From the NCBI GenBank assembly GCA_002695005.1, contig NZNT01000020.1:124001-188000 (forward strand): a DNA stretch of 64,000 nucleotides, written 5' to 3'. The first letter of the stretch is position 1. Each line of letters opens with the position of its first letter. This DNA is from Maritimibacter sp. Its GTDB lineage: Bacteria; Pseudomonadota; Alphaproteobacteria; Rhodobacterales; Rhodobacteraceae. Of the stretch, positions 1 through 64,000 are shown one piece after another. A program made the translations under genes and the position numbers. The notes under the pieces were generated by a model. It ran no database searches, was not told where the DNA came from, and saw only the letters and a program-made list of their open reading frames with translations.

Positions 1-892
1 TGATGTAGTCCTTGAAGCGCCCCGGCACCGCACGCCACCGCTGGTGGACCGCGCCCAGAACGGAATAACAGTCCGCCTCGCTCCTGGTGATGACCCGGAA
101 CCCGTAGGTGTCGGAGAGGCGCGAGAACGACTGGTCCTTCTCCTGCATCTTGCGCCAGATCGAATAGGGCTTTTTGGCGCGGCCAAAGACCTCGGCCTCG
201 ATCCCGACGCGGTCGAGTTCCTTGATGATGTCCTTCGTGATCTTTTCGATCACGTCGCCCGATTCCTTTTGCAGGTGGACGAAGCGCCGGATGATCGACG
301 CGCGGGCATCGGGATTGAGGACGTGGAAGGCGAGGTCTTCGAGTTCCTCGCGCATCCACTGCATCCCCATCCTGCCAGCGAGCGGCGCAAAGATGTCCAT
401 CGTTTCGCGGCTTTTCTGCACCTGCTTGTCGAGCCGCATAGCGCGGATCGTGCGCATGTTGTGCAGACGGTCGGCGAGCTTGACGAGAATCACCCGCAGA
501 TCCTTGGACATTGCCATGAACAGCTTGCGGAAGTTCTCGGCCTGCTTGGTCTCGGTGGAGGAAAGCTGGAGATTGGTCAGCTTGGTGACGCCATCCACAA
601 GCTCGGCCACGTCGGCCCCGAATTGCTCGGACACCTCCTTGTAGGTCGACCCGGTGTCTTCAATCGTGTCGTGCAGAAGCGCGGTGATGATCGTGGCGTC
701 GTCGAGCTTCTGCTCGGCGAGGATATGGGCCACGGCGACCGGATGCGTGAAATACGGCTCGCCGGAGTGGCGCAGCTGGCCGTCATGCATGCGCCGCCCA
801 TATTCGAAGGCGGCGCGAATGAGGTCCGAATTGCTTTTAGGGTTGTAGGCGCGGACCTGCGCGACAAGCTCTTCGGGGTTCAGCTCGGCCAT
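1..892 (-). CDS. rel: Bifunctional (p)ppGpp synthetase/hydrolase, RelA/SpoT family (3' part beyond window)
   Basis: This enzyme makes and degrades the alarmone (p)ppGpp in the cytoplasm. The ATG is at 892 and about 297 codons are present; the rest lies beyond the left edge. The N-terminal HD hydrolase domain is visible, with a His-rich stretch around residues 35-50 (motifs RHSGEPY and THPVAVA) and an intact LLHDTIEDT motif, which argues for a hydrolase-competent Rel rather than a synthetase-only RelA. The synthetase domain begins near residue 230, and VHQRWRAVPGRFKDYI is the last sequence seen. It lies 18 bp downstream of rpoZ on the same strand. The rpoZ-rel (spoT) pairing is common in proteobacteria and supports the call. 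The TGS and ACT domains expected at the C terminus cannot be checked. Confidence 0.95.
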   Translation of the reverse strand, partial: MAELNPEELVAQVRAYNPKSNSDLIRAAFEYGRRMHDGQLRHSGEPYFTHPVAVAHILAEQKLDDATIITALLHDTIEDTGSTYKEVSEQFGADVAELVDGVTKLTNLQLSSTETKQAENFRKLFMAMSKDLRVILVKLADRLHNMRTIRAMRLDKQVQKSRETMDIFAPLAGRMGMQWMREELEDLAFHVLNPDARASIIRRFVHLQKESGDVIEKITKDIIKELDRVGIEAEVFGRAKKPYSIWRKMQEKDQSFSRLSDTYGFRVITRSEADCYSVLGAVHQRWRAVPGRFKDYI

Positions 893-910
893 GCAGGTGC
901 GGTCTCAGGG

Positions 911-1267
911 TCAGCCTTGGCCCTGGGCCTCCATGAGCGCGCGAAGAAGCTTCTCGTCGGTCATGTCGTCGTCGTCCGGCTTGTCCGGCGTCTCCTGACC
1001 CATCAGCAGCGCCATCTGGTCGTCTTCCGGCTCATCGACTTCGATCTGGGTCTGGTTCGACTCGATCATCCGTTCGGTGAGGTCGTCCGCCGTCTGCGTC
1101 TCGTCCGCGATTTCACGCAGGGCCACGACGGGGTTCTTGTCGTTGTCGCGGTCCACCGTGATCTGGCCGCCGGCAGCGATTTCGCGCGCACGATGGGCGG
1201 CAAGCATCACCAGGTCAAACCTGTTCGGGACTTTGTCAACGCAATCTTCAACCGTCACGCGGGCCAT
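911..1267 (-). CDS. rpoZ: DNA-directed RNA polymerase omega subunit
   Basis: This is the small RNA polymerase subunit that binds and stabilises beta-prime. The 118-residue product has the normal alphaproteobacterial length. It opens with the family's conserved start ([20 protein letters not shown]) followed by [12 protein letters not shown]. The acidic C-terminal tail, with its DKPDDDDM stretch, is typical of alphaproteobacterial omega. It sits between folK upstream and rel downstream on the same strand, and omega also links to the stringent response functionally. The start is unambiguous. Confidence 0.97.
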
Positions 1268-1376
1268 AGATGGACTCCAATCAATTCGCGGATGTGAAGG
1301 GGCTATTTAGGGGCGAAACGGGCCGAACACAAGCAGATTCGCACCGTTTCTGCCCTAGTTTCTCAGGGTATTTCGG

Positions 1377-1979
1377 CTATCCGTCGGCGCTTTCGACCGG
1401 CGTGACCGCCGCGATGTCGGACGGTGGAAGGTCATCCAGCATGTCCCGGACCGTCCGGCCCGAGAGCGGATGGCGCCAGTCCGGCGCGATATCGGCCATT
1501 GGGACCAGGACAAAAGCGCGGTCCTGCATCCGGGGATGTGGCAGGATCAGCCTGTCTGGCGCGGCGGATTTCTGCCTGTCGGGCGGCAGATGGACCCATT
1601 CACGAAGCGTGGACGGGTCGGGCAGGATAGACTCGCCGATAGCGATGAGGTCCAGATCGAGCGTGCGCGATGTCCAGCGCACCTCTCTCCGGCGATCAAA
1701 ATCGGCCTCAATCTCGTGGAGGCGTGTAAGTAATGCGTTTGGTTTCAAGTCTGTAGCGAGTGCCACCACGGCATTCACCACGTCCGGTTCCGAGCCGGCC
1801 GGCACGAAAGGAGACACAAAGAAGCGACTGGTTCGCACGATCTTGACTGGGCCGTCGTCGAGCGACTTCAGCGCGGCCCGCAGCGTTTCGACCGGCCCCC
1901 CGGCATGTGACGTTGCGTTGCTTCCGAGGCAAACCAGCGCATTATCCCGGCGTAACCCCTCGCCATATGGTTGCGTCAT
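1377..1979 (-). CDS. folK: 2-amino-4-hydroxy-6-hydroxymethyldihydropteridine diphosphokinase
   Basis: HPPK transfers pyrophosphate from ATP to 6-hydroxymethyl-7,8-dihydropterin in folate synthesis. The 200-residue product has the N-terminal LGSN motif near residue 17, a central FFVSPFVPAGSEPDVVNAV stretch, and the diagnostic magnesium/ATP signature RTLDLDLI in the second half. The frame can be extended upstream to a TTG at 1988, but the ATG at 1979 is preferred because that extension adds only three residues and uses a rare start codon. It is divergent from the NYN gene at 2077 and runs toward rpoZ. folP and folB are not adjacent here. Confidence 0.93.
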   Translation of the reverse strand: MTQPYGEGLRRDNALVCLGSNATSHAGGPVETLRAALKSLDDGPVKIVRTSRFFVSPFVPAGSEPDVVNAVVALATDLKPNALLTRLHEIEADFDRRREVRWTSRTLDLDLIAIGESILPDPSTLREWVHLPPDRQKSAAPDRLILPHPRMQDRAFVLVPMADIAPDWRHPLSGRTVRDMLDDLPPSDIAAVTPVESADG

Positions 1980-2076
1980 CCCACCCAATCCCTATGTTGT
2001 CGCGAATTCGCCGCTGCCTATTTTTTCCCTTACCACTCACGGCGCAGGCGGCGAACAGAATTCGGAAGGATCAATA

Positions 2077-2652
2077 ATGTTCTACAAGGATGAGCGCTTG
2101 GCGCTCTTCATTGATGGTTCGAATCTCTATGCAGCGGCGAAGTCGCTCGGATTCGACATCGACTACAAGCTTCTGCGGCAGGAATTCATGCGCCGGGGCA
2201 AACTTCTGCGCGCGTTCTACTATACCGCGCTTCTCGAAAACGACGACTACTCGCCGATCCGGCCGCTGGTGGACTGGCTCCACTACAACGGCTTCACGAT
2301 GGTGACCAAGCCCGCCAAGGAGTTCACCGACTCGATGGGCCGGCGTAAAGTGAAGGGCAACATGGATATCGAACTGACCGTCGATGCCATGGAGATCGCC
2401 CCTCATGTCGACCACATCGTGCTGTTCTCCGGCGACGGCGATTTCCGCCCGCTCGTCGAGGGGCTTCAGCGCAAAGGCGTCCGGGTGTCGGTGGTGTCCA
2501 CCATCCGCAGCCAGCCGCCGATGATCGCTGACGAACTTCGTCGCCAGGCGGACAATTTCATCGAGTTGGATGAGCTGAAGGAAGTCATCGGACGTCCGCC
2601 CCGCGAACCACGCGAGGAACGCAGCTATTCCGAGGAAGACGCGGACGCCTGA
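2077..2652 (+). CDS. NYN (LabA-like PIN-fold) domain protein
   Basis: This is a predicted RNA-processing nuclease-fold protein of 191 residues. The NYN domain covers nearly the whole chain. It shows the N-terminal acidic motif FIDGSNLY (residues 10-17), a central NMDIELTVDAM, and the SGDGDFRPLVEGLQRKGVRV block, which together supply the acidic metal-binding residues of the PIN-like fold. The C-terminal 20 residues are charged and probably disordered. The ATG at 2077 was chosen over longer in-frame extensions because it follows a good ribosome site (GGAAGGA at 2064-2070) and the homology starts there. Close relatives are ubiquitous in alphaproteobacteria; the substrate is not known from sequence. 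Confidence 0.88.
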   Translation: MFYKDERLALFIDGSNLYAAAKSLGFDIDYKLLRQEFMRRGKLLRAFYYTALLENDDYSPIRPLVDWLHYNGFTMVTKPAKEFTDSMGRRKVKGNMDIELTVDAMEIAPHVDHIVLFSGDGDFRPLVEGLQRKGVRVSVVSTIRSQPPMIADELRRQADNFIELDELKEVIGRPPREPREERSYSEEDADA

Positions 2653-2680
2653 TCCGCTCGTCCCAGGACTGACATCGGAG

Positions 2681-2711
2681 AACGCCCGGTCGTGCTGGAC
2701 CGGGCGTTTTT
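2681..2711 (+). terminator. Rho-independent terminator after the NYN gene
   Basis: An 11-bp GC-rich stem (AACGCCCGGTC at 2681-2691 with GACCGGGCGTT at 2698-2708) and a 6-nt loop run into a T tract. It lies 28 bp after the NYN stop. Confidence 0.88.
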
Positions 2712-2910
2712 CGTTCGGCGACCCGACGGCACAAGGGCCGGGGATACCAGCGCGAGCCCCCCGCCTGGAACCACCGTGCGCAGGATGTTGAAGACCTGCT
2801 GACAAGGGGCGTAGCTCTCCCGGAACGCCGCAATGGCTCACGGCATCGCGCCCGCGGGCCTCTGGACGTGCCGCGCCCACGTCATTAGGTGTGCCTCAAG
2901 GAGCTTCTGA

Positions 2911-3861
2911 ATGACAAAACCGCCCCTCACCCTCATCCTCGCTGCCCCGCGCGGCTTCTGCGCCGGCGTCGACCGCGCTATCAAGATCGTCGAAATGGCG
3001 ATCGAGAAATGGGGTGCGCCGATCTATGTCCGGCATGAGATCGTGCATAACAAGTTCGTCGTGGACAGTCTGCGCGAGAAGGGTGCGGTGTTCGTCGAGG
3101 AGCTTGAGGACGCGCCGACCGACCGCCCGGTGATCTTTTCGGCGCATGGTGTTGCCAAGGCCGTGCCGGAAGAGGCCGAGCGGCGGCAGATGGTTTATGT
3201 CGATGCGACCTGCCCCCTGGTGTCCAAGGTGCATATCGAGGCCGAGAGGCACCACGCCAACGGGCTCCAGATGGTCATGATCGGCCATGCCGGGCACCCG
3301 GAAACCATCGGCACGATGGGGCAGCTTCCTGACGGTGAAGTTTTATTGGTCGAGACCGAGGCGGATGTTGCGACGCTTGCGCCGCGCGATCCGGATCGGC
3401 TTGCCTTCATCACCCAGACCACGCTGTCCGTCGATGACACAGCGGGCATCGTGAATGCGCTGAGGGCGCGGTTCCCGGCCATCATCGGGCCGCACAAGGA
3501 AGACATCTGTTACGCGACGACGAACCGGCAGGAGGCGGTGAAGGCCATTGCTCCGCGTGCGGACGCCTTGTTGGTGATCGGTGCGCCGAATTCCTCAAAC
3601 TCCCGCAGGCTGGTGGAAGTCGCGCGCTCACGCGGCTGCGACTACGCGCAGCTTGTCGGCCGGGCGGATGAGATCGACTGGCGCGCGCTCGAGGGCGTCC
3701 GCTCCATCGGCCTGACAGCGGGCGCGAGCGCCCCCGAAGTGCTGGTGGACGAGGTGATCGAGGCCTTCCGCGACCGTTACGAGGTGACGGTGGAGACCGT
3801 CGAAACCGCGACCGAAAATGTCGAGTTCAAGGTGCCGCGCGTGCTGCGCGAACCTGCTTGA
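2911..3861 (+). CDS. ispH: 4-hydroxy-3-methylbut-2-enyl diphosphate reductase
   Basis: IspH (LytB) is the last enzyme of the MEP isoprenoid pathway. It reduces HMBPP to IPP and DMAPP with a [4Fe-4S] cluster. The three cluster cysteines are visible at Cys17 ([10 protein letters not shown]), Cys101 ([11 protein letters not shown]) and Cys200 ([10 protein letters not shown]). The histidines and substrate-site residues FSAHGV and GHAGHPET are also present. The length of 316 residues is normal. The start is supported by AAGGAG at 2899-2904. It heads a plus-strand group with the LysE, DUF3429, methyltransferase and rnhA genes; ispH followed within a few genes by rnhA is a familiar alphaproteobacterial neighbourhood. 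Confidence 0.97.
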
Positions 3862-3920
3862 CCGCCGGGGCCATCGCGGGTGCGAAGTGACATGATTGCC
3901 GAACCCGCGAGGAGTCCCCG

Positions 3921-4535
3921 ATGATATCCGCCCAATTCCTGCTGACCGCGCTTGTCGTGGTCGTCATTCCCGGCACCGGGGTCGTCTACACGCTGGCCGT
4001 CGGTCTTGGCCGGGGGCGGCGCGCGGCGCTTTGGGCCGCGCTGGGCTGCACGGTCGGGATCGTCCCGCACCTCGCTGCCGCAACGCTGGGTCTTGCCGCT
4101 GTGCTGCATACCTCGGCAGTCCTGTTCAACGTGGTGAAGTTCGCGGGCGTCGCATACCTTCTGTGGCTGGCGTGGCAGACGCTGCGCTCTGGCGGCACGC
4201 TTGCCGTGAGCCGCGAGACGACCGGGGACCCGGGCCGCCGGATCGCCACGCGCGGCGCACTCATCAATATCCTGAACCCCAAGCTCTCGGTCTTTTTCCT
4301 CGCTCTCCTGCCGCCGTTCCTGTCGGGCGATCCGGCGGCCGCGACTGGCGAGATGATCACCCTCGGCCTCGTGTTCATGGCGCTGACTTTCATCGTCTTC
4401 GCCCTTTACGGTGCTTTCGCGGCCAAGGCGCGCGACGGCTTACTCGCCTCCGAGCGCGCGATGCGGTGGCTGAACCGCTCGTTCGCCGGGATCTTCGCGC
4501 TGCTCGCGGGCCGACTCGCGCTGGAGCGCGCATGA
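3921..4535 (+). CDS. LysE/RhtB family amino-acid exporter
   Basis: This is an integral inner-membrane protein of 204 residues, the usual size of the LysE/RhtB superfamily, with about six hydrophobic segments. The N-terminal IPGTGVVYTLAVGLGRGRRAAL block carries the family's Gly/Pro-rich motif. The mid-protein LINILNPKLSVFFLALLPPF is the conserved NPK motif seen in RhtB-type exporters. The exported substrate (homoserine, threonine, lysine or other) cannot be deduced. The ATG follows GAGGAG. Its stop overlaps the next start by 4 bp (ATGA), indicating translational coupling to the DUF3429 gene. Confidence 0.9.
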   Translation: MISAQFLLTALVVVVIPGTGVVYTLAVGLGRGRRAALWAALGCTVGIVPHLAAATLGLAAVLHTSAVLFNVVKFAGVAYLLWLAWQTLRSGGTLAVSRETTGDPGRRIATRGALINILNPKLSVFFLALLPPFLSGDPAAATGEMITLGLVFMALTFIVFALYGAFAAKARDGLLASERAMRWLNRSFAGIFALLAGRLALERA

Positions 4536-4960
4536 GTCTGATCCCGCGCGTCCCGCTGCTGCTCGGCCTTGCCGGGCTTATCCCTTTCGTCTGGGGACTG
4601 GTCACGAGTTTCGTCGCCGTTCCGGCCCTGTCAGATTACTTCGTGGGTTTCGGTGTGCTCGCGGATTACGGGATGATCATCCTCGCCTTCATGTCCGGCG
4701 TCATCTGGGGTTTCGCAACCCGCGCGACGGGTCGACAGGCGACCACGTTTTATGTGATCTCCGTGATCCCCGCACTCTGGGCGTTCTTCTTCGCCTTCGG
4801 CGAAAACACCCTTCTGACACTGGCGGCCGGGTTTCTGTTCATCCTGCCGGTCGACATCGCGGCGGCGCGCGCGCGGCTGGCGCCGGACTGGTGGCCGCGC
4901 CTGCGGTTGCTTCTCACGGCCGTCGTCGTCCCGTGCCTCGTCATCGGCCATTTCGCATGA
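4532..4960 (+). CDS. DUF3429-type small inner-membrane protein
   Basis: The 142-residue protein is mostly hydrophobic. It has about four membrane segments, starting at residues 6-25 (LLLGLAGLIPFVWGL) with others near 42-60, 70-90 and 95-115. The pattern LADYGMIILAFMSGVIWGFA is characteristic of DUF3429 proteins, whose function is unknown. It overlaps LysE upstream and the methyltransferase downstream by 4 bp on each side, so the three are very likely co-translated. The family assignment comes from recognising the motif rather than from a search. Confidence 0.75.
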   Translation: MSLIPRVPLLLGLAGLIPFVWGLVTSFVAVPALSDYFVGFGVLADYGMIILAFMSGVIWGFATRATGRQATTFYVISVIPALWAFFFAFGENTLLTLAAGFLFILPVDIAAARARLAPDWWPRLRLLLTAVVVPCLVIGHFA

Positions 4961-5544
4961 GCGTGGACCGTGAGACCATCGCGGTCTACGACGCCCGGGC
5001 GCAGGACTATGCGGACATGGTGGCAGGCGTCGAGCATCCGGGGCTGGATGCCTTTCTGGCCGCGCTGCCGAAGAGGGCGGAGGTGCTCGACCTCGGCTGT
5101 GGCACCGGGGCGATGTCGCGTCGGATGATGGATGCGGGGTTACGGGTCGATGCGACCGATGCCTCCGCCGCGATGGTGGAACTGGCGCGCCAACGCGACG
5201 TGCCTGCCCGGCAGGCAGTGTTCGCCGACCTTGACGCGAACGGGGTTTACGACGGGGTCTGGGCCAACTTCTCGCTCCTCCATGCACCGCGCGCCGACTT
5301 CCCCGGTCACCTCGCTCAGGTCCATCGGGCGTTGAAACCCGGCGGGCATTTTCATATCGGGGTGAAGCTTGGGACCGGCGAGAAACGCGACGGGATCGGG
5401 AGGTTCTACACCTACTATGCCGAGGACGAGTTGGACGACTATTTGAACACGGCGGGATTCACGCCGATCACCCGAAAGAAAGGCGAGGGGCGTGGCCTCG
5501 ATGGGACGAAAGCCCCGTGGATCTGGGTGTTGTCGCATGGTTGA
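4957..5544 (+). CDS. Class I SAM-dependent methyltransferase
   Basis: This is a 195-residue Rossmann-fold methyltransferase. Motif I is [15 protein letters not shown] (residues 47-61), motif II contains DATDAS, and motif IV/post-motif is FSLLHAPR followed by [13 protein letters not shown]. That is a full minimal SAM-binding domain with little accessory sequence, so the methyl acceptor cannot be predicted. The ATG overlaps the DUF3429 stop by 4 bp, and the 3' end overlaps the rnhA start by 8 bp. Chain position between a membrane protein and rnhA gives no clear pathway link. Confidence 0.88.
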
Positions 5545-5986
5545 ACTTGTCGCGCACACGGATGGTGCCTGCTCCGGCAATCCCGGCCCCGGCGGCTGGG
5601 GTGTTCTTCTTCAGGCCAAGGATGGCGAACGGGTCGTGAAGGAACGCAACCTGTCGGGGGGCGAGGCCGCGACGACCAACAACCGGATGGAGCTGATGGC
5701 CGCGATCATGGCGTTGGAAACGCTCGAGCGGCCCTCGGACCTGACGATCGTGACGGACAGCCAGTATGTGAAGAACGGCGTCACCACCTGGATTCATGGG
5801 TGGAAGCGCAACGGCTGGAAGACCGCCGCGAAGAAGCCCGTCAAAAACGCGGAGCTATGGCAGCGGCTCGACGAGGCGCAGGCGCGTCACCAGGTCGAGT
5901 GGAAATGGATCAAGGGCCATGCGGGCCATGCCGAGAACGAAAAGGCCGACGAACTGGCGCGCGAGGGGATGGCGCCGTTCAAATAG
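5537..5986 (+). CDS. rnhA: Ribonuclease HI
   Basis: RNase HI cuts the RNA strand of RNA-DNA hybrids (R-loops, Okazaki primers). The 149-residue protein has all four catalytic carboxylates: Asp9 ([11 protein letters not shown]), Glu52 (NNRMELMA), Asp74 (VTDSQYV) and Asp138 (EKADELA), with the assisting His128 in KGHAGH. The basic [12 protein letters not shown] handle loop, typical of E. coli-type RNase HI, is present. The start lies inside the 3' end of the upstream methyltransferase gene. The stop abuts that of the convergent small membrane gene (stop at 5987). Confidence 0.96.
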
Positions 5987-6223
5987 TCACTTCCTGACGT
6001 AGGTCTGCCAGAACCAGATCAGGAACGCAGCCCCCACGACGGCACCGAGAAAGCCGAAGGCGACGCTCCCCACACTCACGATGATGCGCAGCACGAGCCC
6101 GCCGATGAGCGCGCCGATCACGCCGATGGCGACCGTGGTCAGGATGTCGGTTTCGACCTTCATGAGCCGGGTCGCCACGAAACCTGCGGCCGCGCCAACG
6201 ATGATGATGAAGATGACGTTCAT
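5987..6223 (-). CDS. GlsB/YeaQ/YmgE-like small membrane protein
   Basis: This is a 78-residue, three-segment, glycine-rich membrane protein: an N-terminal MNVIFIIIVGAAAGFVATRLM segment, a central ILTTVAIGVIGALIGGLVL segment, and a C-terminal FGFLGAVVGAAFLIWFW. The spaced glycines match the transglycosylase-associated/GlsB-YeaQ-YmgE family, often linked to envelope stress. The start at 6223 is chosen because a strong GGAGGT sits just upstream (6225-6230). The longer reading begins with Arg/Pro-rich sequence unlike the family. The gene is convergent with rnhA. Confidence 0.7.
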   Translation of the reverse strand: MNVIFIIIVGAAAGFVATRLMKVETDILTTVAIGVIGALIGGLVLRIIVSVGSVAFGFLGAVVGAAFLIWFWQTYVRK

Positions 6224-6263
6224 ACCTCCAATATGAGGCATGAACGCAGCTTCACAAGCTCTG

Positions 6264-7265
6264 TCAGGCGGATTTCGCGACCGGCGCGGCCCGGTCGCGG
6301 CCATGCGGGGCGTCCCAGTCGATGGTCGGCCCGACCGGGATGATCCGATGCGGGTTCACGCTTTCATGGCTGTAGTGGTAGTGGCGGATGTAGTGGTCGG
6401 GGTGAACCGTGTTCGCGACACCGGGCCACTGGTAAAGCTCGCGGGAATAGGCCCAGAGGTTCGGGAAGTCGACCAGCCGGTTCCGGTTGCACTTGAAGTG
6501 GCCGTGATAGACCGGATCGAAGCGCAGAAGGGTGGGCAGGAGCCGCCAGTCCGCTTCGGTCACCCGGTCGCCGGTCAGATAGCGCTGCCGCGACAGGATG
6601 TCCTCGAGCCAGTCCATCGAGTCGAACAGCGCACCCACGGCCTCGTCATAGGCGTCCTGCGACGTGGCGAAACCGGACTTGTAGACGCCGTTGTTCACCG
6701 TGTCATAGACGCGGGCGTTCACGGTTTCGATCTCGTCATGGAGGTCTGCGGGATAGAAATCCTGCGTGTCCCCGGTGAGATCGTTGAAGGCCGAGTTGAA
6801 CATCCGGATGATCTCGGCGCTTTCGTTGGATACGATGGCGTTCGTCTTCTTGTCCCACAGGATCGGCACCGTGACGCGGCCCGAAATGGTCGGGTCGGCC
6901 TCCGTGTAGATGTCACGCAGGAACGGTTTGCCCATAAGCGTGTCCCCCGTGGCGCCGACGAAATCCGTGTCGAAGGTCCAGCCGTCGTCGAGCATGTCAG
7001 GATGCACGACCGAAACGTCGATGTGATCCACAAGGCCCTTCAGCGTGCGGAAGATCAGGGTGCGGTGGGCCCACGGGCAGGCGTAGGAGACATAGAGGTG
7101 ATAGCGACCCGATTCGGCTTTGAATCCGGCATCGCCGGTCGGACCGGCGGATCCATCCGGCGTGATCCAGTTTCTGAACTTCGTTTCGCTGCGCACGAAC
7201 TTGCCGCCATGCGCCTTGGTGTCATACCAACCGGTGTTCCATTCGCCGTTCTCGAGATAGCCCAT
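6264..7265 (-). CDS. yqjG: Glutathionyl-hydroquinone reductase (YqjG/PcpF type)
   Basis: This enzyme reduces glutathionyl-hydroquinones to hydroquinones with glutathione (Xi-class GST). The 333-residue product has the class signature SYACPWAHR with catalytic Cys63 in the thioredoxin-like N-terminal domain, VPILWDKKTNAIVSNESAEI as the GSH-binding block, and an all-helical C-terminal domain containing WLEDILSRQRYLTGD and ADWRLLPTLLRFD. The length matches the family. The start MGYLENGEW at 7265 is preferred over an in-frame ATG five codons upstream because the family begins there. It is divergent from the cobalamin operon and probably has its own promoter. Confidence 0.93.
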   Translation of the reverse strand: MGYLENGEWNTGWYDTKAHGGKFVRSETKFRNWITPDGSAGPTGDAGFKAESGRYHLYVSYACPWAHRTLIFRTLKGLVDHIDVSVVHPDMLDDGWTFDTDFVGATGDTLMGKPFLRDIYTEADPTISGRVTVPILWDKKTNAIVSNESAEIIRMFNSAFNDLTGDTQDFYPADLHDEIETVNARVYDTVNNGVYKSGFATSQDAYDEAVGALFDSMDWLEDILSRQRYLTGDRVTEADWRLLPTLLRFDPVYHGHFKCNRNRLVDFPNLWAYSRELYQWPGVANTVHPDHYIRHYHYSHESVNPHRIIPVGPTIDWDAPHGRDRAAPVAKSA

Positions 7266-7417
7266 CGTGCGTCTCCTCATGTTTGCTTGGCCACTTACAT
7301 AGGGAAACGATCATCTGTGCGATACGGTTCAATCGGCGCAAGCTTCGTGCGCTCCTGCACATACGACGCTTTCGATTGAGCGGGTGTCGCCTTTCCTGTA
7401 GTGACTCCCGCGACGAT

Positions 7418-7517
7418 GCCCCAAGAGGGGCCGGAGAGGTGACTGCCGAATGATCGACCCAGACCGGGGATCAGGGCGCGGTGTCGTCGGTCGATGACGC
7501 ATGGCCTCTCCGCGCCC
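7418..7517 (+). promoter_or_regulatory. Structured 5' leader of the cobalamin operon (candidate RNA switch)
   Basis: The 275-bp gap before the operon (7266-7540) contains a long-range helix. GGGC-CGGAGAGG (7428-7439) pairs with CCTCTCCG-c-GCCC (7505-7517), giving 12 bp with a single bulged C. It encloses two hairpins: TGATC.CCC/GGG.GATCA (7451-7473, 2-nt bulge) and GTGTCGTC/GATGACGC (7481-7500, two G-U pairs, GGTC loop). The result is a three-way junction. An alternative hairpin, GCCCC-AAGA-GGGGC (7418-7431), shares 7428-7431 and would compete with the closing helix. The helix ends 10 nt before the AAAGGA ribosome site of the first gene. It does not show the conserved B12-box of the cobalamin riboswitch. 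The pairing is seen in the sequence; a regulatory role is inferred. Confidence 0.45.
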
Positions 7518-7540
7518 GGACGCTGCAAAGGACCATGCCG

Positions 7541-7759
7541 ATGACCCGCCTTCTCGCTTTCTTCGCTTTCCTGCCCGGCATGGCGCTGGCCCATCCGGGC
7601 CATCTTGCCGACGTGGCCGGGCACGACCACCTCGTCGCCGGTGTCGCGATCGGTGTGGCCATCGGCGTTGCCGTCTGGGGTGCGCTGCGCGGCCGAAAGG
7701 ACGAAGAGGTCTCGGACGAGACCGATGAGGCCGCCGATTCCGAAACGCAGGAGGCCTGA
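7541..7759 (+). CDS. DUF6732-like small secreted/membrane protein of the cobalamin locus
   Basis: The 72-residue protein has a signal-type N terminus (MTRLLAFFAFLPGMALA, likely cleaved before HPGHL) and a His-containing segment (HPGHLADVAGHDH) that could bind metal. One membrane helix follows (LVAGVAIGVAIGVAVWGAL), then a charged acidic tail. It matches the small protein that precedes cbiX in many Rhodobacterales. ATG 7541 is chosen because AAAGGA lies 8 bp upstream; ATG 7535 and an in-frame GTG at 7481 are less likely. It is separated from cbiX by 1 bp. A role in cobalt handling is inferred only from the histidines and the context. Confidence 0.7.
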   Translation: MTRLLAFFAFLPGMALAHPGHLADVAGHDHLVAGVAIGVAIGVAVWGALRGRKDEEVSDETDEAADSETQEA

Positions 7760-7760
7760 G

Positions 7761-8951
7761 ATGTCCAAGACCGGCGTGATGATCTGTGGCCACGGCTCGC
7801 GCAGCCAGGCTGCCGTCGATGAATTCAAGGTGCTGGCCGAAAAGCTGCCCGCCTATTTCCCTGACGACTGGATGGTCGATTATGGCTACCTCGAATTTGC
7901 CAACCCGGTGATCCGATCGGGGCTCGACAACCTGCGTGACGCGGGATGCGACAAGATCCTCGCCGTACCGGGGATGCTGTTCGCTGCGATGCATTCCAAG
8001 AACGACATTCCCGCGGTGCTCAACACCTATGCTGCCGAACATGGGGTCGAGGTGTCCTATGGCCGCGAACTTGGCGTGGACCCGAAGATGGTCGCGGCCG
8101 CCGGCGAGCGCGTGCGCGATGCCGTTTCGGCGGCGGATGCCGAACACGGCCCCGTTCCGCGCGAAGAGACCTGTCTCGTCGTGATCGGGCGTGGCGCGTC
8201 CGACCCGGACGCCAATGCGAACGTCGCCAAGATCGCACGGCTCTTGCAGGAAGGGTTGGGCTTCGGCTGGCTGGAGGTCGGCTATTCCGGTGTCACTTTC
8301 CCGCTGGTCGAGCCCTGCCTGCAACATGCGGCCAAGCTGGGTTACAAGCGGATCGTCGTGTTCCCCTATTTCCTGTTCACCGGCATCCTGATCGACCGGA
8401 TCTATGGCTTCACCGATCGTGTTGCCGCAGCGCACCCCGAGATCCAGTTCGTCAAGGCGGGCTACCTGAACGACCATCCCAAGGTGCTCGAAACCTTCGC
8501 CGAGCGCGTGACCGAGCAACTGGGCACTGTTCCGCCGCCGAACTGCGGCACCTGCCCCTATCGCGAACAGGTCCTGTCGATGGACGGTGGCGCACATAAA
8601 CACATCAAGCCGGAGGACCGGGCGGGGCATCCGGCGTTTTCCGACACGCCGCCCCCGACCTGCGTGATGTGCAAATACCGGGTCGAAGTGCTGGGTTTCG
8701 AAGCCGAGGTGGGCGCTGTGCAGGAGAGCCACCACCACCATGTCGAAGGGCAGGGGGCACAGGCCCCCGGCTCCCGGGTCGAGGATTGCACATACTGCGA
8801 CACGTTCTGCACCGGTGAGTGCCGCCTGCACCTGCACGATCACCACCATCACCACGACCATGACCACGATCACGGGCACCATCACCACCATCACGCAGAA
8901 TACCCGCACGCCAGGCACCCGCACGGCCCCGAGTCGGCGCGCTCGAAATGA
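7761..8951 (+). CDS. cbiX: Sirohydrochlorin cobaltochelatase CbiX, long form with Cys- and His-rich tail
   Basis: CbiX inserts Co2+ into sirohydrochlorin. The 396-residue protein carries two tandem chelatase half-domains: residues 1-120 with GHGSRSQAAV, and residues 135-250 with VVIGRGASDPDANANV and FPYFLFTGILIDRI. A metal-rich tail follows, with CGTCPYR (about 260), CVMCKYR (about 300), CTYCDTFCTGEC (about 342-353) and a histidine run (HDHHHHHDHDHDH...) to about residue 385. Long CbiX proteins are known to hold an Fe-S cluster and a His-rich region; here three separate Cys clusters are visible. It overlaps cobH by 4 bp. Cobalt insertion before corrin synthesis is normally a feature of the early-cobalt route, yet the following genes are of the late-insertion type. 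Confidence 0.93.
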   Translation: MSKTGVMICGHGSRSQAAVDEFKVLAEKLPAYFPDDWMVDYGYLEFANPVIRSGLDNLRDAGCDKILAVPGMLFAAMHSKNDIPAVLNTYAAEHGVEVSYGRELGVDPKMVAAAGERVRDAVSAADAEHGPVPREETCLVVIGRGASDPDANANVAKIARLLQEGLGFGWLEVGYSGVTFPLVEPCLQHAAKLGYKRIVVFPYFLFTGILIDRIYGFTDRVAAAHPEIQFVKAGYLNDHPKVLETFAERVTEQLGTVPPPNCGTCPYREQVLSMDGGAHKHIKPEDRAGHPAFSDTPPPTCVMCKYRVEVLGFEAEVGAVQESHHHHVEGQGAQAPGSRVEDCTYCDTFCTGECRLHLHDHHHHHDHDHDHGHHHHHHAEYPHARHPHGPESARSK

Positions 8952-9601
8952 CTGGACGCCCGCCCCTGCGCTACGAGCGTGACCCGGCTGCAATTTACCG
9001 TCAGAGCTTCGCGACCGTCGAAAAGGAAGCGCGGCTGGATCGGTTCGATGCGGGCATGGCGCAGCTTGCCACGCGGATCATCCATGCCTGCGGGATGGTG
9101 GAAGTTGCGGACCGGCTGGCGTTTTCCGACGGGGCCTTTGCGGCGGGGCAGGCGGCGCTGGCATCCGGCGCGCCGGTTCTGTGTGATTGCGAGATGGTGG
9201 GCGCGGGGATCATCCGGCGCTATTTGCCCGCTCAGAACGAGGTCGTGGTGACACTCAATGACGCATCGGTGCCGGAGCGCGCGCGCGACATCGGCAATAC
9301 ACGCAGCGCAGCCGCGGTAGAGCTTTGGGCCGACAGGCTTGAGGGCGCGGTGGTCGCCATCGGCAACGCCCCGACGGCGCTGTTCCACCTTCTCGAACTG
9401 CTCGATGCCGGCGCGCCGAAGCCCGCCGTGATCCTCGGGTTCCCCGTCGGTTTCGTGGGGGCCGCCGAGTCCAAGGCGGAGCTTGCGAACAACCCGCGCG
9501 GTTGCGACTACGTCGCGCTGCGGGGGCGCCGCGGCGGGTCGGCCATCGCCTCGGCCGCGGTCAATGCGCTGGCCGCAGGTCTGCCGGAGCGGGTGCAGTG
9601 A
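8948..9601 (+). CDS. cobH: Precorrin-8X methylmutase
   Basis: CobH (CbiC) moves the C11 methyl to C12, converting precorrin-8X to hydrogenobyrinate. The 217-residue length is normal. The N-terminal YRQSFATVEKEA and the RIIHACGMVEVADRLAFS block, which holds the catalytic histidine, are conserved, as are CDCEMVGAGI and the C-terminal VGFVGAAESK and RGCDYVALRGRRGGSAIA motifs. The start codon overlaps the cbiX stop and the stop overlaps the GTG start of cobL, so it is translationally coupled on both sides. Confidence 0.96.
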   Translation: MTGRPPLRYERDPAAIYRQSFATVEKEARLDRFDAGMAQLATRIIHACGMVEVADRLAFSDGAFAAGQAALASGAPVLCDCEMVGAGIIRRYLPAQNEVVVTLNDASVPERARDIGNTRSAAAVELWADRLEGAVVAIGNAPTALFHLLELLDAGAPKPAVILGFPVGFVGAAESKAELANNPRGCDYVALRGRRGGSAIASAAVNALAAGLPERVQ

Positions 9602-10800
9602 GCGCGCCCTGGCTTCATATCGTCGGGATCGGCGAGGATGGGCTCGACGGTCTGACCCCTGCGACTCGCACCGTTGTCGAAACGGCCGAGATCATCGTCG
9701 GCGGCGACCGGCACCATACGCTTGCGGATGGACTCACGGCGCAACGAGTCGCCTGGCCGTCGCCCTTCGATGCGCTGATCGACCAGCTGTTGTCCTACAA
9801 AGGCAAGCGCGTGGTCGTGCTGGCCACCGGCGACCCCCTCTGGTTCTCGGTCGGCGCGCGCATCGGGCGCGCGATTCCGGCGGACGAGATCACGTTCCAT
9901 CCGCAGCTCTCCGCCTTCCAACTCGCCAGTGCGCGAATGGGGTGGAGCATGGCAGACCTCGAGACGCTCACGGTGCACGGCCGCCCGGTCGAGCAGATGA
10001 TCGCCTTCATCCAGCCCGACGCGCGGCTCCTGATCCTGACGACGGGTGAAGAGACTCCGGCCCAGATCGCGCGGTTCCTGACGGAACGTGGGTTCGGGAA
10101 GTCGCCCATGACGGTGCTCGCCAATATGGGCGGGAAGGACGAGACTCGGTTCGACGGCATTGCGGAAAGCTGGTCCCACGAAGTCCCCGCTTTCAACACC
10201 CTCGCCGTGGAGTGCATTGCCGCCCCGGACGCGGCCCTCGTGCCACGCGTTCCCGGACTTGCGGATGAACTCTTCGAGTCCGATGGCACCATGACCAAGC
10301 GCGAGGTGCGGGCGATCACCGTGGCCAAGCTCATGCCGATGCGCGGCGCGCTGCTGTGGGATATCGGGTGCGGCTCCGGGTCCGTCGCGATCGAGTGGAT
10401 GCGCGCGGCACGCTATGCCCGCGCAATCGGGATCGAACCGCGAGACGACCGGCGGGCCATGGCGGCCGCGAATGCGCTGGCGCTGGGTGCGCCGCGGCTC
10501 GACCTCGTAGACGGCGAAGCGCCGATGGTTCTGCAAGGCCTCGAACGCCCGGACGCCATCTTCGTCGGTGGCGGGATGAGCGAAGAGACGTTTCGCGCGG
10601 CGTGGGAGGCCCTGCGGCCCCTTGGCCGGTTCGTCGCCAACGCGGTGACGCTGGAAAGCGAAGGGCTCCTCAATGACCTGCATTTCCGCCATGGCGGGGA
10701 ACTCACCCGGATCGCGGTGGATCGTGCCGAGCCGCTCGGGTCTATGCGGGGCTGGCGCTCCGCCATGACCGTGACGCAGTGGAGCCTTTTGAAACGATGA
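9598..10800 (+). CDS. cobL: Precorrin-6Y C5,15-methyltransferase (decarboxylating), CobL/CbiET fusion
   Basis: The enzyme methylates C5 and C15 and decarboxylates the C12 acetate. The 400-residue protein is the usual two-domain form. The N-terminal CbiE-type tetrapyrrole methylase runs to about residue 200, with HIVGIGEDGLDGL and LATGDPLWFSVG. The C-terminal CbiT-type methyltransferase runs from about 230 to the end, with TKREVRAI and the SAM motif WDIGCGSGSVAIEW. The GTG at 9598 is chosen because it overlaps the cobH stop (GTGA) and because the homology begins there. Confidence 0.95.
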   Translation: MSAPWLHIVGIGEDGLDGLTPATRTVVETAEIIVGGDRHHTLADGLTAQRVAWPSPFDALIDQLLSYKGKRVVVLATGDPLWFSVGARIGRAIPADEITFHPQLSAFQLASARMGWSMADLETLTVHGRPVEQMIAFIQPDARLLILTTGEETPAQIARFLTERGFGKSPMTVLANMGGKDETRFDGIAESWSHEVPAFNTLAVECIAAPDAALVPRVPGLADELFESDGTMTKREVRAITVAKLMPMRGALLWDIGCGSGSVAIEWMRAARYARAIGIEPRDDRRAMAAANALALGAPRLDLVDGEAPMVLQGLERPDAIFVGGGMSEETFRAAWEALRPLGRFVANAVTLESEGLLNDLHFRHGGELTRIAVDRAEPLGSMRGWRSAMTVTQWSLLKR

Positions 10801-11498
10801 CCGGCATGCTCATCGGTGTGGGCCTCGGGCCGGGCGATCCGGACCTGATGACGCTCCGGGCCGCGCGGGTCATCGGCGCGGCGGAGGTCGTCGCTTATCC
10901 CACTCTACCCGGCACCGACAGCTTCGCGCGGTCCATCGCGGCGGACCTGATCCGGCCGGACGCCGATGAGATCGTGATCGAAGTGCCGATGACCAAGGCC
11001 CGTGAGCCCGCTCAGGCGGCCTATGAAGTGGGAGCAGAGCGCATCGCGGCGGCCCTGGAGGCCGGTCGCGACGTGGCGGTGCTCTGCGAAGGGGACCCGT
11101 TCTTCTACGGGTCGTTCATGTATCTTCATTCCCGACTTGCGGAGCGTTTCCCGGTCACCGTCATTCCCGGCATCACCTCCGTCTCTGCTGCGACCGCAGG
11201 GGCCTTGCGCCCGCTCGTGGCACGCAACGAGGTGCTCACGGTCCTGCCGGGCCCCATCGACAGCGCAATGCTTGCCAGTAAAGTCGAACAGGCCGAGGCG
11301 GTGGTCATCATGAAGGTTGGCCGCCACCTTTCCCGCATCCGCGATGTCCTCGACCAGTTGGGGCTTGCCGAGCAGGCTATCTATGTCGAACGGGCCACGC
11401 TGGACGCCGAGCGGATCCTGCCGCTGGCCGAAGCGCCGGACCCGGCCCCTTATTTCTCTCTGATACTCGTCACGAAAGGCTCCGATCCGTGGCTTTGA
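10797..11498 (+). CDS. cobI: Precorrin-2 C20-methyltransferase
   Basis: CobI (CbiL) methylates precorrin-2 at C20. The 233-residue protein is a single tetrapyrrole methylase domain with the N-terminal GVGLGPGDPDLMTLRA motif, CEGDPFFYGSF in the central SAM-binding loop, and VIPGITSVSAATA. The ATG at 10797 overlaps the cobL stop by 4 bp and is preferred over the in-frame ATG at 10779. The gene overlaps the GTG start of the next gene by 10 bp. Confidence 0.95.
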   Translation: MTGMLIGVGLGPGDPDLMTLRAARVIGAAEVVAYPTLPGTDSFARSIAADLIRPDADEIVIEVPMTKAREPAQAAYEVGAERIAAALEAGRDVAVLCEGDPFFYGSFMYLHSRLAERFPVTVIPGITSVSAATAGALRPLVARNEVLTVLPGPIDSAMLASKVEQAEAVVIMKVGRHLSRIRDVLDQLGLAEQAIYVERATLDAERILPLAEAPDPAPYFSLILVTKGSDPWL

Positions 11499-13330
11499 AA
11501 CCTGTCGTCCTCTGTCTCAACCGCTCCGGCGAGGCCGTCGCGCATCGCGTGGCCGATGCGCTCGGCGCGTCCGTTCATGGTCGGGAGGGGCGGGTCGAAA
11601 AGGCCGATGCCTTCTTCCCGAATGCGCTCGATCATACGCGCGACCTGTTTGCGGCGGGAACGCCCATCGTGGGCGTCTGCGCGGCGGGCATCCTGATACG
11701 CGCCGTCGCGCCGATCCTCGCGGACAAGCGAACGGAGCCACCGGTCATCGCCGTGTCCGATGACGGCAGCGTCGCAATCCCGCTGTTGGGCGGGCATCGC
11801 GGGGCGAACCGGCTTGCAACCGAAATCGCCGAGGCGCTTGGGGCCAAAGCTGCGGTGACCACGGCTGGAGACGTGGCCTTGGGTGTTGCGCTCGACGTGC
11901 CGCCTGCGGGCTATCGTCTTGCGAATCCGGAGGATGCCAAGTCCGCGATGGCCGCGATGTTGTCCGGCGGCGGTGCGAAGGTGATCGGGAATGCGGTCTT
12001 CGAGATCGAGAGCGATCCCGACGGCAGGGTGGAACTCGTGGTGACCGAAGAACCGGTGGACGGTGGCCCACAACGGCTCGTCTACCACCCGCAGTCCTTC
12101 GTCCTTGGTGTGGGCTGCGCGCGGGGGGCCGATCCGGCCGAATTGCGCGCATCCGTCGATGTGATGCTGGCTGAAGCTGGCGTGGCGCATGGGGCGATCG
12201 CTGCCGTTGCCACGCTGGACCTGAAGGGCGATGAGCCGGCCATGAACGCGCTCGCCCGCGACCTCGGTGTGCCACTCAAGGTCTTCTCTGCGGACGAACT
12301 GGAGGCCATGACCCCCCGTCTGGCCACCCCTTCGGAGGTCGTCTTTGCCGAGGTGGGATGCCACGGTGTCGCCGAAGGCGCAGCACTGGCCAGCGCGGGT
12401 GAGGATGCGATCCTCGCGGTCACCAAGCGCAAAACGGCGAATACCACCTGTGCCCTGGCGAATGCACCCGCGCCCCTCACCGCGCCCGCGGGCCGGGCCC
12501 GCGGCAAACTGTCGATCATCGGGATCGGGCCGGGGCAGGCGACCTGGCGCACCCCGGAAGCGTCGCGGCTGATCCAGGAAGCCCAAGAGCTTGTGGGTTA
12601 TGGCCTCTATATCGACCTCCTCGGCCCGCTCGTAGCAGGCAAGACGCGGTCGGATTTTCCGCTGGGCGGAGAAGAGGATCGGTGCCGGTATGCCCTTGAG
12701 CAGGCCGGGAAAGGTCGCAATGTCGCGCTGATCTGCTCAGGCGATGCCGGTATCTACGCGATGGGCGCGCTCGTGTTCGAGCTTCTCGACCGTGGCGCGC
12801 ATGAGACCGGCGTGTCGGATGCCGCGCGGCGGGTGGAGGTCATCTCGACACCCGGCGTCTCGGCACTTCAGGCGGCGGCCGCGCGGGCCGGTGCGCCGCT
12901 GGGTCACGACTTCTGCGCGATCTCGCTCTCGGACCTTCTGACTCCGCGCGAGGATATCGTGAAGCGGCTTCATGCGGCGGCGGAGGGCGATTTCGTGATC
13001 GCTTTCTATAACCCGGTGTCGCGGCGCCGGAGGACCCTTCTGGCGGAGGCGCGGGATATCCTGTTGGACCATCGGCCCGCCGATACCCCTGTCCTTCTTG
13101 CCTCGTCACTGGGAAGACCAGAAGAAAACATACGCTACCGTAGGTTGGCCGAGCTTGAGGTGGACGAGGTGGACATGCTCACCGTCGTCCTGATCGGATC
13201 GTCCAACTCGCGACTTGCGGAACTGGGCGAGGGCCCGCGCATGTTCACGCCGCGCGGCTATGCCCGGCGAATCGATGGTGACCTGCGCGACGTGGGCAAC
13301 CGGCATCTCGAAACGGAGGACACACCATGA
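11489..13330 (+). CDS. cobJ: CbiG-CobJ fusion: cobalamin biosynthesis protein CbiG plus precorrin-3B C17-methyltransferase
   Basis: This is a 613-residue two-enzyme protein. Residues 1 to about 330 are a complete CbiG. The N-terminal domain holds VGVCAAGILIRAVAPIL and IPLLGGHRGANRLA; the linker and C-terminal CobE-like domain hold VLGVGCARGAD, TLDLKGDEPAM and VGCHGVAEGAAL. From about residue 345 there is a full CobJ/CbiH tetrapyrrole methylase, with IIGIGPGQATWRTPEA, CSGDAGIYAMG, STPGVSALQAAAARAGAPLG and FYNPVSRRR. CobJ performs ring contraction and C17 methylation. CbiG is known from the anaerobic pathway as the lactone hydrolase that releases acetaldehyde, while only its C-terminal part (CobE) occurs in classical aerobic sets. 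The GTG start overlaps cobI. The stop overlaps cobM by 4 bp. Confidence 0.93.
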   Translation: MALKPVVLCLNRSGEAVAHRVADALGASVHGREGRVEKADAFFPNALDHTRDLFAAGTPIVGVCAAGILIRAVAPILADKRTEPPVIAVSDDGSVAIPLLGGHRGANRLATEIAEALGAKAAVTTAGDVALGVALDVPPAGYRLANPEDAKSAMAAMLSGGGAKVIGNAVFEIESDPDGRVELVVTEEPVDGGPQRLVYHPQSFVLGVGCARGADPAELRASVDVMLAEAGVAHGAIAAVATLDLKGDEPAMNALARDLGVPLKVFSADELEAMTPRLATPSEVVFAEVGCHGVAEGAALASAGEDAILAVTKRKTANTTCALANAPAPLTAPAGRARGKLSIIGIGPGQATWRTPEASRLIQEAQELVGYGLYIDLLGPLVAGKTRSDFPLGGEEDRCRYALEQAGKGRNVALICSGDAGIYAMGALVFELLDRGAHETGVSDAARRVEVISTPGVSALQAAAARAGAPLGHDFCAISLSDLLTPREDIVKRLHAAAEGDFVIAFYNPVSRRRRTLLAEARDILLDHRPADTPVLLASSLGRPEENIRYRRLAELEVDEVDMLTVVLIGSSNSRLAELGEGPRMFTPRGYARRIDGDLRDVGNRHLETEDTP

Positions 13331-14118
13331 CCGTCTATTTCATCGGAGCGGGTCCGGGTGACCCGGAATTGCTGACCCTCAAGGCGCAGCGGATCATCGG
13401 GGAGTGTCCCATATGCCTCTACGCCGGATCGCTCGTGCCGCCTGAAGTCGTTGCTTGTGCTCCGGATGGCGCGCGCGTGATGGACACCGCGCCGATGACG
13501 CTGGATCAGACACATGCCGAGATCGTCGCGGCCCATGAGCGGGGCGAGGACGTGGCCCGCGTGCATTCCGGCGATCCGTCGCTCTACGGGGCCATCGCCG
13601 AGCAGATCCGACGGCTGCGCGAAGCGGACATCGACTATCAGATCATTCCGGGCGTGCCTGCCTATGCCGCAGCTGCTGCCGCTCTGGGCCAGGAGTTGAC
13701 AGTCCCGGAAATAGCGCAAAGCATTGTTCTGACACGGGTTTCCATGCAGTCGACGGCAATGCCCGAGGGCGAGACGCTGGAAAACTTCGCGCGGACCGGC
13801 GCGACGCTCGCCATCCACCTTGGCGTGCGCAACATGCGCGAGATTGAGCGTGTGCTGACGCCGCATTACGGTGCGGACTGCCCTGTCGTGGTCGCCTACC
13901 GCGTCGGGTGGCCGGACGAGATGCTCATTCGTGGCACGCTTTCGGACATCCGCCTGAAGGTGCGGGCCGAAAAAATCACGCGCACGGCGTTGATCCTGGT
14001 GGGTCCCGCGCTCGGCAAGGTCCGGGCGTTCAAGGATTCGGCGCTCTACGACCCTACGCGACCGCATGTTCTTCGGCCGGTCGTCGGTGTCGACCTGGTG
14101 GAAGAAAACAACACCTGA
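13327..14118 (+). CDS. cobM: Precorrin-4 C11-methyltransferase
   Basis: CobM (CbiF) methylates C11 of precorrin-4. The 263-residue protein has the methylase signatures VYFIGAGPGDPELLTLKA, CLYAGSLVPPEVV, RVHSGDPSLYGAI, PGVPAYAAAAAALGQELT and VAYRVGWPDE. It is the last gene of the seven-gene run. cobK, cobG/cobZ, cobB, cobN and the later assembly genes are not in this window and must lie elsewhere. A short hairpin CGATC-TCAG-GATCG (14131-14144) follows, but it has no convincing T tract. Confidence 0.96.
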   Translation: MTVYFIGAGPGDPELLTLKAQRIIGECPICLYAGSLVPPEVVACAPDGARVMDTAPMTLDQTHAEIVAAHERGEDVARVHSGDPSLYGAIAEQIRRLREADIDYQIIPGVPAYAAAAAALGQELTVPEIAQSIVLTRVSMQSTAMPEGETLENFARTGATLAIHLGVRNMREIERVLTPHYGADCPVVVAYRVGWPDEMLIRGTLSDIRLKVRAEKITRTALILVGPALGKVRAFKDSALYDPTRPHVLRPVVGVDLVEENNT

Positions 14119-14198
14119 CAGGAACAGACTCGATCTCAGGATCGTTATCTTGACGCAAACCATTGCGCTGGCATGGTTTCGATAATCAGGAGGGCGCA

Positions 14199-14543
14199 AT
14201 GGATCATTTGCCGGAAAACCTTCGCGAAGAACTCGCGGCCGCACAGAAGAAAAAAGCGCGCAAAGCGGCGCACATGCGTGTTGCGGTCGGCGAGGAGATG
14301 TATCCGGTGCTCGAGTTCCGTGATGGCGGCTTCGCTCTCGACATTCAGGACGCACCGAAGCTGCGCGGGCTTGTGGATCTCTACGCCGGGCCGAACCACC
14401 TGTATCAGTGCCTGATCGTCGCGTCCGAAGCGGATGGTGCTCTGATGCGGTATGACTTCAAGCGCTCCACGGCGGCCACCGACAAAGCGCCCCTCGACTT
14501 CGCGCGAGATCCGGACGCGCCGATTGCGCTGCTTCCGCGCTGA
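14199..14543 (+). CDS. Conserved hypothetical protein, 114 residues
   Basis: I cannot assign a family. The N terminus (residues 1-25) is a charged helix with a KKKARKAAH basic patch. Residues 28-100 look like a compact beta-rich domain (MYPVLEFRDGGFALDI, YAGPNHLYQCLIVASEADGALMRYDFKRS). The general outline resembles small PilZ-like or RNA-binding beta barrels, but no diagnostic RxxxR plus DxSxxG pair is present. There is no signal peptide or membrane segment. The ATG at 14199 follows GGAGGG. It lies 80 bp after cobM and is convergent with zapE. Confidence 0.75.
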   Translation: MDHLPENLREELAAAQKKKARKAAHMRVAVGEEMYPVLEFRDGGFALDIQDAPKLRGLVDLYAGPNHLYQCLIVASEADGALMRYDFKRSTAATDKAPLDFARDPDAPIALLPR

Positions 14544-14609
14544 AGGTTCAGGCGGCGACGAGACGGCGGACGAGCGATAGGCATTTCGTCGCAAAGACCG
14601 TGTATCGGT

Positions 14610-15692
14610 CTACCGCCCCCAATCCTTGTCCTGCATTTCCCGCAGCCGGCTTGCCGTGCGTTCGAATTCAAAGCTGCCTTCGCCCTCGACATAGAGGTAT
14701 TCCGGCTGTGCCGCCGCGCTCGCGACCAATCGCACATGCGCCTCGTAGAGTGCATCGATCAGGGTGACGAAGCGCTTGGCCTCGTTGAAATTCTGGCGCG
14801 ACAATGAGGGGATGTCGTCAAGGACGAGCACCTTCAGCGCGTCCGCGATGGCAAGATAGTCCGCTGGCCCGAGCATCCGCCCGCACAACTCGTAGAACGC
14901 GGCACGCCCGACGCCGTTGCGATAGGCGGGAATCTCGACGGCCCGGTTCTTGACGTTGAGAATGAGCGGCTCCGCTGTTCCGCCGCCGGTCAGGTCCTTC
15001 CAGACCGCGTCCATCGCCTTGCGCGCCTCGGCGTCGGCGGGGGTGAAATAGACATTGCCGCCCGTCAGACGGTCCTGCCGATAGTCGCGGTGGCTGGTCA
15101 GTTCGTGGACGACCAGTCGTTCCTTGATGAGATCAATGAAGGGGAGGAACAATTGGCGGTTCAGCCCGTCTTTGTAGAGGTCGTCCGGAACGCGGTTCGA
15201 CGTCGTGACGATGACCACGTTTTCGCGCAGAAGGACTTCGAACAGCCGACCGACGACCATCGCGTCGGCGATGTCGGTGATCTGCATTTCGTCGAGCGCC
15301 AGAACGCGAAGGTCCTTGGCGATGCGCGCGGCGACAGGCGCGATGGCGTCGGATTCGCCCGCCTTGCGCGCGGCGTGCAGGCCTTCCTGCACCTCCTGCA
15401 TGAAAGCGTGGAAGTGGACCCGCCGCTTCTCGGCGATCGGGAGATGTTCGATGAACAGGTCCATCAGCATGGACTTTCCGCGCCCGACACCACCCCAGAG
15501 GTAAAGCCCGCCGGGCACATCCTCAGGCTTGTGAAACAGTCCGCCCAGGAGGCCGCGCCGTTTCGCGGGTGTGGCGACGAGATGGGCCCGGATATCGTCG
15601 AGGAGCGGCAGGGCCTCCTCCTGCGCCGGGTCCGGGGTCAGCGTGCCGTCCGCCACGCGGGCTGCGTAGATGTCCTTTAGCGTCTCAGTCAT
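14610..15692 (-). CDS. zapE: Cell division protein ZapE (AFG1-like ATPase)
   Basis: ZapE is an AAA-type P-loop ATPase related to mitochondrial Afg1/Lace1 and associated with the Z-ring. The 360-residue protein has Walker A GGVGRGKSMLMD (about residue 68), Walker B VLALDEMQITD, a sensor region TTSNRVPDDLYKDGLNRQLFLPFI, and the family C-terminal YEAHVRLVASA motif. The length is normal. The ATG at 15692 begins MTETLKDIYAARVADGTL, which matches the family N terminus; the longer upstream reading is out of character. It is divergent from the MFS gene at 15808. Confidence 0.94.
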   Translation of the reverse strand: MTETLKDIYAARVADGTLTPDPAQEEALPLLDDIRAHLVATPAKRRGLLGGLFHKPEDVPGGLYLWGGVGRGKSMLMDLFIEHLPIAEKRRVHFHAFMQEVQEGLHAARKAGESDAIAPVAARIAKDLRVLALDEMQITDIADAMVVGRLFEVLLRENVVIVTTSNRVPDDLYKDGLNRQLFLPFIDLIKERLVVHELTSHRDYRQDRLTGGNVYFTPADAEARKAMDAVWKDLTGGGTAEPLILNVKNRAVEIPAYRNGVGRAAFYELCGRMLGPADYLAIADALKVLVLDDIPSLSRQNFNEAKRFVTLIDALYEAHVRLVASAAAQPEYLYVEGEGSFEFERTASRLREMQDKDWGR

Positions 15693-15807
15693 GGAGTTCC
15701 GTCTAGCCCGGCAGCCCGGATAGGGAAAGGTGATATGGCGTATCACGAATTCGCGTTTGACGCGGGCCGCGAAATGGGAAGATTGCAGGTGCAACGGAGG
15801 GTTCCCC

Positions 15808-17043
15808 ATGTCGCAGCCGCGCCTGTTCACCCCGGTTCTGATCGCCGGGTGTCTCGTCCTGATGGTGAGTTTCGCGATCCGGGCGAGTTTCGGGGTCTTC
15901 CAGATTCCCATCGCATCGGAATTCGGCTGGCCACGGGCCGAGTTCAGTTTTGCCATTGCCATGCAGAACCTCGCCTGGGGCATCGGGCAACCGATTTTTG
16001 GCGCCATCGCCGAGAAGGTCGGTGACCGCAAAGCGATCATTCTGGGCGCGCTTCTTTACGCGGCCGGACTGGTCGGATCGTCTTTCGCGGTCACGCCGGG
16101 TGCGCATGACGCGCTTGAGTTCGTCATCGGTTTCGGCGTGGCGGGCACAGGGTTTGGCGTCATTCTTGCCGTGGTCGGGCGGGCGGCCTCGGACGCGCAA
16201 CGCTCGCTGGCGTTGGCCGTGGCGACCGCCGTGGGGTCGTCAGGCCAGATCTTCGGGCCGCCCGTGGCCGAATGGCTTCTGGGCTTCATGCCGTGGCAGA
16301 ATGTCTTTCTCATCTTCGCGGTCGCGATCCTCGCGGTGCTGGCGGTCCTCCCCCTGATGCGGGCGCCGGTGGCAAATCGGCAGGAGATCGTCGAGAGCCT
16401 TGGCACGGTTTTGACGCGCGCCATGCGCGACCCGTCCTTTGCCCTGATCTTCCTCGGTTTCTTTTCCTGTGGCTATCAGCTCGGCTTCATGACCGCGCAT
16501 TTCCCAGCCTTCGTGACCGAGATGTGCGGGGCCATCGATCCCGGCGGATTGCTCGCAAGCGTCGGAGTCACGACGACCTCAGCGCTCGGGGCTCTGGCGA
16601 TGGCGCTTGTCGGGGCGGCGAACGTGGCCGGGACGCTGTTTGCCGGCTGGCTCGGCGGGCGGGTTCAGAAGAAGTATGTCCTTGTCGGCATCTACACGCT
16701 CCGCACTGTCTTCGCGGCCGTCTTCATCATGCTTCCGATCACGCCGCTCAGCGTCGTCGTCTTTTCGATCACGATGGGGAGCCTGTGGCTTGCCACCGTG
16801 CCGCTCACGTCCGGCCTTGTCGCGCATCTCTACGGCCTGCGCTACATGGGCACGCTCTATGGCATCGTCTTTTTCTCGCACCAGCTTGGCAGTTTCCTGG
16901 GCGTCTGGCTGGGCGGGCGGTTTTATGACCTGACCGGCGACTACACGATGGTGTGGTGGGTGGGCGTCGGTGTGGGTGCGCTCTCGGCGCTCCTTCACCT
17001 GCCGATCCGTGAACGGCGCGCGCCGGTATTGATGCCAGCCTAG
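15808..17043 (+). CDS. MFS transporter (monocarboxylate/oxalate-formate antiporter-like)
   Basis: This is a 411-residue major facilitator with about 12 hydrophobic segments. The motif-A-like loop GAIAEKVGDRKAIILG lies between TM2 and TM3, and the second half has GWLGGRVQKKYVLVG. The N-terminal RASFGVFQIPIASEFGWPRAEFSFA resembles the MFS branch that includes oxalate/formate-type and monocarboxylate-like transporters; the substrate is not determinable. The start at 15808 has ACGGAGG at 15794-15800. Its stop overlaps the convergent lrp gene by 4 bp. No linked catabolic gene indicates a substrate. Confidence 0.87.
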   Translation: MSQPRLFTPVLIAGCLVLMVSFAIRASFGVFQIPIASEFGWPRAEFSFAIAMQNLAWGIGQPIFGAIAEKVGDRKAIILGALLYAAGLVGSSFAVTPGAHDALEFVIGFGVAGTGFGVILAVVGRAASDAQRSLALAVATAVGSSGQIFGPPVAEWLLGFMPWQNVFLIFAVAILAVLAVLPLMRAPVANRQEIVESLGTVLTRAMRDPSFALIFLGFFSCGYQLGFMTAHFPAFVTEMCGAIDPGGLLASVGVTTTSALGALAMALVGAANVAGTLFAGWLGGRVQKKYVLVGIYTLRTVFAAVFIMLPITPLSVVVFSITMGSLWLATVPLTSGLVAHLYGLRYMGTLYGIVFFSHQLGSFLGVWLGGRFYDLTGDYTMVWWVGVGVGALSALLHLPIRERRAPVLMPA

Positions 17044-17504
17044 GTCGGAAGCGCGGTCGTCTTGAACACCGTGCGCAGTGCAAAACTCGATTGCATGCCT
17101 TGCACACCCGGCAGACGGGCGAGCTTCTGGCGGTGCAGGCGCGCGAAGTCGTCGGTGTCGCGGGCGACGACCTTTAGGATGTAGTCCGCCGTCCCGGCCA
17201 TGAGGTGACATTCGAGGACTTCCGGCACGAGCGCCACTTCGCGTTCGAATGCCTCGAGCAGTTCGTCCGCCTGACCGGAAAGGGATATTTCGACGAAAAC
17301 CATCGTCGGATAGCCGATCCGCCGCGCAGCCAGCAGGGCCACGTAGTCGCGGATGTACCCATCTTTTTCGAGCCGCTGGACCCGGCGGTGGCAGGCAGAG
17401 GCGGAGAGATGGACCCGTTCTGCAAGATCGGCATTCGATATCCGCCCCTTCCGTTGAAGGACGTGCAGAATGCGGCGGTCCATGTCGTCGATTTCCGGTT
17501 CCAT
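17040..17504 (-). CDS. Lrp/AsnC family transcriptional regulator, probable regulator of ald
   Basis: The 154-residue regulator has an N-terminal winged helix-turn-helix (residues 8-60, LQRKGRISNADLAERVHLSASACHRRVQRLEKDGYI) and a C-terminal RAM ligand-binding domain (VFVEISLSG, VPEVLECHLMAGTADYILKVVARD). The ATG at 17504 has an AGGAGC ribosome site. It is divergently transcribed from alanine dehydrogenase with a 127-bp shared intergenic region. In many alphaproteobacteria this divergent Lrp activates ald in response to alanine, so the same role is inferred here. Confidence 0.92.
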   Translation of the reverse strand: MEPEIDDMDRRILHVLQRKGRISNADLAERVHLSASACHRRVQRLEKDGYIRDYVALLAARRIGYPTMVFVEISLSGQADELLEAFEREVALVPEVLECHLMAGTADYILKVVARDTDDFARLHRQKLARLPGVQGMQSSFALRTVFKTTALPT

Positions 17505-17631
17505 CGAAGCTCCTGCGAACAGATTGGCCAATGAGGAGTGAATTATTCGAAGAACGTTCGTTTTGCACGGATATTTTTCAACCCCATTGCGGGCGGGTCG
17601 GCGTAGCGTCGTCACAAAGAAGGAGAACGTC
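17505..17631. promoter_or_regulatory. Divergent lrp/ald control region
   Basis: The 127-bp intergenic region is AT-rich relative to its flanks. It holds a perfect 8-bp palindrome, GAACGTTC (17552-17559), inside TCGAAGAACGTTCGTTTTGC, and an AT-rich run (GGATATTTTTCA, 17569-17580) about 50 bp before the ald start. An Lrp binding site here is likely from the gene arrangement but cannot be defined from one sequence. Confidence 0.4.
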
Positions 17632-18750
17632 ATGCTGATAGGTTGCCCGAAAGAAATCAAACCGCAGGAATTCCGCGTCGGTCTGACGCCCGCTGCCGCC
17701 GGCGAAGCCATTGCCCACGGCCACGAGGTGATCGTCGAAACAGGCGCCGGTGAAGGCTCCGGCTTCAACGACGATGCCTACCGCGCCCTCGGCGCCGGTG
17801 TCGTGGATACGGCGGAAGAGGTGTTTGCCCGCGCAGACATGGTCGTGAAGGTAAAAGAGCCACAGGCGGTCGAGCGCAAGCAATTGCGTGAGGGCCAAGT
17901 ACTCTTCACCTACCTCCACCTCGCACCCGACCCGGATCAGACCCGCGACCTGCTCGCCAGCGGCGCGACGGCCATTGCCTATGAGACGGTGACGGACCGG
18001 GACGGTCGCTTGCCGCTCCTCGCCCCGATGTCCGAGGTGGCGGGCAAGCTCGCCCCTCAGGTCGGGGCCTGGACTTTGCAGAAGGCCAATGGCGGGCGCG
18101 GCGTGCTCATGGGCGGTGTGCCGGGCGTGTCGCCGGCCAAGGTCGTGGTGATCGGCGGTGGTGTGGTGGGCACACAGGCGGCCCGCGTCGCCTCGGGCAT
18201 GGGGGCCGATGTCACGGTGCTCGACATGTCGCTGACCCGGCTGCGCCAGCTCGACGATATGTTCCGGGGTGAGTTCAACACCGCCTATGCGTCCCAGGCG
18301 CGCACGGCGGAACTGGTGGCCGAGGCCGATATGGTGATCGGTGCCGTGCTGATCCCCGGTGCAGCGGCGCCCAAGCTCATCAGCCGGGCGCAGTTGTCGG
18401 AGATGAAGCCGGGAGCGGCGCTTGTCGACGTGGCGATCGACCAGGGCGGCTGCTTCGAGACATCCAAGGCCACGACGCACCAGGATCCGATCTACGAAGT
18501 GGACGGGATCATGCACTACTGTGTGGCGAATATGCCTGGCGCGGTCGCCCGCACCTCGACCATTGCGCTGGGCAACGCGACCTTGCCTTACATGATGCGG
18601 CTCGCCGATCAGGGCTGGCGCGCGGCGATGGAGGCCGACGAGGGGTTGCTTGGAGGGCTGAACGTCCACGCCGGACAGCTCACGAACTACGCCGTCGGGC
18701 GTGCGCTGGAGATCGACGTGGTGTCGCCGACGCTCGCCATTCGGGGCTGA
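17632..18750 (+). CDS. ald: Alanine dehydrogenase
   Basis: Ald interconverts L-alanine and pyruvate plus ammonia using NAD. The 372-residue length is normal. Conserved features are the N-terminal MLIGCPKEIKPQEFRVGL, the catalytic lysine block VVKVKEPQ (about residue 75), TYLHLAPD with the catalytic histidine (about 95), the Rossmann motif VVVIGGGVVGTQAARVA (about 170), and the C-terminal MPGAVARTSTIALGNATLPY. The ribosome site AAGGAG at 17620-17625 supports the start. It is controlled from the divergent region shared with lrp. Confidence 0.97.
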   Translation: MLIGCPKEIKPQEFRVGLTPAAAGEAIAHGHEVIVETGAGEGSGFNDDAYRALGAGVVDTAEEVFARADMVVKVKEPQAVERKQLREGQVLFTYLHLAPDPDQTRDLLASGATAIAYETVTDRDGRLPLLAPMSEVAGKLAPQVGAWTLQKANGGRGVLMGGVPGVSPAKVVVIGGGVVGTQAARVASGMGADVTVLDMSLTRLRQLDDMFRGEFNTAYASQARTAELVAEADMVIGAVLIPGAAAPKLISRAQLSEMKPGAALVDVAIDQGGCFETSKATTHQDPIYEVDGIMHYCVANMPGAVARTSTIALGNATLPYMMRLADQGWRAAMEADEGLLGGLNVHAGQLTNYAVGRALEIDVVSPTLAIRG

Positions 18751-18762
18751 AATGAACGTATG

Positions 18763-18784
18763 GGGTGCCCCGGTCGGGGCGCCC
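18763..18784 (+). terminator. Hairpin after ald
   Basis: A 9-bp stem with one G-U pair (GGGTGCCCC 18763-18771 with GGGGCGCCC 18776-18784, loop GGTC) lies 13 bp after the ald stop. There is no T run, so it may be a weak terminator or an mRNA 3'-end stabiliser. Confidence 0.5.
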
Positions 18785-18813
18785 TGTCACAACCGGAATT
18801 CGGGAGGTCCGTG

Positions 18814-18890
18814 TGGTAGCGTGGGGCGGACTTGAACCGCCGACCCCAGCATTATGAGTGCTGTGCTCTAACCGGCTGAGCTACCACGCC
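18814..18890 (-). tRNA. tRNA-Met (anticodon CAU), elongator type
   Basis: This is a complete 77-nt cloverleaf with CCA encoded. The acceptor stem is GGCGTGG/CCACGCT (first pair G-U), the D arm is GCTCAGCCGGTTAGAGC, the anticodon arm is CAGCA-CTCATAA-TGCTG, and the T arm is GGCGG-TTCAAGT-CCGCC. The D arm, anticodon loop and GGGTC variable region closely resemble E. coli elongator tRNA-Met rather than initiator tRNA. The alternative, tRNA-Ile2 with a lysidine-modified CAU, is less likely but not excluded by sequence alone. Confidence 0.93.
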
Positions 18891-18952
18891 ATTCACACGA
18901 GGGGGCAGATAGCCGCCGGGGGTGGCCGTGTCAACGGCCAAATGGGGCGAAA

Positions 18953-19417
18953 TCAGCGCCGCATGAATTTCTCCGATGCCCAGCCCACGGCCCCGCTTTC
19001 GTGCCGCACGCGGACCCATGATCCGCGCCGTTCCAGAAGGCGCACTTCTTCGCCGTTGTACATGCGACGGATGATGTTGAACTTGGTTCCCGGTCCCGTG
19101 CGCAGGTTCAGATAGCCATCCCCCGCCGAGTAGATATATCGGAAGGGCGAAGTGCCCGCGCTGGCAAGGTAACGGGCAAAGGCCCAGCCGACCGCGCCAC
19201 TCTCATGCCGCACACGAACCCAGCCGCCGGCGCTTTCGAGCGTTTCGACCGAGGAGCCGTGCGGCATCTGGTAGAGTATGTTGAAACCGGACCCCGGCCC
19301 GGATCTCAGGTTCAGAAATCCGTCACCGGGGGAGTTGACCAGCATCCGCTCGGCGCGGGCCGACGTGCCCGCAAGAAGTGCAGCGGCGGATGCCGTGATG
19401 AATAACCTGCGGTCCAT
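18953..19417 (-). CDS. Secreted protein with two SH3b domains
   Basis: The 154-residue precursor has a signal peptide (MDRRLFITASAAALLAGTSARA, cleavage near residue 22). Two bacterial SH3 repeats of about 60 residues follow: residues 25-85 (GDGFLNLRSGPGSGFNILYQM ... WVRVRHESGAVGWAFARYL) and 93-153 (GDGYLNLRTGPGTKFNIIRRM ... WVRVRHESGAVGWASEKFM). The repeats are strikingly similar, suggesting an internal duplication. SH3b domains usually bind peptidoglycan or peptides in the periplasm. The ATG at 19417 has GAGGT upstream. It lies next to the mscS gene on the same strand (54 bp gap). Confidence 0.85.
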   Translation of the reverse strand: MDRRLFITASAAALLAGTSARAERMLVNSPGDGFLNLRSGPGSGFNILYQMPHGSSVETLESAGGWVRVRHESGAVGWAFARYLASAGTSPFRYIYSAGDGYLNLRTGPGTKFNIIRRMYNGEEVRLLERRGSWVRVRHESGAVGWASEKFMRR

Positions 19418-19471
19418 GATGACCTCCCCCTCACGATATGTAGAAGAGGATAGCATGGTTTCCGCATAGCG

Positions 19472-20341
19472 CTACGAGTCGGATTGCCGCGCGATGGTCA
19501 CCGCGTCGCCCTCGTCGCTTTTGACGTAGAGCGTGCGATGGGGGAACGGGATGGACAGCCCGGCCGCGTCGAAGGCTTCCTTCAGCCCTTTCGTGAACTC
19601 CCACTTGAGGTCCCAGTAGTCCGCGGAGTCCGCCCACATACGCATGGTCAGGTCGACCGAACTGCCGCCAAGGTTCGTCACCCGCGCCCAAGGCTCAGGG
19701 TCGTCATGCACGCGCTGATCGGCATTTGCCATGTCGAGCATCACCTTCAGCGCCTTGTCGATGTCGTCGGCATAGTCGATGCCCATCACGATATCGACGC
19801 GGCGGGTTTCGTGGTGCGACCAGTTGGTGATGATCGCGCCCCAGGCTTTGCCGTTCGGCACGATGATCTGGACATTGTCGGGCGTGGCCATCTCGGTGAA
19901 GAAAAGGTTGATCTCAGTGACCGTCCCGGAGGTCCCGTCGATCGAGATATACTGGCCGTTCCGATAAGGGCGGAACAGAATGATCATGAACCCGGCGGCG
20001 ATGTCGGACAGCGTGCCCTGTAGCGCAAGGCCGATGGCCAGCGTGGCGGCGCCAAGCATCGCGACCAGCGAGGTCGCCTCGATCCCGAATATGTTGAGGA
20101 CAGTGATCGCGACGACTGCGAGCAAGACCCAGCGGACGATGGACGACAGGAACGACCCGATGGTCTTGTCGATTCGTTTCGACGCTTCGACCCGGCGGCG
20201 TACCATCCGGCTGACGGCGGCGGCGAGGATCCACCCGACGATGAGAATGACGAGGGCCTTGAAACCGTCGAGGACGTAAGGCAGCAGACCGCCGAAACGG
20301 TCCAGGAACGTCGCGATCTGCTGTTGAAGCTGTTCTTCCAT
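19472..20341 (-). CDS. mscS: Small-conductance mechanosensitive channel, MscS family
   Basis: This inner-membrane channel releases solutes on hypo-osmotic shock. The 289-residue protein has the short MscS form with three membrane helices (about residues 20-45, 65-90 and 93-120). The pore-lining TM3 is Gly/Ala-rich, LVAMLGAATLAIGLALQGTLSDIAAG. The beta domain contains FRPYRNGQYISIDGTSGTVTEINLFFT and VPNGKAWGAIITNWS, and an alpha/beta C-terminal domain follows. The length matches E. coli MscS (286). It sits just downstream of mscL on the same strand, so both osmotic safety valves are adjacent. Confidence 0.94.
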   Translation of the reverse strand: MEEQLQQQIATFLDRFGGLLPYVLDGFKALVILIVGWILAAAVSRMVRRRVEASKRIDKTIGSFLSSIVRWVLLAVVAITVLNIFGIEATSLVAMLGAATLAIGLALQGTLSDIAAGFMIILFRPYRNGQYISIDGTSGTVTEINLFFTEMATPDNVQIIVPNGKAWGAIITNWSHHETRRVDIVMGIDYADDIDKALKVMLDMANADQRVHDDPEPWARVTNLGGSSVDLTMRMWADSADYWDLKWEFTKGLKEAFDAAGLSIPFPHRTLYVKSDEGDAVTIARQSDS

Positions 20342-20388
20342 CTTGATCTGTCCGTTCTTGAGTGTTGGTCAGGGGGGCGAAACGGAAC

Positions 20389-20410
20389 GGGGCCCGCGTT
20401 GGCGGACCCC
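20389..20410 (-). terminator. Hairpin between mscL and mscS
   Basis: GGGGCCCGC (20389-20397) and GCGGACCCC (20402-20410) form a 9-position stem with one C-A mismatch and a GTTG loop. Read on the minus strand it is followed by GTTCCGTTTCG, only modestly T-rich. It could attenuate read-through from mscL into mscS. Confidence 0.45.
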
Positions 20411-20431
20411 GGTGTCGCGTCGGCGCGTCCG

Positions 20432-20866
20432 TCAGGCGGACTTGAGGGCGTCGCGGATTTCCGTGAGGAGCTGCACTTCCACCGGAGTCGGCGGATCTTC
20501 CGGTGCGCTCTCTTCCTCAGGTTTCTCGGCGGCGGCCTTGATCTTGTTCACTTGGCGCACGAGCATGAACACGACAAATGCGATGATCACGAAATTGATG
20601 ATCGCCATGATGAACGAGCCATAAGCGAAGACCGAAGCGCCCGCTTCGCGCGCGGCCTCGAGCGATGCGCCCTCGGCCACGTCGCCAGAGAGCACCGCGT
20701 AATTATTGGTGAAGTCGATGCCGCCGGTGAACAACCCGATGATCGGGTTGATGAGGTCGGCGACCAGTGAACTGACGATCGCAGTAAAGGCGGCGCCCAC
20801 GATGATACCCACGGCCATGTCCATGACATTGCCGCGTGCTATGAAGTCCCTGAATTCCTGAAACAT
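20432..20866 (-). CDS. mscL: Large-conductance mechanosensitive channel MscL
   Basis: MscL forms the large pentameric tension-gated pore of the inner membrane. The 144-residue protein has the conserved N terminus [26 protein letters not shown] (amphipathic helix and TM1 with the constriction residues), the periplasmic loop with [11 protein letters not shown]2 ([25 protein letters not shown]), and an acidic C-terminal helix, [14 protein letters not shown]. The length matches the family. Confidence 0.97.
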
Positions 20867-20958
20867 TTTCTATACTGATCTCCGATTGTCCGCAGGCTGA
20901 AACGCACCCGCCGACAATTACCTACCATGGCGGTCGGGAGAAGCGAAAGCCACGCAGG

Positions 20959-20989
20959 AAAAAGCCCCGGCGCAGCAATGCACCGGGGC
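20959..20989 (-). terminator. Rho-independent terminator after the PLDc_N-like gene
   Basis: On the minus strand, GCCCCGG (20989-20983) pairs with CCGGGGC (20970-20964) and is followed by five T residues (20963-20959). It lies 27 bp after the stop at 21016 and upstream of mscL. Confidence 0.82.
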
Positions 20990-21015
20990 CGGGGAGTTGA
21001 TTTTCTTGTCGTGGA

Positions 21016-21207
21016 TCAAACCGTCGCGCGGTTCGACTTCGGTCCGGCGATGAGCCAGATGATGAAGCCGAGGAGCGGCAGGACGATCACGAGCAGCGCC
21101 CAGAGTACCTTCGCGCCGGTGGACGCGCCGGACGAGAAGATCGACACGAGCGCCCAGATATCGAGGGCGAGAAGGATGATGCCGAAAAGGCCTGTAAGTT
21201 CAAACAT
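21016..21207 (-). CDS. Small membrane protein, PLDc_N (phospholipase D-nuclease N-terminal) type
   Basis: The 63-residue protein has two hydrophobic helices: residues 3-25 (ELTGLFGIILLALDIWALVSIF) and 33-55 (AKVLWALLVIVLPLLGFIIWLIAG). They are joined by a short SSGAS turn and end with GPKSNRATV. The P-LLGFIIWL-GPK pattern is the PLDc_N family signature; its role is unknown. The ATG at 21207 is chosen because GGAG (21214-21217) lies 6 nt upstream, while the in-frame ATG at 21213 directly abuts that site. It has its own terminator, so it is probably monocistronic. Confidence 0.72.
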   Translation of the reverse strand: MFELTGLFGIILLALDIWALVSIFSSGASTGAKVLWALLVIVLPLLGFIIWLIAGPKSNRATV

Positions 21208-21538
21208 GTTCATCTCCATATCAACTGGTCCCGAATTTGGATCAGGATTTGGTGATCGAACGCCGCGCGGCGTCGGGTTGTTCCGGCCGATGGCCTGATG
21301 GTCGGATCAAGCCACTGATATTTAGAAATTTTTCGGAAGTACCGGGGCCAATCTTCGGCCTTTGGCATGGAGGTCCGAGCAGATCTGATGCGGCTCTCGC
21401 GCGGGGAACCGGCAGGCTGCAGCCGTTCCTGCCGGGCCGGTGCGAAATCGGGAAGAAACATTCAGCGCAGGGACACGTTGGTGCGCCGAGGAGGAACGAA
21501 CCTCCACCAACAGAACGCAGACATGAAAGGCAACGATC
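21208..21538. other. Long intergenic region with a GC palindrome and short repeats
   Basis: This is 331 bp between two divergently transcribed small genes, with no credible ORF. It holds a perfect 14-bp palindrome, ACGCCGCGCGGCGT (21260-21273), a repeated ATTTGG (about 21235 and 21247) and an inverted pair GGAAC (21405-21409)/GTTCC (21425-21429). AT-rich stretches near 21310-21335 could hold promoters. No element could be assigned to a known regulator. Confidence 0.4.
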
Positions 21539-21967
21539 ATGAAACGCACGACCTTTTTCGCCGCAGCACCGCTGGCCCTCGGCGTGGCCCTGACCGGCGG
21601 CATGGCGGCCGCTCAGACCATGAGCTTCGATGCCATGGACCAGAACGACGACCGCATGCTGGAAATGGCCGAACTGGAAGCGGCTTTCGGTGAGAACGCC
21701 ACCGTCGCACTCCAGACCTACGACATTGACGGCGACGGAATGATCGCCATCGCGGAAGCACGCACGGTGCATTCCACGGCCGGCGCGACGAACAGCGCGG
21801 AAACCTTCGACGAAGACGAGTTCTTCGCCGAAAACCCCGCGACCGAAGAAGGCGCCGGTGACGTCGATGATGTCAACGACATGATGGCCGATGGCACGGC
21901 TTCGACCGACGGTGATACCTCGGTCGAGGGTGATGCAGATGTCGACGCCAGTGTCATGGCGAATTGA
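21539..21967 (+). CDS. Secreted EF-hand calcium-binding protein
   Basis: The 142-residue precursor has a signal peptide (MKRTTFFAAAPLALGVALTGGMAAA, cleavage near residue 25). Two EF-hand loops follow: a degenerate one at about residues 33-44 (DQNDDRMLEMAE) and a canonical one, DIDGDGMIAIAE, at about 62-73, whose 1, 3, 5 and 12 positions are all oxygen ligands. The C-terminal third is very acidic and low in complexity (Asp/Glu/Ala/Thr-rich), so the mature protein is strongly anionic and probably periplasmic or extracellular. A strong terminator follows. The partner is unknown. Confidence 0.83.
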   Translation: MKRTTFFAAAPLALGVALTGGMAAAQTMSFDAMDQNDDRMLEMAELEAAFGENATVALQTYDIDGDGMIAIAEARTVHSTAGATNSAETFDEDEFFAENPATEEGAGDVDDVNDMMADGTASTDGDTSVEGDADVDASVMAN

Positions 21968-22004
21968 TAAGGCATCCTTTGGGCCCGCAAGGGTCCATGC
22001 GGAG

Positions 22005-22030
22005 GGGCGCCCGGCTTCGGGCGCCCTTTT
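22005..22030 (+). terminator. Rho-independent terminator after the EF-hand gene
   Basis: A perfect 9-bp stem, GGGCGCCCG/CGGGCGCCC (22005-22013 with 22018-22026), loop GCTT, is followed by TTTT. It lies 4 bp from the stop of the convergent ytoQ and may serve both strands. Confidence 0.88.
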
Positions 22031-22034
22031 CGTG

Positions 22035-22484
22035 TCAGCCGGGTAGTGTTCCAGTCAGAACGTAACGCAATATGTCGACCACTTCGCCCGGCGTCCGGGT
22101 GACGGCGAGGGCGGCGGCGTCGACCTCTTTCAGCGCATGGTCGTGTTCGGGTGGCTGGAGGATGACGAGCGACTTACCGAGCGCAGCGGCCATGCCGGCA
22201 TCGAACGCCGCGTTCCACTGCTTGTACTTGTCGCCGAAACGCACGACGACCACGTCGGCGTCTTCAATCCCCTTGCGGGTGCGGATCGCGTTCAGCTTGG
22301 CGCCCTTGTGGTCGTGCCAGAATTTGTCCGGCTCTTCCCCCATGATCGCCACCCCGCAATCGTCCGAGGCCGCATGATCCGTGACCGGGGCCGCGAAGGT
22401 CACATCCAGCCCCTCCGAGCCGTTCACGATCTGCTCGCGCCAGTCCGTGTGGATTTCGCCTGAGAGGTAGACGTTCAGGGTCAT
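22035..22484 (-). CDS. ytoQ: YtoQ family protein
   Basis: This is a 149-residue cytosolic protein of the YtoQ family, whose function is unknown. The fold looks like the nucleoside 2-deoxyribosyltransferase/TIR-like alpha/beta type: an N-terminal NVYLSGEIHTDWREQI, a central DADVVVVRFGDKYKQWNAAFDAGMAAALGKSLVIL, and a C-terminal VDILRYVLTGTLPG. The WNAAFDAGMAAALGK motif resembles the conserved D-x-G-x-A-A block of that superfamily. It is the last gene of the pheS-pheT operon, 57 bp after pheT. Confidence 0.85.
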   Translation of the reverse strand: MTLNVYLSGEIHTDWREQIVNGSEGLDVTFAAPVTDHAASDDCGVAIMGEEPDKFWHDHKGAKLNAIRTRKGIEDADVVVVRFGDKYKQWNAAFDAGMAAALGKSLVILQPPEHDHALKEVDAAALAVTRTPGEVVDILRYVLTGTLPG

Positions 22485-22541
22485 TTGGGGCCTCCGATCA
22501 GTTTGAGTGGCGTCCCGACACGGGCCGGGACACCAGTGGCT

Positions 22542-24947
22542 TCAGCCGCGCAGCGTGCCGCCCGTGGCTTTTGAAACCTTCTCGACGATCTTCGCCGCGA
22601 CCGCTTCGATCTCTTTCTCGGTGAGCGTGGCGTCGGTCGGCTGCATCCGCACGGTGATCGCGATGGATTTCTGACCGGCTTCGCCGAGCTTGCCGCCGGT
22701 GAACTGGTCGAATACCCGCACATCCTCGATCAAGGCCTTGTCGGCGCCCGCTGCGGCGTTGACCAGCGTCAGCGCCTCGACATCAGCATCGACGACGAAC
22801 GCGAAGTCGCGCTCCACCGGTTGCAGGTCCGAGATCGTCAGCGCGGGCCGGGTCGCGTTCGACTTGCGCGGCATCGGGATTTCTTCGGGATAGAGCGTGA
22901 AGGCGACGGCCGGCCCCTTTACGTCCATCTCTGCCAGCACCTTTGGGTGCAGCTCGCCAAAAACGCCCAGCACCTTTTTCGGGCCGAGGCAGATTTTGCC
23001 GTGCCGGCCCGGATGCCACCAACCCTCGGCCCCGCGCAGGACCTGCACCTTGGCGGGCGCACCCATCGCGGCAAGGATCGCCTCGGCGTCCGCCTTTGCA
23101 TCGTATGTGTCGAAGCCGCGTGCGGCACCGTGCACATCCTTGGGCCCCGTCGCGCCGATGAGGACGCCGGAGATCGCCAGACGTTGCTCGTCCGGCTCGC
23201 CGCCGTGCCAGATCGCGCCGACTTCGAACAGGGCGAGGTCCATGAACCCGCGCGCCTGGTTGCGGGCGGCGGCCTGCAGCAGACCCGGCAGCAGGTCGGG
23301 GCGCATGTGGCTCATCTCTGACGAGATCGGGTTTTCGAGCATCGTCGCGGTGTCGCCGCCCGAGAACAGCGCGGCGGAGGCCGCGTCGATGAAGCTGTAG
23401 GTGACGCACTCGTTATACCCCAGTGCCGCCGCCGTGCGCCGCGCCGTGTTCTCGCGCACCTGCATCGGGGTCAGGACGGGTTTCGGCACGCCCGTGGTGG
23501 CGCGCGACATGGGCTTGCCCACCAGCTTGGTCAGCGACGCGATGCGCGCCACTTCCTCGACCAGATCGGCCTCGCCAAGCACGTCGGGCCGCCACGACGG
23601 AACGTGGGCCATGTCGCCCTCCATCGTGAACCCAAGCGCCTCAAGCGAGGCGCGCTGCGTCTCGGCGGGGATGTCCATACCGACCAGCGACGAACAGCGC
23701 GCGGTGTCGAGCTTGTAGGCGCGCGACGTATCCGGCACCTCACCGGCGGTCACGACCTCGGATGCCTCGCCACCGCAGAGATCGAGGATCATCTGGGTTG
23801 CCAGTTCGATGGCCAGGGGGTTGAAGGCCGGGTCGATGCCGCGTTCGTTTCGATAACGGGCGTCGGAGTTGATCTTGAGCGCGCGGCCGGTGCGGGCGAT
23901 CTGGATCGGCTCCCACACGGCGGCTTCGAGAAAGACGTTCACGGTTTCCTCGGTGCAGCCGGTTTCCTCGCCGCCCATGATGCCCGCAACGCTCTCGACG
24001 CCTTCTGCGTCAGAGATCACGACCATCCCCGGTTCGAACGTGTAGGTCTTTTCATCAAGCGCCAGAAGCTGCTCGCCACCCGTGGTCTTGTGGATGCGCA
24101 GATCGCCTTTGACCTTGTCGGCATCGAAGACGTGCAGAGGGCGGTTCTGATCGTAGGTGAAGAAGTTGGTGATATCGACCAGCGCCGAGATCGGGCGCAG
24201 GCCGATGGCCTTGAGCCGCTGTTGCAGCCACGCGGGGGAAGGTCCGTTCGTCACGCCCTTGATGAGCCGGCCCTGAAAGATATAGCAGCCATCGTCGCCC
24301 GCCGTGTCGCCGTCGATGGTCACGTTGATCGGGCTCTTGAAGGTGCCCGGCACGTTCGCCTCGGGCGCGGGTTTCAGCGTGCCCAGACCACGGGCGGCCA
24401 GGTCGCGCGCCACGCCGCGCACGCCGAGCGCGTCGGGACGGTTCGGGGTGATCGCGATGTCGAACACCGGGTCGACCTTGGCCGGGTCGTTGGCCGCGAG
24501 CCAGTCGATGAACTTTTCGCCCACCTCGCCCGAAGGCAGCTCGATGATGCCGGTGTGCTCGTCCGACAGCTCCAGCTCGCGCTCGGAGGCCATCATGCCG
24601 TGGCTTTCGACGCCCCGGATCTTGCCGACGGACAGGGTGACGTCGATGCCGGGGACGTAGTCGCCGGGCTTGGCGAGCACCACCGTGATCCCCTCGCGCG
24701 CATTGGGCGCGCCGCAGACGATCTGCTTGTCGCCTTCGTTCGTCTCGACGGTGCAGACGCGCAGGCGGTCGGCATCGGGGTGCTGCTCCGCATGCTTGAC
24801 CTTGGCCAGCGTGAAGGTCGACAGGCGGTCGGCGGGGTTCACGACCTCTTCGATCTCAAGCCCGAGGTCGGTCAGGGTCTCGGCGATCTCGTCCACCGAG
24901 GCCGTGGTGTCGAGGTGATCTTTCAGCCAGGAAAGTGTGAATTTCAT
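22542..24947 (-). CDS. pheT: Phenylalanyl-tRNA synthetase beta subunit
   Basis: This is the large subunit of the cytosolic (alpha-beta)2 PheRS. The 801-residue protein has the N-terminal MKFTLSWLKDHLDT, a tRNA-binding OB fold (about residues 40-150), the B3/B4 editing domain (about 205-375, with NFFTYDQNRPLHVFDADK), the B5 domain (about 400-470), a catalytic-like core, and the C-terminal FDX-ACB anticodon domain (DLQPVERDFAFVVD ... QPTDATLTEKEIEAV). The length is normal. Unusually, three other genes separate it from pheS, all in the same direction, and the intergenic gap to the ASCH gene upstream is only 25 bp. Confidence 0.97.
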   Translation of the reverse strand: MKFTLSWLKDHLDTTASVDEIAETLTDLGLEIEEVVNPADRLSTFTLAKVKHAEQHPDADRLRVCTVETNEGDKQIVCGAPNAREGITVVLAKPGDYVPGIDVTLSVGKIRGVESHGMMASERELELSDEHTGIIELPSGEVGEKFIDWLAANDPAKVDPVFDIAITPNRPDALGVRGVARDLAARGLGTLKPAPEANVPGTFKSPINVTIDGDTAGDDGCYIFQGRLIKGVTNGPSPAWLQQRLKAIGLRPISALVDITNFFTYDQNRPLHVFDADKVKGDLRIHKTTGGEQLLALDEKTYTFEPGMVVISDAEGVESVAGIMGGEETGCTEETVNVFLEAAVWEPIQIARTGRALKINSDARYRNERGIDPAFNPLAIELATQMILDLCGGEASEVVTAGEVPDTSRAYKLDTARCSSLVGMDIPAETQRASLEALGFTMEGDMAHVPSWRPDVLGEADLVEEVARIASLTKLVGKPMSRATTGVPKPVLTPMQVRENTARRTAAALGYNECVTYSFIDAASAALFSGGDTATMLENPISSEMSHMRPDLLPGLLQAAARNQARGFMDLALFEVGAIWHGGEPDEQRLAISGVLIGATGPKDVHGAARGFDTYDAKADAEAILAAMGAPAKVQVLRGAEGWWHPGRHGKICLGPKKVLGVFGELHPKVLAEMDVKGPAVAFTLYPEEIPMPRKSNATRPALTISDLQPVERDFAFVVDADVEALTLVNAAAGADKALIEDVRVFDQFTGGKLGEAGQKSIAITVRMQPTDATLTEKEIEAVAAKIVEKVSKATGGTLRG

Positions 24948-24972
24948 CGGTCTTGTCCTTTCTCGGCACCGC

Positions 24973-25395
24973 TCAGCGGTCTGCCAGATCCTCTACCAGT
25001 TCGAAATGCTCGAAGAGCAGCATCATATTCGGGTCGAACCCGCCGTTGCGGGTGAAATAGGCCTCGTGGTCGCGCCGCCAGCCGTCGAGGCTGTCGTTCT
25101 CGCCCTCGGCCAGCGCCATCTCTTCGGTGACGTCCTTGAACGCGACCTCGTCAACTTGGGTGGTGCGGATAACGAGGGCCGGGGTGCCGTCCCAGTTCAT
25201 CGCAATGTCGCAGCGGCCGACCGCGGGCCGGGCGTCGGGATCGGCGTCGAACTCCGACAACCGGTCGCAGGTCGCGCGCTTCTGGCCGGACCGGACGAGG
25301 GCGAGCAGGTCGTTACACAGCGCCTCGCTGTCCCCGAAGGTGAAATTGCCCGCGCCGGGATAGGTCTGGTTCAGGTCTTCCATCTCGTCGGTCAT
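24973..25395 (-). CDS. ASCH domain protein
   Basis: The 140-residue protein is an ASCH (PUA-like beta barrel) domain, predicted to bind RNA or modified nucleotides. Family features are LALVRSGQKRATCDRL, which matches the G-x-K-x-x-T-x-R pattern of the ASCH fold, then TPALVIRTTQVDEVAFKDVTEEMALAEGENDSLDGWRRDHEAYF and an acidic C terminus. Some ASCH proteins are N4-acetylcytidine amidohydrolases (YqfB) and others are of unknown activity. The position 2 bp after the YrhK gene and just before pheT suggests co-transcription. Either Met1 or Met5 could be the start. Confidence 0.85.
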   Translation of the reverse strand: MTDEMEDLNQTYPGAGNFTFGDSEALCNDLLALVRSGQKRATCDRLSEFDADPDARPAVGRCDIAMNWDGTPALVIRTTQVDEVAFKDVTEEMALAEGENDSLDGWRRDHEAYFTRNGGFDPNMMLLFEHFELVEDLADR

Positions 25396-25397
25396 GG

Positions 25398-25679
25398 TCA
25401 GTCCCTCAGGCGTTTGGCGAGGTCGTCGTCGTCGCCGATGGCGTAAAGTTTGAGTTCACGGACGAGCCGCAGGGTCGGTTTGATCGCGAAGCAGACGGAG
25501 CCGACGACGAACAGCCATGTCGCGGCGGTCTGGGTGTCTTCGGAGAAAAACAGGAAAGACCCGATCAGAAAGGCCGCCGCGGCAATGAAATCGACGCAGG
25601 TATAAGCGATCTCGAACAGCGCATAGATGCGCTTTGTGCGTTCGGATTTCTGGCGGTTTTCGTGTCTGAAGAGGGGCAT
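25398..25679 (-). CDS. YrhK-domain membrane protein
   Basis: The 93-residue protein has two transmembrane helices: residues 21-46 (LFEIAYTCVDFIAAAAFLIGSFLFF) and 52-72 (TAATWLFVVGSVCFAIKPTLRL), a layout typical of YrhK-like proteins of unknown function. The N terminus is basic (RHENRQKSERTKR) and the C terminus acidic (DDDDLAKRLRD). The ATG overlaps the stop of the upstream hypothetical gene. The following ASCH gene starts 2 bp after its stop. Confidence 0.78.
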   Translation of the reverse strand: MPLFRHENRQKSERTKRIYALFEIAYTCVDFIAAAAFLIGSFLFFSEDTQTAATWLFVVGSVCFAIKPTLRLVRELKLYAIGDDDDLAKRLRD

Positions 25680-26161
25680 TAATCCAGCTCCGATCCATCC
25701 TGTTTCATCAATCTGACGAGCTCGCCTCTTTCGAATACAATCCTGTCATACGGGTTTCTCATTTCGCCATCCGAACACTTCATGTCGTCCAATCTACCGA
25801 AGTAGTAGTCGTTCACAGCAGTTACTACTTTAGTGGCTTGATCGGTGACTTTGACCGGTGAGACCAGGTCCAGCAACGAGTGAGACGTCCAGAGCCTTTT
25901 GAGCGCTGTGCGGTTTGAAGTTTCGTCGTCCACAGTCTTCACAAAGAGGGCATTCTCTAGTTCGCTTACAAAGTCAGCGTAGGCTCGTCTTCTTTCCCGC
26001 TTCGCCTCTTGAATTCGGTCTCTATTTCGACCGTTGAAATAGGCGTAGATTGCCCAAATAAACGCGAGAAGAGGGAGTAGGCCTTCTAACGAACTCGAAG
26101 GCGATAGCAGCGAGAAATCCCGACAAACTTCCTCACAAGCTGTCAGATACTCGTGGTTCAC
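25679..26161 (-). CDS. Hypothetical protein with one membrane segment, AT-rich, inserted between pheS and pheT
   Basis: I do not recognise the family. The 160-residue protein has a short N-terminal region, one hydrophobic segment (about residues 27-42, [18 protein letters not shown]), a strongly basic juxtamembrane stretch ([19 protein letters not shown]), and a soluble helical C-terminal domain. The DNA is visibly lower in GC than all neighbours, with many A/T third positions (for example AGTAGTAGT and TTACTACTTTAG), suggesting recent acquisition. It starts with GTG inside a GTGA overlap with the pheS stop and overlaps the YrhK start, so it is still integrated translationally into the operon. 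Confidence 0.7.
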
Positions 26162-27231
26162 CTACTCAACCCCCCCCGCATCGTGGGCATATCCAGCGCC
26201 GAGAACCCGTAGTGGCGCAGCCAGCGCAGGTCGCTGTCGAAGAAGGCGCGCAGGTCGGGGATGCCGTATTTCAGCATGGCGATCCGATCGATGCCCATGC
26301 CGAAGGCGAAGCCCTGCCATTGGGTCGGATCGACCCCGGCGGATTCGAGCACCTTGGGGTGGACCATGCCGGAGCCCAGAATTTCCATCCAGTCGTCGCC
26401 CTGACCGACCTTGAGCTGGCCGCCTTCCCAAGAGCAGCGCAGATCGACCTCGGCCGACGGCTCGGTGAACGGGAAGTGCGAGGCGCGGAAGCGCAGTTCG
26501 ACCTCGTCCACCTCGAAATAGGCGCGGCAGAATTCCTCCAGCGTCCATTTGAGGTTCGCCATCGAGATGTCGCGGTCGATAGCGAGGCCCTCGACCTGGT
26601 GGAACATCGGCGTGTGGGTCTGGTCGTAATCCGAGCGATAGACACGGCCCGGCGCGATCACGCGGATCGGCGCGCCCTGTTTCTGCATCGCGCGGATCTG
26701 AACCGGCGAAGTGTGGGTGCGCAGGACGTGGGGCGGGCGGTTGTCGCCCGGATCGCGGTGCATGAAGAAGGTGTCATGCTCCTGCCGCGCGGGGTGGTGC
26801 GGCGGGATGTTGAGCGCGTCGAAGTTGTGCCAGTCGTCCTCGATCTGCGGGCCTTCGGCGACGGCGAAGCCCATGTCGGCGAAGATCGTCGTCACCTCTT
26901 CCGTGACCTGAGACACCGGGTGGATCGAGCCCATGCGCCGGTCGCGGGCGGGCAGGGTGACGTCGAGCCATTCACCGCGCAGACGCTCATCGAGCGCGGC
27001 GTCGCCCAGCGCGGCCTTCTTGGCGGCCAGCGCCGAGTTGATCTCGTCCTTCAGCGCGTTGAGCTTGGGCCCCTGCACCTGCCGCTCCTCGGGCGTCATC
27101 TTGCCCAGTTCGCGCATCGCCAGCGCCACTTCGCCCTTCTTGCCCACCGCTTGCAGGCGGATGTCTTCGAGCGTCGCCTCGTCGGCGGCACCGGCCACCA
27201 GATCCAGATATTTCTGCCTCAGATCGTCCAT
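26158..27231 (-). CDS. pheS: Phenylalanyl-tRNA synthetase alpha subunit
   Basis: This is the catalytic class II subunit of PheRS. The 357-residue protein has the N-terminal coiled coil (residues 1-90) and motif 1 near [22 protein letters not shown]. Motif 2 includes [10 protein letters not shown] and [21 protein letters not shown]. Motif 3 includes [24 protein letters not shown]. The ATG at 27231 begins [12 protein letters not shown]; the longer reading adds Pro/Gly-rich sequence not typical of the family. It is the first gene of the operon that includes the three unrelated small genes and pheT. Confidence 0.97.
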
Positions 27232-27374
27232 CCCGGACCCCCTTGGTTTTGGTCGCCCTCCTGCTAGCACAGGGGGGGTGGTTTGCAAGTGCCCCGGCGG
27301 GGGCTCATCGAGGCCCCGGCCTCTCTTCGCCCGGACCCGCGAAGACGAGCCACGGGCTCGGATGAGCGGTGCCG

Positions 27375-27416
27375 GAAACGAAAGAAGCCGCGAACCCCCT
27401 GCGAGGTCCGCGGCTT
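27375..27416 (-). terminator. Terminator after rplT
   Basis: On the minus strand, GAAGCCGCG (27416-27408) pairs with CGCGGCTTC (27391-27383) around a 16-nt loop, followed by TTTCGTTTC. It ends the rpmI-rplT unit 28 bp after the rplT stop. Confidence 0.72.
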
Positions 27417-27444
27417 CCTGAAACTTGTGACCTCTTGCGAGGTG

Positions 27445-27807
27445 TTACGCGAGCGCGGCCTTCGCCTTATCGACGATGGCACCGAACGCATCCGGCTCGT
27501 TCACGGCGAGATCGGCGAGGACCTTGCGGTCCACTTCGATCCCGGCCACGGCGAGGCCATTGATGAACTTGGAGTAGGTCAGCGCTTCGTCATGCTGGCG
27601 CACAGCGGCGTTGATGCGCTGGATCCACAGGGAACGGAAGTTCCGCTTGCGGTTCTTGCGGTCGCGCGTGGCGTACTGGTTCGCCTTGTCGACGGCCTGG
27701 GTGGCGGTCTTGAAGTTGGTCGAGCGGCGGCCGTAATAGCCTTTCGCGGCGTCGATTACCTTCTTGTGGCGGGCGTGGGTCGTGGTTCCACCTTTGACTC
27801 GGGACAT
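27445..27807 (-). CDS. rplT: 50S ribosomal protein L20
   Basis: L20 is an early assembly protein of the large subunit. The 120-residue protein has the normal length and the family sequence: [56 protein letters not shown] and a C-terminal [12 protein letters not shown]. It follows rpmI by 14 bp. infC, the usual partner in other bacteria, is not adjacent. Confidence 0.98.
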
Positions 27808-27821
27808 GGTCGTGCCTCCTC

Positions 27822-28022
27822 TTAGCGGTCGTAGGGCATCATCGACTTGACGATTTTCGCGTCAGGAGCCGACATGACAGTTGTCCCGCGAGCGTCGCGG
27901 ATGAATTTCTTGTGGCGCTTGATCATGCCGTGGCGTTTGCCGGCCTGACCGGTGAGGACCTTGCCGGTCGCCGTCACCTTGAACCGCTTCTTGCAGCTCG
28001 ACTTCGTCTTCATCTTGGGCAT
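27822..28022 (-). CDS. rpmI: 50S ribosomal protein L35
   Basis: This is a 66-residue basic ribosomal protein with the family pattern [22 protein letters not shown] ... [22 protein letters not shown]. It lies directly upstream of rplT and is expressed from a promoter visible about 75-100 bp upstream on the same strand. Confidence 0.98.
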
Positions 28023-28094
28023 TTGCGTCTCCGTATTTCTGACGTTTCACGCGACTCGGCATGCCTCTCGAGCCGGCCGCGCTTGGAAGTGCGG

Positions 28095-28123
28095 CGTATA
28101 CGGGGCCAGCGCCCGTCTGGCAA
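28095..28123 (-). promoter_or_regulatory. Sigma70-type promoter for rpmI-rplT
   Basis: On the minus strand TTGCCA (28123-28118) and TATACG (28100-28095) are separated by exactly 17 bp. Transcription would start near 28088, giving a 5' leader of about 65 nt before rpmI. L20-type autoregulation of that leader is possible but not shown by the sequence. Confidence 0.5.
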
Positions 28124-28129
28124 GGGTTT

Positions 28130-28354
28130 TCAGAAGAAATAGTGGCCGACGACGGTGACGAAGGCTTCGGGCACTTCGGCCCATCTGTAGCCGCCCGGTT
28201 TGGCGCGCACGGCGTAGATGATCAGGCCGCCGCCGCCAAGGATGAGCAGCGCCGAAATGCGCGGTGCGCGCTTGTCGATCCAGGCACTCATAGCGGAGGG
28301 AATGGCGAGGGCCAGAATGATGACCCCGATCACCATGTAGAGGTCAAAGGGCAT
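28130..28354 (-). CDS. Small membrane protein downstream of pyk
   Basis: The 74-residue protein has two hydrophobic segments: residues 5-26 (LYMVIGVIILALAIPSAMSAWI) and 32-52 (ISALLILGGGGLIIYAVRA). It ends in a short soluble tail, GGYRWAEVPEAFVTVVGHYFF. It starts 9 bp after the pyk stop on the same strand, so it is probably co-transcribed with pyk. Similar proteins sit beside pyk in related bacteria; no function is known to me. Confidence 0.78.
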   Translation of the reverse strand: MPFDLYMVIGVIILALAIPSAMSAWIDKRAPRISALLILGGGGLIIYAVRAKPGGYRWAEVPEAFVTVVGHYFF

Positions 28355-28363
28355 GGCGCCCAG

Positions 28364-29809
28364 TTATTCAGGGTCGGTGGCGAAAATCAATCTTTCCGCG
28401 CAGGGCGCGACGCGCAGGATGTTCGTCGTTCCGGGCACGTTGAAGGGCACGCCCGCCGTGACGACGATCTGGTCATCCTCGGTGGCGAGGCCGGAGGTTC
28501 GCGCGGCGCGTGCGGCGGCCACGACAGCCATCTTGAACCGATCGACCCGGCCCGTCATGTGGCTTTGCACGCCCCAGGTGAGGCACAGGCGCCGTGCGGT
28601 GCCCACGAGCGGAGTGAGGGCGATGATCGGCACTTCGGGCCGCTCGCGGGCGACGAGCGAGGCGGTCGTGCCGGATTGCGTGAAGCAGGCGATGACCTTG
28701 ATCTCGGTAGCTTCCGCGATCTCGCGGGCCGCCGAGACGATCCCGTCCGCGATGCTGGTACGCTCGACGTGGCGGGAGTTGTTGATGACCTGGCGATAGG
28801 TCGGGTCGCTCTCAACCTCGATCGCCACGTCGTTCATGGTCGCCACGGCTTCGCGCGGGTAATTGCCGGCGGCGGATTCCGCGGACAGCATGACTGCGTC
28901 GGCCCCTTCGTAGATCGCGTTGGCCACGTCCGAGACTTCGGCACGCGTTGGCACCGGGCTCTCGATCATCGACTCCATCATCTGGGTCGCGACGATCACC
29001 GGCTTGGCGACGCGGCGGCAGGAGTGGACCAGCCGTTTCTGGATCGGCGGCACGTTCTGCACCGGCAGTTCGACGCCCAAATCACCGCGCGCCACCATGA
29101 TCCCGTCCGACGCCTCGAGGATCGCATCGAAATCACGCACGGCTGCCGGTTTCTCGATCTTTGACAGGATCGCGGCACGGCCCTGAGCCAGCGCGCGCGC
29201 CTCTTCCACGTCAGCGGCCCGCTGGACGAAGGACAGGGCGAGCCAGTCGACGCCCAGCTGGCAAGCGAATTCCAGGTCTTCCTTGTCCTTGGACGACAGC
29301 GCCGCCAGCGGTAGCACTACGTCCGGGACATTCACGCCCTTTCGGTCGGAAATCGTGCCGCCCACCATGACCTCGCAGTCGGCGAAGTCGTCGCCGCACT
29401 CCTTGACCTTCAGCCGCATTTTTCCGTCGTTGACGAGGAGGGTGGAGCCGACCTCGAGCGCCTCGAAGATCTCCTTGTGCGGCAGGCAGACACGATGGTT
29501 GGTGCCGGGCTTGGGGTCGAGGTCGAAGCGGAACATGTCGCCCTCCTCGATGTCGGCGGCTTCCGCGACGAAGGTGCCGCAACGCAGTTTCGGCCCCTGA
29601 AGATCCGCGAGGATGGCGATGGGGCGGCCCGTGTCCTTTTCGACCTGACGGATCTGGGCGTGGCGTTCGCGGTGATCGTCATGGCTCCCGTGCGACATGT
29701 TCAGCCGGAACACATCCGCGCCTGCCTCGGACAGTGTCCGGATCATGTCGTAGGTCGACGAGGCCGGGCCCAGCGTGGCGACGATCTTGATGTTGCGGGA
29801 GCGTTTCAT
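28364..29809 (-). CDS. pyk: Pyruvate kinase
   Basis: Pyk converts phosphoenolpyruvate and ADP to pyruvate and ATP. The 481-residue protein shows the N-terminal IVATLGPASS and FRLNMSHG, the active-site loop ILSKIEKPAAVRDFDAILEASDGIMVARGDLGVELPVQ (containing the catalytic Lys), KPVIVATQMMESMI, and EGADAVMLSAESAAGNYP. The C-terminal regulatory domain includes ACFTQSGTTA. The length is typical of bacterial type II pyruvate kinases. It is divergent from the N-formylglutamate amidohydrolase with a 153-bp gap. Confidence 0.97.
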   Translation of the reverse strand: MKRSRNIKIVATLGPASSTYDMIRTLSEAGADVFRLNMSHGSHDDHRERHAQIRQVEKDTGRPIAILADLQGPKLRCGTFVAEAADIEEGDMFRFDLDPKPGTNHRVCLPHKEIFEALEVGSTLLVNDGKMRLKVKECGDDFADCEVMVGGTISDRKGVNVPDVVLPLAALSSKDKEDLEFACQLGVDWLALSFVQRAADVEEARALAQGRAAILSKIEKPAAVRDFDAILEASDGIMVARGDLGVELPVQNVPPIQKRLVHSCRRVAKPVIVATQMMESMIESPVPTRAEVSDVANAIYEGADAVMLSAESAAGNYPREAVATMNDVAIEVESDPTYRQVINNSRHVERTSIADGIVSAAREIAEATEIKVIACFTQSGTTASLVARERPEVPIIALTPLVGTARRLCLTWGVQSHMTGRVDRFKMAVVAAARAARTSGLATEDDQIVVTAGVPFNVPGTTNILRVAPCAERLIFATDPE

Positions 29810-29962
29810 GGTGCCTCGTCTGTTTGCGGTAACAGTCGCTCTGTCTCTATCGGGTGCCGGTGCCTATCGCAACGGCAACTGCCGAAAATACGGGCGAAAA
29901 GGCCCTCTTTTGCTTTCGGTGCGTCTCCGCTACGCAGGTTTGGCGAAAATCACGACAGGCGC

Positions 29963-30703
29963 ATGACGTATCACCCGTTTCATACCTTCGGCGAGGATCG
30001 GCCGGGTCGCTGGCTGATCACCTGCGACCACGCGACCAATTTCGTTCCCGCCGAAATCGGCGGCGGCGATCTTGGCCTTCCGGGTGAGGACATGGCCCGC
30101 CATATCGCGTTCGACCCCGGTGCGGCGGGGGTGAGCCTCGCGCTCGCCGAGATGCTGGACAGCCCCTGTGTCTGCTCCAACTTTTCGCGACTCGTGATCG
30201 ACCCGAACCGGGGCGAAGACGACCCGACGCTCCTTATGAAGCTCTACGATGGCTCGATAATCCCGGCGAACCGCCACGCGGGGCAGGCGGAGAAAGAGCG
30301 CCGGCTCAACTTGTGCTATCGTCCGTATCATCAGGAAGTGGCCCGGCTTGCCGCACGACAGGACGAAACGATCTATGTCGCGATTCATTCCTTCACCCGC
30401 CAGCTGCGCGGCCGTGATCCACGCCCGTGGCATATCGGCGTGCTCTATGCCGAGGACGAGCGCTTCTCGGCCCCGCTGATCGAACGCCTGCACCGGGAGT
30501 CGGACCTTGTTATCGGCGCGAACGAGCCCTACGGGGGCCATCTGGACGGTGACAGCGTGGATCGTCATGCGAGCCGTCATGGCCGCGCGAACGTGTTGAT
30601 CGAGGTGCGCAACGACCTGATCGAAACCGAGGCGCAGCAATACGGCTGGGCCGAACGGCTTGCGCCGATCCTTGAAGAGGTGCGCGCGAAGGCCGATCTT
30701 TAG
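29963..30703 (+). CDS. N-formylglutamate amidohydrolase family protein
   Basis: This is a zinc-dependent hydrolase of 246 residues. Residues consistent with the family are the N-terminal LITCDHATNFVP, a central HIAFDPGAAGVSLALAEML, SNFSRLVIDPNRGEDDPTLL, and IHSFTRQLRGRDPRPWHIGVLY with the metal-binding histidines. The C-terminal ANVLIEVRNDLIET is also conserved. True HutG-type activity is on N-formyl-L-glutamate, but no hut genes are nearby, so the actual substrate is uncertain. It is followed 16 bp later by the DUF1244 gene. Confidence 0.88.
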   Translation: MTYHPFHTFGEDRPGRWLITCDHATNFVPAEIGGGDLGLPGEDMARHIAFDPGAAGVSLALAEMLDSPCVCSNFSRLVIDPNRGEDDPTLLMKLYDGSIIPANRHAGQAEKERRLNLCYRPYHQEVARLAARQDETIYVAIHSFTRQLRGRDPRPWHIGVLYAEDERFSAPLIERLHRESDLVIGANEPYGGHLDGDSVDRHASRHGRANVLIEVRNDLIETEAQQYGWAERLAPILEEVRAKADL

Positions 30704-30719
30704 ACAAACGGAGGATACC

Positions 30720-31034
30720 ATGGACGACCAGACCCGCCTCGAACTTGAAGCCGCCGCATTCCGCCGCCTGCGCCAGCACCTCATAGAGGACCGGCGCGAC
30801 GTGCAGAATATCGACATGATGAACCTCGCCGGGTTTTGCCGGAACTGCCTCAGCCGCTGGTATCAGGAGGCCGCGAACGAGCGCGGGATCGAGATGACCA
30901 AAGAGGAAGGGCGCGAGGTCTTCTACGGGATGCCCTACGACGAGTGGAAAACGCTCAACCAGACAGAGGCAGGCCCCGAACAGCAAGCGGCGTTCGAGAA
31001 ATCGTTCAAGGAAAACGTGACCGACAAGTCGTGA
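30720..31034 (+). CDS. DUF1244 family protein
   Basis: The 104-residue protein is all-alpha. The family signature is RRLRQHLIEDRRDVQNIDMMNLAGFCRNCLSRWYQEAA followed by GREVFYGMPYDEWK. DUF1244 proteins have a known helical homodimer structure but no assigned biochemical activity. The FCRNC motif could bind metal or be redox-active. The start has a GGAGG ribosome site at 30710-30714. It is probably co-transcribed with the amidohydrolase. Confidence 0.9.
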   Translation: MDDQTRLELEAAAFRRLRQHLIEDRRDVQNIDMMNLAGFCRNCLSRWYQEAANERGIEMTKEEGREVFYGMPYDEWKTLNQTEAGPEQQAAFEKSFKENVTDKS

Positions 31035-31123
31035 TGGTTTTCGCACAGATCATGTGAGAACTTGGCGGGTTCTGTGCGCAAGCTACAGGGCCTACATCTG
31101 TGGAAACAGATGGAGACTGCCCA

Positions 31124-31918
31124 ATGGCACGGATGCCGACATACTTCATTTCGCATGGCGGGGGCCCCTGGCCCTGGGTCGAAGACATGCGCAAGCTTTT
31201 CCCGGTTCTTGAGAAAAGCCTCGCCGCGATGCCGGACGAACTGCCCGAACCGCCCCGCGCGATCCTGATGATTTCGGGCCACTGGGAGGCGGATGACCTG
31301 CGCGTCATGCATTCCGCGAAACCGCCGATGGTGTATGACTACTTCGGATTTCCGCCGCACACCTATGACGTCGTCTACCCGGCGCCCGGTGCGCCCGAGA
31401 TCGCCGAACGTGCGCAGGCGCTGCTTGCGGAGGCGGGGATCGACGCGACGTTGGATGACACGCAGGGGTTCGATCATGGCACCTTCGTGCCAGCGTATAT
31501 CATGTACCCCGAGGCGAATGTGCCGGTGTTTCAGGTCTCGCTCCTGTCGAACTACGACCCCGAGGCGCATTTCGCGATCGGTCGGGCGCTCGCGCCGCTC
31601 CGCGATGAGGGGGTGCTGATCGTGGGCTCCGGCCTCAGCTACCACAACCTTCGGCTCTTCGGGCCGGGCGCGAAGGAGCCGTCGGCGGCCTTCGACGCGT
31701 GGCTGCACGAGGTGCTGGATCTCGGGCCGGAGGACCGGACCGACAAGCTCATCAAATGGGAGACCGCGCCCCATGCGCGGGTCTGCCACGCGCAGGAGGA
31801 TCACCTCGTCCCGCTCTTTGCGGCACTGGGCGCGGCGGAGGACGGCAAGGCGACCGTGACCTATCACCAGAACGACATGATGGGCGGGGTCACCGCGACG
31901 AGCTGGCGGTTCGACTGA
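31124..31918 (+). CDS. DODA-type extradiol ring-cleavage dioxygenase (LigB superfamily)
   Basis: This is a 264-residue class III extradiol dioxygenase, related to plant 4,5-DOPA dioxygenase and E. coli YgiD. The metal ligands of the family are visible: FISHGGGPWPW (residues 8-18), ISGHWEADD (about 53), GFDHGTFVPAYIMYP (about 120), and ENDxxH-type context near HAQEDHLVPLF (about 228). It is a cytosolic Zn/Fe enzyme acting on catecholic substrates; the physiological substrate is unknown. The gene stands alone between DUF1244 and arsR. The start at 31124 follows a GGAG. Confidence 0.9.
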   Translation: MARMPTYFISHGGGPWPWVEDMRKLFPVLEKSLAAMPDELPEPPRAILMISGHWEADDLRVMHSAKPPMVYDYFGFPPHTYDVVYPAPGAPEIAERAQALLAEAGIDATLDDTQGFDHGTFVPAYIMYPEANVPVFQVSLLSNYDPEAHFAIGRALAPLRDEGVLIVGSGLSYHNLRLFGPGAKEPSAAFDAWLHEVLDLGPEDRTDKLIKWETAPHARVCHAQEDHLVPLFAALGAAEDGKATVTYHQNDMMGGVTATSWRFD

Positions 31919-31944
31919 CCCGCGCAGCCCCCAAAGCTTTGTAT

Positions 31945-31976
31945 TAAACCACTTGATTAATTAACATAGTGGTTTA
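31945..31976. promoter_or_regulatory. Inverted-repeat operator upstream of arsR-SRPBCC
   Basis: A perfect 9-bp inverted repeat, TAAACCACT (31945-31953) and AGTGGTTTA (31968-31976), flanks a 14-nt AT-rich spacer (TGATTAATTAACAT). It lies 11 bp before the arsR start in an otherwise GC-rich region. The size and position are typical of an ArsR-family autoregulatory site overlapping the promoter. Confidence 0.75.
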
Positions 31977-31987
31977 TTACGGACAAC

Positions 31988-32326
31988 ATGAGCACTTCCG
32001 ACCGCCTCGACGCCGCCTTCGCGGCCCTTGCCCACCCGACGCGCCGCGCGATCCTCGCCCGGCTCTCGCGCGGGTCGGCCAGCGTGAACGAGTTGGCCGA
32101 ACCGTTTCAGATGAGCCTGCCGGCGATTTCCAAGCACATCCGCGTGCTGGAGAACGCGGGGCTCATCGACCGCTCCAGGAGCGCGCAATTCCGGCCCTGC
32201 ACGCTGAATCCAGAACCCATCGCCGAGATATCCCGTTGGACCGACCAGTATCGCACGATCTGGGAGGGGCGGTTCGACGCGATGGACAATGCTTTAAGGA
32301 CATTGAAGGGAGATACCGATGACTGA
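31988..32326 (+). CDS. ArsR family winged-helix transcriptional repressor
   Basis: The 112-residue protein has the ArsR-type winged HTH: FAALAHPTRRAILARLSRGSASVNELAEPFQMSLPAISKHIRVLENAGLIDRSR. There is no CxC or other ArsR metal motif, so it belongs to the non-metal branch commonly paired with SRPBCC proteins. The gene overlaps the SRPBCC gene by 8 bp. It is preceded by a strong inverted repeat, so it probably represses its own operon until an unknown signal appears. Confidence 0.93.
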   Translation: MSTSDRLDAAFAALAHPTRRAILARLSRGSASVNELAEPFQMSLPAISKHIRVLENAGLIDRSRSAQFRPCTLNPEPIAEISRWTDQYRTIWEGRFDAMDNALRTLKGDTDD

Positions 32327-32798
32327 CACGCAGGCGTGGATCAGGATCGAACGCGATTTCGACGCACCGATCGAGAAGGTCTGGTCGATGTGGACCGATG
32401 CAAAGCTGTTCCAGAGCTGGTACGGGCCGCGTGGCTTCACGGTTCCGGTTGCCGAGATCGACCTGACGGTTGGCGGGACGCGCAAGATCTCGATGGAGAT
32501 GGTCACGCCGGATCGCACGATGACCATGTGGTTCATCGGGGTTTTCAAGGAAATCTCGGCGCCCACGCGGCTCGTCTACACCGAAAGCATGTGCGAGGCC
32601 GACGGCACGCTCATCCCGCCCGCGGCGATGGGGATGCCCGAGGGCACGCCGGACGTCACGGAGGTCATCGTCGAGTTGACCGCTTTAGATGGCGGGACGC
32701 GGATGACCATGGTTCATGCGGGCGTGCCTGAAGGAACGGCCGGGGAAGGCGGCTGGAATCAGGCGTTCGACAAGCTCGCACAGGCGCTGGGCGGTTAA
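32319..32798 (+). CDS. SRPBCC/AHSA1 domain protein
   Basis: This is a 159-residue START/Bet v1-like ligand-binding protein. AHSA1 family features are the N-terminal IERDFDAPIEKVWSMWTDAKLFQSWYGPRGFTV, the middle LTVGGTRKISMEMV, and the C-terminal GTAGEGGWNQAFDKLAQAL, matching GWxxxxxxLxxxL. It is translated from a start inside the end of arsR. ArsR plus SRPBCC pairs are widespread; the SRPBCC partner may bind a hydrophobic small molecule. Confidence 0.92.
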   Translation: MTDTQAWIRIERDFDAPIEKVWSMWTDAKLFQSWYGPRGFTVPVAEIDLTVGGTRKISMEMVTPDRTMTMWFIGVFKEISAPTRLVYTESMCEADGTLIPPAAMGMPEGTPDVTEVIVELTALDGGTRMTMVHAGVPEGTAGEGGWNQAFDKLAQALGG

Positions 32799-32820
32799 GG
32801 CAAAGGAATGGCGGGCGGCG

Positions 32821-33411
32821 TCAGTAGACGTCGCCTTTCTTCACCTTGTCCGAAAAGGCGGTCGCGCCGCCGCCTGCCAGAACCTTGGCTTGGTCGACCC
32901 AACCGTCGCGGGTGACCCGGCCCTTGAAGCCTTCGATATTGGCGTCGACCCAAGCCACCTCCGCATCCGTCCAGGCTGCAATCTGGTCGAAGTGGTAAAA
33001 CCCCATCCCGTTGACCAGCTTTTCCAGCTTGGGGCCGATGCCCTTGATCTGCTTCAGATCGTCAGCCTTGCCGCGTCGCGGGCCATCAAGCGTGGCCGGC
33101 TTTGCGGCGTCGTCGTCGGTGAGCGTGGACTCTGACATGGTTGAGGTGGCAGACGCTGTTTCGGTGCCGGACTCACCCGCGCGTCCGGCCTCGGCCAGCT
33201 TGTCCTGAAGCCGCGCGATTTCGGCGGCCTGATCCTGGCCGGCATCGCGGCAGGTGGCGAGTTCGGCGCGCAGCACTTCGACCTCGCCGGTTTGCGCGGT
33301 GGCCTGCCTGCGCCGCCCGAACAGGATCCACCCGACAATCACACCCAGAAGCGCCGCCAGCACGAGAAGCACGACCATCTCGGCGATGAGAAAATCCCAG
33401 TTTTCCAGCAT
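32821..33411 (-). CDS. Membrane-anchored helix-hairpin-helix protein
   Basis: The 196-residue protein has one N-terminal membrane helix (residues 9-32, IAEMVVLLVLAALLGVIVGWILF). A coiled-coil/linker region follows (about 40-78, EVEVLRAELATCRDAGQDQAAEIARLQDKLAEA), then a Ser/Thr-rich linker. The C-terminal module, DDLKQIKGIGPKLEKLVNGMGFYHFDQIAAWTDAEVAWVD, is a helix-hairpin-helix fold of the type annotated as predicted flap-endonuclease-1-like 5' DNA nuclease. The N-terminal architecture places that domain on the cytosolic face. It lies 9 bp downstream of the OmpA/BON gene. Confidence 0.82.
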   Translation of the reverse strand: MLENWDFLIAEMVVLLVLAALLGVIVGWILFGRRRQATAQTGEVEVLRAELATCRDAGQDQAAEIARLQDKLAEAGRAGESGTETASATSTMSESTLTDDDAAKPATLDGPRRGKADDLKQIKGIGPKLEKLVNGMGFYHFDQIAAWTDAEVAWVDANIEGFKGRVTRDGWVDQAKVLAGGGATAFSDKVKKGDVY

Positions 33412-33420
33412 GTCGCTCTC

Positions 33421-34866
33421 CTACTGCGGCCATTCGAAGGTGGTGCGCCGATTGGCGGCGCGGCCATCTTCGGTTTCGTTGTCTGCGATCGGCTCGGTCT
33501 CGCCAAAGCCGATGGCCTGCATCCGGCCCGGCGGAACGCCGCGCTCGACCAGTGCATCGCGCACGGCCTTGGCGCGCTCGACCGACAGCCGGTAGTTCTC
33601 GTTGTCGTCGCCCTGGCTGTCAGTGTGCCCGCCGATTGTGACGCGCATCCCGACCTTGTCGGTGCAGTGGAGCAGGAGCCCGGCCATGTCGTTGATGATG
33701 CTCATCGAGGCCCGATCCAGTTCCGCGGACCCCGTCACGAAAGCGATCTGGCGACCGGCCTGGACTTTCGCTGCTGCGTCGTTGCAGGCCTGCTTGGTGA
33801 TTTCGAAGTCATAGTCCGGCACCCAGAACCCGGCGGAAGCGACCTGGCCCTGCTGCGTGGCGCGGTTCGTGCGCGTGATCCAGTCTTCGGGCGCTCTGCC
33901 CGCCGTCACGGCGATCTCTGCGCCTTCACCAAGCGCTTCACCGAGGCGGCCCTCGACATAGCCGGGGTCGAGTCCGGGTGCGGCGACGCCGGTGGCGGAG
34001 AGGTTTCCGTCCGCGTAGGTCAGTGTCAGGCTCTCGAAGTCCGGAAGCATGGGCGGCAGCGCGGAAAGCCTGTCTTCCAGGTCCGGGGCGAGACCGAAAG
34101 TCTCGTTGGTTTCGCCCGAAATCTCATCAAACCCTAAAGCCTCGGCCATGTCGGTGGGCTGGAGCGTTTCGGGGACGGTTCCGAAAACCGACAGCCCTTC
34201 GCCCGCGTCGAAGGTGAGTTCGAAAGCCACGACGCCCGGGTCGATGACGTCGATTGCGGTGACGGGGTCGATCCCATCCGGAAGGTCTGAGATGGCCGTG
34301 GTCGCGGCCTTGGCCTCGTCCGGCGTCTGAGCTTTGCCCGACAGGATCACTTTGCCGCCGGTCAACGCGAAGCTGCCTTCGTTCAGCGGCTCGAGCGCCC
34401 CTGCACCGGCCGTCACGATGTCACTCCAGCCCTCCGGGGCGCCGGACGCGAGGGGGAGTTCCATGGCCCCGAGCGCGCCGCCAGCAGCCGCGACCTCGGC
34501 CTGGGCAGCGCTTGGCGCGGTGCCGGTCATGGCAAGCGATCCGTCGGTGCCCTTGGCAAGCGCGGTTTCATAGGGCGCGGCCACCGGCAGCACATCGACA
34601 CCATCGGCGCGAACCACGCGCCGGCCTTCGACGCGGTCCAGAGAGGTGACGATATCGGTCAGTTCGTCTTCGGTATCAGCGGTGCCGGTGAGCGTGATGT
34701 CGCGCCCAGACACCGTGACGTTCATCGGGTGAATGGCCCCCGTGACGACCCCTTCCGCACTCGCGCGGACCTCGCTCTCGATGGTCTGCGCCTCGTTGTC
34801 CGCACCCCACCAGGCCAGCCCTGCGATGCCCGCTACGAGCACGACAGGTCCCAAGATGATCCGCAT
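33421..34866 (-). CDS. OmpA family protein with N-terminal BON domains
   Basis: The 481-residue envelope protein has an N-terminal hydrophobic anchor (ILGPVVLVAGIAGLAWWGA). BON-like repeats follow: about residues 40-110 (VTGAIHPMNVTVSGRDITLTGTA), and a second degenerate copy near 165-215. A long linker leads to a C-terminal OmpA peptidoglycan-binding domain (about 370-480), with FVTGSAELDRAS, VTIGGHTDSQGDDNENYRLSVERAKAVRDAL and IGFGETEPIADNETEDGRAANRRTTF. The start at 34866 is preferred over the upstream reading because it puts the membrane anchor at the N terminus. It is the last but one gene of the D-amino-acid cluster strand. Confidence 0.88.
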   Translation of the reverse strand: MRIILGPVVLVAGIAGLAWWGADNEAQTIESEVRASAEGVVTGAIHPMNVTVSGRDITLTGTADTEDELTDIVTSLDRVEGRRVVRADGVDVLPVAAPYETALAKGTDGSLAMTGTAPSAAQAEVAAAGGALGAMELPLASGAPEGWSDIVTAGAGALEPLNEGSFALTGGKVILSGKAQTPDEAKAATTAISDLPDGIDPVTAIDVIDPGVVAFELTFDAGEGLSVFGTVPETLQPTDMAEALGFDEISGETNETFGLAPDLEDRLSALPPMLPDFESLTLTYADGNLSATGVAAPGLDPGYVEGRLGEALGEGAEIAVTAGRAPEDWITRTNRATQQGQVASAGFWVPDYDFEITKQACNDAAAKVQAGRQIAFVTGSAELDRASMSIINDMAGLLLHCTDKVGMRVTIGGHTDSQGDDNENYRLSVERAKAVRDALVERGVPPGRMQAIGFGETEPIADNETEDGRAANRRTTFEWPQ

Positions 34867-34948
34867 GTCCGGCCCCCGTTGCGAGTGTCCGTCCCCCATT
34901 GGCATCAGATGGCCGCAAGCCGCCCCGCCGATCAAGGAAAATCGCGGG

Positions 34949-35809
34949 TCAGATGGCGGCCTTGCGGCTTTCTTCGAGGTAGATTTCGCGCAAGCGTGTC
35001 GCCACTGGGCCCGGGGTGCCATCACCAAGCGTGGTCCCGTCGATTTCCACGACCGGCATGACGAATGTGGAGGCGGAGGTCACGAAAGCCTCGTCGGCCT
35101 CCTGCGCCTCCTCGATGGTGAAGGGTCGCTCTTCCACCTTCATCTGCGCCTCTTTGGCGAACCGGAGCACGGCCGCACGGGTGATGCCGTGCAGAATGTC
35201 GGTCGAGAGCTGGCGGGTGACGATCGTCCCGCCCTTAACGATATAGGCGTTGTTCGACGTGCCTTCGGTGACGCTGCCATTTTCGACCATCCACGCATCG
35301 TCGGCCCCGGCTTTCTTCGCCATCATCTTGCCCATCGACGGATAGAGAAGCTGCACCGTCTTGATGTCGCGCCGGCCCCAGCGGATGTCATCGATGGAAA
35401 TGATCTTGATGCCGGTCTTCGCGGCGGGACTGTCGGCAAGGCCCGGCTTGTTCTGGGTGAACAGAACGACAGTCTGCGGTGTGTCTTCGGGCGGGAAGGC
35501 GAAGTCGCGGTCGCCGGGCGCGCCGCGCGTGACCTGGAGATAGATCATCCCGTCTTCGATCCCGTTCTTGGCGACCAGGTCGCGGTGGATCGCGAGCAGA
35601 TCGTCCTCGCTCATCGGCATGACCATGTCGAGTTCGGTGAGCGAACGGGCGAGGCGGCGGGCGTGGCCGGCGAAGTCGATGAGTTTGCCACCCAGGACGC
35701 TCGTCACTTCATACACGCCATCGGCCATGAGAAAGCCCCGGTCGAAGATCGACACGGTCGCCTCTTCCTCCGGCAGGTAATCCCCGTTCACATAGACGAT
35801 GCGGCTCAT
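34949..35809 (-). CDS. dat: D-amino-acid transaminase (class IV, PLP-dependent)
   Basis: This is a 286-residue fold-type IV aminotransferase. The catalytic lysine is Lys150 in GRRDIKTVQLL. Other family residues are RGFLMADGVYEV, FAGHARRLARSL, and the PLP phosphate region VENGSVTEGTSNNAYIV. DGVYEV and the sequence around Tyr33 fit D-alanine/D-amino acid aminotransferase better than branched-chain transaminase. It lies 83 bp upstream of the OmpA gene, and 93 bp separate it from dgcA on the same strand. Together with dgcA and dgcN it supports a role in D-Ala/D-Glu turnover. Confidence 0.9.
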   Translation of the reverse strand: MSRIVYVNGDYLPEEEATVSIFDRGFLMADGVYEVTSVLGGKLIDFAGHARRLARSLTELDMVMPMSEDDLLAIHRDLVAKNGIEDGMIYLQVTRGAPGDRDFAFPPEDTPQTVVLFTQNKPGLADSPAAKTGIKIISIDDIRWGRRDIKTVQLLYPSMGKMMAKKAGADDAWMVENGSVTEGTSNNAYIVKGGTIVTRQLSTDILHGITRAAVLRFAKEAQMKVEERPFTIEEAQEADEAFVTSASTFVMPVVEIDGTTLGDGTPGPVATRLREIYLEESRKAAI

Positions 35810-35902
35810 GGCGGTCTCCTTAATCCATTGCCCGTTCTTTCCGCCGCGCGGCCTGAAAGGTCAAGCGGGCAGGGTGATATCGGCGGGCGGCACCGGGGTG
35901 GA

Positions 35903-36868
35903 TCAGCCCCAGAGGGCCGGCTCCGGCGGATGGACGCCGGCCTCGTCAAAGCGCAAGGCGTGCTCACGGTCCTCGGCAAGAAGAAGGGGGCCGTCGAGGT
36001 CCGTCACCATCGCGCCCTGCGCCACAAGCGTCGCGGGTGCCATAGCGAGCGATGTGCCGACCATGCAGCCCACCATCACGCGGTAGCCCTCCGCCACGGC
36101 CGCGTCTCGCAGGATGAGCGCCTCAGTCAACCCGCCCGTCTTGTCGAGCTTGATGTTCACCACATCGTATTTGCCCTTGAGCGCGCCCAGCGTGGCGCTG
36201 TCGTGGCAGGATTCGTCTGCACACACGAGGAGGGGCCGTTCGATCTCGGCCAGCATGTCGTCGGCGCCTGCGGGCAGCGGTTGCTCCACCAGGGTCACGC
36301 CGAGTCGGACCATGTGGGGCGCGAGGTCGGCATAGACCTCGGCCGTCCAGCCCTCGTTCGCGTCAACGATGATGCGGGACTTTGGCGCGCCGCGCCGAAC
36401 GGCTTCGAGCCGCGCCATGTCGTCAGGCGTCCCAAGCTTTATCTTGAGAAGGGGGCGATGCGCGTGTTTCGCCGCCGCCGCCTCCATCGCATCAGGTTCA
36501 CCCAGAGAAAGCGTGTAGGCCGTAATCTCGGGACCCGGCGCGGGCAGTCCCGCAACGTCCCAGGCGCGCTTGCCCTCCTGTTTCGCTTCCAGATCCCACA
36601 GGGCGCAATCAACGGCGTTGCGCGCTGCACCTGCGGGCAAAAGCTCCTGCAAGGCCGCCCTGTCGAACCGCTCCGGAAGGTTGCGGACCTCTGCCGTGAC
36701 GCTGTCGAGCGTTTCGTCGTAGCGGGCGTAAGGGACACATTCCCCCCAGCCTGTGACGCCGCCTTCAGTGACCCGGACTGTCAGCACCTCGGCCGAGGTC
36801 TTGGACCCGCGCGAGATGGTGAACACCTCGGCCAGCCGGAAGCTTTCCGGTGTGACGGTCAGTTCCAT
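35903..36868 (-). CDS. dgcA: DgcA-like N-acetyl-D-glutamate racemase / dipeptide epimerase (enolase superfamily)
   Basis: This 321-residue enolase-superfamily enzyme is of the muconate lactonizing/dipeptide epimerase group. The catalytic KxK motif appears as LLKIKLG (about residue 146). The metal-binding Asp/Glu ligands follow in IIVDANEGW, TLVEQPL and VCADESCHD. A second-base lysine lies in VVNIKLDKTGGLTEAL. By sequence alone it is an L-Ala-D/L-Glu epimerase homologue. Because it is directly next to a DUF1611/DgcN gene, the described DgcN-DgcA D-glutamate route (N-acetylation, then racemisation of N-acetyl-D-Glu) is the better inference. It lies 18 bp downstream of dgcN. Confidence 0.85.
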   Translation of the reverse strand: MELTVTPESFRLAEVFTISRGSKTSAEVLTVRVTEGGVTGWGECVPYARYDETLDSVTAEVRNLPERFDRAALQELLPAGAARNAVDCALWDLEAKQEGKRAWDVAGLPAPGPEITAYTLSLGEPDAMEAAAAKHAHRPLLKIKLGTPDDMARLEAVRRGAPKSRIIVDANEGWTAEVYADLAPHMVRLGVTLVEQPLPAGADDMLAEIERPLLVCADESCHDSATLGALKGKYDVVNIKLDKTGGLTEALILRDAAVAEGYRVMVGCMVGTSLAMAPATLVAQGAMVTDLDGPLLLAEDREHALRFDEAGVHPPEPALWG

Positions 36869-36886
36869 GAGGTCTCCTTCGCGGAC

Positions 36887-37888
36887 TTACTGGGCGGCAA
36901 GAGCATCCACGAGCGCCCCGGCGCCGAAGCGGTAAGGGTCAGTCGTCGGCAAGCCCATGCGCGCGGCTGTCTCGGCACAGTAGGCACGGGCCTCGGCCTC
37001 GTCCATGTGCTGGGTATTGACCGAGATCGCGATAACCTCGCACTCCGGGTTGGCCACGCGGGCGAGCGGCAGAGCGGTGTCGCGCAGGGTTTCGAGCGAC
37101 GGCGGCGTGTAGCCCGGCAGGCCGCGCATGTGTTCACGCGTCGGCTCGTGGCACAGGATCAGGGCGTCTGGCTGGCCGCCGTGGATGAGTGCCATCGTCA
37201 CGCCGGAATAGGAGACGTGGAACAGGCTCCCCTGACCCTCGAGCAGATCCCAGTGATCCGGGTCGTTGTCGGGCGAGAGCCATTCTACGGACCCGGCCAT
37301 GAAATCGGCGACGACGGCGTCGAGCGGGATGCCGTCACCAGTGATCAGGATGCCGGTCTGGCCCGTGGCGCGGAAGGTCGATTTCATGCCGCGCTGGCGC
37401 ATTTCGGCATCCATCGCCATAGCGGTGTACATCTTGCCCACCGAACAGTCCGTACCGACCGCAAGGCACCGTTTGCCGGTCCGCTTCTCGCCGTTGGCGA
37501 TGGGGAACTTGACCGAGGGCACGCGCACGTCGTGCAGGGTGCGTCCCGTGGCGCGCGCTACGGCGGCGAGGTCTTCTTCGTCGCGCAGCAGATTGTGCAG
37601 GCCGGAGGCGAGGTCGAAGCCCTCCTCCAGCGCCTCGACGAGCACTTTCTTCCAGGCCTGGCTGATAACGCCGCCACGGTTGGCCACGCCGATGACCAGC
37701 GTCTTGGCGCCTGCCGCCTTCGCCTCGGCAAGGCTCATGTCGGTCAGGCCGAGGTCGGCTTTGCAGCCGTCCATCCGGAACTGGCCGACTGCATTGTCGG
37801 GGCGCCAGTCGCGGATACCGATGGCGACCTTGGCGGCGAGCATGTCGGGCGCATCACCGAGAAAGAGGAGATATGGCGTTTGAATCAT
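36887..37888 (-). CDS. dgcN: DgcN-like D-glutamate N-acetyltransferase (DUF1611)
   Basis: This is a 333-residue protein of the former DUF1611 family, now known to include D-Glu N-acetyltransferases. It has a P-loop-like CLAVGTDCSVGKMYTAMAMDAEMRQRG (about residues 140-165), GQTGILITGDGIPLDAVVADFMAGSVEWL and GQGSLFHVSYSGVTMALIHG. The N-terminal domain, with KTLVIGVANRGGVIS, is also typical. The described pathway makes N-acetyl-D-Glu, which DgcA racemises so that L-Glu can be released. dgcN is the promoter-proximal gene of this minus-strand cluster and is divergent from mcl1, with a 284-bp intergenic region. Confidence 0.87.
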   Translation of the reverse strand: MIQTPYLLFLGDAPDMLAAKVAIGIRDWRPDNAVGQFRMDGCKADLGLTDMSLAEAKAAGAKTLVIGVANRGGVISQAWKKVLVEALEEGFDLASGLHNLLRDEEDLAAVARATGRTLHDVRVPSVKFPIANGEKRTGKRCLAVGTDCSVGKMYTAMAMDAEMRQRGMKSTFRATGQTGILITGDGIPLDAVVADFMAGSVEWLSPDNDPDHWDLLEGQGSLFHVSYSGVTMALIHGGQPDALILCHEPTREHMRGLPGYTPPSLETLRDTALPLARVANPECEVIAISVNTQHMDEAEARAYCAETAARMGLPTTDPYRFGAGALVDALAAQ

Positions 37889-38172
37889 CTTCGACTCCCG
37901 TAACTGTCATGGGGAGTCTAAGGGCGGACACGGGCAAGTGTTCCGAAAAAGTAATTACTCCTGACTTATTTGCGGAAGAATTTCTGCCGTTCCTACGCGA
38001 TTGGTGAAGAATCTTGCGACGTTTTCCACGGGTGCCGAAGAAGCTGCCACAGCGCCAAGGGTGCCGCAGCGCGGCGTGCCGTCGCTGCAACTGCGAGGAA
38101 TCGCTTGGCAATCAGTGCGCAATATTCTATCCCAGCCAGCAACGCAGACGTAACAAACTTGCCGGAGCAGCC

Positions 38173-39132
38173 ATGTCCTTCCGTATTCAGCCCGCCGCCC
38201 CCGCCCGCCCGAACCGTTGCCAGCTTTTCGGACCCGGCTCCAACACCAAGCTGTTCGAGAAGATGGCGGCCTCCGAGGCGGACGTGATCAACCTCGACCT
38301 CGAAGACAGCGTGTCACCGAACGACAAGGATTCGGCGCGGGCGAACGTGATCGAGGCGATCAACACGCTCGATTGGGGCAAGAAGACCCTGTCGGTGCGG
38401 ATCAACGGCCTCGACACGCCGTACTGGTATCGTGACGTGGTCGATGTGCTGGAGCAGGCGGGCGACCGGCTGGACCAGATCATGATCCCCAAGGTCGGGT
38501 GCGCGGGCGACATCTATGCAGTCGATGCGCTGGTCACGGCCATCGAGCGGGCCAAGGGGCGAGAGAAACCCATCGACTTCGAGGTCATCATCGAATCCGC
38601 CGCCGGACTCGCGCATGTGGAAGAGATCGCCGCCGCCTCGCCGCGCCTCGTCGCCATGTCGCTGGGAGCCGCCGATTTCGCCGCTTCGATGGGGATGCAG
38701 ACCACTGGCATCGGTGGGACGCAGGAAAACTATTACATGATCCACGAGGGGCAGAAGCACTGGTCCGATCCGTGGCACTGGGCGCAGGCGGCCATCGTGG
38801 CGGCCTGCCGGACCCATGGGCTCCTGCCAGTCGACGGCCCGTTCGGCGATTTCTCCGACGATGACGGTTACATCGCGCAGGCGCTGCGCTCGGCGACGTT
38901 GGGCATGGTCGGGAAATGGGCGATTCACCCCAAGCAGATCGCGCTGGCCAACCGGGTGTTCACCCCGACGGACGAGGCTGTGGCCGAGGCGCGCGAGATC
39001 CTTGCGGCCATGGAGGAAGCCAAGCGGACGGGCGCGGGCGCGACGGTGTACAAGGGCCGGCTCGTCGACATCGCCTCGATCAAACAGGCGGAAGTGGTCG
39101 TGAAACAGGCGGAACTCATCGCGGGCGCCTGA
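38173..39132 (+). CDS. mcl1: L-malyl-CoA/beta-methylmalyl-CoA lyase
   Basis: This HpcH/HpaI-CitE family lyase cleaves L-malyl-CoA and beta-methylmalyl-CoA; in Rhodobacter it serves acetate assimilation by the ethylmalonyl-CoA pathway. The 319-residue protein has RPNRCQLFGPGSNTKLFEKMAAS, INLDLEDSVSPNDKDSAR with Mg-binding acids, MIPKVGCAGDIYAV, VIIESAAGLAHVEEIA and KWAIHPKQIALANRVFTPTDEAV, all typical of Mcl1. It is divergent from dgcN. No other pathway gene flanks it, although a beta-ketothiolase that could feed the same pathway lies at 59-60 kb. Confidence 0.94.
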   Translation: MSFRIQPAAPARPNRCQLFGPGSNTKLFEKMAASEADVINLDLEDSVSPNDKDSARANVIEAINTLDWGKKTLSVRINGLDTPYWYRDVVDVLEQAGDRLDQIMIPKVGCAGDIYAVDALVTAIERAKGREKPIDFEVIIESAAGLAHVEEIAAASPRLVAMSLGAADFAASMGMQTTGIGGTQENYYMIHEGQKHWSDPWHWAQAAIVAACRTHGLLPVDGPFGDFSDDDGYIAQALRSATLGMVGKWAIHPKQIALANRVFTPTDEAVAEAREILAAMEEAKRTGAGATVYKGRLVDIASIKQAEVVVKQAELIAGA

Positions 39133-39172
39133 CCGGGTGGCGAAGCGCCGCCTCTCAAGTTAGGGTCCGCTC

Positions 39173-40456
39173 ATGCGGATCCTGATCCTCACATATGGAT
39201 CGCGCGGAGACGTCCAGCCCTTCGTTGCGCTGGGCCGCGGTCTCACCGCGCGCGGCCACGAAGTAACAGTGGCCACCAGCACCCGGTTCGAGGACTTCGT
39301 CACCGGGGCTGGCCTGAGTTTTGCGCCGATGTCCGACGATCTCCTGTCGCTCCTCGATACGGACGCGGGGCGCGAGATGATGGAGTCGACGCAAGGCGTG
39401 CTCCAATCTCTGAAATGGACGGTCATGCTGACGCGCGAGGTCGGGCCGGCGCAAAAGCAGCTCATCGCGGAAAGCTGGGCGGCGGCGGAGGCCGCGCAAC
39501 CGGACCTGATCCTGTTCCACCCGAAATCCTATGCCGGGCCCCATATCGCCGAGAAACACGGGATTCCCGCCGTCCTCGCGATGCTGGTGCCGATGATGGT
39601 GCCAACGGGAGAGCGCCCCAACGTGGGGTTCCCTGATTTCAACTCGGCGGCCTGGAACCGGTTTTCCTATCATTTCGTAAACCGGATGATGGCGTTCTCG
39701 GCTGGGAAACATGTGAAGGCGACCCGCTCGGTCCATGACCTGCCCGCGCAGCCCCGCTTCGACATGATGCATGCGACGGACGGCACGCCCTTTCCGATCC
39801 TGAACGCGGTCAGCCCGGCGGTACTCGCCCGTCCCGCCGATTGGCCGGACGCGTCGGTCATGACCGGATACTGGTTCATGGAGGAGGAGGACTGGACCCC
39901 GCCCGAGGCGCTGCGCACCTTCCTGGCGGACGGTCCGCCGCCGGTCTATGTGGGCTTCGGGTCAATGGCCGGGAAATCGCCGGGACGCCTGGCGGATGCC
40001 GTCGTCGACGCGCTGGGCCGGACCGGGCAGCGCGGGATCATCGCGACCGGCTGGGGTGGCCTGAAACCAGCCGATCTGCCCGACAACATCCTGAAGATCG
40101 AGGGCGCACCGCATCACTGGCTGTTTCCGTGTGTGAGCACCATCGTCCACCACGGCGGCGCAGGCACGACCGCCGCGGCCCTGCGCGCGGGCAAGCCGCA
40201 GATCGTCGTGCCGTTTTTCGGGGATCAGCCGTTCTGGGCCAAGATCATGGCGGCGCGGGGCGTGGCGCCCGAGCCGATCGCGCAGAAGACACTCACAGCC
40301 GATAACCTTTCCAAGGCGCTGTCACAGGCGATTTCCGATCCGGCAATTGCCAAGGCTGCGGCCGCACTGGGTGCGGCGGTGCGAGCCGAGGACGGGATCG
40401 CGCGGGCAATTGACGAGATCGAGGCCGCCGCGACGGACGACCGCAAGATCGCCTAG
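39173..40456 (+). CDS. UGT/MGT-like glycosyltransferase (GT1 family)
   Basis: This is a 427-residue GT-B glycosyltransferase. The N-terminal acceptor domain opens with MRILILTYGSRGDVQPFVALGRGLTARGHEVTVAT, the classic sterol/lipid UGT motif. The C-terminal donor domain has PPVYVGFGSMAGKSPGRLAD, APHHWLFPCVSTIVHHGGAGTTAAALRAGKPQIVVPFFGDQPFWA, which matches the UDP-sugar-binding signature HHGGAGTT..PFFGDQ..W. It probably glycosylates a lipid or small hydrophobic acceptor; the acceptor is unknown. It lies 40 bp after mcl1. Its stop overlaps the convergent GyrI-like gene by 4 bp. Confidence 0.9.
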   Translation: MRILILTYGSRGDVQPFVALGRGLTARGHEVTVATSTRFEDFVTGAGLSFAPMSDDLLSLLDTDAGREMMESTQGVLQSLKWTVMLTREVGPAQKQLIAESWAAAEAAQPDLILFHPKSYAGPHIAEKHGIPAVLAMLVPMMVPTGERPNVGFPDFNSAAWNRFSYHFVNRMMAFSAGKHVKATRSVHDLPAQPRFDMMHATDGTPFPILNAVSPAVLARPADWPDASVMTGYWFMEEEDWTPPEALRTFLADGPPPVYVGFGSMAGKSPGRLADAVVDALGRTGQRGIIATGWGGLKPADLPDNILKIEGAPHHWLFPCVSTIVHHGGAGTTAAALRAGKPQIVVPFFGDQPFWAKIMAARGVAPEPIAQKTLTADNLSKALSQAISDPAIAKAAAALGAAVRAEDGIARAIDEIEAAATDDRKIA

Positions 40457-41448
40457 AGCGGGCGCACCGGCTGACGGATGATCGTGCGCAATTTTTCCGG
40501 CGCGACACGGCGCGGATCGGACAGGTAGATCTCATGATGCGGCCCGGCGAAGGTGACATGCGCCTCGGGCATGATCCGGTCATGCAGGTCGGCGAGTTTC
40601 GGGCCTTCCGCGGAATACGGCCCGATGTGGAGCGTCTGGAAACTGTCGCCCTCGTCGACCATCGAAAACCGGACATCATCGAGTCCGGGTACAGTCTTGG
40701 CCTTGGCGCGGGCGGCCGCGAAGGCGTCGTCGTCCACCCAGTCGGGCATCCGTATCATTGCCTGCCAACGCCACTCCGCCCGTCTGTTCTGGGTAAAGGC
40801 AGTCGGGTCATCGGCCCACCACTGCGTGCTGAGGGGCGGAACGGTGAAGTCCCGACCCGCGGCTTTCGAGACGAACTTGATGCCATAAGCCAGTGGATAG
40901 AGCGCGCCGACCGCTTCGCCGTAGGGCGTGCTTTCGGGTGCCCCGACGCCTGCGATGGCGAGGTAGGGGATCGGCGCAATGGTCACGCGCGCCCAACCGT
41001 CGGCCCGGGCGCCGTAGTAGGTCTTGTCGGTCTTCTTCAGTTCGAGCTTGGTCATGTCCGCTCCTTCAGATGCCAGGTGAGCGCGCGTTTGATGAGGGGG
41101 GGCAAGGGCCGTGGCGTCGACCTCGTCGGCGTGGTCGAACAATACGGCGCGGTTCCCCTCGGTGCGGAACCGACCGCCGGTCATATCGCGGAAATCAGCA
41201 ATCAGGGTCGTGCGACAATGCGCGAAGAGCGCGAAGCGACCGCCGCTTTTGGGAACTCCAACCCGGAGAGTCGACCCCTTCGGGGTGAGATAGGCGGGTT
41301 CGCCCCAGCGCAGTGCCTCGGTGATCGGGCCGACCCCGGCGTCGCGTCCCACATCAATGATCAACGCGCGCAACCGCGCCATCCCGTCGCGAGCGTCATG
41401 GGGTGCCGCGTCGAACGCCGCCCGGACCTCTGCCGGCATGACGGTCAT
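40453..41448 (-). CDS. DUF1801 protein fused by apparent frameshift to a GyrI-like domain protein
   Basis: As read, this is one 331-residue ORF. Residues 1 to about 116 are a DUF1801 domain (YdhG-like; GPITEALRWGEPAYLTPKG, FALFAHCRTTLIADFRDM). The residues up to 131 are aberrant (PPHQTRAHLASEGAD). From the internal ATG at 41055 (MTKLELKKTD...) to 40453 is a complete 200-residue GyrI-like ligand-binding protein. A run of seven G (41096-41102) causes the join: with six, the DUF1801 frame would read ...LAPLIKRALTWHLKERT and stop at 41052 in an ATGA overlap with the GyrI start. The likely ancestral genes are therefore 41052..41448 (DUF1801) and 40453..41055 (GyrI-like). This could be a sequencing or assembly error, or a real mutation. 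Confidence 0.8.
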   Translation of the reverse strand: MTVMPAEVRAAFDAAPHDARDGMARLRALIIDVGRDAGVGPITEALRWGEPAYLTPKGSTLRVGVPKSGGRFALFAHCRTTLIADFRDMTGGRFRTEGNRAVLFDHADEVDATALAPPHQTRAHLASEGADMTKLELKKTDKTYYGARADGWARVTIAPIPYLAIAGVGAPESTPYGEAVGALYPLAYGIKFVSKAAGRDFTVPPLSTQWWADDPTAFTQNRRAEWRWQAMIRMPDWVDDDAFAAARAKAKTVPGLDDVRFSMVDEGDSFQTLHIGPYSAEGPKLADLHDRIMPEAHVTFAGPHHEIYLSDPRRVAPEKLRTIIRQPVRPL

Positions 41449-42281
41449 GCCAGTGGAACCCCGATGAGGGTGATCAGATCATCGGGCGCAGTGTCCATCG
41501 GTGAATTGACGTAAAGCTCGAACGGCGGCGCTTCCCGCGGCATCTCGCCCGACGTCGCAAGCCATTCCCCGAACAGGTATTTGTAGGCCAAGGCAAGGCC
41601 GGTATAGGGCCCTTTGTGCGTCAGGATCGCGTGCTTGCCACCCGGAGCGCGCATTTCCACGAGCGGCGGCTCGATTGGCGCGCTGTCGTCGATCTCGAAC
41701 CCGGCGGCGGAGCGCAGCGCCTCGGGTGGAGTGTTGTCCGGATCGTCGAAATAGAGCCCGAGCATCGCCCCCAGATGGAGGCCGAGGCCGCGTGCCATCA
41801 CGGTCGACCCGGCCTTATCGAAAGCTTCGCCGATCCCGATATAAGGGCCCCGGTGCTCGACCATGGCAAGGCGCCGCTCGGGCTGGTCTTCAATCTTCAC
41901 GTCATACATCTGTTTCTCTCCCGATGTGCCAAGACGCAGGGGAGGGAGGGTTCGCGCGTGTGATCGGAACTCCGACGGTGTGCGTCCGAAGGCATCCCGA
42001 AAGGTCCGTGAGAAGCTGCGAGTGTTGTCGTACCCCATCTTCGCGGCCACTTCGGCCACCGGCAGATCGCCCGACAGCAGCTCCATCGCGGCACGGTGCA
42101 GGCGCACCCGACGGATGAAATAGGCCAGCGTTTCGCCGGTCACCGCCGTGAACACCCGGTGGAAGTGAAACCGTGACAATGCAGCCACCTCCGCAAGCGT
42201 GTCGAGCGACAGATCGCCATCGAGGTTGTCGTAGACGTGATCCAGCACGCGCAGCAGCCGCTTTTCGTAGTCGTTCGCCAT
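41445..42281 (-). CDS. AraC family regulator with C-terminal GyrI-like effector domain
   Basis: The 278-residue regulator has an N-terminal AraC DNA-binding domain (residues 1-105, two HTHs: [44 protein letters not shown] and [33 protein letters not shown]). Its C-terminal GyrI/SoxS-Rob-like small-molecule-binding domain starts at about residue 125 ([31 protein letters not shown] ... [12 protein letters not shown]). The ATG at 42281 begins [19 protein letters not shown], as in the family. It overlaps the DUF1801 start by 4 bp, so it is the first gene of a three-domain operon that holds two GyrI-like domains. Confidence 0.92.
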
Positions 42282-42400
42282 ATTCGGCCCGTCTCCCCTT
42301 GCCCGCACAGCCTGTCACGGGGCGAGGTCACAAATCTTGCCGAGTTGCATTTCGCCCTGCGGGAACCTTATATCGGGCCAAACCATCCGGCGAGGCGCGC

Positions 42401-43366
42401 ATGACCAAGAACTATCTCGACTTCGAAAAACCGCTGGCGGAAATCGAAGGCAAGGCCGAGGAGTTGCGCGCGATGGCGCGTGCCAATGACGAGATGGACG
42501 TGAAGGGCGAAGCCGAAGCGCTCGACAAGAAGGCCGAGCAGATGCTGGTGGACCTCTACAAGGGCCTGACGCCCTGGCGCAAATGCCAGGTCGCCCGGCA
42601 TCCCGAGCGCCCGCATTGCAAGGATTACATCGACGCGCTGTTTACCGAGTACACGCCGCTCGCGGGCGACCGGAACTTCGCCGACGACCACGCCGTAATG
42701 GGCGGACTCGCCCGTCTGGGCGACATTCCGGTGATGGTGATCGGGCATGAGAAGGGTAACGACACCAAGAGCCGGATCGAGCGGAATTTCGGTATGGCGC
42801 GGCCCGAGGGATACCGCAAGGCGATCCGCCTGATGGACCTCGCCGACCGCTTCGGCCTGCCGGTCGTGTCGCTCGTGGACACGCCCGGCGCCTATCCCGG
42901 CAAAGGGGCCGAGGAGCGCGGGCAGTCCGAGGCCATCGCCCGCTCGACCGAGAAATGCCTGTCGCTTTCCGTTCCGCTCGTTTCGGTCATCATCGGCGAG
43001 GGCGGCTCCGGCGGGGCCGTGGCCTTCGCGACCGGCAACACGGTGATGATGCTTGAGCACTCGGTCTATTCCGTGATCTCGCCCGAAGGCTGTGCCTCGA
43101 TCCTGTGGAAGGATTCCGAAAAGATGCGCGAAGCTGCCGAGGCGTTGCGTCTGACCGCGCAGGACCTCAAGGCGCTTGGCGTGATCGACCGGATCATCTC
43201 GGAACCCGTGGGCGGGGCGCATCGCGGGATTGGTCAGACGATCTCCGCCGTCGGCCACGCGATCGAGGCCGAGGTCAAGGCGCTGGCGAAGAAGAAGCCG
43301 GGCGAGCTGAAGACGACACGCCGTCAGAAGTACCTCAAGATGGGGTCTCAGGGCCTCGCCGCCTGA
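42401..43366 (+). CDS. accA: Acetyl-CoA carboxylase carboxyltransferase subunit alpha
   Basis: AccA transfers CO2 from biotin carboxyl carrier protein to acetyl-CoA in fatty acid synthesis, as an alpha2beta2 complex with AccD. The 321-residue protein has the conserved [82 protein letters not shown] and [42 protein letters not shown] motifs. It stands alone here; accD is not adjacent. It is divergent from the AraC regulator. Confidence 0.97.
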
Positions 43367-43371
43367 TCGTC

Positions 43372-43407
43372 GCTCATCAGCGCCTCCGGCGCCTCTTCGC
43401 GATGAGC
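43372..43407 (+). terminator. Nested hairpin between accA and the PNPOx-like gene
   Basis: GCTCATC (43372-43378) pairs with GATGAGC (43401-43407) and encloses GCGCC-TCC-GGCGC (43380-43392). It starts 5 bp after the accA stop between convergent genes. There is no T run, so the termination role is tentative. Confidence 0.4.
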
Positions 43408-43432
43408 CGCCGTCAGGCGGAGGAAGAGCACC

Positions 43433-44038
43433 TTACCACATGGTATCCTTCGCCCGGTCCGGCCACTCGATGTCGTAACCCGCCCCGTCGAAGTCACCTT
43501 CGGAGGCCTGTGTCAGCATTTCGCCCATGGTCGGCAGCCCCGCCGCATCGTCGCGCGACCACAGCCCCGCGCGCAGGATCGCCCGGGCGCATTGGGGATA
43601 GACCTCGCCGACCGTCACGAGGATCACCGACTTCGGCACCCGCGCCGCGCGGTCGAACCGCCCGGTCATGTGCGGGTCATCGGTGAGGATCGCTGTCCCG
43701 TTGACACGCATCACGTTCATCGATCCGGGCACCATGAACATCACCGACACGCGCCCGTCGCGCACGATGTTGCGCAGGGTGTCGAGCCGGTTGTTGCCCT
43801 TCCAGTCGGGGATCGCGAGTAGCCGGTCGTCGAGTGTCAGGGCCACCGGGCCATCATCGCCCCGCGGGCTTGCATCGGTGCCCTCGGGCCCGACCGTCGA
43901 GAGGATGCAGAAACGCGATGCGGCGATCCAGCTTCGGTAACCGGGAATCAGCCGGTCGGTGACCTTGATCGTCGCCGCCGTACTGGGTTTGGTCGGGTAG
44001 AGCGCCTCCAGCGCCTCGACCGTCTCAATCCGCTTCAT
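43433..44038 (-). CDS. Pyridoxamine 5'-phosphate oxidase-like flavin/heme-binding protein (MSMEG_1061/FMN-binding split-barrel type)
   Basis: This 201-residue protein has a PNPOx-like split-barrel fold. Features are FCILSTVGPEGTDASPRGDDGPVALTLDDRLLAIPDWKGNNRLDTLRNIVRDGRVSVMFMVPGSMNVMRVNGTAILTDD, which gives the typical strand pattern with an R-x-N/G motif, and a C-terminal PQCARAILRAGLWSRDD. It is not PdxH itself (no PdxH substrate motifs). Proteins of this type bind FMN, F420 or heme; the cofactor is unresolved. The gene overlaps plsC by 14 bp and is the last of the ftsE-ftsX-plsC set. Confidence 0.85.
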   Translation of the reverse strand: MKRIETVEALEALYPTKPSTAATIKVTDRLIPGYRSWIAASRFCILSTVGPEGTDASPRGDDGPVALTLDDRLLAIPDWKGNNRLDTLRNIVRDGRVSVMFMVPGSMNVMRVNGTAILTDDPHMTGRFDRAARVPKSVILVTVGEVYPQCARAILRAGLWSRDDAAGLPTMGEMLTQASEGDFDGAGYDIEWPDRAKDTMW

Positions 44039-44768
44039 GGCTGCCGGGATCGAACCCCGCCTCGCGCATCAGGCGGTTGGAGTTGGACTCCACCGCCTCC
44101 TCCAGCACCGTCATGAACGTCTCCACGGGAAGCCCCGGTTCGATGGCCGGAAGAAACTCGAGAACGGCGGTGCCGGGATAACGGGTGACACCGTGTTTGC
44201 GCCAGAAGACGCCCACGTTCGTCGCCGCCGGGATGCAGCGCTGCCCGGTCTCCGTATAGATCACGCCCGCGCCGATCTTGTAGGGCCTCGTCGCCCCCGC
44301 CGCGACACGCGTTCCTTGCGGAAAGATAATGAGCTGCCCGGGCCGGGCCGCGCCTGTCGCAACGTCTGTCATCATCTTCTTGACCGCCGCGCCGCGCTTG
44401 CCCCGGTCTACGGGGATGCAGCCTATAGCCTTGGCGAAGTAACCCAGCACCGGGGCATAGACGAGCTGCTTTTTCATGATGAACTTGGGGCGCGGCGCGA
44501 CCGAGACGATCAGGATGATGTCGAAGAAGCTCTGGTGCTTCGAGCAGATCAGCACTTCCTCGGTAGGCACCGTGCCCCGGATCTCCGATTTCAGGCCGAT
44601 CACCCAGCGGGCGAAAAACCGCACGACGCGGCAGTAATGGCGGACCGCCGTGTAGGCGTAGTCGCGGTTGATGAGCGTGAGGAAGAAATAAACCACGCCC
44701 ATCACCCCCATCGCCCCATAGATCAGGCCCGTGAAGACGAGCGAGCGGATGAGCTGAATGACCTGCAT
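44025..44768 (-). CDS. plsC: 1-acyl-sn-glycerol-3-phosphate acyltransferase (PlsC type)
   Basis: This is a membrane-associated acyltransferase of phospholipid synthesis. The 247-residue protein has an N-terminal membrane segment (residues 5-32, QLIRSLVFTGLIYGAMGVMGVVYFFLTL). The catalytic HX4D motif is SKHQSFFDIIL (about 77-87), motif II-like CIPVDRGKRG follows, and motif III is FPQGTRVAAG (about 149). The order ftsE-ftsX-plsC is conserved in Rhodobacterales. The ATG lies at 44768 and shares its base with the ftsX stop region. Confidence 0.92.
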   Translation of the reverse strand: MQVIQLIRSLVFTGLIYGAMGVMGVVYFFLTLINRDYAYTAVRHYCRVVRFFARWVIGLKSEIRGTVPTEEVLICSKHQSFFDIILIVSVAPRPKFIMKKQLVYAPVLGYFAKAIGCIPVDRGKRGAAVKKMMTDVATGAARPGQLIIFPQGTRVAAGATRPYKIGAGVIYTETGQRCIPAATNVGVFWRKHGVTRYPGTAVLEFLPAIEPGLPVETFMTVLEEAVESNSNRLMREAGFDPGSHEAD

Positions 44769-45673
44769 CAGGTGAGCTCCCGAAGCGTGCTGTTGGCCGC
44801 TTGGCGGGTCGCAGCGAAGGCGACGATCGCGGCAAGGATCGGGATGGCGAAGGGCAGGGCCCAGTGCCAGCCGCGAAACCCAAGTCCGGTCAGGAAACCG
44901 CCGCCGACATCGGCCGAGGGCAGGAGCAGGATCGCCAGTACCCCGATCACCATGCCCCCCGTCGCGCCGATCATGGCGCGCAGGGTGAACCGGCGCACGA
45001 AAGCCCCGGCGATATAGCTGTCGCGCGCGCCTACGAGCCGCAGGACGTGGATCACTTGCGCATTGGCTGCGAGTGCCGCGTTGGCCGCGAGCGTGATGAT
45101 CGCGGCGGTCGTCGCGGCGATGAGGGCGATTGAGATGGCGCCAAGCCCGCGCAGCCGGTTGGCCGCCCGCACAAGCGGTTCGCGCCAGCGGGCGTGGTCG
45201 TCGAGCACGGCACCGGGAGCCTCGCCTGCGAGCCGCTGGCGCAGACCCTCCGCGTCGTATCCCTCGCCCTCCTCGATCACCTCGATGAGACGTGGGATGG
45301 GGAGCGTGTCGAGCGGCAGGTCGGGGCCGAACCACGGTTCGAGCAAAGCGCGTTGTTCGTCGTCCGACAAAACGCGGGCATCCGCCACGCCCGGTGTGGT
45401 GGTCAGAACGTCGAGCACGGCAATCACCTGCTGGTCGACCTGTCCCTCCGGCGCCGAAACGCGGATCGTGGAGCTTTGGGCCAGCGCGTCGCCCCATTGC
45501 TCGGCAAGCCGCCCTGTGGCGAGCGACAGGGCCAGCGCAAAGACCGCCAGAAAAGCCATGGCACCGGCGGCGAAGACCGTCAGCCGCGCGGTGAAGCCCG
45601 TGGGCGGCACGACCCGGTCGGCCTGCGCGTCGCCCGTCATGAGGGTGAGGAAATTCGTCAGCCGCGAGATCAC
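44768..45673 (-). CDS. ftsX: Cell division protein FtsX (ABC transporter permease)
   Basis: FtsX is the membrane partner of FtsE at the divisome and controls peptidoglycan hydrolases. The 301-residue protein has the expected topology: TM1 (about residues 30-52, LTVFAAGAMAFLAVFALALSLATG), a large periplasmic loop (about 55-170), and three further helices (about 170-190, 225-250 and 270-290, with LRAMIGATGGMVIGVLAILLL and LPFAIPILAAIVAFAA). The conserved cytosolic turn HVLRLVGARDSYIAGAFVRRF is present. The GTG start overlaps the ftsE stop (GTGA). Confidence 0.93.
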   Translation of the reverse strand: MISRLTNFLTLMTGDAQADRVVPPTGFTARLTVFAAGAMAFLAVFALALSLATGRLAEQWGDALAQSSTIRVSAPEGQVDQQVIAVLDVLTTTPGVADARVLSDDEQRALLEPWFGPDLPLDTLPIPRLIEVIEEGEGYDAEGLRQRLAGEAPGAVLDDHARWREPLVRAANRLRGLGAISIALIAATTAAIITLAANAALAANAQVIHVLRLVGARDSYIAGAFVRRFTLRAMIGATGGMVIGVLAILLLPSADVGGGFLTGLGFRGWHWALPFAIPILAAIVAFAATRQAANSTLRELT

Positions 45674-46344
45674 AGGTCCGCCCCCGCCAGTTGCACCCGG
45701 TGGTCAGAGATCCGCAGAACCCGCGCTTGCACCTGTGCCTTGGCCTGCCGGATCAGGTTCATGTCGTGGGTCGCGATCATCACCGTCTTGCCCATCCGGT
45801 TGAGTTCGATCAGCAGCGTAAGAAGGCGGATCGACATTTCCCAGTCCACGTTGCCCGTCGGCTCGTCCGCCAGGATAACCTCGGGCGACATGATGACGGC
45901 GCGGGCGAGGGCGGCGCGTTGGCGCTCCCCGCCGGACAGCTCCGGCGGCAGCGCCTCCATCTGCCCCGTCAGGCCGACCCAGCTCATCAGGTCGGCCAGA
46001 TCCTGCATCTCGGTCGTGCGGCCGGACACCATCAGGGGGAGCGCGACGTTTTCGACCACGGTCATGTGGTCGAGAAACTGCACGTCCTGATGCACCACGC
46101 CGATCCGACGCCGTGTCTCGGCCACGTCGTCGCGCGTCATGTGGCGCACGTCGGCGCCGAACAGCTCTGCGCGCCCCTGCGTCGGCACCAACGCCCCGTA
46201 GCACAGCTTGATCAGCGTCGTTTTGCCCGCGCCGGACGGGCCGGTCAGGAAGTGGAACGACCCCGGCGCCAGCTTCAGCGATACATCCGAAAGCAGCGCG
46301 CCGCCTCCGCTGTAACCGTAGGAGACTTCCTCGAACTCGATCAC
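45670..46344 (-). CDS. ftsE: Cell division ATP-binding protein FtsE
   Basis: FtsE is the ABC ATPase that drives FtsX. The 224-residue protein has Walker A TGPSGAGKTTLIKL (about residue 34), the Q-loop VVHQDVQFLDHMTV, the signature LSGGERQRAALARA (about 137), Walker B VILADEPTGNVD and the switch His in IATHDMNLI. The length is right. The start is a GTG at 46344 with AGAGG upstream; longer upstream readings have low-complexity, non-homologous sequence. It is divergent from the zinc-ribbon gene at 46510. Confidence 0.96.
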   Translation of the reverse strand: MIEFEEVSYGYSGGGALLSDVSLKLAPGSFHFLTGPSGAGKTTLIKLCYGALVPTQGRAELFGADVRHMTRDDVAETRRRIGVVHQDVQFLDHMTVVENVALPLMVSGRTTEMQDLADLMSWVGLTGQMEALPPELSGGERQRAALARAVIMSPEVILADEPTGNVDWEMSIRLLTLLIELNRMGKTVMIATHDMNLIRQAKAQVQARVLRISDHRVQLAGADL

Positions 46345-46509
46345 CGCTCTGCCTCTCTTGCTTCGCAACCGTTTTGCCCCACGGCGGGTTTTGTTGCAAT
46401 CTCGGGATTGCAAAGGTTTGATTTTCCGGGCTTTGCTTCGCATAGTGGGCCCGTCGAGTGGGCCCGGGCGACCGGGAAAGACGAAGGACAGGGCGAGGTT
46501 ACAGGTCAG

Positions 46510-47343
46510 ATGCGGCTGGTATGCCCGAATTGCGGTGCGCAGTACGAGGTGGAAGATCGCGTGATCCCCGAGGGGGGTCGCGACGTTCAGTGTTCGAACT
46601 GTGGCCATGCGTGGTTTCAGCGCAATGCCGGCAGGCGCGAGACGCCGCCGGACCATGACCCGGACTCGGCGCTCGCCGCGCCGGAAAACCCCCACGAATA
46701 CACGCCGGACCCCGACGAAGACTGGGACGAGCCGCCGGTCGACACGCCCGCGCGGCCCCGGCGGCCGCTCGACGACGACGTACGCGGCATCCTGACCGAA
46801 GAGGCACAGCGCGAGCTGGACGCCCGGGCTCGCGATGGCGGCACGGTCGAGACTCAGGCCGAACTGGGGATCGAGGATTATTCGGACGGCGAAGAAGAAC
46901 GCCGCCGGATCGCGCGTGAACGCATGGCACGGATGCGCGGGATCGAAGAGGGCGAGACGCTGGAGCCGGAAGTGCCGCCTCCGCCGCCGCCGGAACCCGC
47001 CGCGCGCAAGGACATGTTCCCGGACATCGACGAGATCAACTCGACGCTGGACACGCGGCAGAAGGATGAAAGCAAGCCGAAGCGACAGCCGGTTCAGGAG
47101 GACACGTCCGGGCCGGAGCCCCGCAAGGGCGGGTTTCGCCGGGGCTTTTCCATCGTGGTCATTATCGCCGCGATCGCCTTCGGCATCTATGTGCTGGCGC
47201 CGCGTATCGCCGAGATGTTTCCGGGTCTGACGGACGCGATGATCGCCTATGTCGACCTCGTGAACCGGTTCTTGGCGTGGATTCAGGATCTGATGCAAAC
47301 GGTGATCGACAGGGTCGAAGGGGCCGCCAGCGACGGCGGCTGA
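46510..47343 (+). CDS. MJ0042-type zinc-ribbon protein with a single membrane helix
   Basis: The 277-residue protein starts with a zinc ribbon (MRLVCPNCGAQYEVEDRVI ... CSNCGHAW), with four cysteines as in the MJ0042/DUF3426-like finger family. Then comes a long, very acidic and Pro-rich disordered region (about residues 40-215), and one membrane helix (about 219-240, FSIVVIIAAIAFGIYVLAPRI). The C terminus is short. This matches the zinc-ribbon/transmembrane proteins found beside ftsE in Rhodobacterales; the function is unknown. The ATG at 46510 places the CxxC at residues 5-8, as in relatives. Confidence 0.86.
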   Translation: MRLVCPNCGAQYEVEDRVIPEGGRDVQCSNCGHAWFQRNAGRRETPPDHDPDSALAAPENPHEYTPDPDEDWDEPPVDTPARPRRPLDDDVRGILTEEAQRELDARARDGGTVETQAELGIEDYSDGEEERRRIARERMARMRGIEEGETLEPEVPPPPPPEPAARKDMFPDIDEINSTLDTRQKDESKPKRQPVQEDTSGPEPRKGGFRRGFSIVVIIAAIAFGIYVLAPRIAEMFPGLTDAMIAYVDLVNRFLAWIQDLMQTVIDRVEGAASDGG

Positions 47344-47358
47344 TCCGCTCGGCCGACC

Positions 47359-49920
47359 TCAGAAAAGGTCGAGCAGCCGTTCGATGTATTCCCGTTCAAG
47401 CTCAGGACGCTCCGCTTCGCCGGACCGGCGGCGCAACTCTTCCATCAGTTCCTCGGCACGGCGGTAAACGTCGTCGCCTTCGGCCAGCGGGCTGTCGGAG
47501 GACAGCGCCCCGCGCTCGCCCGCTTCGCGCCCCAGCGGATCGCGTTCGTTGCCCTGCGGTCCGCCGCGCTGGGCCGATTGGTCGCCCTGCTGGCCCTGCT
47601 GTTGGTTCTCGGCCTCGCGGCGCATCGAATCCTCGAGGTTGCGCATCCCTTCGCGCAGTTCCTCCATCGCATCCGCCTGCCGGTCGAGTGCGCCGGAGGT
47701 ATCTCCTTCTTCAAGCGCCTCGGCGGCTTCGTCCATCGCGCGCCCCGCGCGGTCGAGCGCATCACGCGCCGCTTCGCCTTCTTCGGTGCCGGCACCGGGT
47801 AGGTTGTTGCGCTGGCGCTCAAGTTCACGCTCAAGCTGACGCTGGCGCTGCGTGAGGTTGCCTTGCAGGTCGCCCTGACCCTCCTGGGTGCCCTGCTGGC
47901 CTTGTCCCTGCTGATTCTGCCCTTGCTGGTCGCCGTTCTGGCCCTGTTCACCCTGTTGGCCTTGCTGCTGACCCTGCTGCTGGCCTTCCTGTTGTCCCTG
48001 CTGGCCTTGCTGGCCCTGCTGTTCGCGGAACGTCTCGTCCGACAGGTCTCGCTGGTTGCGCAGCGTGTCCTGAAGCCCGCGCATCGCTTCCTGTCCCGGA
48101 GACTGCTGCCCCTGACCCTGGCCCTGGGTCATCTGCATGTTCTCCATCATCTGCTGAAGCATCTGGAGCATCTGGGCGGCTTCTTCGGTCCGGCCCTGCC
48201 GCATCAGTTCCTCGATGCGGTCCATCATCTCCTGCAGATCCTGCTGGGTCATCTCCATCTGGTTGTCGCCCTGATCGGGCTGGTCGAGTTGGTTCTCCTG
48301 CGGCTGCGCGTTCTGGGCCAGCTGCTCCATGTAGTCGCGCATCGCCTCGCGCAACTCGTTCATGAGTTCGGACAGTTCGTCCGGCGTCGCACCCTGCCGC
48401 ATCGCTTCCTGAAGCCGCTCCTGCGCGCGGCGCAGGCGTTCCAGCGCGTCCGACAGCGCCCCTTCCTCAAGCTCGATGGCGAGATCCCAGAGCGCTTGTG
48501 CCACCTCGTCACGCACGGAAGGGTTCAGGTCCTCCTCCTCCAGCGGGCCGAGCGAGGCGCGCAGCATTTCGGCCTGTTCGGCTTTTGGGAAGAAATCGTT
48601 CGGGCGATTGGACACGGCCCGCAGGATGCGCGCGGCGCGCTCGGAATTGTCGGTGGTCCACAGGATGTCGCGCCGCATCTCGATGATCGCCTGCGCGATG
48701 GGATTGAGGAACCGGCGGCCCGGCAGTGTCAGATCGACAGGCGCGCTGTCCCCGGTCTGGCCGGCCGCATCGACGGCGGTGAAGGTGATCGATACGGGCA
48801 TCTCGGCCCACGGATGCTCGGCAAAATTCTCGACCAACAATTCTTCGACTTCGGTGCGTGAGCCACGGAAGGGCATCGGTAGGTCGACCACGATGGGTTC
48901 ACGAGGTTCCGGCTCGGCGGCGAGGCCGTAGTCGCGCTCGACGTCCGGCAGGTCCAGTTCCACCGTCGCGGTGCCGGTCGCGACGCCGTAATCGTCGGTG
49001 GCGAGAAAACCCTGGCGCATTTCGCCCGCCAGCGTGCGGCTGAGCTCCCCCGACACTTCGATGGCCGGGTCCGCGTCGTCGATGGCCGTCACCTGCCACT
49101 CCGCCTCGTCGATGGTCAGGGTGCCGTCCTCATCGATGGTGAAAAGGCGCGTGGGCATAGGTTCGGTCGGGGCCTCATCCGACCACGTCTCGGCGATGTC
49201 GATCTCGTCCACCTTGCCATAAAGGCGCAGCGTGACGCGTGAGCCTTCTGGCACAGCCAGCGCGCCCGGGTCCTGATCGCCAAGATAGAGCGTAGGCTTG
49301 CCGGTGTAGGCGGGCGGTTCGATCCAGCCCTCCCAGCTTGCCTGCGCCACCGGGTCGCTCCCGGCACCGGGCAGCATGGCCGTCAGGCCCGGACCGGCCG
49401 CCCGCACGCCGAACAGCGCGGCGACCGCAAGGGCGGTGAGGGCGATCAGGCGGATGCCATAGGGGTCGCGCGGGGCAAGGTTGGCGCGCGGGGCTTGCCC
49501 CTTGGCGGCGTCCAGTTTGGTCGCCATTCGGGCAAGGTGCGCCTCCCACACAGCGCGCGAGGCAGGGTCCGCAGCGCCAATAGCCTGCGCATCGGCGAGG
49601 GCGGCAATGGGCGTGCCGGGCAGCGAGGCGTCGAGCCGGGCGAGGGCCTCGAGTTTCGACGGAGCGCGGTAGCGGGCGAAGCCGAACACCAGCGTGGCGA
49701 TACCGCCGAGCACGACGACACCGGCCACACCCTGCGCGACCCACAGCGGGATGGCAGCCGGCAGGCCGGACAGCATCCAGGCGAGGGCAAAGAACAGGAC
49801 GGTGGCGAGAGGCCAGAAAGCCCGCGTCAGACGCTCGACGAAAAGCCCCGCCCATGTCAGGCGGAGGGGGTTTTTGACGCGCGCGGCGGCGGCTTCGGGG
49901 AGTTGGTCGTAACGCTCCAT
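47359..49920 (-). CDS. TIGR02302-type large membrane protein with Gln/Gly-rich region
   Basis: This is an 853-residue protein of the alphaproteobacterial TIGR02302/DUF4175 family (function unknown). Membrane helices lie near residues 34-52, 58-80 and about 157-178. A periplasmic segment follows with beta-rich domains (residues about 190-400, including WEGWIEPPAYTGKPTLYLG). A long helical region leads to a low-complexity Gln/Gly tract at about residues 590-690 (GQQGQQGQQEGQQQG ...), then another Glu/Arg-rich helical stretch to the C terminus (YRRAEELMEELRRRSGEAERPELEREYIERLLDLF). It is 36 bp downstream of lysA on the same strand, which is the usual setting. Confidence 0.9.
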   Translation of the reverse strand: MERYDQLPEAAAARVKNPLRLTWAGLFVERLTRAFWPLATVLFFALAWMLSGLPAAIPLWVAQGVAGVVVLGGIATLVFGFARYRAPSKLEALARLDASLPGTPIAALADAQAIGAADPASRAVWEAHLARMATKLDAAKGQAPRANLAPRDPYGIRLIALTALAVAALFGVRAAGPGLTAMLPGAGSDPVAQASWEGWIEPPAYTGKPTLYLGDQDPGALAVPEGSRVTLRLYGKVDEIDIAETWSDEAPTEPMPTRLFTIDEDGTLTIDEAEWQVTAIDDADPAIEVSGELSRTLAGEMRQGFLATDDYGVATGTATVELDLPDVERDYGLAAEPEPREPIVVDLPMPFRGSRTEVEELLVENFAEHPWAEMPVSITFTAVDAAGQTGDSAPVDLTLPGRRFLNPIAQAIIEMRRDILWTTDNSERAARILRAVSNRPNDFFPKAEQAEMLRASLGPLEEEDLNPSVRDEVAQALWDLAIELEEGALSDALERLRRAQERLQEAMRQGATPDELSELMNELREAMRDYMEQLAQNAQPQENQLDQPDQGDNQMEMTQQDLQEMMDRIEELMRQGRTEEAAQMLQMLQQMMENMQMTQGQGQGQQSPGQEAMRGLQDTLRNQRDLSDETFREQQGQQGQQGQQEGQQQGQQQGQQGEQGQNGDQQGQNQQGQGQQGTQEGQGDLQGNLTQRQRQLERELERQRNNLPGAGTEEGEAARDALDRAGRAMDEAAEALEEGDTSGALDRQADAMEELREGMRNLEDSMRREAENQQQGQQGDQSAQRGGPQGNERDPLGREAGERGALSSDSPLAEGDDVYRRAEELMEELRRRSGEAERPELEREYIERLLDLF

Positions 49921-49956
49921 CGGGGCCTTTCGCAGTTGCGCGGCCCCGAGGTCAGC

Positions 49957-51222
49957 TCAGAGCCACTCCGGTATCGTATCGCGCGCCAGCATCTCTTCAT
50001 AGGTCGGGCGCGCGCGGATAACCGCGAAGTGATCCCCGTCCACCAGAACCTCGGGGATAAGCGGGCGGGAGTTGTATTCCGACGCCATCACGGCCCCATA
50101 GGCCCCAGCCGAGCGGAACGCGACGAGATCACCGGACTTGAGCGGCGGCAGGTTGCGCGCCTTGGCGAAGGTGTCGCCGGTTTCGCAAACGGGGCCGACG
50201 ATGTCATGCGGCGCCTGTTCGATGCCCGGCGCCGGTTCGTTCACGGGCACGATGTCGTGGTGCGCGTCATACATGGACGGGCGCACGAGATCGTTCATCG
50301 CACTGTCCAGAATGAGAAAATCGCGCCCCTCACCATGTTTGAGGTAGATCACCGAGCTCACCATGATCCCGGCGTTACCGGCGATAAGCCGCCCCGGCTC
50401 GATCTCGATTTCGCAGCCCAGGTCGCCCACCGTCTCGCGGATCACTTGCCCGTAGTCGAGGGGCAGGGGCGGGGCTTCGTTGGAGGTCTCGTAGGGGATG
50501 CCCAGTCCGCCCCCAAGGTCCAGCCGCGTGATTTCATGCCCGTCCTCACGAAGCGCGTGAGTGAGGGCCGCGACCTTTTCATAGGCTGCGCGGAAAGGCG
50601 CCAGATCGGTCAGCTGGGAGCCGATGTGGACGTCGATCCCGATGGGTTTCAGGCCCGGCAGATCGCGAATCTCGGCATAGACCTCACGCGCGCGCGAGAT
50701 CGGGATGCCGAACTTGTTCTCGGACTTTCCGGTGGCGATCTTGGCGTGCGTCTTGGCATCGACATCCGGATTCACGCGGACCGTCACCGGGGCCTCGACG
50801 CCCAGCTCGGTCGCGACCTCGGACAGGGCCCGCGTCTCGGGTTCGCTTTCGAGGTTGAACTGCCGGATGCCGCCCTCGAGGGCGAGGCGCATCTCCTCGC
50901 GGGTCTTGCCGACGCCGGAGAACACGATCCGCTCACCGGGAATGCCCGCGGCCTTCGCGCGGCGGTACTCGCCGCCGGAAACGACATCGACGCCAGCGCC
51001 GAGATCACCCATGAGCTTGAGCACGGCAAGGTTCGAGTTGGCCTTCATCGCGTAGCAGATCAGATGGTCCATGCCCGCCAGTGCCTCGTCGAACACCTGA
51101 TAGTGACGGCGCAGGGTGGCTGCGGAATAGATATAGACAGGCGTGCCAACGCTGCGGGCGATATCCGCAACCGACACGTCTTCGGCGTGAAGCACGCCGT
51201 CGCGATACAGAAAATGGTCCAT
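49957..51222 (-). CDS. lysA: Diaminopimelate decarboxylase
   Basis: LysA decarboxylates meso-DAP to L-lysine, the last step of lysine synthesis. The 421-residue PLP enzyme has Lys60 in CYAMKANSNLAVLK, GVDVVSGGEYRRA, FSGVGKTREEM, GIDVHIGSQL, LDLGGGLGIPY and EPGRLIAGNAG. The C-terminal VGPVCETGDTFAKAR holds the catalytic Cys and GAYGAVMASEYNSRP the substrate-binding Tyr. The ATG begins MDHFLYRDGVL, as in relatives. It is divergent from a LysR regulator at 51488. Confidence 0.97.
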   Translation of the reverse strand: MDHFLYRDGVLHAEDVSVADIARSVGTPVYIYSAATLRRHYQVFDEALAGMDHLICYAMKANSNLAVLKLMGDLGAGVDVVSGGEYRRAKAAGIPGERIVFSGVGKTREEMRLALEGGIRQFNLESEPETRALSEVATELGVEAPVTVRVNPDVDAKTHAKIATGKSENKFGIPISRAREVYAEIRDLPGLKPIGIDVHIGSQLTDLAPFRAAYEKVAALTHALREDGHEITRLDLGGGLGIPYETSNEAPPLPLDYGQVIRETVGDLGCEIEIEPGRLIAGNAGIMVSSVIYLKHGEGRDFLILDSAMNDLVRPSMYDAHHDIVPVNEPAPGIEQAPHDIVGPVCETGDTFAKARNLPPLKSGDLVAFRSAGAYGAVMASEYNSRPLIPEVLVDGDHFAVIRARPTYEEMLARDTIPEWL

Positions 51223-51487
51223 CCCGGCCCCCGTGAACTGGTCGCCACGCCCTACACCGCGCGTCGGGACGGATCAATGTGAATTGGGGTCTCAGGCAAT
51301 TGACCACGCAGACAACGCGTCGTCGCGCGCAAAGACCGCAGGCGTTCAAAAGCCCTCAACGCCCCCGTTTCCACCCGAAAGCCAATTCGTGAGAAAACCA
51401 ACCTTTTGTCCGGAACGCATCACAGTCTTGCCCGATTTGACGGCGATACAATTCCGTGTTGGGGCGATGACTGTAGAAAGAAAACTT

Positions 51488-52393
51488 ATGGACCGACTGA
51501 CCGAAATGGAGGCCTTCGCCACTGTCGTTGACCAGGGCGGCTTCACGGACGCGGCGAAGAAAATGGGCATCTCTAAGTCTGCCGTCTCCAAGCATGTATC
51601 TTCACTCGAGGCGCGGCTGGGTGCCCGCCTCTTGAACCGCACGACGCGCCGCGTTTCGCCGACCGAGATCGGTCTGGCCTATTACGACCGGGCCCGCCGC
51701 GTGCTGAACGACGCGGGGGAGGCCGACGCGCTCGTCACCTCGATGCAATCTGCGCCCTCGGGCCTGTTGCGGATTTCCGTGAACACCGACTTCGGCGTGA
51801 ACCACCTGTCGCCAGTGCTGGGCCAGTTCCTTCAGGACTACCCGGACGTGAACGTGAACATGGTGCTGAACAACCGCTATGTCGAACTCATCTCGGAAGG
51901 CTTCGACATGGCCATCCGCGTGGGCGAGATGGAAGACAGCAGCCTGCGCGCCCGCAAGATCGCGGACACCACCCGCCGCATGGTCGGCAGCCCGTCGTAT
52001 TTCCAGAAATACGGCCGTCCGATGCGCATCGACGACCTGAACGAACACAAGCTTCTGCACTACAGCTCGCAGTCTTCGGGCAACGTCTGGAAAGTGCCGG
52101 CGCCGTCGGGCGAAGTGCGTCAGGTGCGCACCGCAGGGTGGCTCTCGGTCAATGACGGGCAATCGCTCCTGAATGCGGCCATCGCCGGCCTCGGCATCGC
52201 CTACCTGCCCTCGTTCCTCTATGCCGACGCGCTGGAACAAGGTCTGGTCGAGGACGCGATCCCCGAGCTTCCGACCGACGTGCAGGGCATCTACGCGGTC
52301 TACCCGCCGGGCCGGTTCACCCAGCCCAAAGTCCGCGCCTTCATCGATTTCCTCGTCGCGGCCTTCAATGAGAAAGGCCCCGACAGCTGGTGA
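51488..52393 (+). CDS. LysR family transcriptional regulator
   Basis: The 301-residue regulator has an N-terminal winged HTH (residues 1-60, MDRLTEMEAFATVVDQGGFTDAAKKMGISKSAVSKHVSSLEARLGARLLNRTTRRVS) and a C-terminal periplasmic-binding-like effector domain (about 90-295). The latter has GLLRISVNTDFG, MAIRVGEMEDSSLRARKI and GLGIAYLPSFLYADAL. The effector is unknown. The start may be 51488 (chosen for length and the upstream AGAAAG) or the in-frame ATG at 51467. A 265-bp intergenic region separates it from divergent lysA. No dedicated target gene follows, since a strong terminator ends the unit. Confidence 0.93.
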   Translation: MDRLTEMEAFATVVDQGGFTDAAKKMGISKSAVSKHVSSLEARLGARLLNRTTRRVSPTEIGLAYYDRARRVLNDAGEADALVTSMQSAPSGLLRISVNTDFGVNHLSPVLGQFLQDYPDVNVNMVLNNRYVELISEGFDMAIRVGEMEDSSLRARKIADTTRRMVGSPSYFQKYGRPMRIDDLNEHKLLHYSSQSSGNVWKVPAPSGEVRQVRTAGWLSVNDGQSLLNAAIAGLGIAYLPSFLYADALEQGLVEDAIPELPTDVQGIYAVYPPGRFTQPKVRAFIDFLVAAFNEKGPDSW

Positions 52394-52443
52394 GCCACGC
52401 GCCACCACGACAGTCATCCCCAGCCTGACTTCTGAGGGCACCT

Positions 52444-52484
52444 GAGCACCAGCCGGATGGCAGTCCGCTGGTGCTCGTTTTTTT
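52444..52484 (+). terminator. Rho-independent terminator after the LysR gene
   Basis: A perfect 10-bp stem, GAGCACCAGC (52444-52453) with GCTGGTGCTC (52467-52476), is followed by G and a run of seven T (52478-52484). It is among the strongest terminators in the window. Confidence 0.95.
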
Positions 52485-52555
52485 GTGCCGTTCAAATGTC
52501 CGTCCCCTATCCGCTCGCGCATTCGCTTGTTAGCGTCGAAGGGGGAGGGCTTTTC

Positions 52556-53161
52556 ATGGCACCGTGGCTTGAAGTGACGTCCTATGTTGCGTCCGCGCTT
52601 GTCTTTTTGTCTTTCTTCATGAAAGAGATCGTGCCGCTTCGTCTGTTCGCCATCGTGTCGAACGTCGCATTCATGATCTACGCAATCGGCGCGGGCCTGC
52701 TTCCGATCCTCATTCTCGACGCGGCGCTCTTGCCGCTCAACGTCTGGCGGCTCCTGCAATACAGACAGCTTCAGCAGAAGGTTCGCGAGGCTTCGCGCGG
52801 TGCGCCGGACCTCGACAAGGTCGTGCCACTGATGGAGCGCACCCGGCGTGAGAAGGGCGACGTTCTGTTTCGCTCAGGCGACCCGGCGGATGCGTTGTTC
52901 TACGTCGAAGACGGTACCCTCCGGCTTGAAGAACTGGGGGTCGAGCTTGGCCCCGGCGCCATACTTGGCGAAATCGCATTATTCCTGGATGGCGAAGGAC
53001 GTACGGCGACCGCAACCTGCGCAAGCGATTGCACCCTGCGCAGCCTGTCGCGAAAACGGGTCGAGGAGCTGGTCATGGTGGACCCGGGTTTCGGGCTGTT
53101 CCTGACGAAACTCGTGGCCTCACGGCTGCAAGAAAATGTGCGGCTCGCGCAAACGCATTAG
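52556..53161 (+). CDS. Membrane protein with C-terminal cyclic-nucleotide-binding domain (copy 1)
   Basis: The 201-residue protein has about three N-terminal membrane helices (residues 5-22, 28-46 and 47-66: EVTSYVASALVFLSFFM ... LRLFAIVSNVAFMIYAIGAGLLPILILDAALLPLNVWRLLQ). A cNMP-binding domain follows (about 88-195). The phosphate-binding cassette LGEIALFLDGEGRTATATC (residues 137-155) keeps the G-E and R-T-A residues needed for cAMP/cGMP contact. No helix-turn-helix or enzymatic domain follows. The layout (three TM helices plus CNB) resembles eukaryotic Popeye-domain proteins. The start follows a GGGGGAGGG ribosome site. A paralogue follows 72 bp later. Confidence 0.85.
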   Translation: MAPWLEVTSYVASALVFLSFFMKEIVPLRLFAIVSNVAFMIYAIGAGLLPILILDAALLPLNVWRLLQYRQLQQKVREASRGAPDLDKVVPLMERTRREKGDVLFRSGDPADALFYVEDGTLRLEELGVELGPGAILGEIALFLDGEGRTATATCASDCTLRSLSRKRVEELVMVDPGFGLFLTKLVASRLQENVRLAQTH

Positions 53162-53233
53162 GATACAACGGGGTTTGAAAATGGGGCCTGCCATGATGTC
53201 GGCCCGGTTGGGGAAGGAAAAGGTCGAGGGACT

Positions 53234-53845
53234 ATGAGCTTGCCGGTCTGGATCGATATCGTCTCATATCTGGCGGCCGTTCTGGTTTTCGCGACCTTCT
53301 TCATGAAATCGATCCTGCCGCTCCGGGCGATAGCGATCGCATCGAATGTGGCTTTCATCACATACTCCGCCGGGGCCGGACTGATGCCGACCCTCGTGCT
53401 GCACATATGCCTTCTGCCGCTCAATATCCTGCGGATCATGCAGCATCTTGCACTCGTACGGCGTGTGCGGTCGGCGTCCGAGGGGGTGCCAGACATCGAC
53501 AGGATTCTGCCGCTGATGGACGTTCAGAACTACGCTGCCGGCGATGTCATCTTCCGTGCCGGCGATCCGGGCCGGTCGCTGCGCTACCTCGCCCGGGGTC
53601 GTGTCAGGTTCGAAGAGGTGGAGGCAGAGATCGGAGATGGCACGGTCTTCGGTGAAATCGCCCTGTTTCTCGACAAGCAGACCCGCACCGCCACCGCGAC
53701 ATGCCTGAGCGATTGCACCATCTATCGCCTGTCGAAAGACAAGGTCATCGAACTCACCGTGCTCGACCCCGGGTTCGGCCTGTTCTTGTCGCGGCTCATG
53801 GCGGAGCGGATGCAATCCAACCTCGAGGAGGCGCGAAGCCGCTAG
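53234..53845 (+). CDS. Membrane protein with C-terminal cyclic-nucleotide-binding domain (copy 2)
   Basis: The 203-residue paralogue of the preceding gene has the same architecture. Three hydrophobic helices lie at about residues 4-66 (IDIVSYLAAVLVFATFFMKSILPLRAIAIASNVAFITYSAGAGLMPTLVL ...). A CNB domain follows, with the cassette FGEIALFLDKQTRTATATC and LSDCTIYRLSKDKVIELTVLDPGFGLFLSRLMAERM. The two proteins align over their whole length, so they arose by tandem duplication. Diverged residues in the ligand loop (DGEGRT versus DKQTRT) could mean different ligand preference. The 3' end overlaps the convergent GNAT-like gene by 4 bp. Confidence 0.85.
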   Translation: MSLPVWIDIVSYLAAVLVFATFFMKSILPLRAIAIASNVAFITYSAGAGLMPTLVLHICLLPLNILRIMQHLALVRRVRSASEGVPDIDRILPLMDVQNYAAGDVIFRAGDPGRSLRYLARGRVRFEEVEAEIGDGTVFGEIALFLDKQTRTATATCLSDCTIYRLSKDKVIELTVLDPGFGLFLSRLMAERMQSNLEEARSR

Positions 53846-55002
53846 GCCGGAAGCTGTGCCGGGCGCTTTCTGAGGCGCGCACGGAACGTATTGCGCCCCT
53901 GTCGCGCCACGTCACCCGCCACGGCCGCCGCGCCGCGCAGGTTGAACGGGTAAATCCGGACCTTGGAGGCTTCGACCGCCTGCTCCGTCCATGTGCGCTT
54001 GAACCCGTCCAGCCGTCCCTGGAAGTCGATCCTTCGCATCCCCGTTTCGGCCAGATGCGCAACGAGGTGGTATTGCATGAGGATACCCGGTGCGACCTTG
54101 CCGAACTGTTCGTCATAGCCGGTCTTGTGGGCCCAGTAGGTGCCGCCGTAAGTCTCGCCGATACTCATGGCGATTGGCTTGCCGTCGAGGCGCAGGAACG
54201 TGAAGTGAAGCCGCTTCTGCTCGGCGAGCGCCTTGGCGTAGCAGCGCACGAAACGCGTCTGATTGACGTCTGACCGCAGCGTGGAGCCGGAGCGGGCCTT
54301 CCAGCTGTTCGCTTCGACCTCGATTGCCGCATCGAGGGCTGCGTCCACCTCTTCGGGTGCCGGGCGGAGAAAATCCATCTGGACCTCTCCCATCTCGGCC
54401 AGGCGGCGTTCGCGGCGCCGGATCGACTGAACCAGCTTCTTCTTGAGGTGAACCGCCGGGTCGCACCAGCTGGCATCGAGGTCGAGAAAGGGGGTTACCG
54501 GCGCGTCCGCGGGACGGGCGATCACGATGGCCTTGCCCGCCCGCGCGGCGCACAGAGCGGGGATGACCGGGGAAGCAGCGGGAAGTGCACCAAGCGCCAC
54601 AGGCTGCCCGAAGGTCACGAGCGCCTCGGCGATGCGGGGGGCCACGTCGTCGTCGCGGCATGGTATGCACACCCCGCCGCCCTCATTGCCGATCAGGCTG
54701 TGCCAGCCGGTCGTTCCCTTGCGTCGCATGAGCGGGATGAGAGCGTCGGGGCGGTTCGGATCGCCGATCAGGATGACGCGGGCGGTGGTGCGTTCGCCGT
54801 AGGCGTCCAGCGCACAGGCCGCCCATTGCCACAGATGCATCGGCTTGCGTCGCCCTTCCGGCACGATCGCATCCCAGACGTCCGGGCTGACGTCGGAAAA
54901 CCCGACGACTGTTGTTTCCGCATCCCTCACGCGCTTCGGCGCCTTCCAATGTCCCAGCGACGCCCCCGTATCGCCCGCGAATGATACGCCCGGCGCATGC
55001 AT
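53842..55002 (-). CDS. GNAT/CelD (BioF2-like) family acetyltransferase
   Basis: This is a 386-residue protein of the CelD/BioF2-like double-GNAT group, linked in other bacteria to exopolysaccharide or cell-envelope modification. The N-terminal domain includes MHLWQWAACALDAYGERTTARVILIGD and ALIPLMRRKGTTGWHSLIGNEGG. The C-terminal GNAT domain includes KKKLVQSIRRRERRLAEMG and LHFTFLRLDGKPIAMSIGETYGGTYWAHKTGYDEQFGKVAPGILMQYHLV, typical of the Acetyltransf_6 fold. The ATG at 55002 is preferred to a TTG at 55026. Substrate unknown. Confidence 0.85.
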   Translation of the reverse strand: MHAPGVSFAGDTGASLGHWKAPKRVRDAETTVVGFSDVSPDVWDAIVPEGRRKPMHLWQWAACALDAYGERTTARVILIGDPNRPDALIPLMRRKGTTGWHSLIGNEGGGVCIPCRDDDVAPRIAEALVTFGQPVALGALPAASPVIPALCAARAGKAIVIARPADAPVTPFLDLDASWCDPAVHLKKKLVQSIRRRERRLAEMGEVQMDFLRPAPEEVDAALDAAIEVEANSWKARSGSTLRSDVNQTRFVRCYAKALAEQKRLHFTFLRLDGKPIAMSIGETYGGTYWAHKTGYDEQFGKVAPGILMQYHLVAHLAETGMRRIDFQGRLDGFKRTWTEQAVEASKVRIYPFNLRGAAAVAGDVARQGRNTFRARLRKRPAQLPA

Positions 55003-55135
55003 CCGTGAAGAGGGTGAAACGGCCAAGCGTCGCTTTGATCAATGGTTTCGGAAACAGTTTGCGCAAAGACTTCGCATTGACCGCGATTCACGGGCCGGAT
55101 TAAGTGGACACAACTGACCGGATAGGGAGTGGGCA

Positions 55136-55930
55136 ATGAAACTGGATGGAAAAGTCGTCGTCGTGACAGGCGGCGGCAGCGGGATCGGGCAGGAACTCGT
55201 CCTCGCGCTACTTGCCCGTGGCGCGCGCGTCGCGGCGGTCGATCTGCGGATGGACGGTCTCAAGGAGACTCAGACCCGTGCGAAGGCCGGAGACCGGTTG
55301 AGCCTGCACGAGGCCAACATCGCGGACCGCGAGGCCGTCATGGCGCTCCCTGACGCGATCGAAACGGCCCACGGCGCGGTGGACGCGCTTATCAACAACG
55401 CGGGCATCATCCAGCCGTTCGAGGACTTCAACGATCTTGCCTTCGACGTGATCGACCGGGTGGTCGACGTGAACTTCGGCGGGCCCATCAATATGACCAA
55501 GGCGTTTCTGCCCCGGCTCATGGCGCGGCCCGAAGCGCATCTCGTCAACGTGGCGTCCATGGGCGCCTTCATCCCGTTCCCGGGCCAGACGATGTATTCG
55601 GCGACCAAGGCCGGGGTGAAGCTGATGACCGAGGGGATCTATGCCGAGCTCATGAACTCCAGAGTCGATGTCTCGGTCGTCATGCCCGGCGCGGTAAACA
55701 CGCATATCACCGAGAATTCCGGGGTAAAGATGAGCGGGAGCGCGGATGCCTCCGGCGCCCGCATGACCTCGGCCCCGGATGCCGCGCGGATCATCCTCGA
55801 CGGGATGGAGGCCGGTAAGCTGCACATCCTCGTCGGCTCCGATTCCAAGATGCTGTTCCGCCTCGTTCGGCTCGCACCCACCTGGGCGATCGGGTTCATC
55901 CAGAAACAGATGGCGAAGATGGCGAAGTGA
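55136..55930 (+). CDS. Short-chain dehydrogenase/reductase
   Basis: This 264-residue classical SDR has the cofactor motif VTGGGSGIGQELVLALLARGARVAAVDLR (TGxxxGxG), NNAGIIQP, the catalytic Ser in VASMGAF and the YxxxK triad MYSATKAGVK. Asp at the end of beta2 (AVDLR) favours NAD(H). The C-terminal stretch after about residue 225 is a hydrophobic helix (FRLVRLAPTWAIGFIQKQM), so it may associate with membranes. Substrate unknown. It stands alone, with the minus-strand OmpA gene convergent 6 bp away. Confidence 0.92.
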   Translation: MKLDGKVVVVTGGGSGIGQELVLALLARGARVAAVDLRMDGLKETQTRAKAGDRLSLHEANIADREAVMALPDAIETAHGAVDALINNAGIIQPFEDFNDLAFDVIDRVVDVNFGGPINMTKAFLPRLMARPEAHLVNVASMGAFIPFPGQTMYSATKAGVKLMTEGIYAELMNSRVDVSVVMPGAVNTHITENSGVKMSGSADASGARMTSAPDAARIILDGMEAGKLHILVGSDSKMLFRLVRLAPTWAIGFIQKQMAKMAK

Positions 55931-55936
55931 CAGGTG

Positions 55937-56905
55937 TCACTCGGTCGTGATGAGGATCGCCTCGACACGCCGGTTCAGCGTGCGTCCCTCATCCGACTGG
56001 TTCGACGCGAGGGGGGAGAGGTAGCCCACCCCCTCGGCCTCAAGGCGCCCGGCCGGGATGCCGTGCTCGGTGACGAGGCGTTCCAGGACCGAGGCGGCGC
56101 GGCGCCGGGAAATGGTGATGTTGGCAGACAGCGGCCCTTCGGCGTCGGTGTGGCCGACAAGGGCCACGCGACGGTTCGGGTGCGTCTCAAGGTAGGCGGC
56201 GAGGTCTGTCAGGCTGTCATAGGTGCCTTCGCCGAGTGCCGAGGAGCCCGTTTCGAACCGAAGGTCGGTAAGCACATACCGCCCGACACGTTCCATCGCC
56301 TCGCCCACGTTCCCGAGCGCGGCCTGCGGCACGCTCGTATTCGCGCCCGCATCCGGGTCGGACGGGTCCGCCTTGGTCGACGTGACGGCCGGATCGGGCA
56401 GGTCGCCGGTCGGGCTCACCTCGACGATCTGGATGAATCCGGCGCTGGCCGACCGGCTGACCAGAACGCTCGTGAACATGCCGCTGTCGCCCGGCACATG
56501 GGCCGAGAGAAAGTGGTAATCCCCAAGGTCCACATGCATCTCAGGCTCCTGCACGACGGGCGTGGCAAAGCGGAAATCGAAGCCGCCGCAGGTATCCTCG
56601 TCGCATTCGAACAGGATGTCATAGCCGTCGTCGATCAGTTGCTGACGGAAGTTGAGGATCAGCTGGTAGCTCGACAGCCCGGTTCCACCGATCCGCCACG
56701 CCCGGGTCTGCACGGCACCCTGTGTCCGGATGGTCGGCATCGCGTCACCCGTATGCGCACCGATGGGCAGGTCATAGGTTCCACCCGCTTCCCGCTCCTC
56801 GAAGCGCAGGGCCGCGCCCGCCGGCATCAGCAGTTCCGCCCGCGCGGGGAGCGCTGTCGCCGCGAGGAGAGCGGCGAGCGTCAGGAGGCGGGCGGAGCGC
56901 TTCAT
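55937..56905 (-). CDS. OmpA family protein
   Basis: This is a 322-residue envelope protein with a signal peptide (MKRSARLLTLAALLAATALPARA). The middle domain is of unclear type (about residues 25-205), with a Cys pair in FECDEDTCGGF. The C-terminal OmpA peptidoglycan-binding domain (about 210-322) has YVLTDLRFETGSSAL, RRVALVGHTDAEGPLSANITISRRRAASVLERLV and EGVGYLSPLASNQSDEGRTLNRRVEAIL. It starts inside the stop of the AhpD-like gene (ATGA) and is the last of a four-gene overlapping operon with cinA. Confidence 0.9.
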   Translation of the reverse strand: MKRSARLLTLAALLAATALPARAELLMPAGAALRFEEREAGGTYDLPIGAHTGDAMPTIRTQGAVQTRAWRIGGTGLSSYQLILNFRQQLIDDGYDILFECDEDTCGGFDFRFATPVVQEPEMHVDLGDYHFLSAHVPGDSGMFTSVLVSRSASAGFIQIVEVSPTGDLPDPAVTSTKADPSDPDAGANTSVPQAALGNVGEAMERVGRYVLTDLRFETGSSALGEGTYDSLTDLAAYLETHPNRRVALVGHTDAEGPLSANITISRRRAASVLERLVTEHGIPAGRLEAEGVGYLSPLASNQSDEGRTLNRRVEAILITTE

Positions 56906-57468
56906 CTGGCCTGCGCGTGATAGTCGTCGTTGGGCTGCATGTCGGTGGCCGCAGCGACCCGGTTGGACATGTTGTAGAACCCGGCGGTGGAGGCGATGTC
57001 GAAGATATCGCGGTCCGAGAACCCGACATCGCGCAGCGCCTGACGGTCCGACTCCTCGATCTTGGCCGGCGCTTCGGTCAGCTTCTCCGCGAAATGCAGC
57101 ATCGCGTTCTGTCTGGCATTGAGGCCGGCGGCGCGGAAGTTCATCACCATCGCCTCGCCCAGTTTCGGATCGCCCGAAAGCTGGCGCACGGCCGCGCCGT
57201 GAGCGACGAGGCAATACCAGCACTTGTTGATGCTGCTGACCACGACCGCGATCATCTCGCGCTCCAGCTTGGACAGCCCGCTGTCGCCCAGCATCAAGTC
57301 ATTGTACATCGCCGTGAAGGCATTGAGCTTGTCGATGTCGAAGGCATAGGCGCGCAGAACATTGGGCACCATGCCGAGCTTTTCCTCGCAGATCGCGAAG
57401 TATTTCTGCGTGGCCTCGGGCAGCGGGTCCACCTGTGGCAGGTCGAGTGCGGTGATCTTGTCGGTCAT
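56902..57468 (-). CDS. Peroxidase-related protein, AhpD/carboxymuconolactone decarboxylase family
   Basis: The 188-residue protein is an all-alpha AhpD-like protein of the uncharacterised peroxidase-related enzyme group. The redox motif is NKCWYCLVAHGAAV (CxxC followed by H), with LEREMIAVVVSSI before it and LNARQNAMLHFAEKLTEAPAKI after it. The fold and CxxC suggest alkylhydroperoxidase-type activity, though no electron donor partner is linked. The gene overlaps the GNAT gene upstream and ompA downstream by 4 bp each. Confidence 0.9.
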   Translation of the reverse strand: MTDKITALDLPQVDPLPEATQKYFAICEEKLGMVPNVLRAYAFDIDKLNAFTAMYNDLMLGDSGLSKLEREMIAVVVSSINKCWYCLVAHGAAVRQLSGDPKLGEAMVMNFRAAGLNARQNAMLHFAEKLTEAPAKIEESDRQALRDVGFSDRDIFDIASTAGFYNMSNRVAAATDMQPNDDYHAQAR

Positions 57469-58214
57469 GTCAGGGCCTCCTCCGTCTTGATCCGGTAGTG
57501 ATATTGCCCCCTGAGCCGCATGCCAAGCGAGGCATAGAGCGGGTTGGCGGCGGTATTTCCCTGCGTCACAGCCAGTCCGACCACGTCTGCTCCATGCGCA
57601 CGCGCCCAGATCGCCGCGTGTTTCAGAAGCCGCCTGGCAACCCCCTTGCGTCGTGCCTCCGGCAAGACGTGCAACGCATGAACCACCGCGATGGTGTCGT
57701 GGATGGCGACGAAGGCCGCACCGCCGGGGTAATCGCCCGCGCGTGCGAGCATACCCGCCTTCGGGTCCGGCGCGCGGTCCATGATCGCCTGCCGCTCTGC
57801 CCCGACCTCGCCGTCGATCCAGATGTCGCGGATCAGTTCAAGCGGCGGCCACATGCCATAGCCACCGCCCATCGGCAGGGTTCTGTCACCGGCAAGCTCG
57901 CTGGCTTCGATGACCCAGAGGTTCGTCGGATCCTTGACCGCGTAGCCATGCGAGGCAAGCAGGCTGTCCAGCCCGCCCTCGCCATCGCGCACCATGAATT
58001 GCGGGGTCTGGCCGAGCTTGCGCATCGCGGCTTCCGCCGTGGGCAGATCGGCTTCCGTCACCGGCCAGTCCTCCGTCGCCGAAGAGACGCGGCTTCCGCC
58101 CCCCTTTCCCTCTCGGATCGTCCAGGCACCCTCGCGGCGGATCGTGGCGGGCGGCCAGGTCGCCAGTACGGCGTCGACGAGCGTGCGGCTGTCGGGAAGG
58201 GCGATCGGCTTCAC
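57465..58214 (-). CDS. GNAT family N-acetyltransferase
   Basis: This is a 249-residue protein. The C-terminal GNAT domain holds IHDTIAVVHALHVLPEARRKGVARRLLKHAAIWARAHGADVVGLAVTQGNTAANPLYASLGM, with the acetyl-CoA loop R/Q-x-x-G-x-G/A as RRKGVA and the family helix. The N-terminal half resembles the uncharacterised partner domain of such two-domain GNATs. The GTG start at 58214 overlaps the cinA stop (GTGA). Substrate unknown. Confidence 0.88.
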   Translation of the reverse strand: MKPIALPDSRTLVDAVLATWPPATIRREGAWTIREGKGGGSRVSSATEDWPVTEADLPTAEAAMRKLGQTPQFMVRDGEGGLDSLLASHGYAVKDPTNLWVIEASELAGDRTLPMGGGYGMWPPLELIRDIWIDGEVGAERQAIMDRAPDPKAGMLARAGDYPGGAAFVAIHDTIAVVHALHVLPEARRKGVARRLLKHAAIWARAHGADVVGLAVTQGNTAANPLYASLGMRLRGQYHYRIKTEEALT

Positions 58215-58942
58215 GCGGTTTCTCCGGGGAACAGCGCGGCGAGCTTGACCATCGCCGCATCCACCTCGCCCCCGTCGTGTCCCCGGACCACGATATTGGC
58301 GCCGAAGGCTCCGTTTTGCTGGAACGGGTAGGAGCCGATGGAAAGGCCGGGGTATTCCTCCGCCAGAATACGCAGCGGTCCCGCGATCTCGCCCTCGGGC
58401 CGGTCGACGCGCAGGGACTGGCTCAGAAGCGGCGCGCCGCCCTTGATGGACGGCAGGACCGAGGCGACCATGGCTTCGAAGACCGCAGGGACACCCGCCA
58501 TGACATGCACGTTTTGCAGCGAGAATCCGGGGGCGATAGAGACCGGGTTTTCGATCAGCGTCGCGCCGTCGGGGATGCGGGCCATCCGCATCCGCCCTTC
58601 GGTGGCCTCGGTGCCGCGCCGTTCGAAATAGGCCATCAGCAGGTCGCGGGCATCGTCGCGGATGTCGATATGGGCATCGAACGCCGCGGCCACGCAGTCT
58701 GCGGTGATGTCGTCATGGGTCGGTCCGATCCCGCCGGAGGTGAAGACATGGTCATAGGCCGACGAAAGTGCGCGGACCGCGGTCACGATGGCATCCCGGT
58801 CGTCCGAAACCACCCGCGCCTCGCACAGGTCCACACCATGCGCGGTCAGCGACTTGGCGAGCACGTTCATGTTGATGTCACGGGTGCGGCCCGAGAGGAT
58901 CTCGTCTCCGATGACGAGCATCGCGGCGGTGGGATTGGTCAT
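58211..58942 (-). CDS. CinA-like/MoaB-type competence-damage domain protein
   Basis: This is a 243-residue molybdopterin-binding (MoCF/CinA N-terminal) domain protein. Features are MLVIGDEILSGRTRDINMNVLAKSL, VVSDDRDAIVTAVRAL, VFTSGGIGPTHDDITADCVAAAF and HVMAGVPAVFEAMV. The C-terminal nicotinamide-nucleotide amidase domain of full CinA is absent. Short proteins of this type are often annotated as competence/damage-inducible protein A. The ATG at 58942 begins MTNPTAAMLVIGDE; the longer reading is unlikely. First gene of the overlapping operon. Confidence 0.9.
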   Translation of the reverse strand: MTNPTAAMLVIGDEILSGRTRDINMNVLAKSLTAHGVDLCEARVVSDDRDAIVTAVRALSSAYDHVFTSGGIGPTHDDITADCVAAAFDAHIDIRDDARDLLMAYFERRGTEATEGRMRMARIPDGATLIENPVSIAPGFSLQNVHVMAGVPAVFEAMVASVLPSIKGGAPLLSQSLRVDRPEGEIAGPLRILAEEYPGLSIGSYPFQQNGAFGANIVVRGHDGGEVDAAMVKLAALFPGETA

Positions 58943-59039
58943 GTCCGGCCCTTCAGATTGGCGTGGCGCGAAACTAGTCTGTTTTGCCGGGGGCCAAAAG
59001 CACGATTGCACGCCGTGTTGGCGGGGATCGGCTCGTGTC

Positions 59040-59069
59040 GCACCGGCCCGCCATCGGGCAGGCCGGTGC
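59040..59069 (-). terminator. Hairpin after bktB
   Basis: A perfect 9-bp inverted repeat, GCACCGGCC (59040-59048) with GGCCGGTGC (59061-59069), lies 11 bp beyond the bktB stop. It lacks a T tract on the minus strand, so termination strength is uncertain. Confidence 0.55.
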
Positions 59070-59080
59070 GTGCAGCGTGA

Positions 59081-60256
59081 TCAGATGCGCTCGATCGCGA
59101 TGGCGATGCCCTGACCGCCGCCGATGCACATGGTGATGAGCGCCTTGGAGCCGCCGATCCGCTCCAGCTCGTACATCGCCTTCACGGTGATGATCGCGCC
59201 GGTCGCGCCGACCGGGTGCCCCAGGGCGATGGCGCCGCCGTTCGGATTGACCTTGGCGGGGTCGAACTTGAGCTCGTTAGAGACGGCGAGCGCCTGGGCC
59301 GCAAACGCCTCGTTCGACTCGATCACGTCGAAATCGTCAGCCTTGAGCCCGGTGCGCGCCATGAGGTTCTGCACCGCCGGGATCGGGCCGATCCCCATGA
59401 CCTCGGGCCGCACGCCCGCATGAGCATACCCCAACACGCGGAATTTCGGCGTAAGGCCCGCCTTCTCCGCCGCCTCGGCCCGGGCCAGAACGATGGCGCC
59501 CGCGCCGTCATTGATGCCGGAGGCATTGCCCGCCGTGACCGTCCCGTCCTTCTGGAAGGCCGGGCGTAGACCCGCGAGAGCCTCGGCAGAGGTCTGTTTC
59601 GGGTGCTCGTCGGTGTCGAAGGCGACCGTGTCGCGCTTCACCTTCACTTCGACCGGCACGATCTGGTCCTTGAAGTAACCTTCTGCGATGGCCTTCGCCG
59701 CGCGCTCCTGGCTTTGCAGCGCGAAAGCATCCTGATCCGCGCGGGTGATGCCGCACTCCGAGGCCACGTTCTCGGCGGTGACGCCCATGTGGCCGGTGCC
59801 GAACGGGCAATTCAGCGCGCCCAGCATCATGTCCTGTGCGCCCGCGTCGCCCATCTTCTGACCCCAGCGGGCCTGCGGCAGGATGTAGGGCGACCGGCTC
59901 ATCGCTTCGGCACCGCCGGCGACACCGAAATCGGCATCGCCCAGCATCAGGTTCTGGACGACGGATACGATGGCCTGCGCGCCGGAACCGCAAAGACGGT
60001 TCACGTTCATGGCCGGGGTCGAGTCCGGGATGCCAGCCTCGATGCCCGCAACGCGGCTCAGGTACATGTCGCGCGGCTCGGTGTTGATGACGTGGCCAAA
60101 GGCGACGTGGCCGATCTGGCCCCCTTCGACGCCGGCGCGGGACATGGCCTCTTTCGCGACCGTTGCCCCGAGTGTGATCGGCGGGGTGCCCGCGAGCGAT
60201 CCGCCGAACGTGCCGATGGCAGTGCGGGCACCGCCGAGAATTACGATATCAGTCAT
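59081..60256 (-). CDS. bktB: Acetyl-CoA acetyltransferase (beta-ketothiolase)
   Basis: Thiolase II condenses two acetyl-CoA to acetoacetyl-CoA, or acetyl-CoA with propionyl-CoA, or the reverse in beta-oxidation. The 391-residue protein has the active-site Cys89 (NRLCGSGAQA), His347 in GGAIALGHPVGATGA and Cys377 in TMCIGGGQG. The ATG at 60256 begins MTDIVILGGARTAIGTFGG, typical of BktB/PhaA. It follows a MarR gene by 51 bp on the same strand. The product could feed PHB or the ethylmalonyl-CoA pathway, to which mcl1 at 38 kb also belongs. Confidence 0.94.
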   Translation of the reverse strand: MTDIVILGGARTAIGTFGGSLAGTPPITLGATVAKEAMSRAGVEGGQIGHVAFGHVINTEPRDMYLSRVAGIEAGIPDSTPAMNVNRLCGSGAQAIVSVVQNLMLGDADFGVAGGAEAMSRSPYILPQARWGQKMGDAGAQDMMLGALNCPFGTGHMGVTAENVASECGITRADQDAFALQSQERAAKAIAEGYFKDQIVPVEVKVKRDTVAFDTDEHPKQTSAEALAGLRPAFQKDGTVTAGNASGINDGAGAIVLARAEAAEKAGLTPKFRVLGYAHAGVRPEVMGIGPIPAVQNLMARTGLKADDFDVIESNEAFAAQALAVSNELKFDPAKVNPNGGAIALGHPVGATGAIITVKAMYELERIGGSKALITMCIGGGQGIAIAIERI

Positions 60257-60307
60257 GGAATACCTCCGTGTATACGGTGACATTCTACAAGATATGCAGA
60301 ATGTCCA

Positions 60308-60763
60308 TTAGAACGTTCCGTCAGCGGGGTCTCTTTCCCGCGTTCGCGTGGTCAGGAGCGTCACCGCTTCGCGGAACGCATCGTATTTGTCACCCAGAAC
60401 GTTGCGGAGTTCCGCGTCATAGGCCTGGGCGATCGGGGCGAGGGTGGCGATCATCTCGCGCCCTTTGTCCGTCAGGGTCAGCTGGACGAGCCGCCGGTCG
60501 GTTTCGTTCACCACCTTCACGACATAGCCGCCCGCCTCCAGCCGGGTGGCCGCCCGGCTGACCTTTGGCTTGTCCATGCCGACGCGCCGGGTGATCTCGC
60601 GCACCGATACCTTGTCCTCCTGGCTGAGGTGCGCGACGACGCGCCACTCCGCGACAGTGATCCCGTAGCGTTCCCGGTAATGGTGCGAAAACCCGGCGCT
60701 CACGGCGCGCGACAGCTCATTGAGCTGGTAGGGCAGAAAGGTCTCGAGGTCGAACCGCGTCAC
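60308..60763 (-). CDS. MarR family transcriptional regulator
   Basis: This is a 151-residue MarR protein with the winged HTH (VAEWRVVAHLSQEDKVSVREITRRVGMDKPKVSRAATRLEAGGYVVKVVNETDRRLVQLTLTDKGREMI). It starts with GTG at 60763, supported by the AAGGGGA ribosome site; longer readings give low-complexity Arg-rich sequence. It lies upstream of bktB in the same direction, and is divergent from an MFS transporter. The arrangement suggests that it may control bktB and/or the transporter in response to an aromatic or acyl ligand. Confidence 0.9.
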   Translation of the reverse strand: MTRFDLETFLPYQLNELSRAVSAGFSHHYRERYGITVAEWRVVAHLSQEDKVSVREITRRVGMDKPKVSRAATRLEAGGYVVKVVNETDRRLVQLTLTDKGREMIATLAPIAQAYDAELRNVLGDKYDAFREAVTLLTTRTRERDPADGTF

Positions 60764-60879
60764 GAATATCCCCTTTTCGGGATGTATGCCGCGAAGCCGC
60801 CCGCGCGGCAAGCGCCGGGGTCTTGCCAACCCGGGAGCTTTGGGGCCATGTGCCCGGACGCAAACGGGAGGAGAACCAG

Positions 60880-62067
60880 ATGCGCGCCGGGATCGTGACC
60901 CTCGTGGTGGCCTATGTCTTGAGCCAGTTCTACCGCGCATTCCTCGCGGTGATGGCACCGGTCCTCAACGCCGACATCGGCGCGACTCCCGGGGATCTGA
61001 GCCAGGCGTCCGGCCTCTGGTTCGCCGTCTTCGCCGCGATGCAGATCCCCGTCGGCTGGCTTCTCGACAACGTCGGGCCGAAAAAGACCGCCTCGGTCCT
61101 GTTCGGCATCGGGGCCGCGGGGGGCGCGGCGCTCTTTGCCGTGGCCGAAGGGCCGGGCGCGGTGAAGCTCGCCATGGCGCTCATCGGGGTCGGCTGTTCG
61201 CCGGTGCTTATGGCCAGCTATTTCACCTTTGCCCGCGTATTCGAGCCGCGCGTGTTCGGCACGCTGGCGGGCGTCGTGCTCGGCACAGGCACCTTCGGCA
61301 ATGTCGTCGCGTCCTACCCGATGGCCTGGGCGGTCGAGAATATGGGCTGGCGCGAAACGATGTGGGGCCTCGCGGTCCTCAGCCTCGTAATCGCGCTGGT
61401 CATGGCCGTGCTGGTGAAGGACCCGCCGGCCTTCGAACACGAGCCGGGCCAGAAGAAGGGATCGGTCCTCACGCTTCTGGCCATTCCCGCGCTCTGGTTC
61501 ATCTTCCCGATCCAGATCGTGAATTACGCCCCCGCCGCCGGTCTGCGCGGTCTCTGGGCGGGACCCTATCTCGAGGACGTGTTCGGGATGACCGCGAACG
61601 GTATCGGGGTCGTGACGCTCGTCATGGCCTTTGCCATGATCGCGGGGAATTTCCTCTACGGGCCAGCGGACCGTCTGTTCGGGACACGCAAATGGGTGAT
61701 CTTCGTGGGCAACGCGCTCGCCGCGCTTTGCCTGTTCGGGCTCTGGGCCTTTCCCGACAACAGCGTGGTCACGACGACGCTGTTCCTCGCCGCCGTGGGC
61801 CTCTTCGGCGCATCCTTCCCGCTCATCATGGCACATGCGCGCGCGTTTTTTCCGCCGCATCTCGCGGGGGCCGGGATGACGCTCATCAACCTGATGGGCA
61901 TCGGCGGGGTATCGCTGTTCCAGTTTCTGTCCGGCGGGGTCTACGGTCGTGCGAAAGAGGGCGCGACCGATCCGGCCGCGCCCTATGAAAGCCTATTCCT
62001 GTTCTTTGCTATCCCGCTGCTGGTCGGTCTCGCGATCTACCTGTTTAGCCGGGACAGGACGGACTAG
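60880..62067 (+). CDS. MFS transporter
   Basis: This is a 395-residue major facilitator with about 12 membrane helices. The motif after TM2 is GWLLDNVGPKKTASVLFG, and GPADRLFGTRKWVIFVG is the second-half equivalent. The N terminus AYVLSQFYRAFLAVMAPVLNADIGATPGDLSQASGLWF resembles an MFS branch for anions or glycerol-3-phosphate-like solutes, but the substrate is not predictable. The start at 60880 follows GGGAGGAG. It is divergent from the MarR gene with a 116-bp gap, which contains an imperfect inverted repeat, CCGGGGT (60815-60821)/AACCCGG (60828-60834). Confidence 0.88.
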   Translation: MRAGIVTLVVAYVLSQFYRAFLAVMAPVLNADIGATPGDLSQASGLWFAVFAAMQIPVGWLLDNVGPKKTASVLFGIGAAGGAALFAVAEGPGAVKLAMALIGVGCSPVLMASYFTFARVFEPRVFGTLAGVVLGTGTFGNVVASYPMAWAVENMGWRETMWGLAVLSLVIALVMAVLVKDPPAFEHEPGQKKGSVLTLLAIPALWFIFPIQIVNYAPAAGLRGLWAGPYLEDVFGMTANGIGVVTLVMAFAMIAGNFLYGPADRLFGTRKWVIFVGNALAALCLFGLWAFPDNSVVTTTLFLAAVGLFGASFPLIMAHARAFFPPHLAGAGMTLINLMGIGGVSLFQFLSGGVYGRAKEGATDPAAPYESLFLFFAIPLLVGLAIYLFSRDRTD

Positions 62068-63377
62068 GCCGCCTTGCGTCCGCGCGTCCGGCGACGTCGC
62101 TGACCCTGACCACCGCCAGCGGCCTTCTTGGCGCCTTGCGCCGCAGACTTGGGCTGGCCCTGCGGCTTGCCGCCGCCACCACGACGGGGTCCGCCACGGC
62201 CACGCCCGCCGCCGCCGCCGCCACGCTTCGGCGGGTCGACTTCCTCGGGCTGGTGGCCGCCAAGGATCGGGATGTCGATCCTCATGACCTTCTGGATCTG
62301 GCGCAGAAGCCCGATCTCTTCGCCGGTCACGAAGGCGATCGCATCGCCGCCTGCACCCGCGCGGGCCGTGCGACCGATGCGGTGAATGTAGTTCTCCGGC
62401 ACTTCCGGCAGGTCGTAGTTGAACACATGGCTCACGCCCGGAATGTCGATCCCGCGCGCGGCAACGTCGGTCGCCACGAGGATGCGGGCCTCGCCGTCAC
62501 GGAACGCCTTGAGCGCACGGTCGCGCTGGCCCTGCGATTTGTTGCCATGGATCGAGACGGCCTTGAACCCATCCGCGCACAACTGCTTCATCAGCCGCTC
62601 GGACCCGTGCTTGGTGCGCCCGAAGACGAGCGACAGCCCGTCGGGCTCTTTCTCGAGGTAGGATTTGAGAAGGTCGAACTTGTCGCCCTTGTCCTGCGCC
62701 CAGTGGATGCCCTGCGTGACCTTGTCCGCGGCCTTGCCCGGCGTGGCGACCTGCACCCTGACCGGATCGGTCAGGTAGGCGCGCGACAGCTCTTCCATCT
62801 GCTTCGGCATCGTGGCCGAGAACAGCATGGTCTGGCGCGGTGTGCCAAGCTCCGGCGCGATCCGGCGCAGCGCGTGGATGAAACCCATGTCGAGCATCTG
62901 GTCGGCCTCGTCGAGGACGAGGAAAGTGGCGCGGTCCAGCCGCACGGCGCGGCGGTCCATCAGGTCGATCAGGCGGCCGGGCGTCGCGACGAGGATGTCG
63001 GTGCCCTTGGCGAGGATCTGAACCTGCTTGTTGATCGACTTGCCGCCGACCACGGTGTTCACCTTGATATGGGTGCCTTTGACATAGTCGATCAGGTTGT
63101 CTGCGATCTGGTTCACCAGTTCGCGGGTCGGGGCGAGGATGAGCGCACGCACGCATTTCGGCTCGCGCTTGTCATGCCCGCCCAGGAGCTGTTGCACGAG
63201 CGGCAGACCGAAGGCGGCGGTCTTGCCGGTGCCGGTCTGGGCAAGGCCCATCACATCGGTGCCCGCAAGAGCGTGGGGAATGGCCTGCACCTGAATCGGC
63301 GAGGGGGTTTCGTAGCCCGCCGCGCTTACGGCGGCGAGGAGTTTCGGGTCGAGCCCGAGGTCTTTGAAGGAAGTCAT
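62064..63377 (-). CDS. rhlE: DEAD-box RNA helicase, RhlE type
   Basis: This is a 437-residue ATP-dependent RNA helicase. Visible motifs are the Q motif (YETPSPIQVQAIPHAL), motif I (AQTGTGKTAAF), Ia (LAPTREL), Ib (TPGRL), II (VLDEADQML), III (FSATMP), IV (LVFGRTK), V (VATDVAARGIDIPG) and VI (HRIGRTARAG). The C-terminal extension from about residue 375 is Gly/Arg/Lys-rich (GGGGGGRGRGGPRRGGGG), an RNA-binding tail. The start at 63377 was chosen because MTSFKDLGLDPKLL matches the family. It is convergent with the MFS transporter (4-bp overlap). Confidence 0.95.
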   Translation of the reverse strand: MTSFKDLGLDPKLLAAVSAAGYETPSPIQVQAIPHALAGTDVMGLAQTGTGKTAAFGLPLVQQLLGGHDKREPKCVRALILAPTRELVNQIADNLIDYVKGTHIKVNTVVGGKSINKQVQILAKGTDILVATPGRLIDLMDRRAVRLDRATFLVLDEADQMLDMGFIHALRRIAPELGTPRQTMLFSATMPKQMEELSRAYLTDPVRVQVATPGKAADKVTQGIHWAQDKGDKFDLLKSYLEKEPDGLSLVFGRTKHGSERLMKQLCADGFKAVSIHGNKSQGQRDRALKAFRDGEARILVATDVAARGIDIPGVSHVFNYDLPEVPENYIHRIGRTARAGAGGDAIAFVTGEEIGLLRQIQKVMRIDIPILGGHQPEEVDPPKRGGGGGGRGRGGPRRGGGGKPQGQPKSAAQGAKKAAGGGQGQRRRRTRGRKAA

Positions 63378-63741
63378 ATCGTCTTTCCGCGAAGCGCAAT
63401 CGCTCCGCTCTGCCGGCGCATCATGCGCCGTCGTCGCTGGGACGCGTCGAGCCTCATGACGGGGCGCTTGCCCGTCACCGTCCGGCGCGAAGCCCCCCGC
63501 GTGAATTGGGAACCTGTATTGGGCCGCTTGGGCCCGTTCATCCCGACCCTGCCGCACATCTTCTTGATGGTTGTCTGGCGGCGACGGCTCACGCGGCCGC
63601 GTTCGGGATGGGTCGCATATCGGGCCATCCGTCACGAAAGTCAATGGAGCCCGTCACGAATGGTGAGGGATGAAACCCTTTCACCTCCTCCGGCATTCCT
63701 GTATCAGCGCCCGAAACTTTGACACCGCAAAGGAGAGCCAG
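63378..63741. promoter_or_regulatory. Divergent rhlE/asd intergenic region with flanked promoter
   Basis: This is 364 bp without a credible gene. On the minus strand a promoter-like pair, TTGACT (63644-63639) and GATATG (63621-63616) with a 17-bp spacer, would give rhlE a 5' leader of about 230 nt. Its -35 box is flanked by direct repeats CCGTCACGAA at 63629-63638 and 63651-63660, 22 bp apart. A long leader is common for cold-responsive DEAD-box helicase mRNAs; that link is an inference. The asd side has GGAGAG upstream of its ATG. Confidence 0.4.
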
Positions 63742-64000
63742 ATGGGCTACAAGGTCGTCGTCTGCGGCGCCACGGGTAACGTGGGTCGCGAAATGCTCAA
63801 CATCCTGGCCGAGCGCCAGTTCCCCGTGGACGAAGTCGCCGCGCTTGCATCGCGCCGGTCGCTCGGCACCGAGGTGAGCTTCGGCGACAAGACCCTGAAG
63901 ACCAAGGATCTCGACACGTTCGATTTCACGGGCTGGGACATCGCGCTCTTCGCCATCGGGTCCGACGCCACCAAGAAATACGCGCCGGTCGCGGCCAAGG
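63742..64000 (+). CDS. asd: Aspartate-semialdehyde dehydrogenase (N-terminal part; continues past window)
   Basis: Asd reduces aspartyl phosphate to aspartate semialdehyde in the lysine/threonine/methionine pathway. Only the first 86 codons are present. They show the NADP-binding N terminus, VVVCGATGNVGREMLNILAERQFP, and the following ALASRRSLGTEVSFGDKTLKTKDL and DIALFAIGSDATKKYAP, with the conserved SxRS and ALFAxGS motifs. The catalytic Cys lies beyond the right edge. Confidence 0.95.
   Translation, partial: MGYKVVVCGATGNVGREMLNILAERQFPVDEVAALASRRSLGTEVSFGDKTLKTKDLDTFDFTGWDIALFAIGSDATKKYAPVAAK

Follow-up and report, generated by a model that had tools for sequence, protein, structure and literature searches.

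A conserved leader RNA of the cbiX–cob operon in Rhodobacteraceae: a candidate translational switch with probable kinship to the cobalamin riboswitch

In textbooks, B12 synthesis is the classic case of control by cobalamin riboswitches. Here, we describe an RNA of approximately 80 nt outside Rfam, which in many Rhodobacteraceae replaces the B12 riboswitch before the cob operon. In the window, that is, the whole 64,000-nt stretch of Maritimibacter sp. DNA analyzed, it appears as a 77-nt conserved core (7412–7488, + strand) in front of a cobalamin operon. This sensor candidate is almost certainly a conserved, structured cis-regulatory RNA. Our main reading, to which we assign a probability of about one half, is that the core derives from the B12 riboswitch and would sense a corrinoid-type product, acting as a translational OFF switch.

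Operon and structure of the leader core

The operon was assigned through its Pfam domains, which bore out the seven genes given in the initial annotation. It opens with a DUF6732 gene (7541–7759, + strand; PF20506, 4.7e-29 for the reading from 7535), encoding a small protein in which an HPGH...GHDH motif follows a signal-like start. The long form of cbiX comes next (7761–8951, + strand; PF01903, 3.5e-48), its sequence containing CxxC motifs and a His-rich tail. The remaining genes (8948–14118, + strand; Pfam CbiC, TP_methylase, CbiG_N/CbiG_C) are cobH, cobL, cobI, a cbiG–cobJ fusion (a CbiG–methylase fusion lying within the cbiX operon), and cobM; the cob names beyond the Pfam families are presumed from gene order. 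In addition to long CbiX, an early-type chelatase, the genome has the late-type CobN (G000:C29:526715-529960). Further CobN/Mg-chelatase family matches were noted at G000:C26:104536-107508, as two stretches in one 1294-aa frame with scores below that of CobN; this frame is possibly a magnesium chelatase of bacteriochlorophyll synthesis. The DUF6732 motif resembles HPXXGXDH, the signature of the HupE nickel/cobalt permease according to the text passages of PMC7689651, and judging by its sequence the protein may be a cobalt-handling membrane peptide.

The core is made up of a closing helix (P1), a hairpin (P2), a conserved strand with the consensus CRGANAGG, and an arm (P3) that ends in the hairpin P4, all on the + strand. 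The covarying model forms a single three-way junction of P1, P2, and P3. The pairing statistics that follow refer to an alignment of 99 sequences, and the 3′ strands of P1 and P3 were placed by covariation and a position check. P1 connects GACGA (7412–7416) with TCGTC (7484–7488); 99.0% of its cells were paired, and three of the five pairs changed on both sides. The hairpin GCCCC-AAGA-GGGGC (7418–7431), regarded in the initial annotation as a competing hairpin, was found there and proved to be the conserved P2 of the core (94.1% paired; both-side changes in four of five pairs). It is followed by the J2/3 purine strand CGGAGAGG (7432–7439; consensus CRGANAGG), supported by conserved columns and by the helix A tests described below, which is either part of the core or the partner of 7505–7512. 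P3 joins ACTGC (7442–7446) to GCGGT (7478–7482). All four of its modelled pairs changed on both sides (89.7% paired), and no other column pair covaried as strongly as one located here. P4, GATC-GA-CCC-AGACC-GGG-GATC (7452–7472), had 98.6% paired cells with both-side changes in six of seven pairs, and its GA bulge (7456–7457) was invariant in 27 of 27 sequences.

A further hairpin, GTGTCGTC/GATGACGC (7481–7500, + strand), was recognized by eye in the closest relatives and would capture the 3′ strand of P1 in the alternative state. P4 and this hairpin are the two internal hairpins of the initial annotation, and both are present; P1, P3, and the helix masking the ribosome site (see below) had been overlooked. 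Folded on its own, the leader (7400–7535) had an ordinary energy (z = −0.45; 67 of 200 shuffles folded equally well). The case therefore rests on the comparison with relatives.

Homologues and covariation

The DUF6732 protein (74 aa) was present in 29 of 147 related genomes, and the core was pulled out by pattern from 27 of these 29 leaders and then aligned. In the 27-sequence consensus of P1–P4, 91.9% of the cells were paired, compared with 84.3% in shuffles, and 11 of 21 pairs changed on both sides. The covariance model R1 was derived from this stage, and R2 from the matches of the new element. R2 matched 7407–7492 in the window with 74.5 bits, a score to be read with the window copy being among the model's own training rows. 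In the family search, R1 matched 104 of 295 genomes with a limit of E ≤ 0.1, including 86 with E < 1e-3, nearly all with a single confident match; the element is present in ~30% of the family genomes searched. The order search gave matches in 94 of 292 genomes (E ≤ 0.01), the class search in 7 of 385 (two being family members and two noise), and the phylum search with R2 in 15 of 299 (five being noise). Low-scoring matches without cbiX (L066, L067, L341–L345, and L201) were set aside as noise. L198 was rejected as a member, being a canonical RF00174 riboswitch.

From 100 loci, R1 returned 99 matches for the large alignment, missing L030, which is a weak member like L027. In this alignment, 96.0% of the cells were paired and 17 of 21 pairs changed on both sides. 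Its covariation score was 0.390, compared with 0.156 after shuffling and no more than 0.110 when the structure was slid; both the paired-cell and the covariation figures come from an alignment fitted to the model. A separate covariation ranking was carried out on 95 of the 99 rows, leaving out four weak ones, and 10 of the top 11 column pairs were the model's own. The sole exception lies within J2/3 (columns 50–58) and has only 45% standard pairs. A GGUU/GACC pseudoknot between J2/3 and P4 was absent from the 32 listed covarying pairs; the bases concerned hardly vary, so covariation is no strong test of it. The alignment of leaders across relatives, as proposed in the initial annotation, thus revealed conserved and covarying pairings in both the 27- and the 99-sequence sets.

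Gene context

The element heads the (DUF6732–)cbiX–cob operon. In the 29 best loci, cbiX followed DUF6732 without exception. Among the model-match loci L032–L089, cbiX lay downstream in 56 of 58, the other two being the weak class-search matches L066 and L067. Eight of these 56 cbiX loci had no DUF6732 match at E ≤ 1; the element is therefore tied to the cbiX operon and not to DUF6732. A further set (L150–L207) contained cbiX in 56 of 58 loci, with the canonical riboswitch L198 and the weak match L201 as exceptions. A degenerate-pattern search of GTDB contigs returned at least 117 stretches. For the 80 listed ones examined, cbiX was found within 900 nt in 77, and the motif lay at most 400 nt from the locus end in the other three. 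These loci were titled Rhodobacteraceae, other named genera, which we take to be Rhodobacterales, or alphaproteobacterial MAGs.

The gene cbiX occurred in 34 of 80 genomes, and R1 placed the element upstream of it in 31 of the 34. The element of G061 was matched by R1 only at E 0.001, and R2 detected a degenerate form upstream of cbiX in G024 (36.6 bits). G021 and G066 hold cbiX with neither an R1 nor an R2 match upstream of it (stretches L209 and L208). The 46 genomes without cbiX had no R1 match below E 0.005 among the matches listed. At one locus (L193, 1095–1173, G014), the element has a divergently oriented canonical B12 riboswitch as its neighbor, encoded on the other strand at a distance of ~100 nt.

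Promoter-like signals and leader geometry

Comparison of 108 leaders revealed promoter-like signals adjacent to the core. The best −10-like hexamer, sought at offsets −22 to −9, fell 12–15 nt before P1 in 90 leaders, and TTG was commonest at −35 to −37 from P1 (86 occurrences). The predicted promoter of the window (7376–7402, + strand) consists of the −35 element TTGAGC (7376–7381) and a −10 element of approximately TGTAGT (7397–7402); a plain sigma-70 consensus scan found no promoter in the window leader. Transcription is predicted to start at ~7407–7412, at P1. This lies upstream of 7440, the position beyond which, in the initial annotation, a start would speak against the switch.

Start codons, chosen automatically, lay 40–65 nt past the model match in 71 of the 108 leaders and outside that range in 37. 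In the window, the ribosome site AAAGGA (7527–7532) precedes the start ATG at 7535 or a better-spaced ATG at 7541 (7527–7543, + strand). No intrinsic terminator was found in 7281–7560. Transcription attenuation through such a terminator was set aside, and translational control is hence the simplest reading of the window leader. In the distant member L347 (753–860), a ribosome-site-like AGAGG and a start codon come almost directly after P1. L347 must therefore work differently, and P1 itself might gate translation there. Among the matches listed, G+C was lowest in L178 (1035–1118, G200; 0.49), with its start codon picked 140 nt downstream.

The leader geometry also bears on the idea that the element is a relic, i.e., a decayed riboswitch kept by chance and having no regulatory role. 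The missing canonical ligand core and the weakness of some members (L027 and L030) would fit a relic, but the strong covariation, the near-invariant unpaired bases across the family, and the conservation of promoter-like signals and spacing render it highly improbable.

Competing helices downstream of the core

Two mutually exclusive helices were considered. Helix A is formed by the 3′ strand of P2 and J2/3 with a downstream stretch, and helix B by a downstream stretch with the ribosome site. In the window, helix A pairs GGGC (7428–7431) and J2/3 with the arm at 7505–7517 (+ strand), consisting of CCTCTCCG (7505–7512) and GCCC (7514–7517); C7513 is unpaired, and all the pairings of the initial annotation are present. 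The GGGC/GCCC extension was found in the closest relatives and a few others, e.g., L075. This 12-bp helix (7428–7439/7505–7517) ends 9 nt upstream of the ribosome site AAAGGA, a distance given as 10 nt in the initial annotation. Contrary to that annotation, it does not close the sensor. It is best read as an antisequestor, which competes with P2 and with the masking helix (7499–7507/7529–7538). In the latter, helix B, the sequestor 5′ arm GCATGG-CCT (7499–7507, + strand) pairs with the 3′ arm AGG-A-CCATGC (7529–7538, + strand), overlapping the ribosome site and the first ATG.

Energies were calculated for 70 of the 74 leaders with a start 35–66 nt away, four weak or unanchored ones being left out. 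The mean for helix A was −18.0 kcal/mol, compared with −16.5 when the downstream stretches of other genomes were used (p = 0.004). For helix B, the native mean was −15.6 and the swapped one −14.2 (p = 0.0012). The margin over the swapped leaders is small for both helices, and the window's own helix B was no better than the swaps (fraction 0.55). Shuffling of the downstream stretches in 66 leaders weakened helix A from −18.0 to −14.8 (p = 2e-8). In the window, helix A reached −28.1 kcal/mol, compared with −13.1 to −24.1 in 12 shuffled downstream stretches. The arms of the two helices overlapped by at least 3 nt in 66 of the 70 leaders.

The accessibility of the ribosome site was calculated for the 66 leaders with an alignment row. 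It amounted to 0.38 with the core forced and 0.54 with helix A forced, being lower with the core in 60 of the 66. Forcing a downstream helix of any kind raised the accessibility to some extent in shuffled controls as well (from 0.43 to 0.52), and the native difference was larger than the shuffled one (p = 2.5e-4). The values for the window were 0.23 and 0.61, respectively. Covariation between J2/3 and the antisequestor was weak (A/G-type test, p = 0.034 and p = 0.148 for the two sides). In the distant member L346, helix A is preserved although the sequence is quite different (−21.8 vs −15.0; 1 of 300 shuffles); it is the only one of five distant members with helix A above shuffles, L348, L063, L064, and L065 being the others.

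These findings indicate that the leader is probably a translational switch using helices A and B. With regard to the functional class of riboswitches, it has a covarying 5′-leader fold and a mutually exclusive platform, the evidence for the platform being statistical and moderate and the start being predicted. The initial suggestion of a cis-acting switch with mutually exclusive folds before the cobalamin operon gains support from the covariation and the overlapping helices.

Relation to the cobalamin riboswitch

The initial annotation saw no canonical B12 elements in the leader, and direct searches agreed. A scan of the window at the Rfam gathering cut-offs gave only a tRNA, and RF00174 was not reached. 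RF00174 had no match at E ≤ 10 in 7200–7700 nor in five distant members. None of RF00174, RF01482, RF01689, and the other Rfam 15 riboswitches matched the leader up to E 10; the first and third of these had been named in the initial annotation. The only Rfam match in 7200–7700 was Guanidine-III (E 3.8), on the other strand and outside the leader. In the loci of 18 relatives, no Rfam match at E ≤ 1 fell on the core, and two matches fell elsewhere. No B12 box with up to three mismatches was found near 7407–7560, and the two matches in the window (56397 and 61000) compare with 2.6 expected by chance. The CCACTG of kissing loop L5 (GCCACTGG, at most one mismatch) was absent between 6953 and 8516.

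The architectures differ as well. According to the text passages of PMC11260477, canonical B12 binding requires the P3–P6 four-way junction and the kissing loop; RF00174 has this four-way junction, whereas the core model has only the P1/P2/P3 three-way junction. RF00174 spans ~200 nt and the new element ~80 nt, with P1 closing right after P3, where P4–P6 would begin. The window leader is thus devoid of P4–P6, the L5 CCACTG, and the B12 box. Common to both are the pathway and the order of the P2 hairpin, the purine-rich joint, and the P3 arm. The distant member L348 shows CCCGGUGC...CCGGGGCUG, similar to cccGGUGc...CCgggGCuG of the Rfam consensus for RF00174.

R2 also matched the 5′ halves of canonical riboswitches, with 36.2 bits for L198 and 31.9 and 28.9 bits for L339 and L340; the lowest value is close to the noise matches L066 and L067 (28.0 and 27.6 bits). 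In the reverse direction, we used a model (R3) of 23 canonical 5′ halves, three of which had been chosen because R2 matched them. On 36 element loci, R3 yielded 30 matches at E ≤ 1, each of which coincided with the element and its strand. Full-length matches, extending over the P2–P3 hairpins with the joint and the GCUG that follows, were obtained for L348 (2.1e-6) and for L063, L346, L064, and L065 (6e-5 to 7.1e-5). The Rhodobacteraceae members matched mostly in the P3 arm (E 0.002 to 0.9), and the window copy (L042; 14.0 bits, E 0.24) in this arm only. With 30 of the 80 pattern loci, there were 16 R3 matches at E ≤ 1, again without exception overlapping the element. From these sequence comparisons, the core is probably kin to the 5′ half of the cobalamin riboswitch. 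Its descent from the P2–P3 half, or a reuse of that half, is supported, not proven. A merely diverged canonical riboswitch (RF00174, RF01482, or RF01689) would account for the R2 score on the 5′ half of L198 and for the detection of distant members by R3. However, neither the window leader (E ≤ 10) nor the core in 18 loci (E ≤ 1) has an Rfam match, no B12 box or CCACTGG occurs near the window leader, and P1 closes the modelled core where P4–P6 would begin, and we find this reading scarcely credible. The "divergent B12 sensor" of the initial annotation is half right: the RNA shows an apparent relationship to the 5′ part of the B12 riboswitch, whose ligand-binding core it lacks.

The genome of the window contains one RF00174 riboswitch, in front of cbtB–cbtA and cobW (named by eye), with cobN ~3 kb further. 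Among 45 cbiX-less relatives searched, 23 have cobH. In 21 of these 23, RF00174 lies 4.7–7.4 kb upstream of cobH on the same strand, as read from the coordinates of the matches listed; G018 and G029 deviate, and for G029 no RF00174 was listed on that contig. The CobN coordinates give the gene order RF00174–cobN–cobH. In the 34 cbiX genomes, no RF00174 stood on the same strand directly before cbiX among the matches listed. These positions indicate that the canonical riboswitch keeps cobN, and the new RNA holds cbiX–cobH.

The two leaders have a hairpin in common. The P4-type hairpin (four pairs, GA bulge, three pairs, and a short loop) forms the tip of the P3 arm in the cobN-leading canonical riboswitch. 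In the cbiX genomes (RF00174 copies L349–L383, L001, L117, and L118), 25 of 27 cobN-leading copies had it, compared with 2 of 14 other copies. In the genomes without cbiX, it occurred in 1 of 15 copies leading cobN and in 1 of 24 other copies (Fisher test on the cobN leaders, 3e-8). Three of 83 aptamers were unanchorable and left out of this count; an earlier count, made less strictly and including some mis-anchored rows, had given 24 of 42 vs 1 of 41. The canonical copies keep the GA bulge though their stem and loop sequences differ. Retention of the bulge in varied stems, and its frequency in the cobN riboswitches of cbiX genomes and rarity elsewhere, would suit an RNA-binding protein that reads the P4 hairpin here and in the cobN riboswitch, coordinating both transcripts. 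Common descent together with an intramolecular contact would yield the same pattern, however, and P1, P2, J2/3, and P3 are also conserved, beyond the need of one hairpin-binding protein. We regard such a protein-binding leader as unlikely, yet as a serious rival; a corrinoid and an RNA-binding protein common to both leaders are the foremost candidates for what the core recognizes.

Discussion

With the above results in hand, we propose that the DUF6732–cbiX–cob mRNA begins with the P1–P4 core, which would sense some product of this pathway, a corrinoid being the likeliest. With the core folded and occupied, the CRGANAGG strand and P2 would be tied up. The downstream GCAUGGCCU... (7499–7507) would then pair with the ribosome site and the first AUG (7529–7538), turning translation off. 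With the core empty, CGGAGAGG and the 3′ side of P2 would pair with the downstream CCUCUCCG (7428–7439/7505–7517). This 12-bp helix would remove the arm of the masking helix, so that the ribosome site would be free and translation on. The core itself would descend from, or be built on, the 5′ half of the cobalamin riboswitch. Since the end product of the pathway fits best, we tentatively favor a corrinoid as the ligand.

The gene content of the operon also brings to mind a riboswitch for another ligand, such as S-adenosylmethionine, a metal ion (cobalt or nickel), or a tetrapyrrole from early in the pathway, e.g., sirohydrochlorin. In the loci checked, the gene that follows the element is cbiX, coding for a chelatase of the long type, and the operon holds tetrapyrrole methylases, which presumably use S-adenosylmethionine. 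The likeness of the HPGH...GHDH protein to HupE, as characterized in the text passages of PMC7689651, points in the same direction. On the other hand, a logic in which the occupied state would be OFF is more in keeping with an end product than with a substrate, for instance cobalt, the gene context in the loci checked is only the cbiX operon, and the nearest sequence kinship found is with the cobalamin riboswitch. We judge these other ligands improbable.

The reading of a corrinoid-responsive translational switch can be extended. The element might represent a second, minimal corrinoid-responsive RNA class, in which the P2–P3 domain was cut from the cobalamin riboswitch and reclosed by a new P1. 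It would have taken over the cob operon at its split into a cobN part, under the canonical riboswitch, and a cbiX part, under the new RNA, and the shared GA-bulge hairpin would couple both leaders via a common partner or contact. This scenario is speculative, and we hold it to be rather doubtful in its entirety. The element would be either a second solution for corrinoid sensing, one that dispenses with the known binding core, or a piece of a riboswitch put to use for another signal. It offers a way in which a cob operon with no recognizable B12 riboswitch may be regulated, and the proposed switch mechanism can be tested with the alignment and the structure model available.

As far as sequence comparison can tell, the element corresponds to no Rfam family, and we found no published description of it. 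A 2017 study reportedly listed 224 motifs, and a prior listing of the element there is possible. Judged by titles and abstracts, none of the papers listed dealt with DUF6732 or described the leader element; an earlier listing in motif supplements is possible, the motif surveys being represented by text passages of PMC2864571, PMC8632094, PMC11109978, PMC6429828, and the review PMC7266159.

Among known systems, the SAM/SAH riboswitch RF01727 occurs exclusively in Rhodobacterales and consistently before metK, according to the text passages of PMC2864571. It resembles the element in its taxonomic range and its association with one gene, but the gene and the pathway are different. HRC-8-4 and uORFC-8-2, structured motifs from comparative genomics, are likewise restricted to Rhodobacterales in the text passages of PMC8632094. 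They are located at cco genes and before cysS, not at cob genes, and one is like a terminator stem, the other like a ribosome-mediated attenuator (PMC8632094). RF01727 had no Rfam match at the window leader.

Translational riboswitches use two mutually exclusive helices that share an arm, one of which masks the ribosome site. The sequestor and antisequestor of the cbiX leader would follow the same helix logic as these riboswitches, with a sensor core and a ligand that are candidates only.
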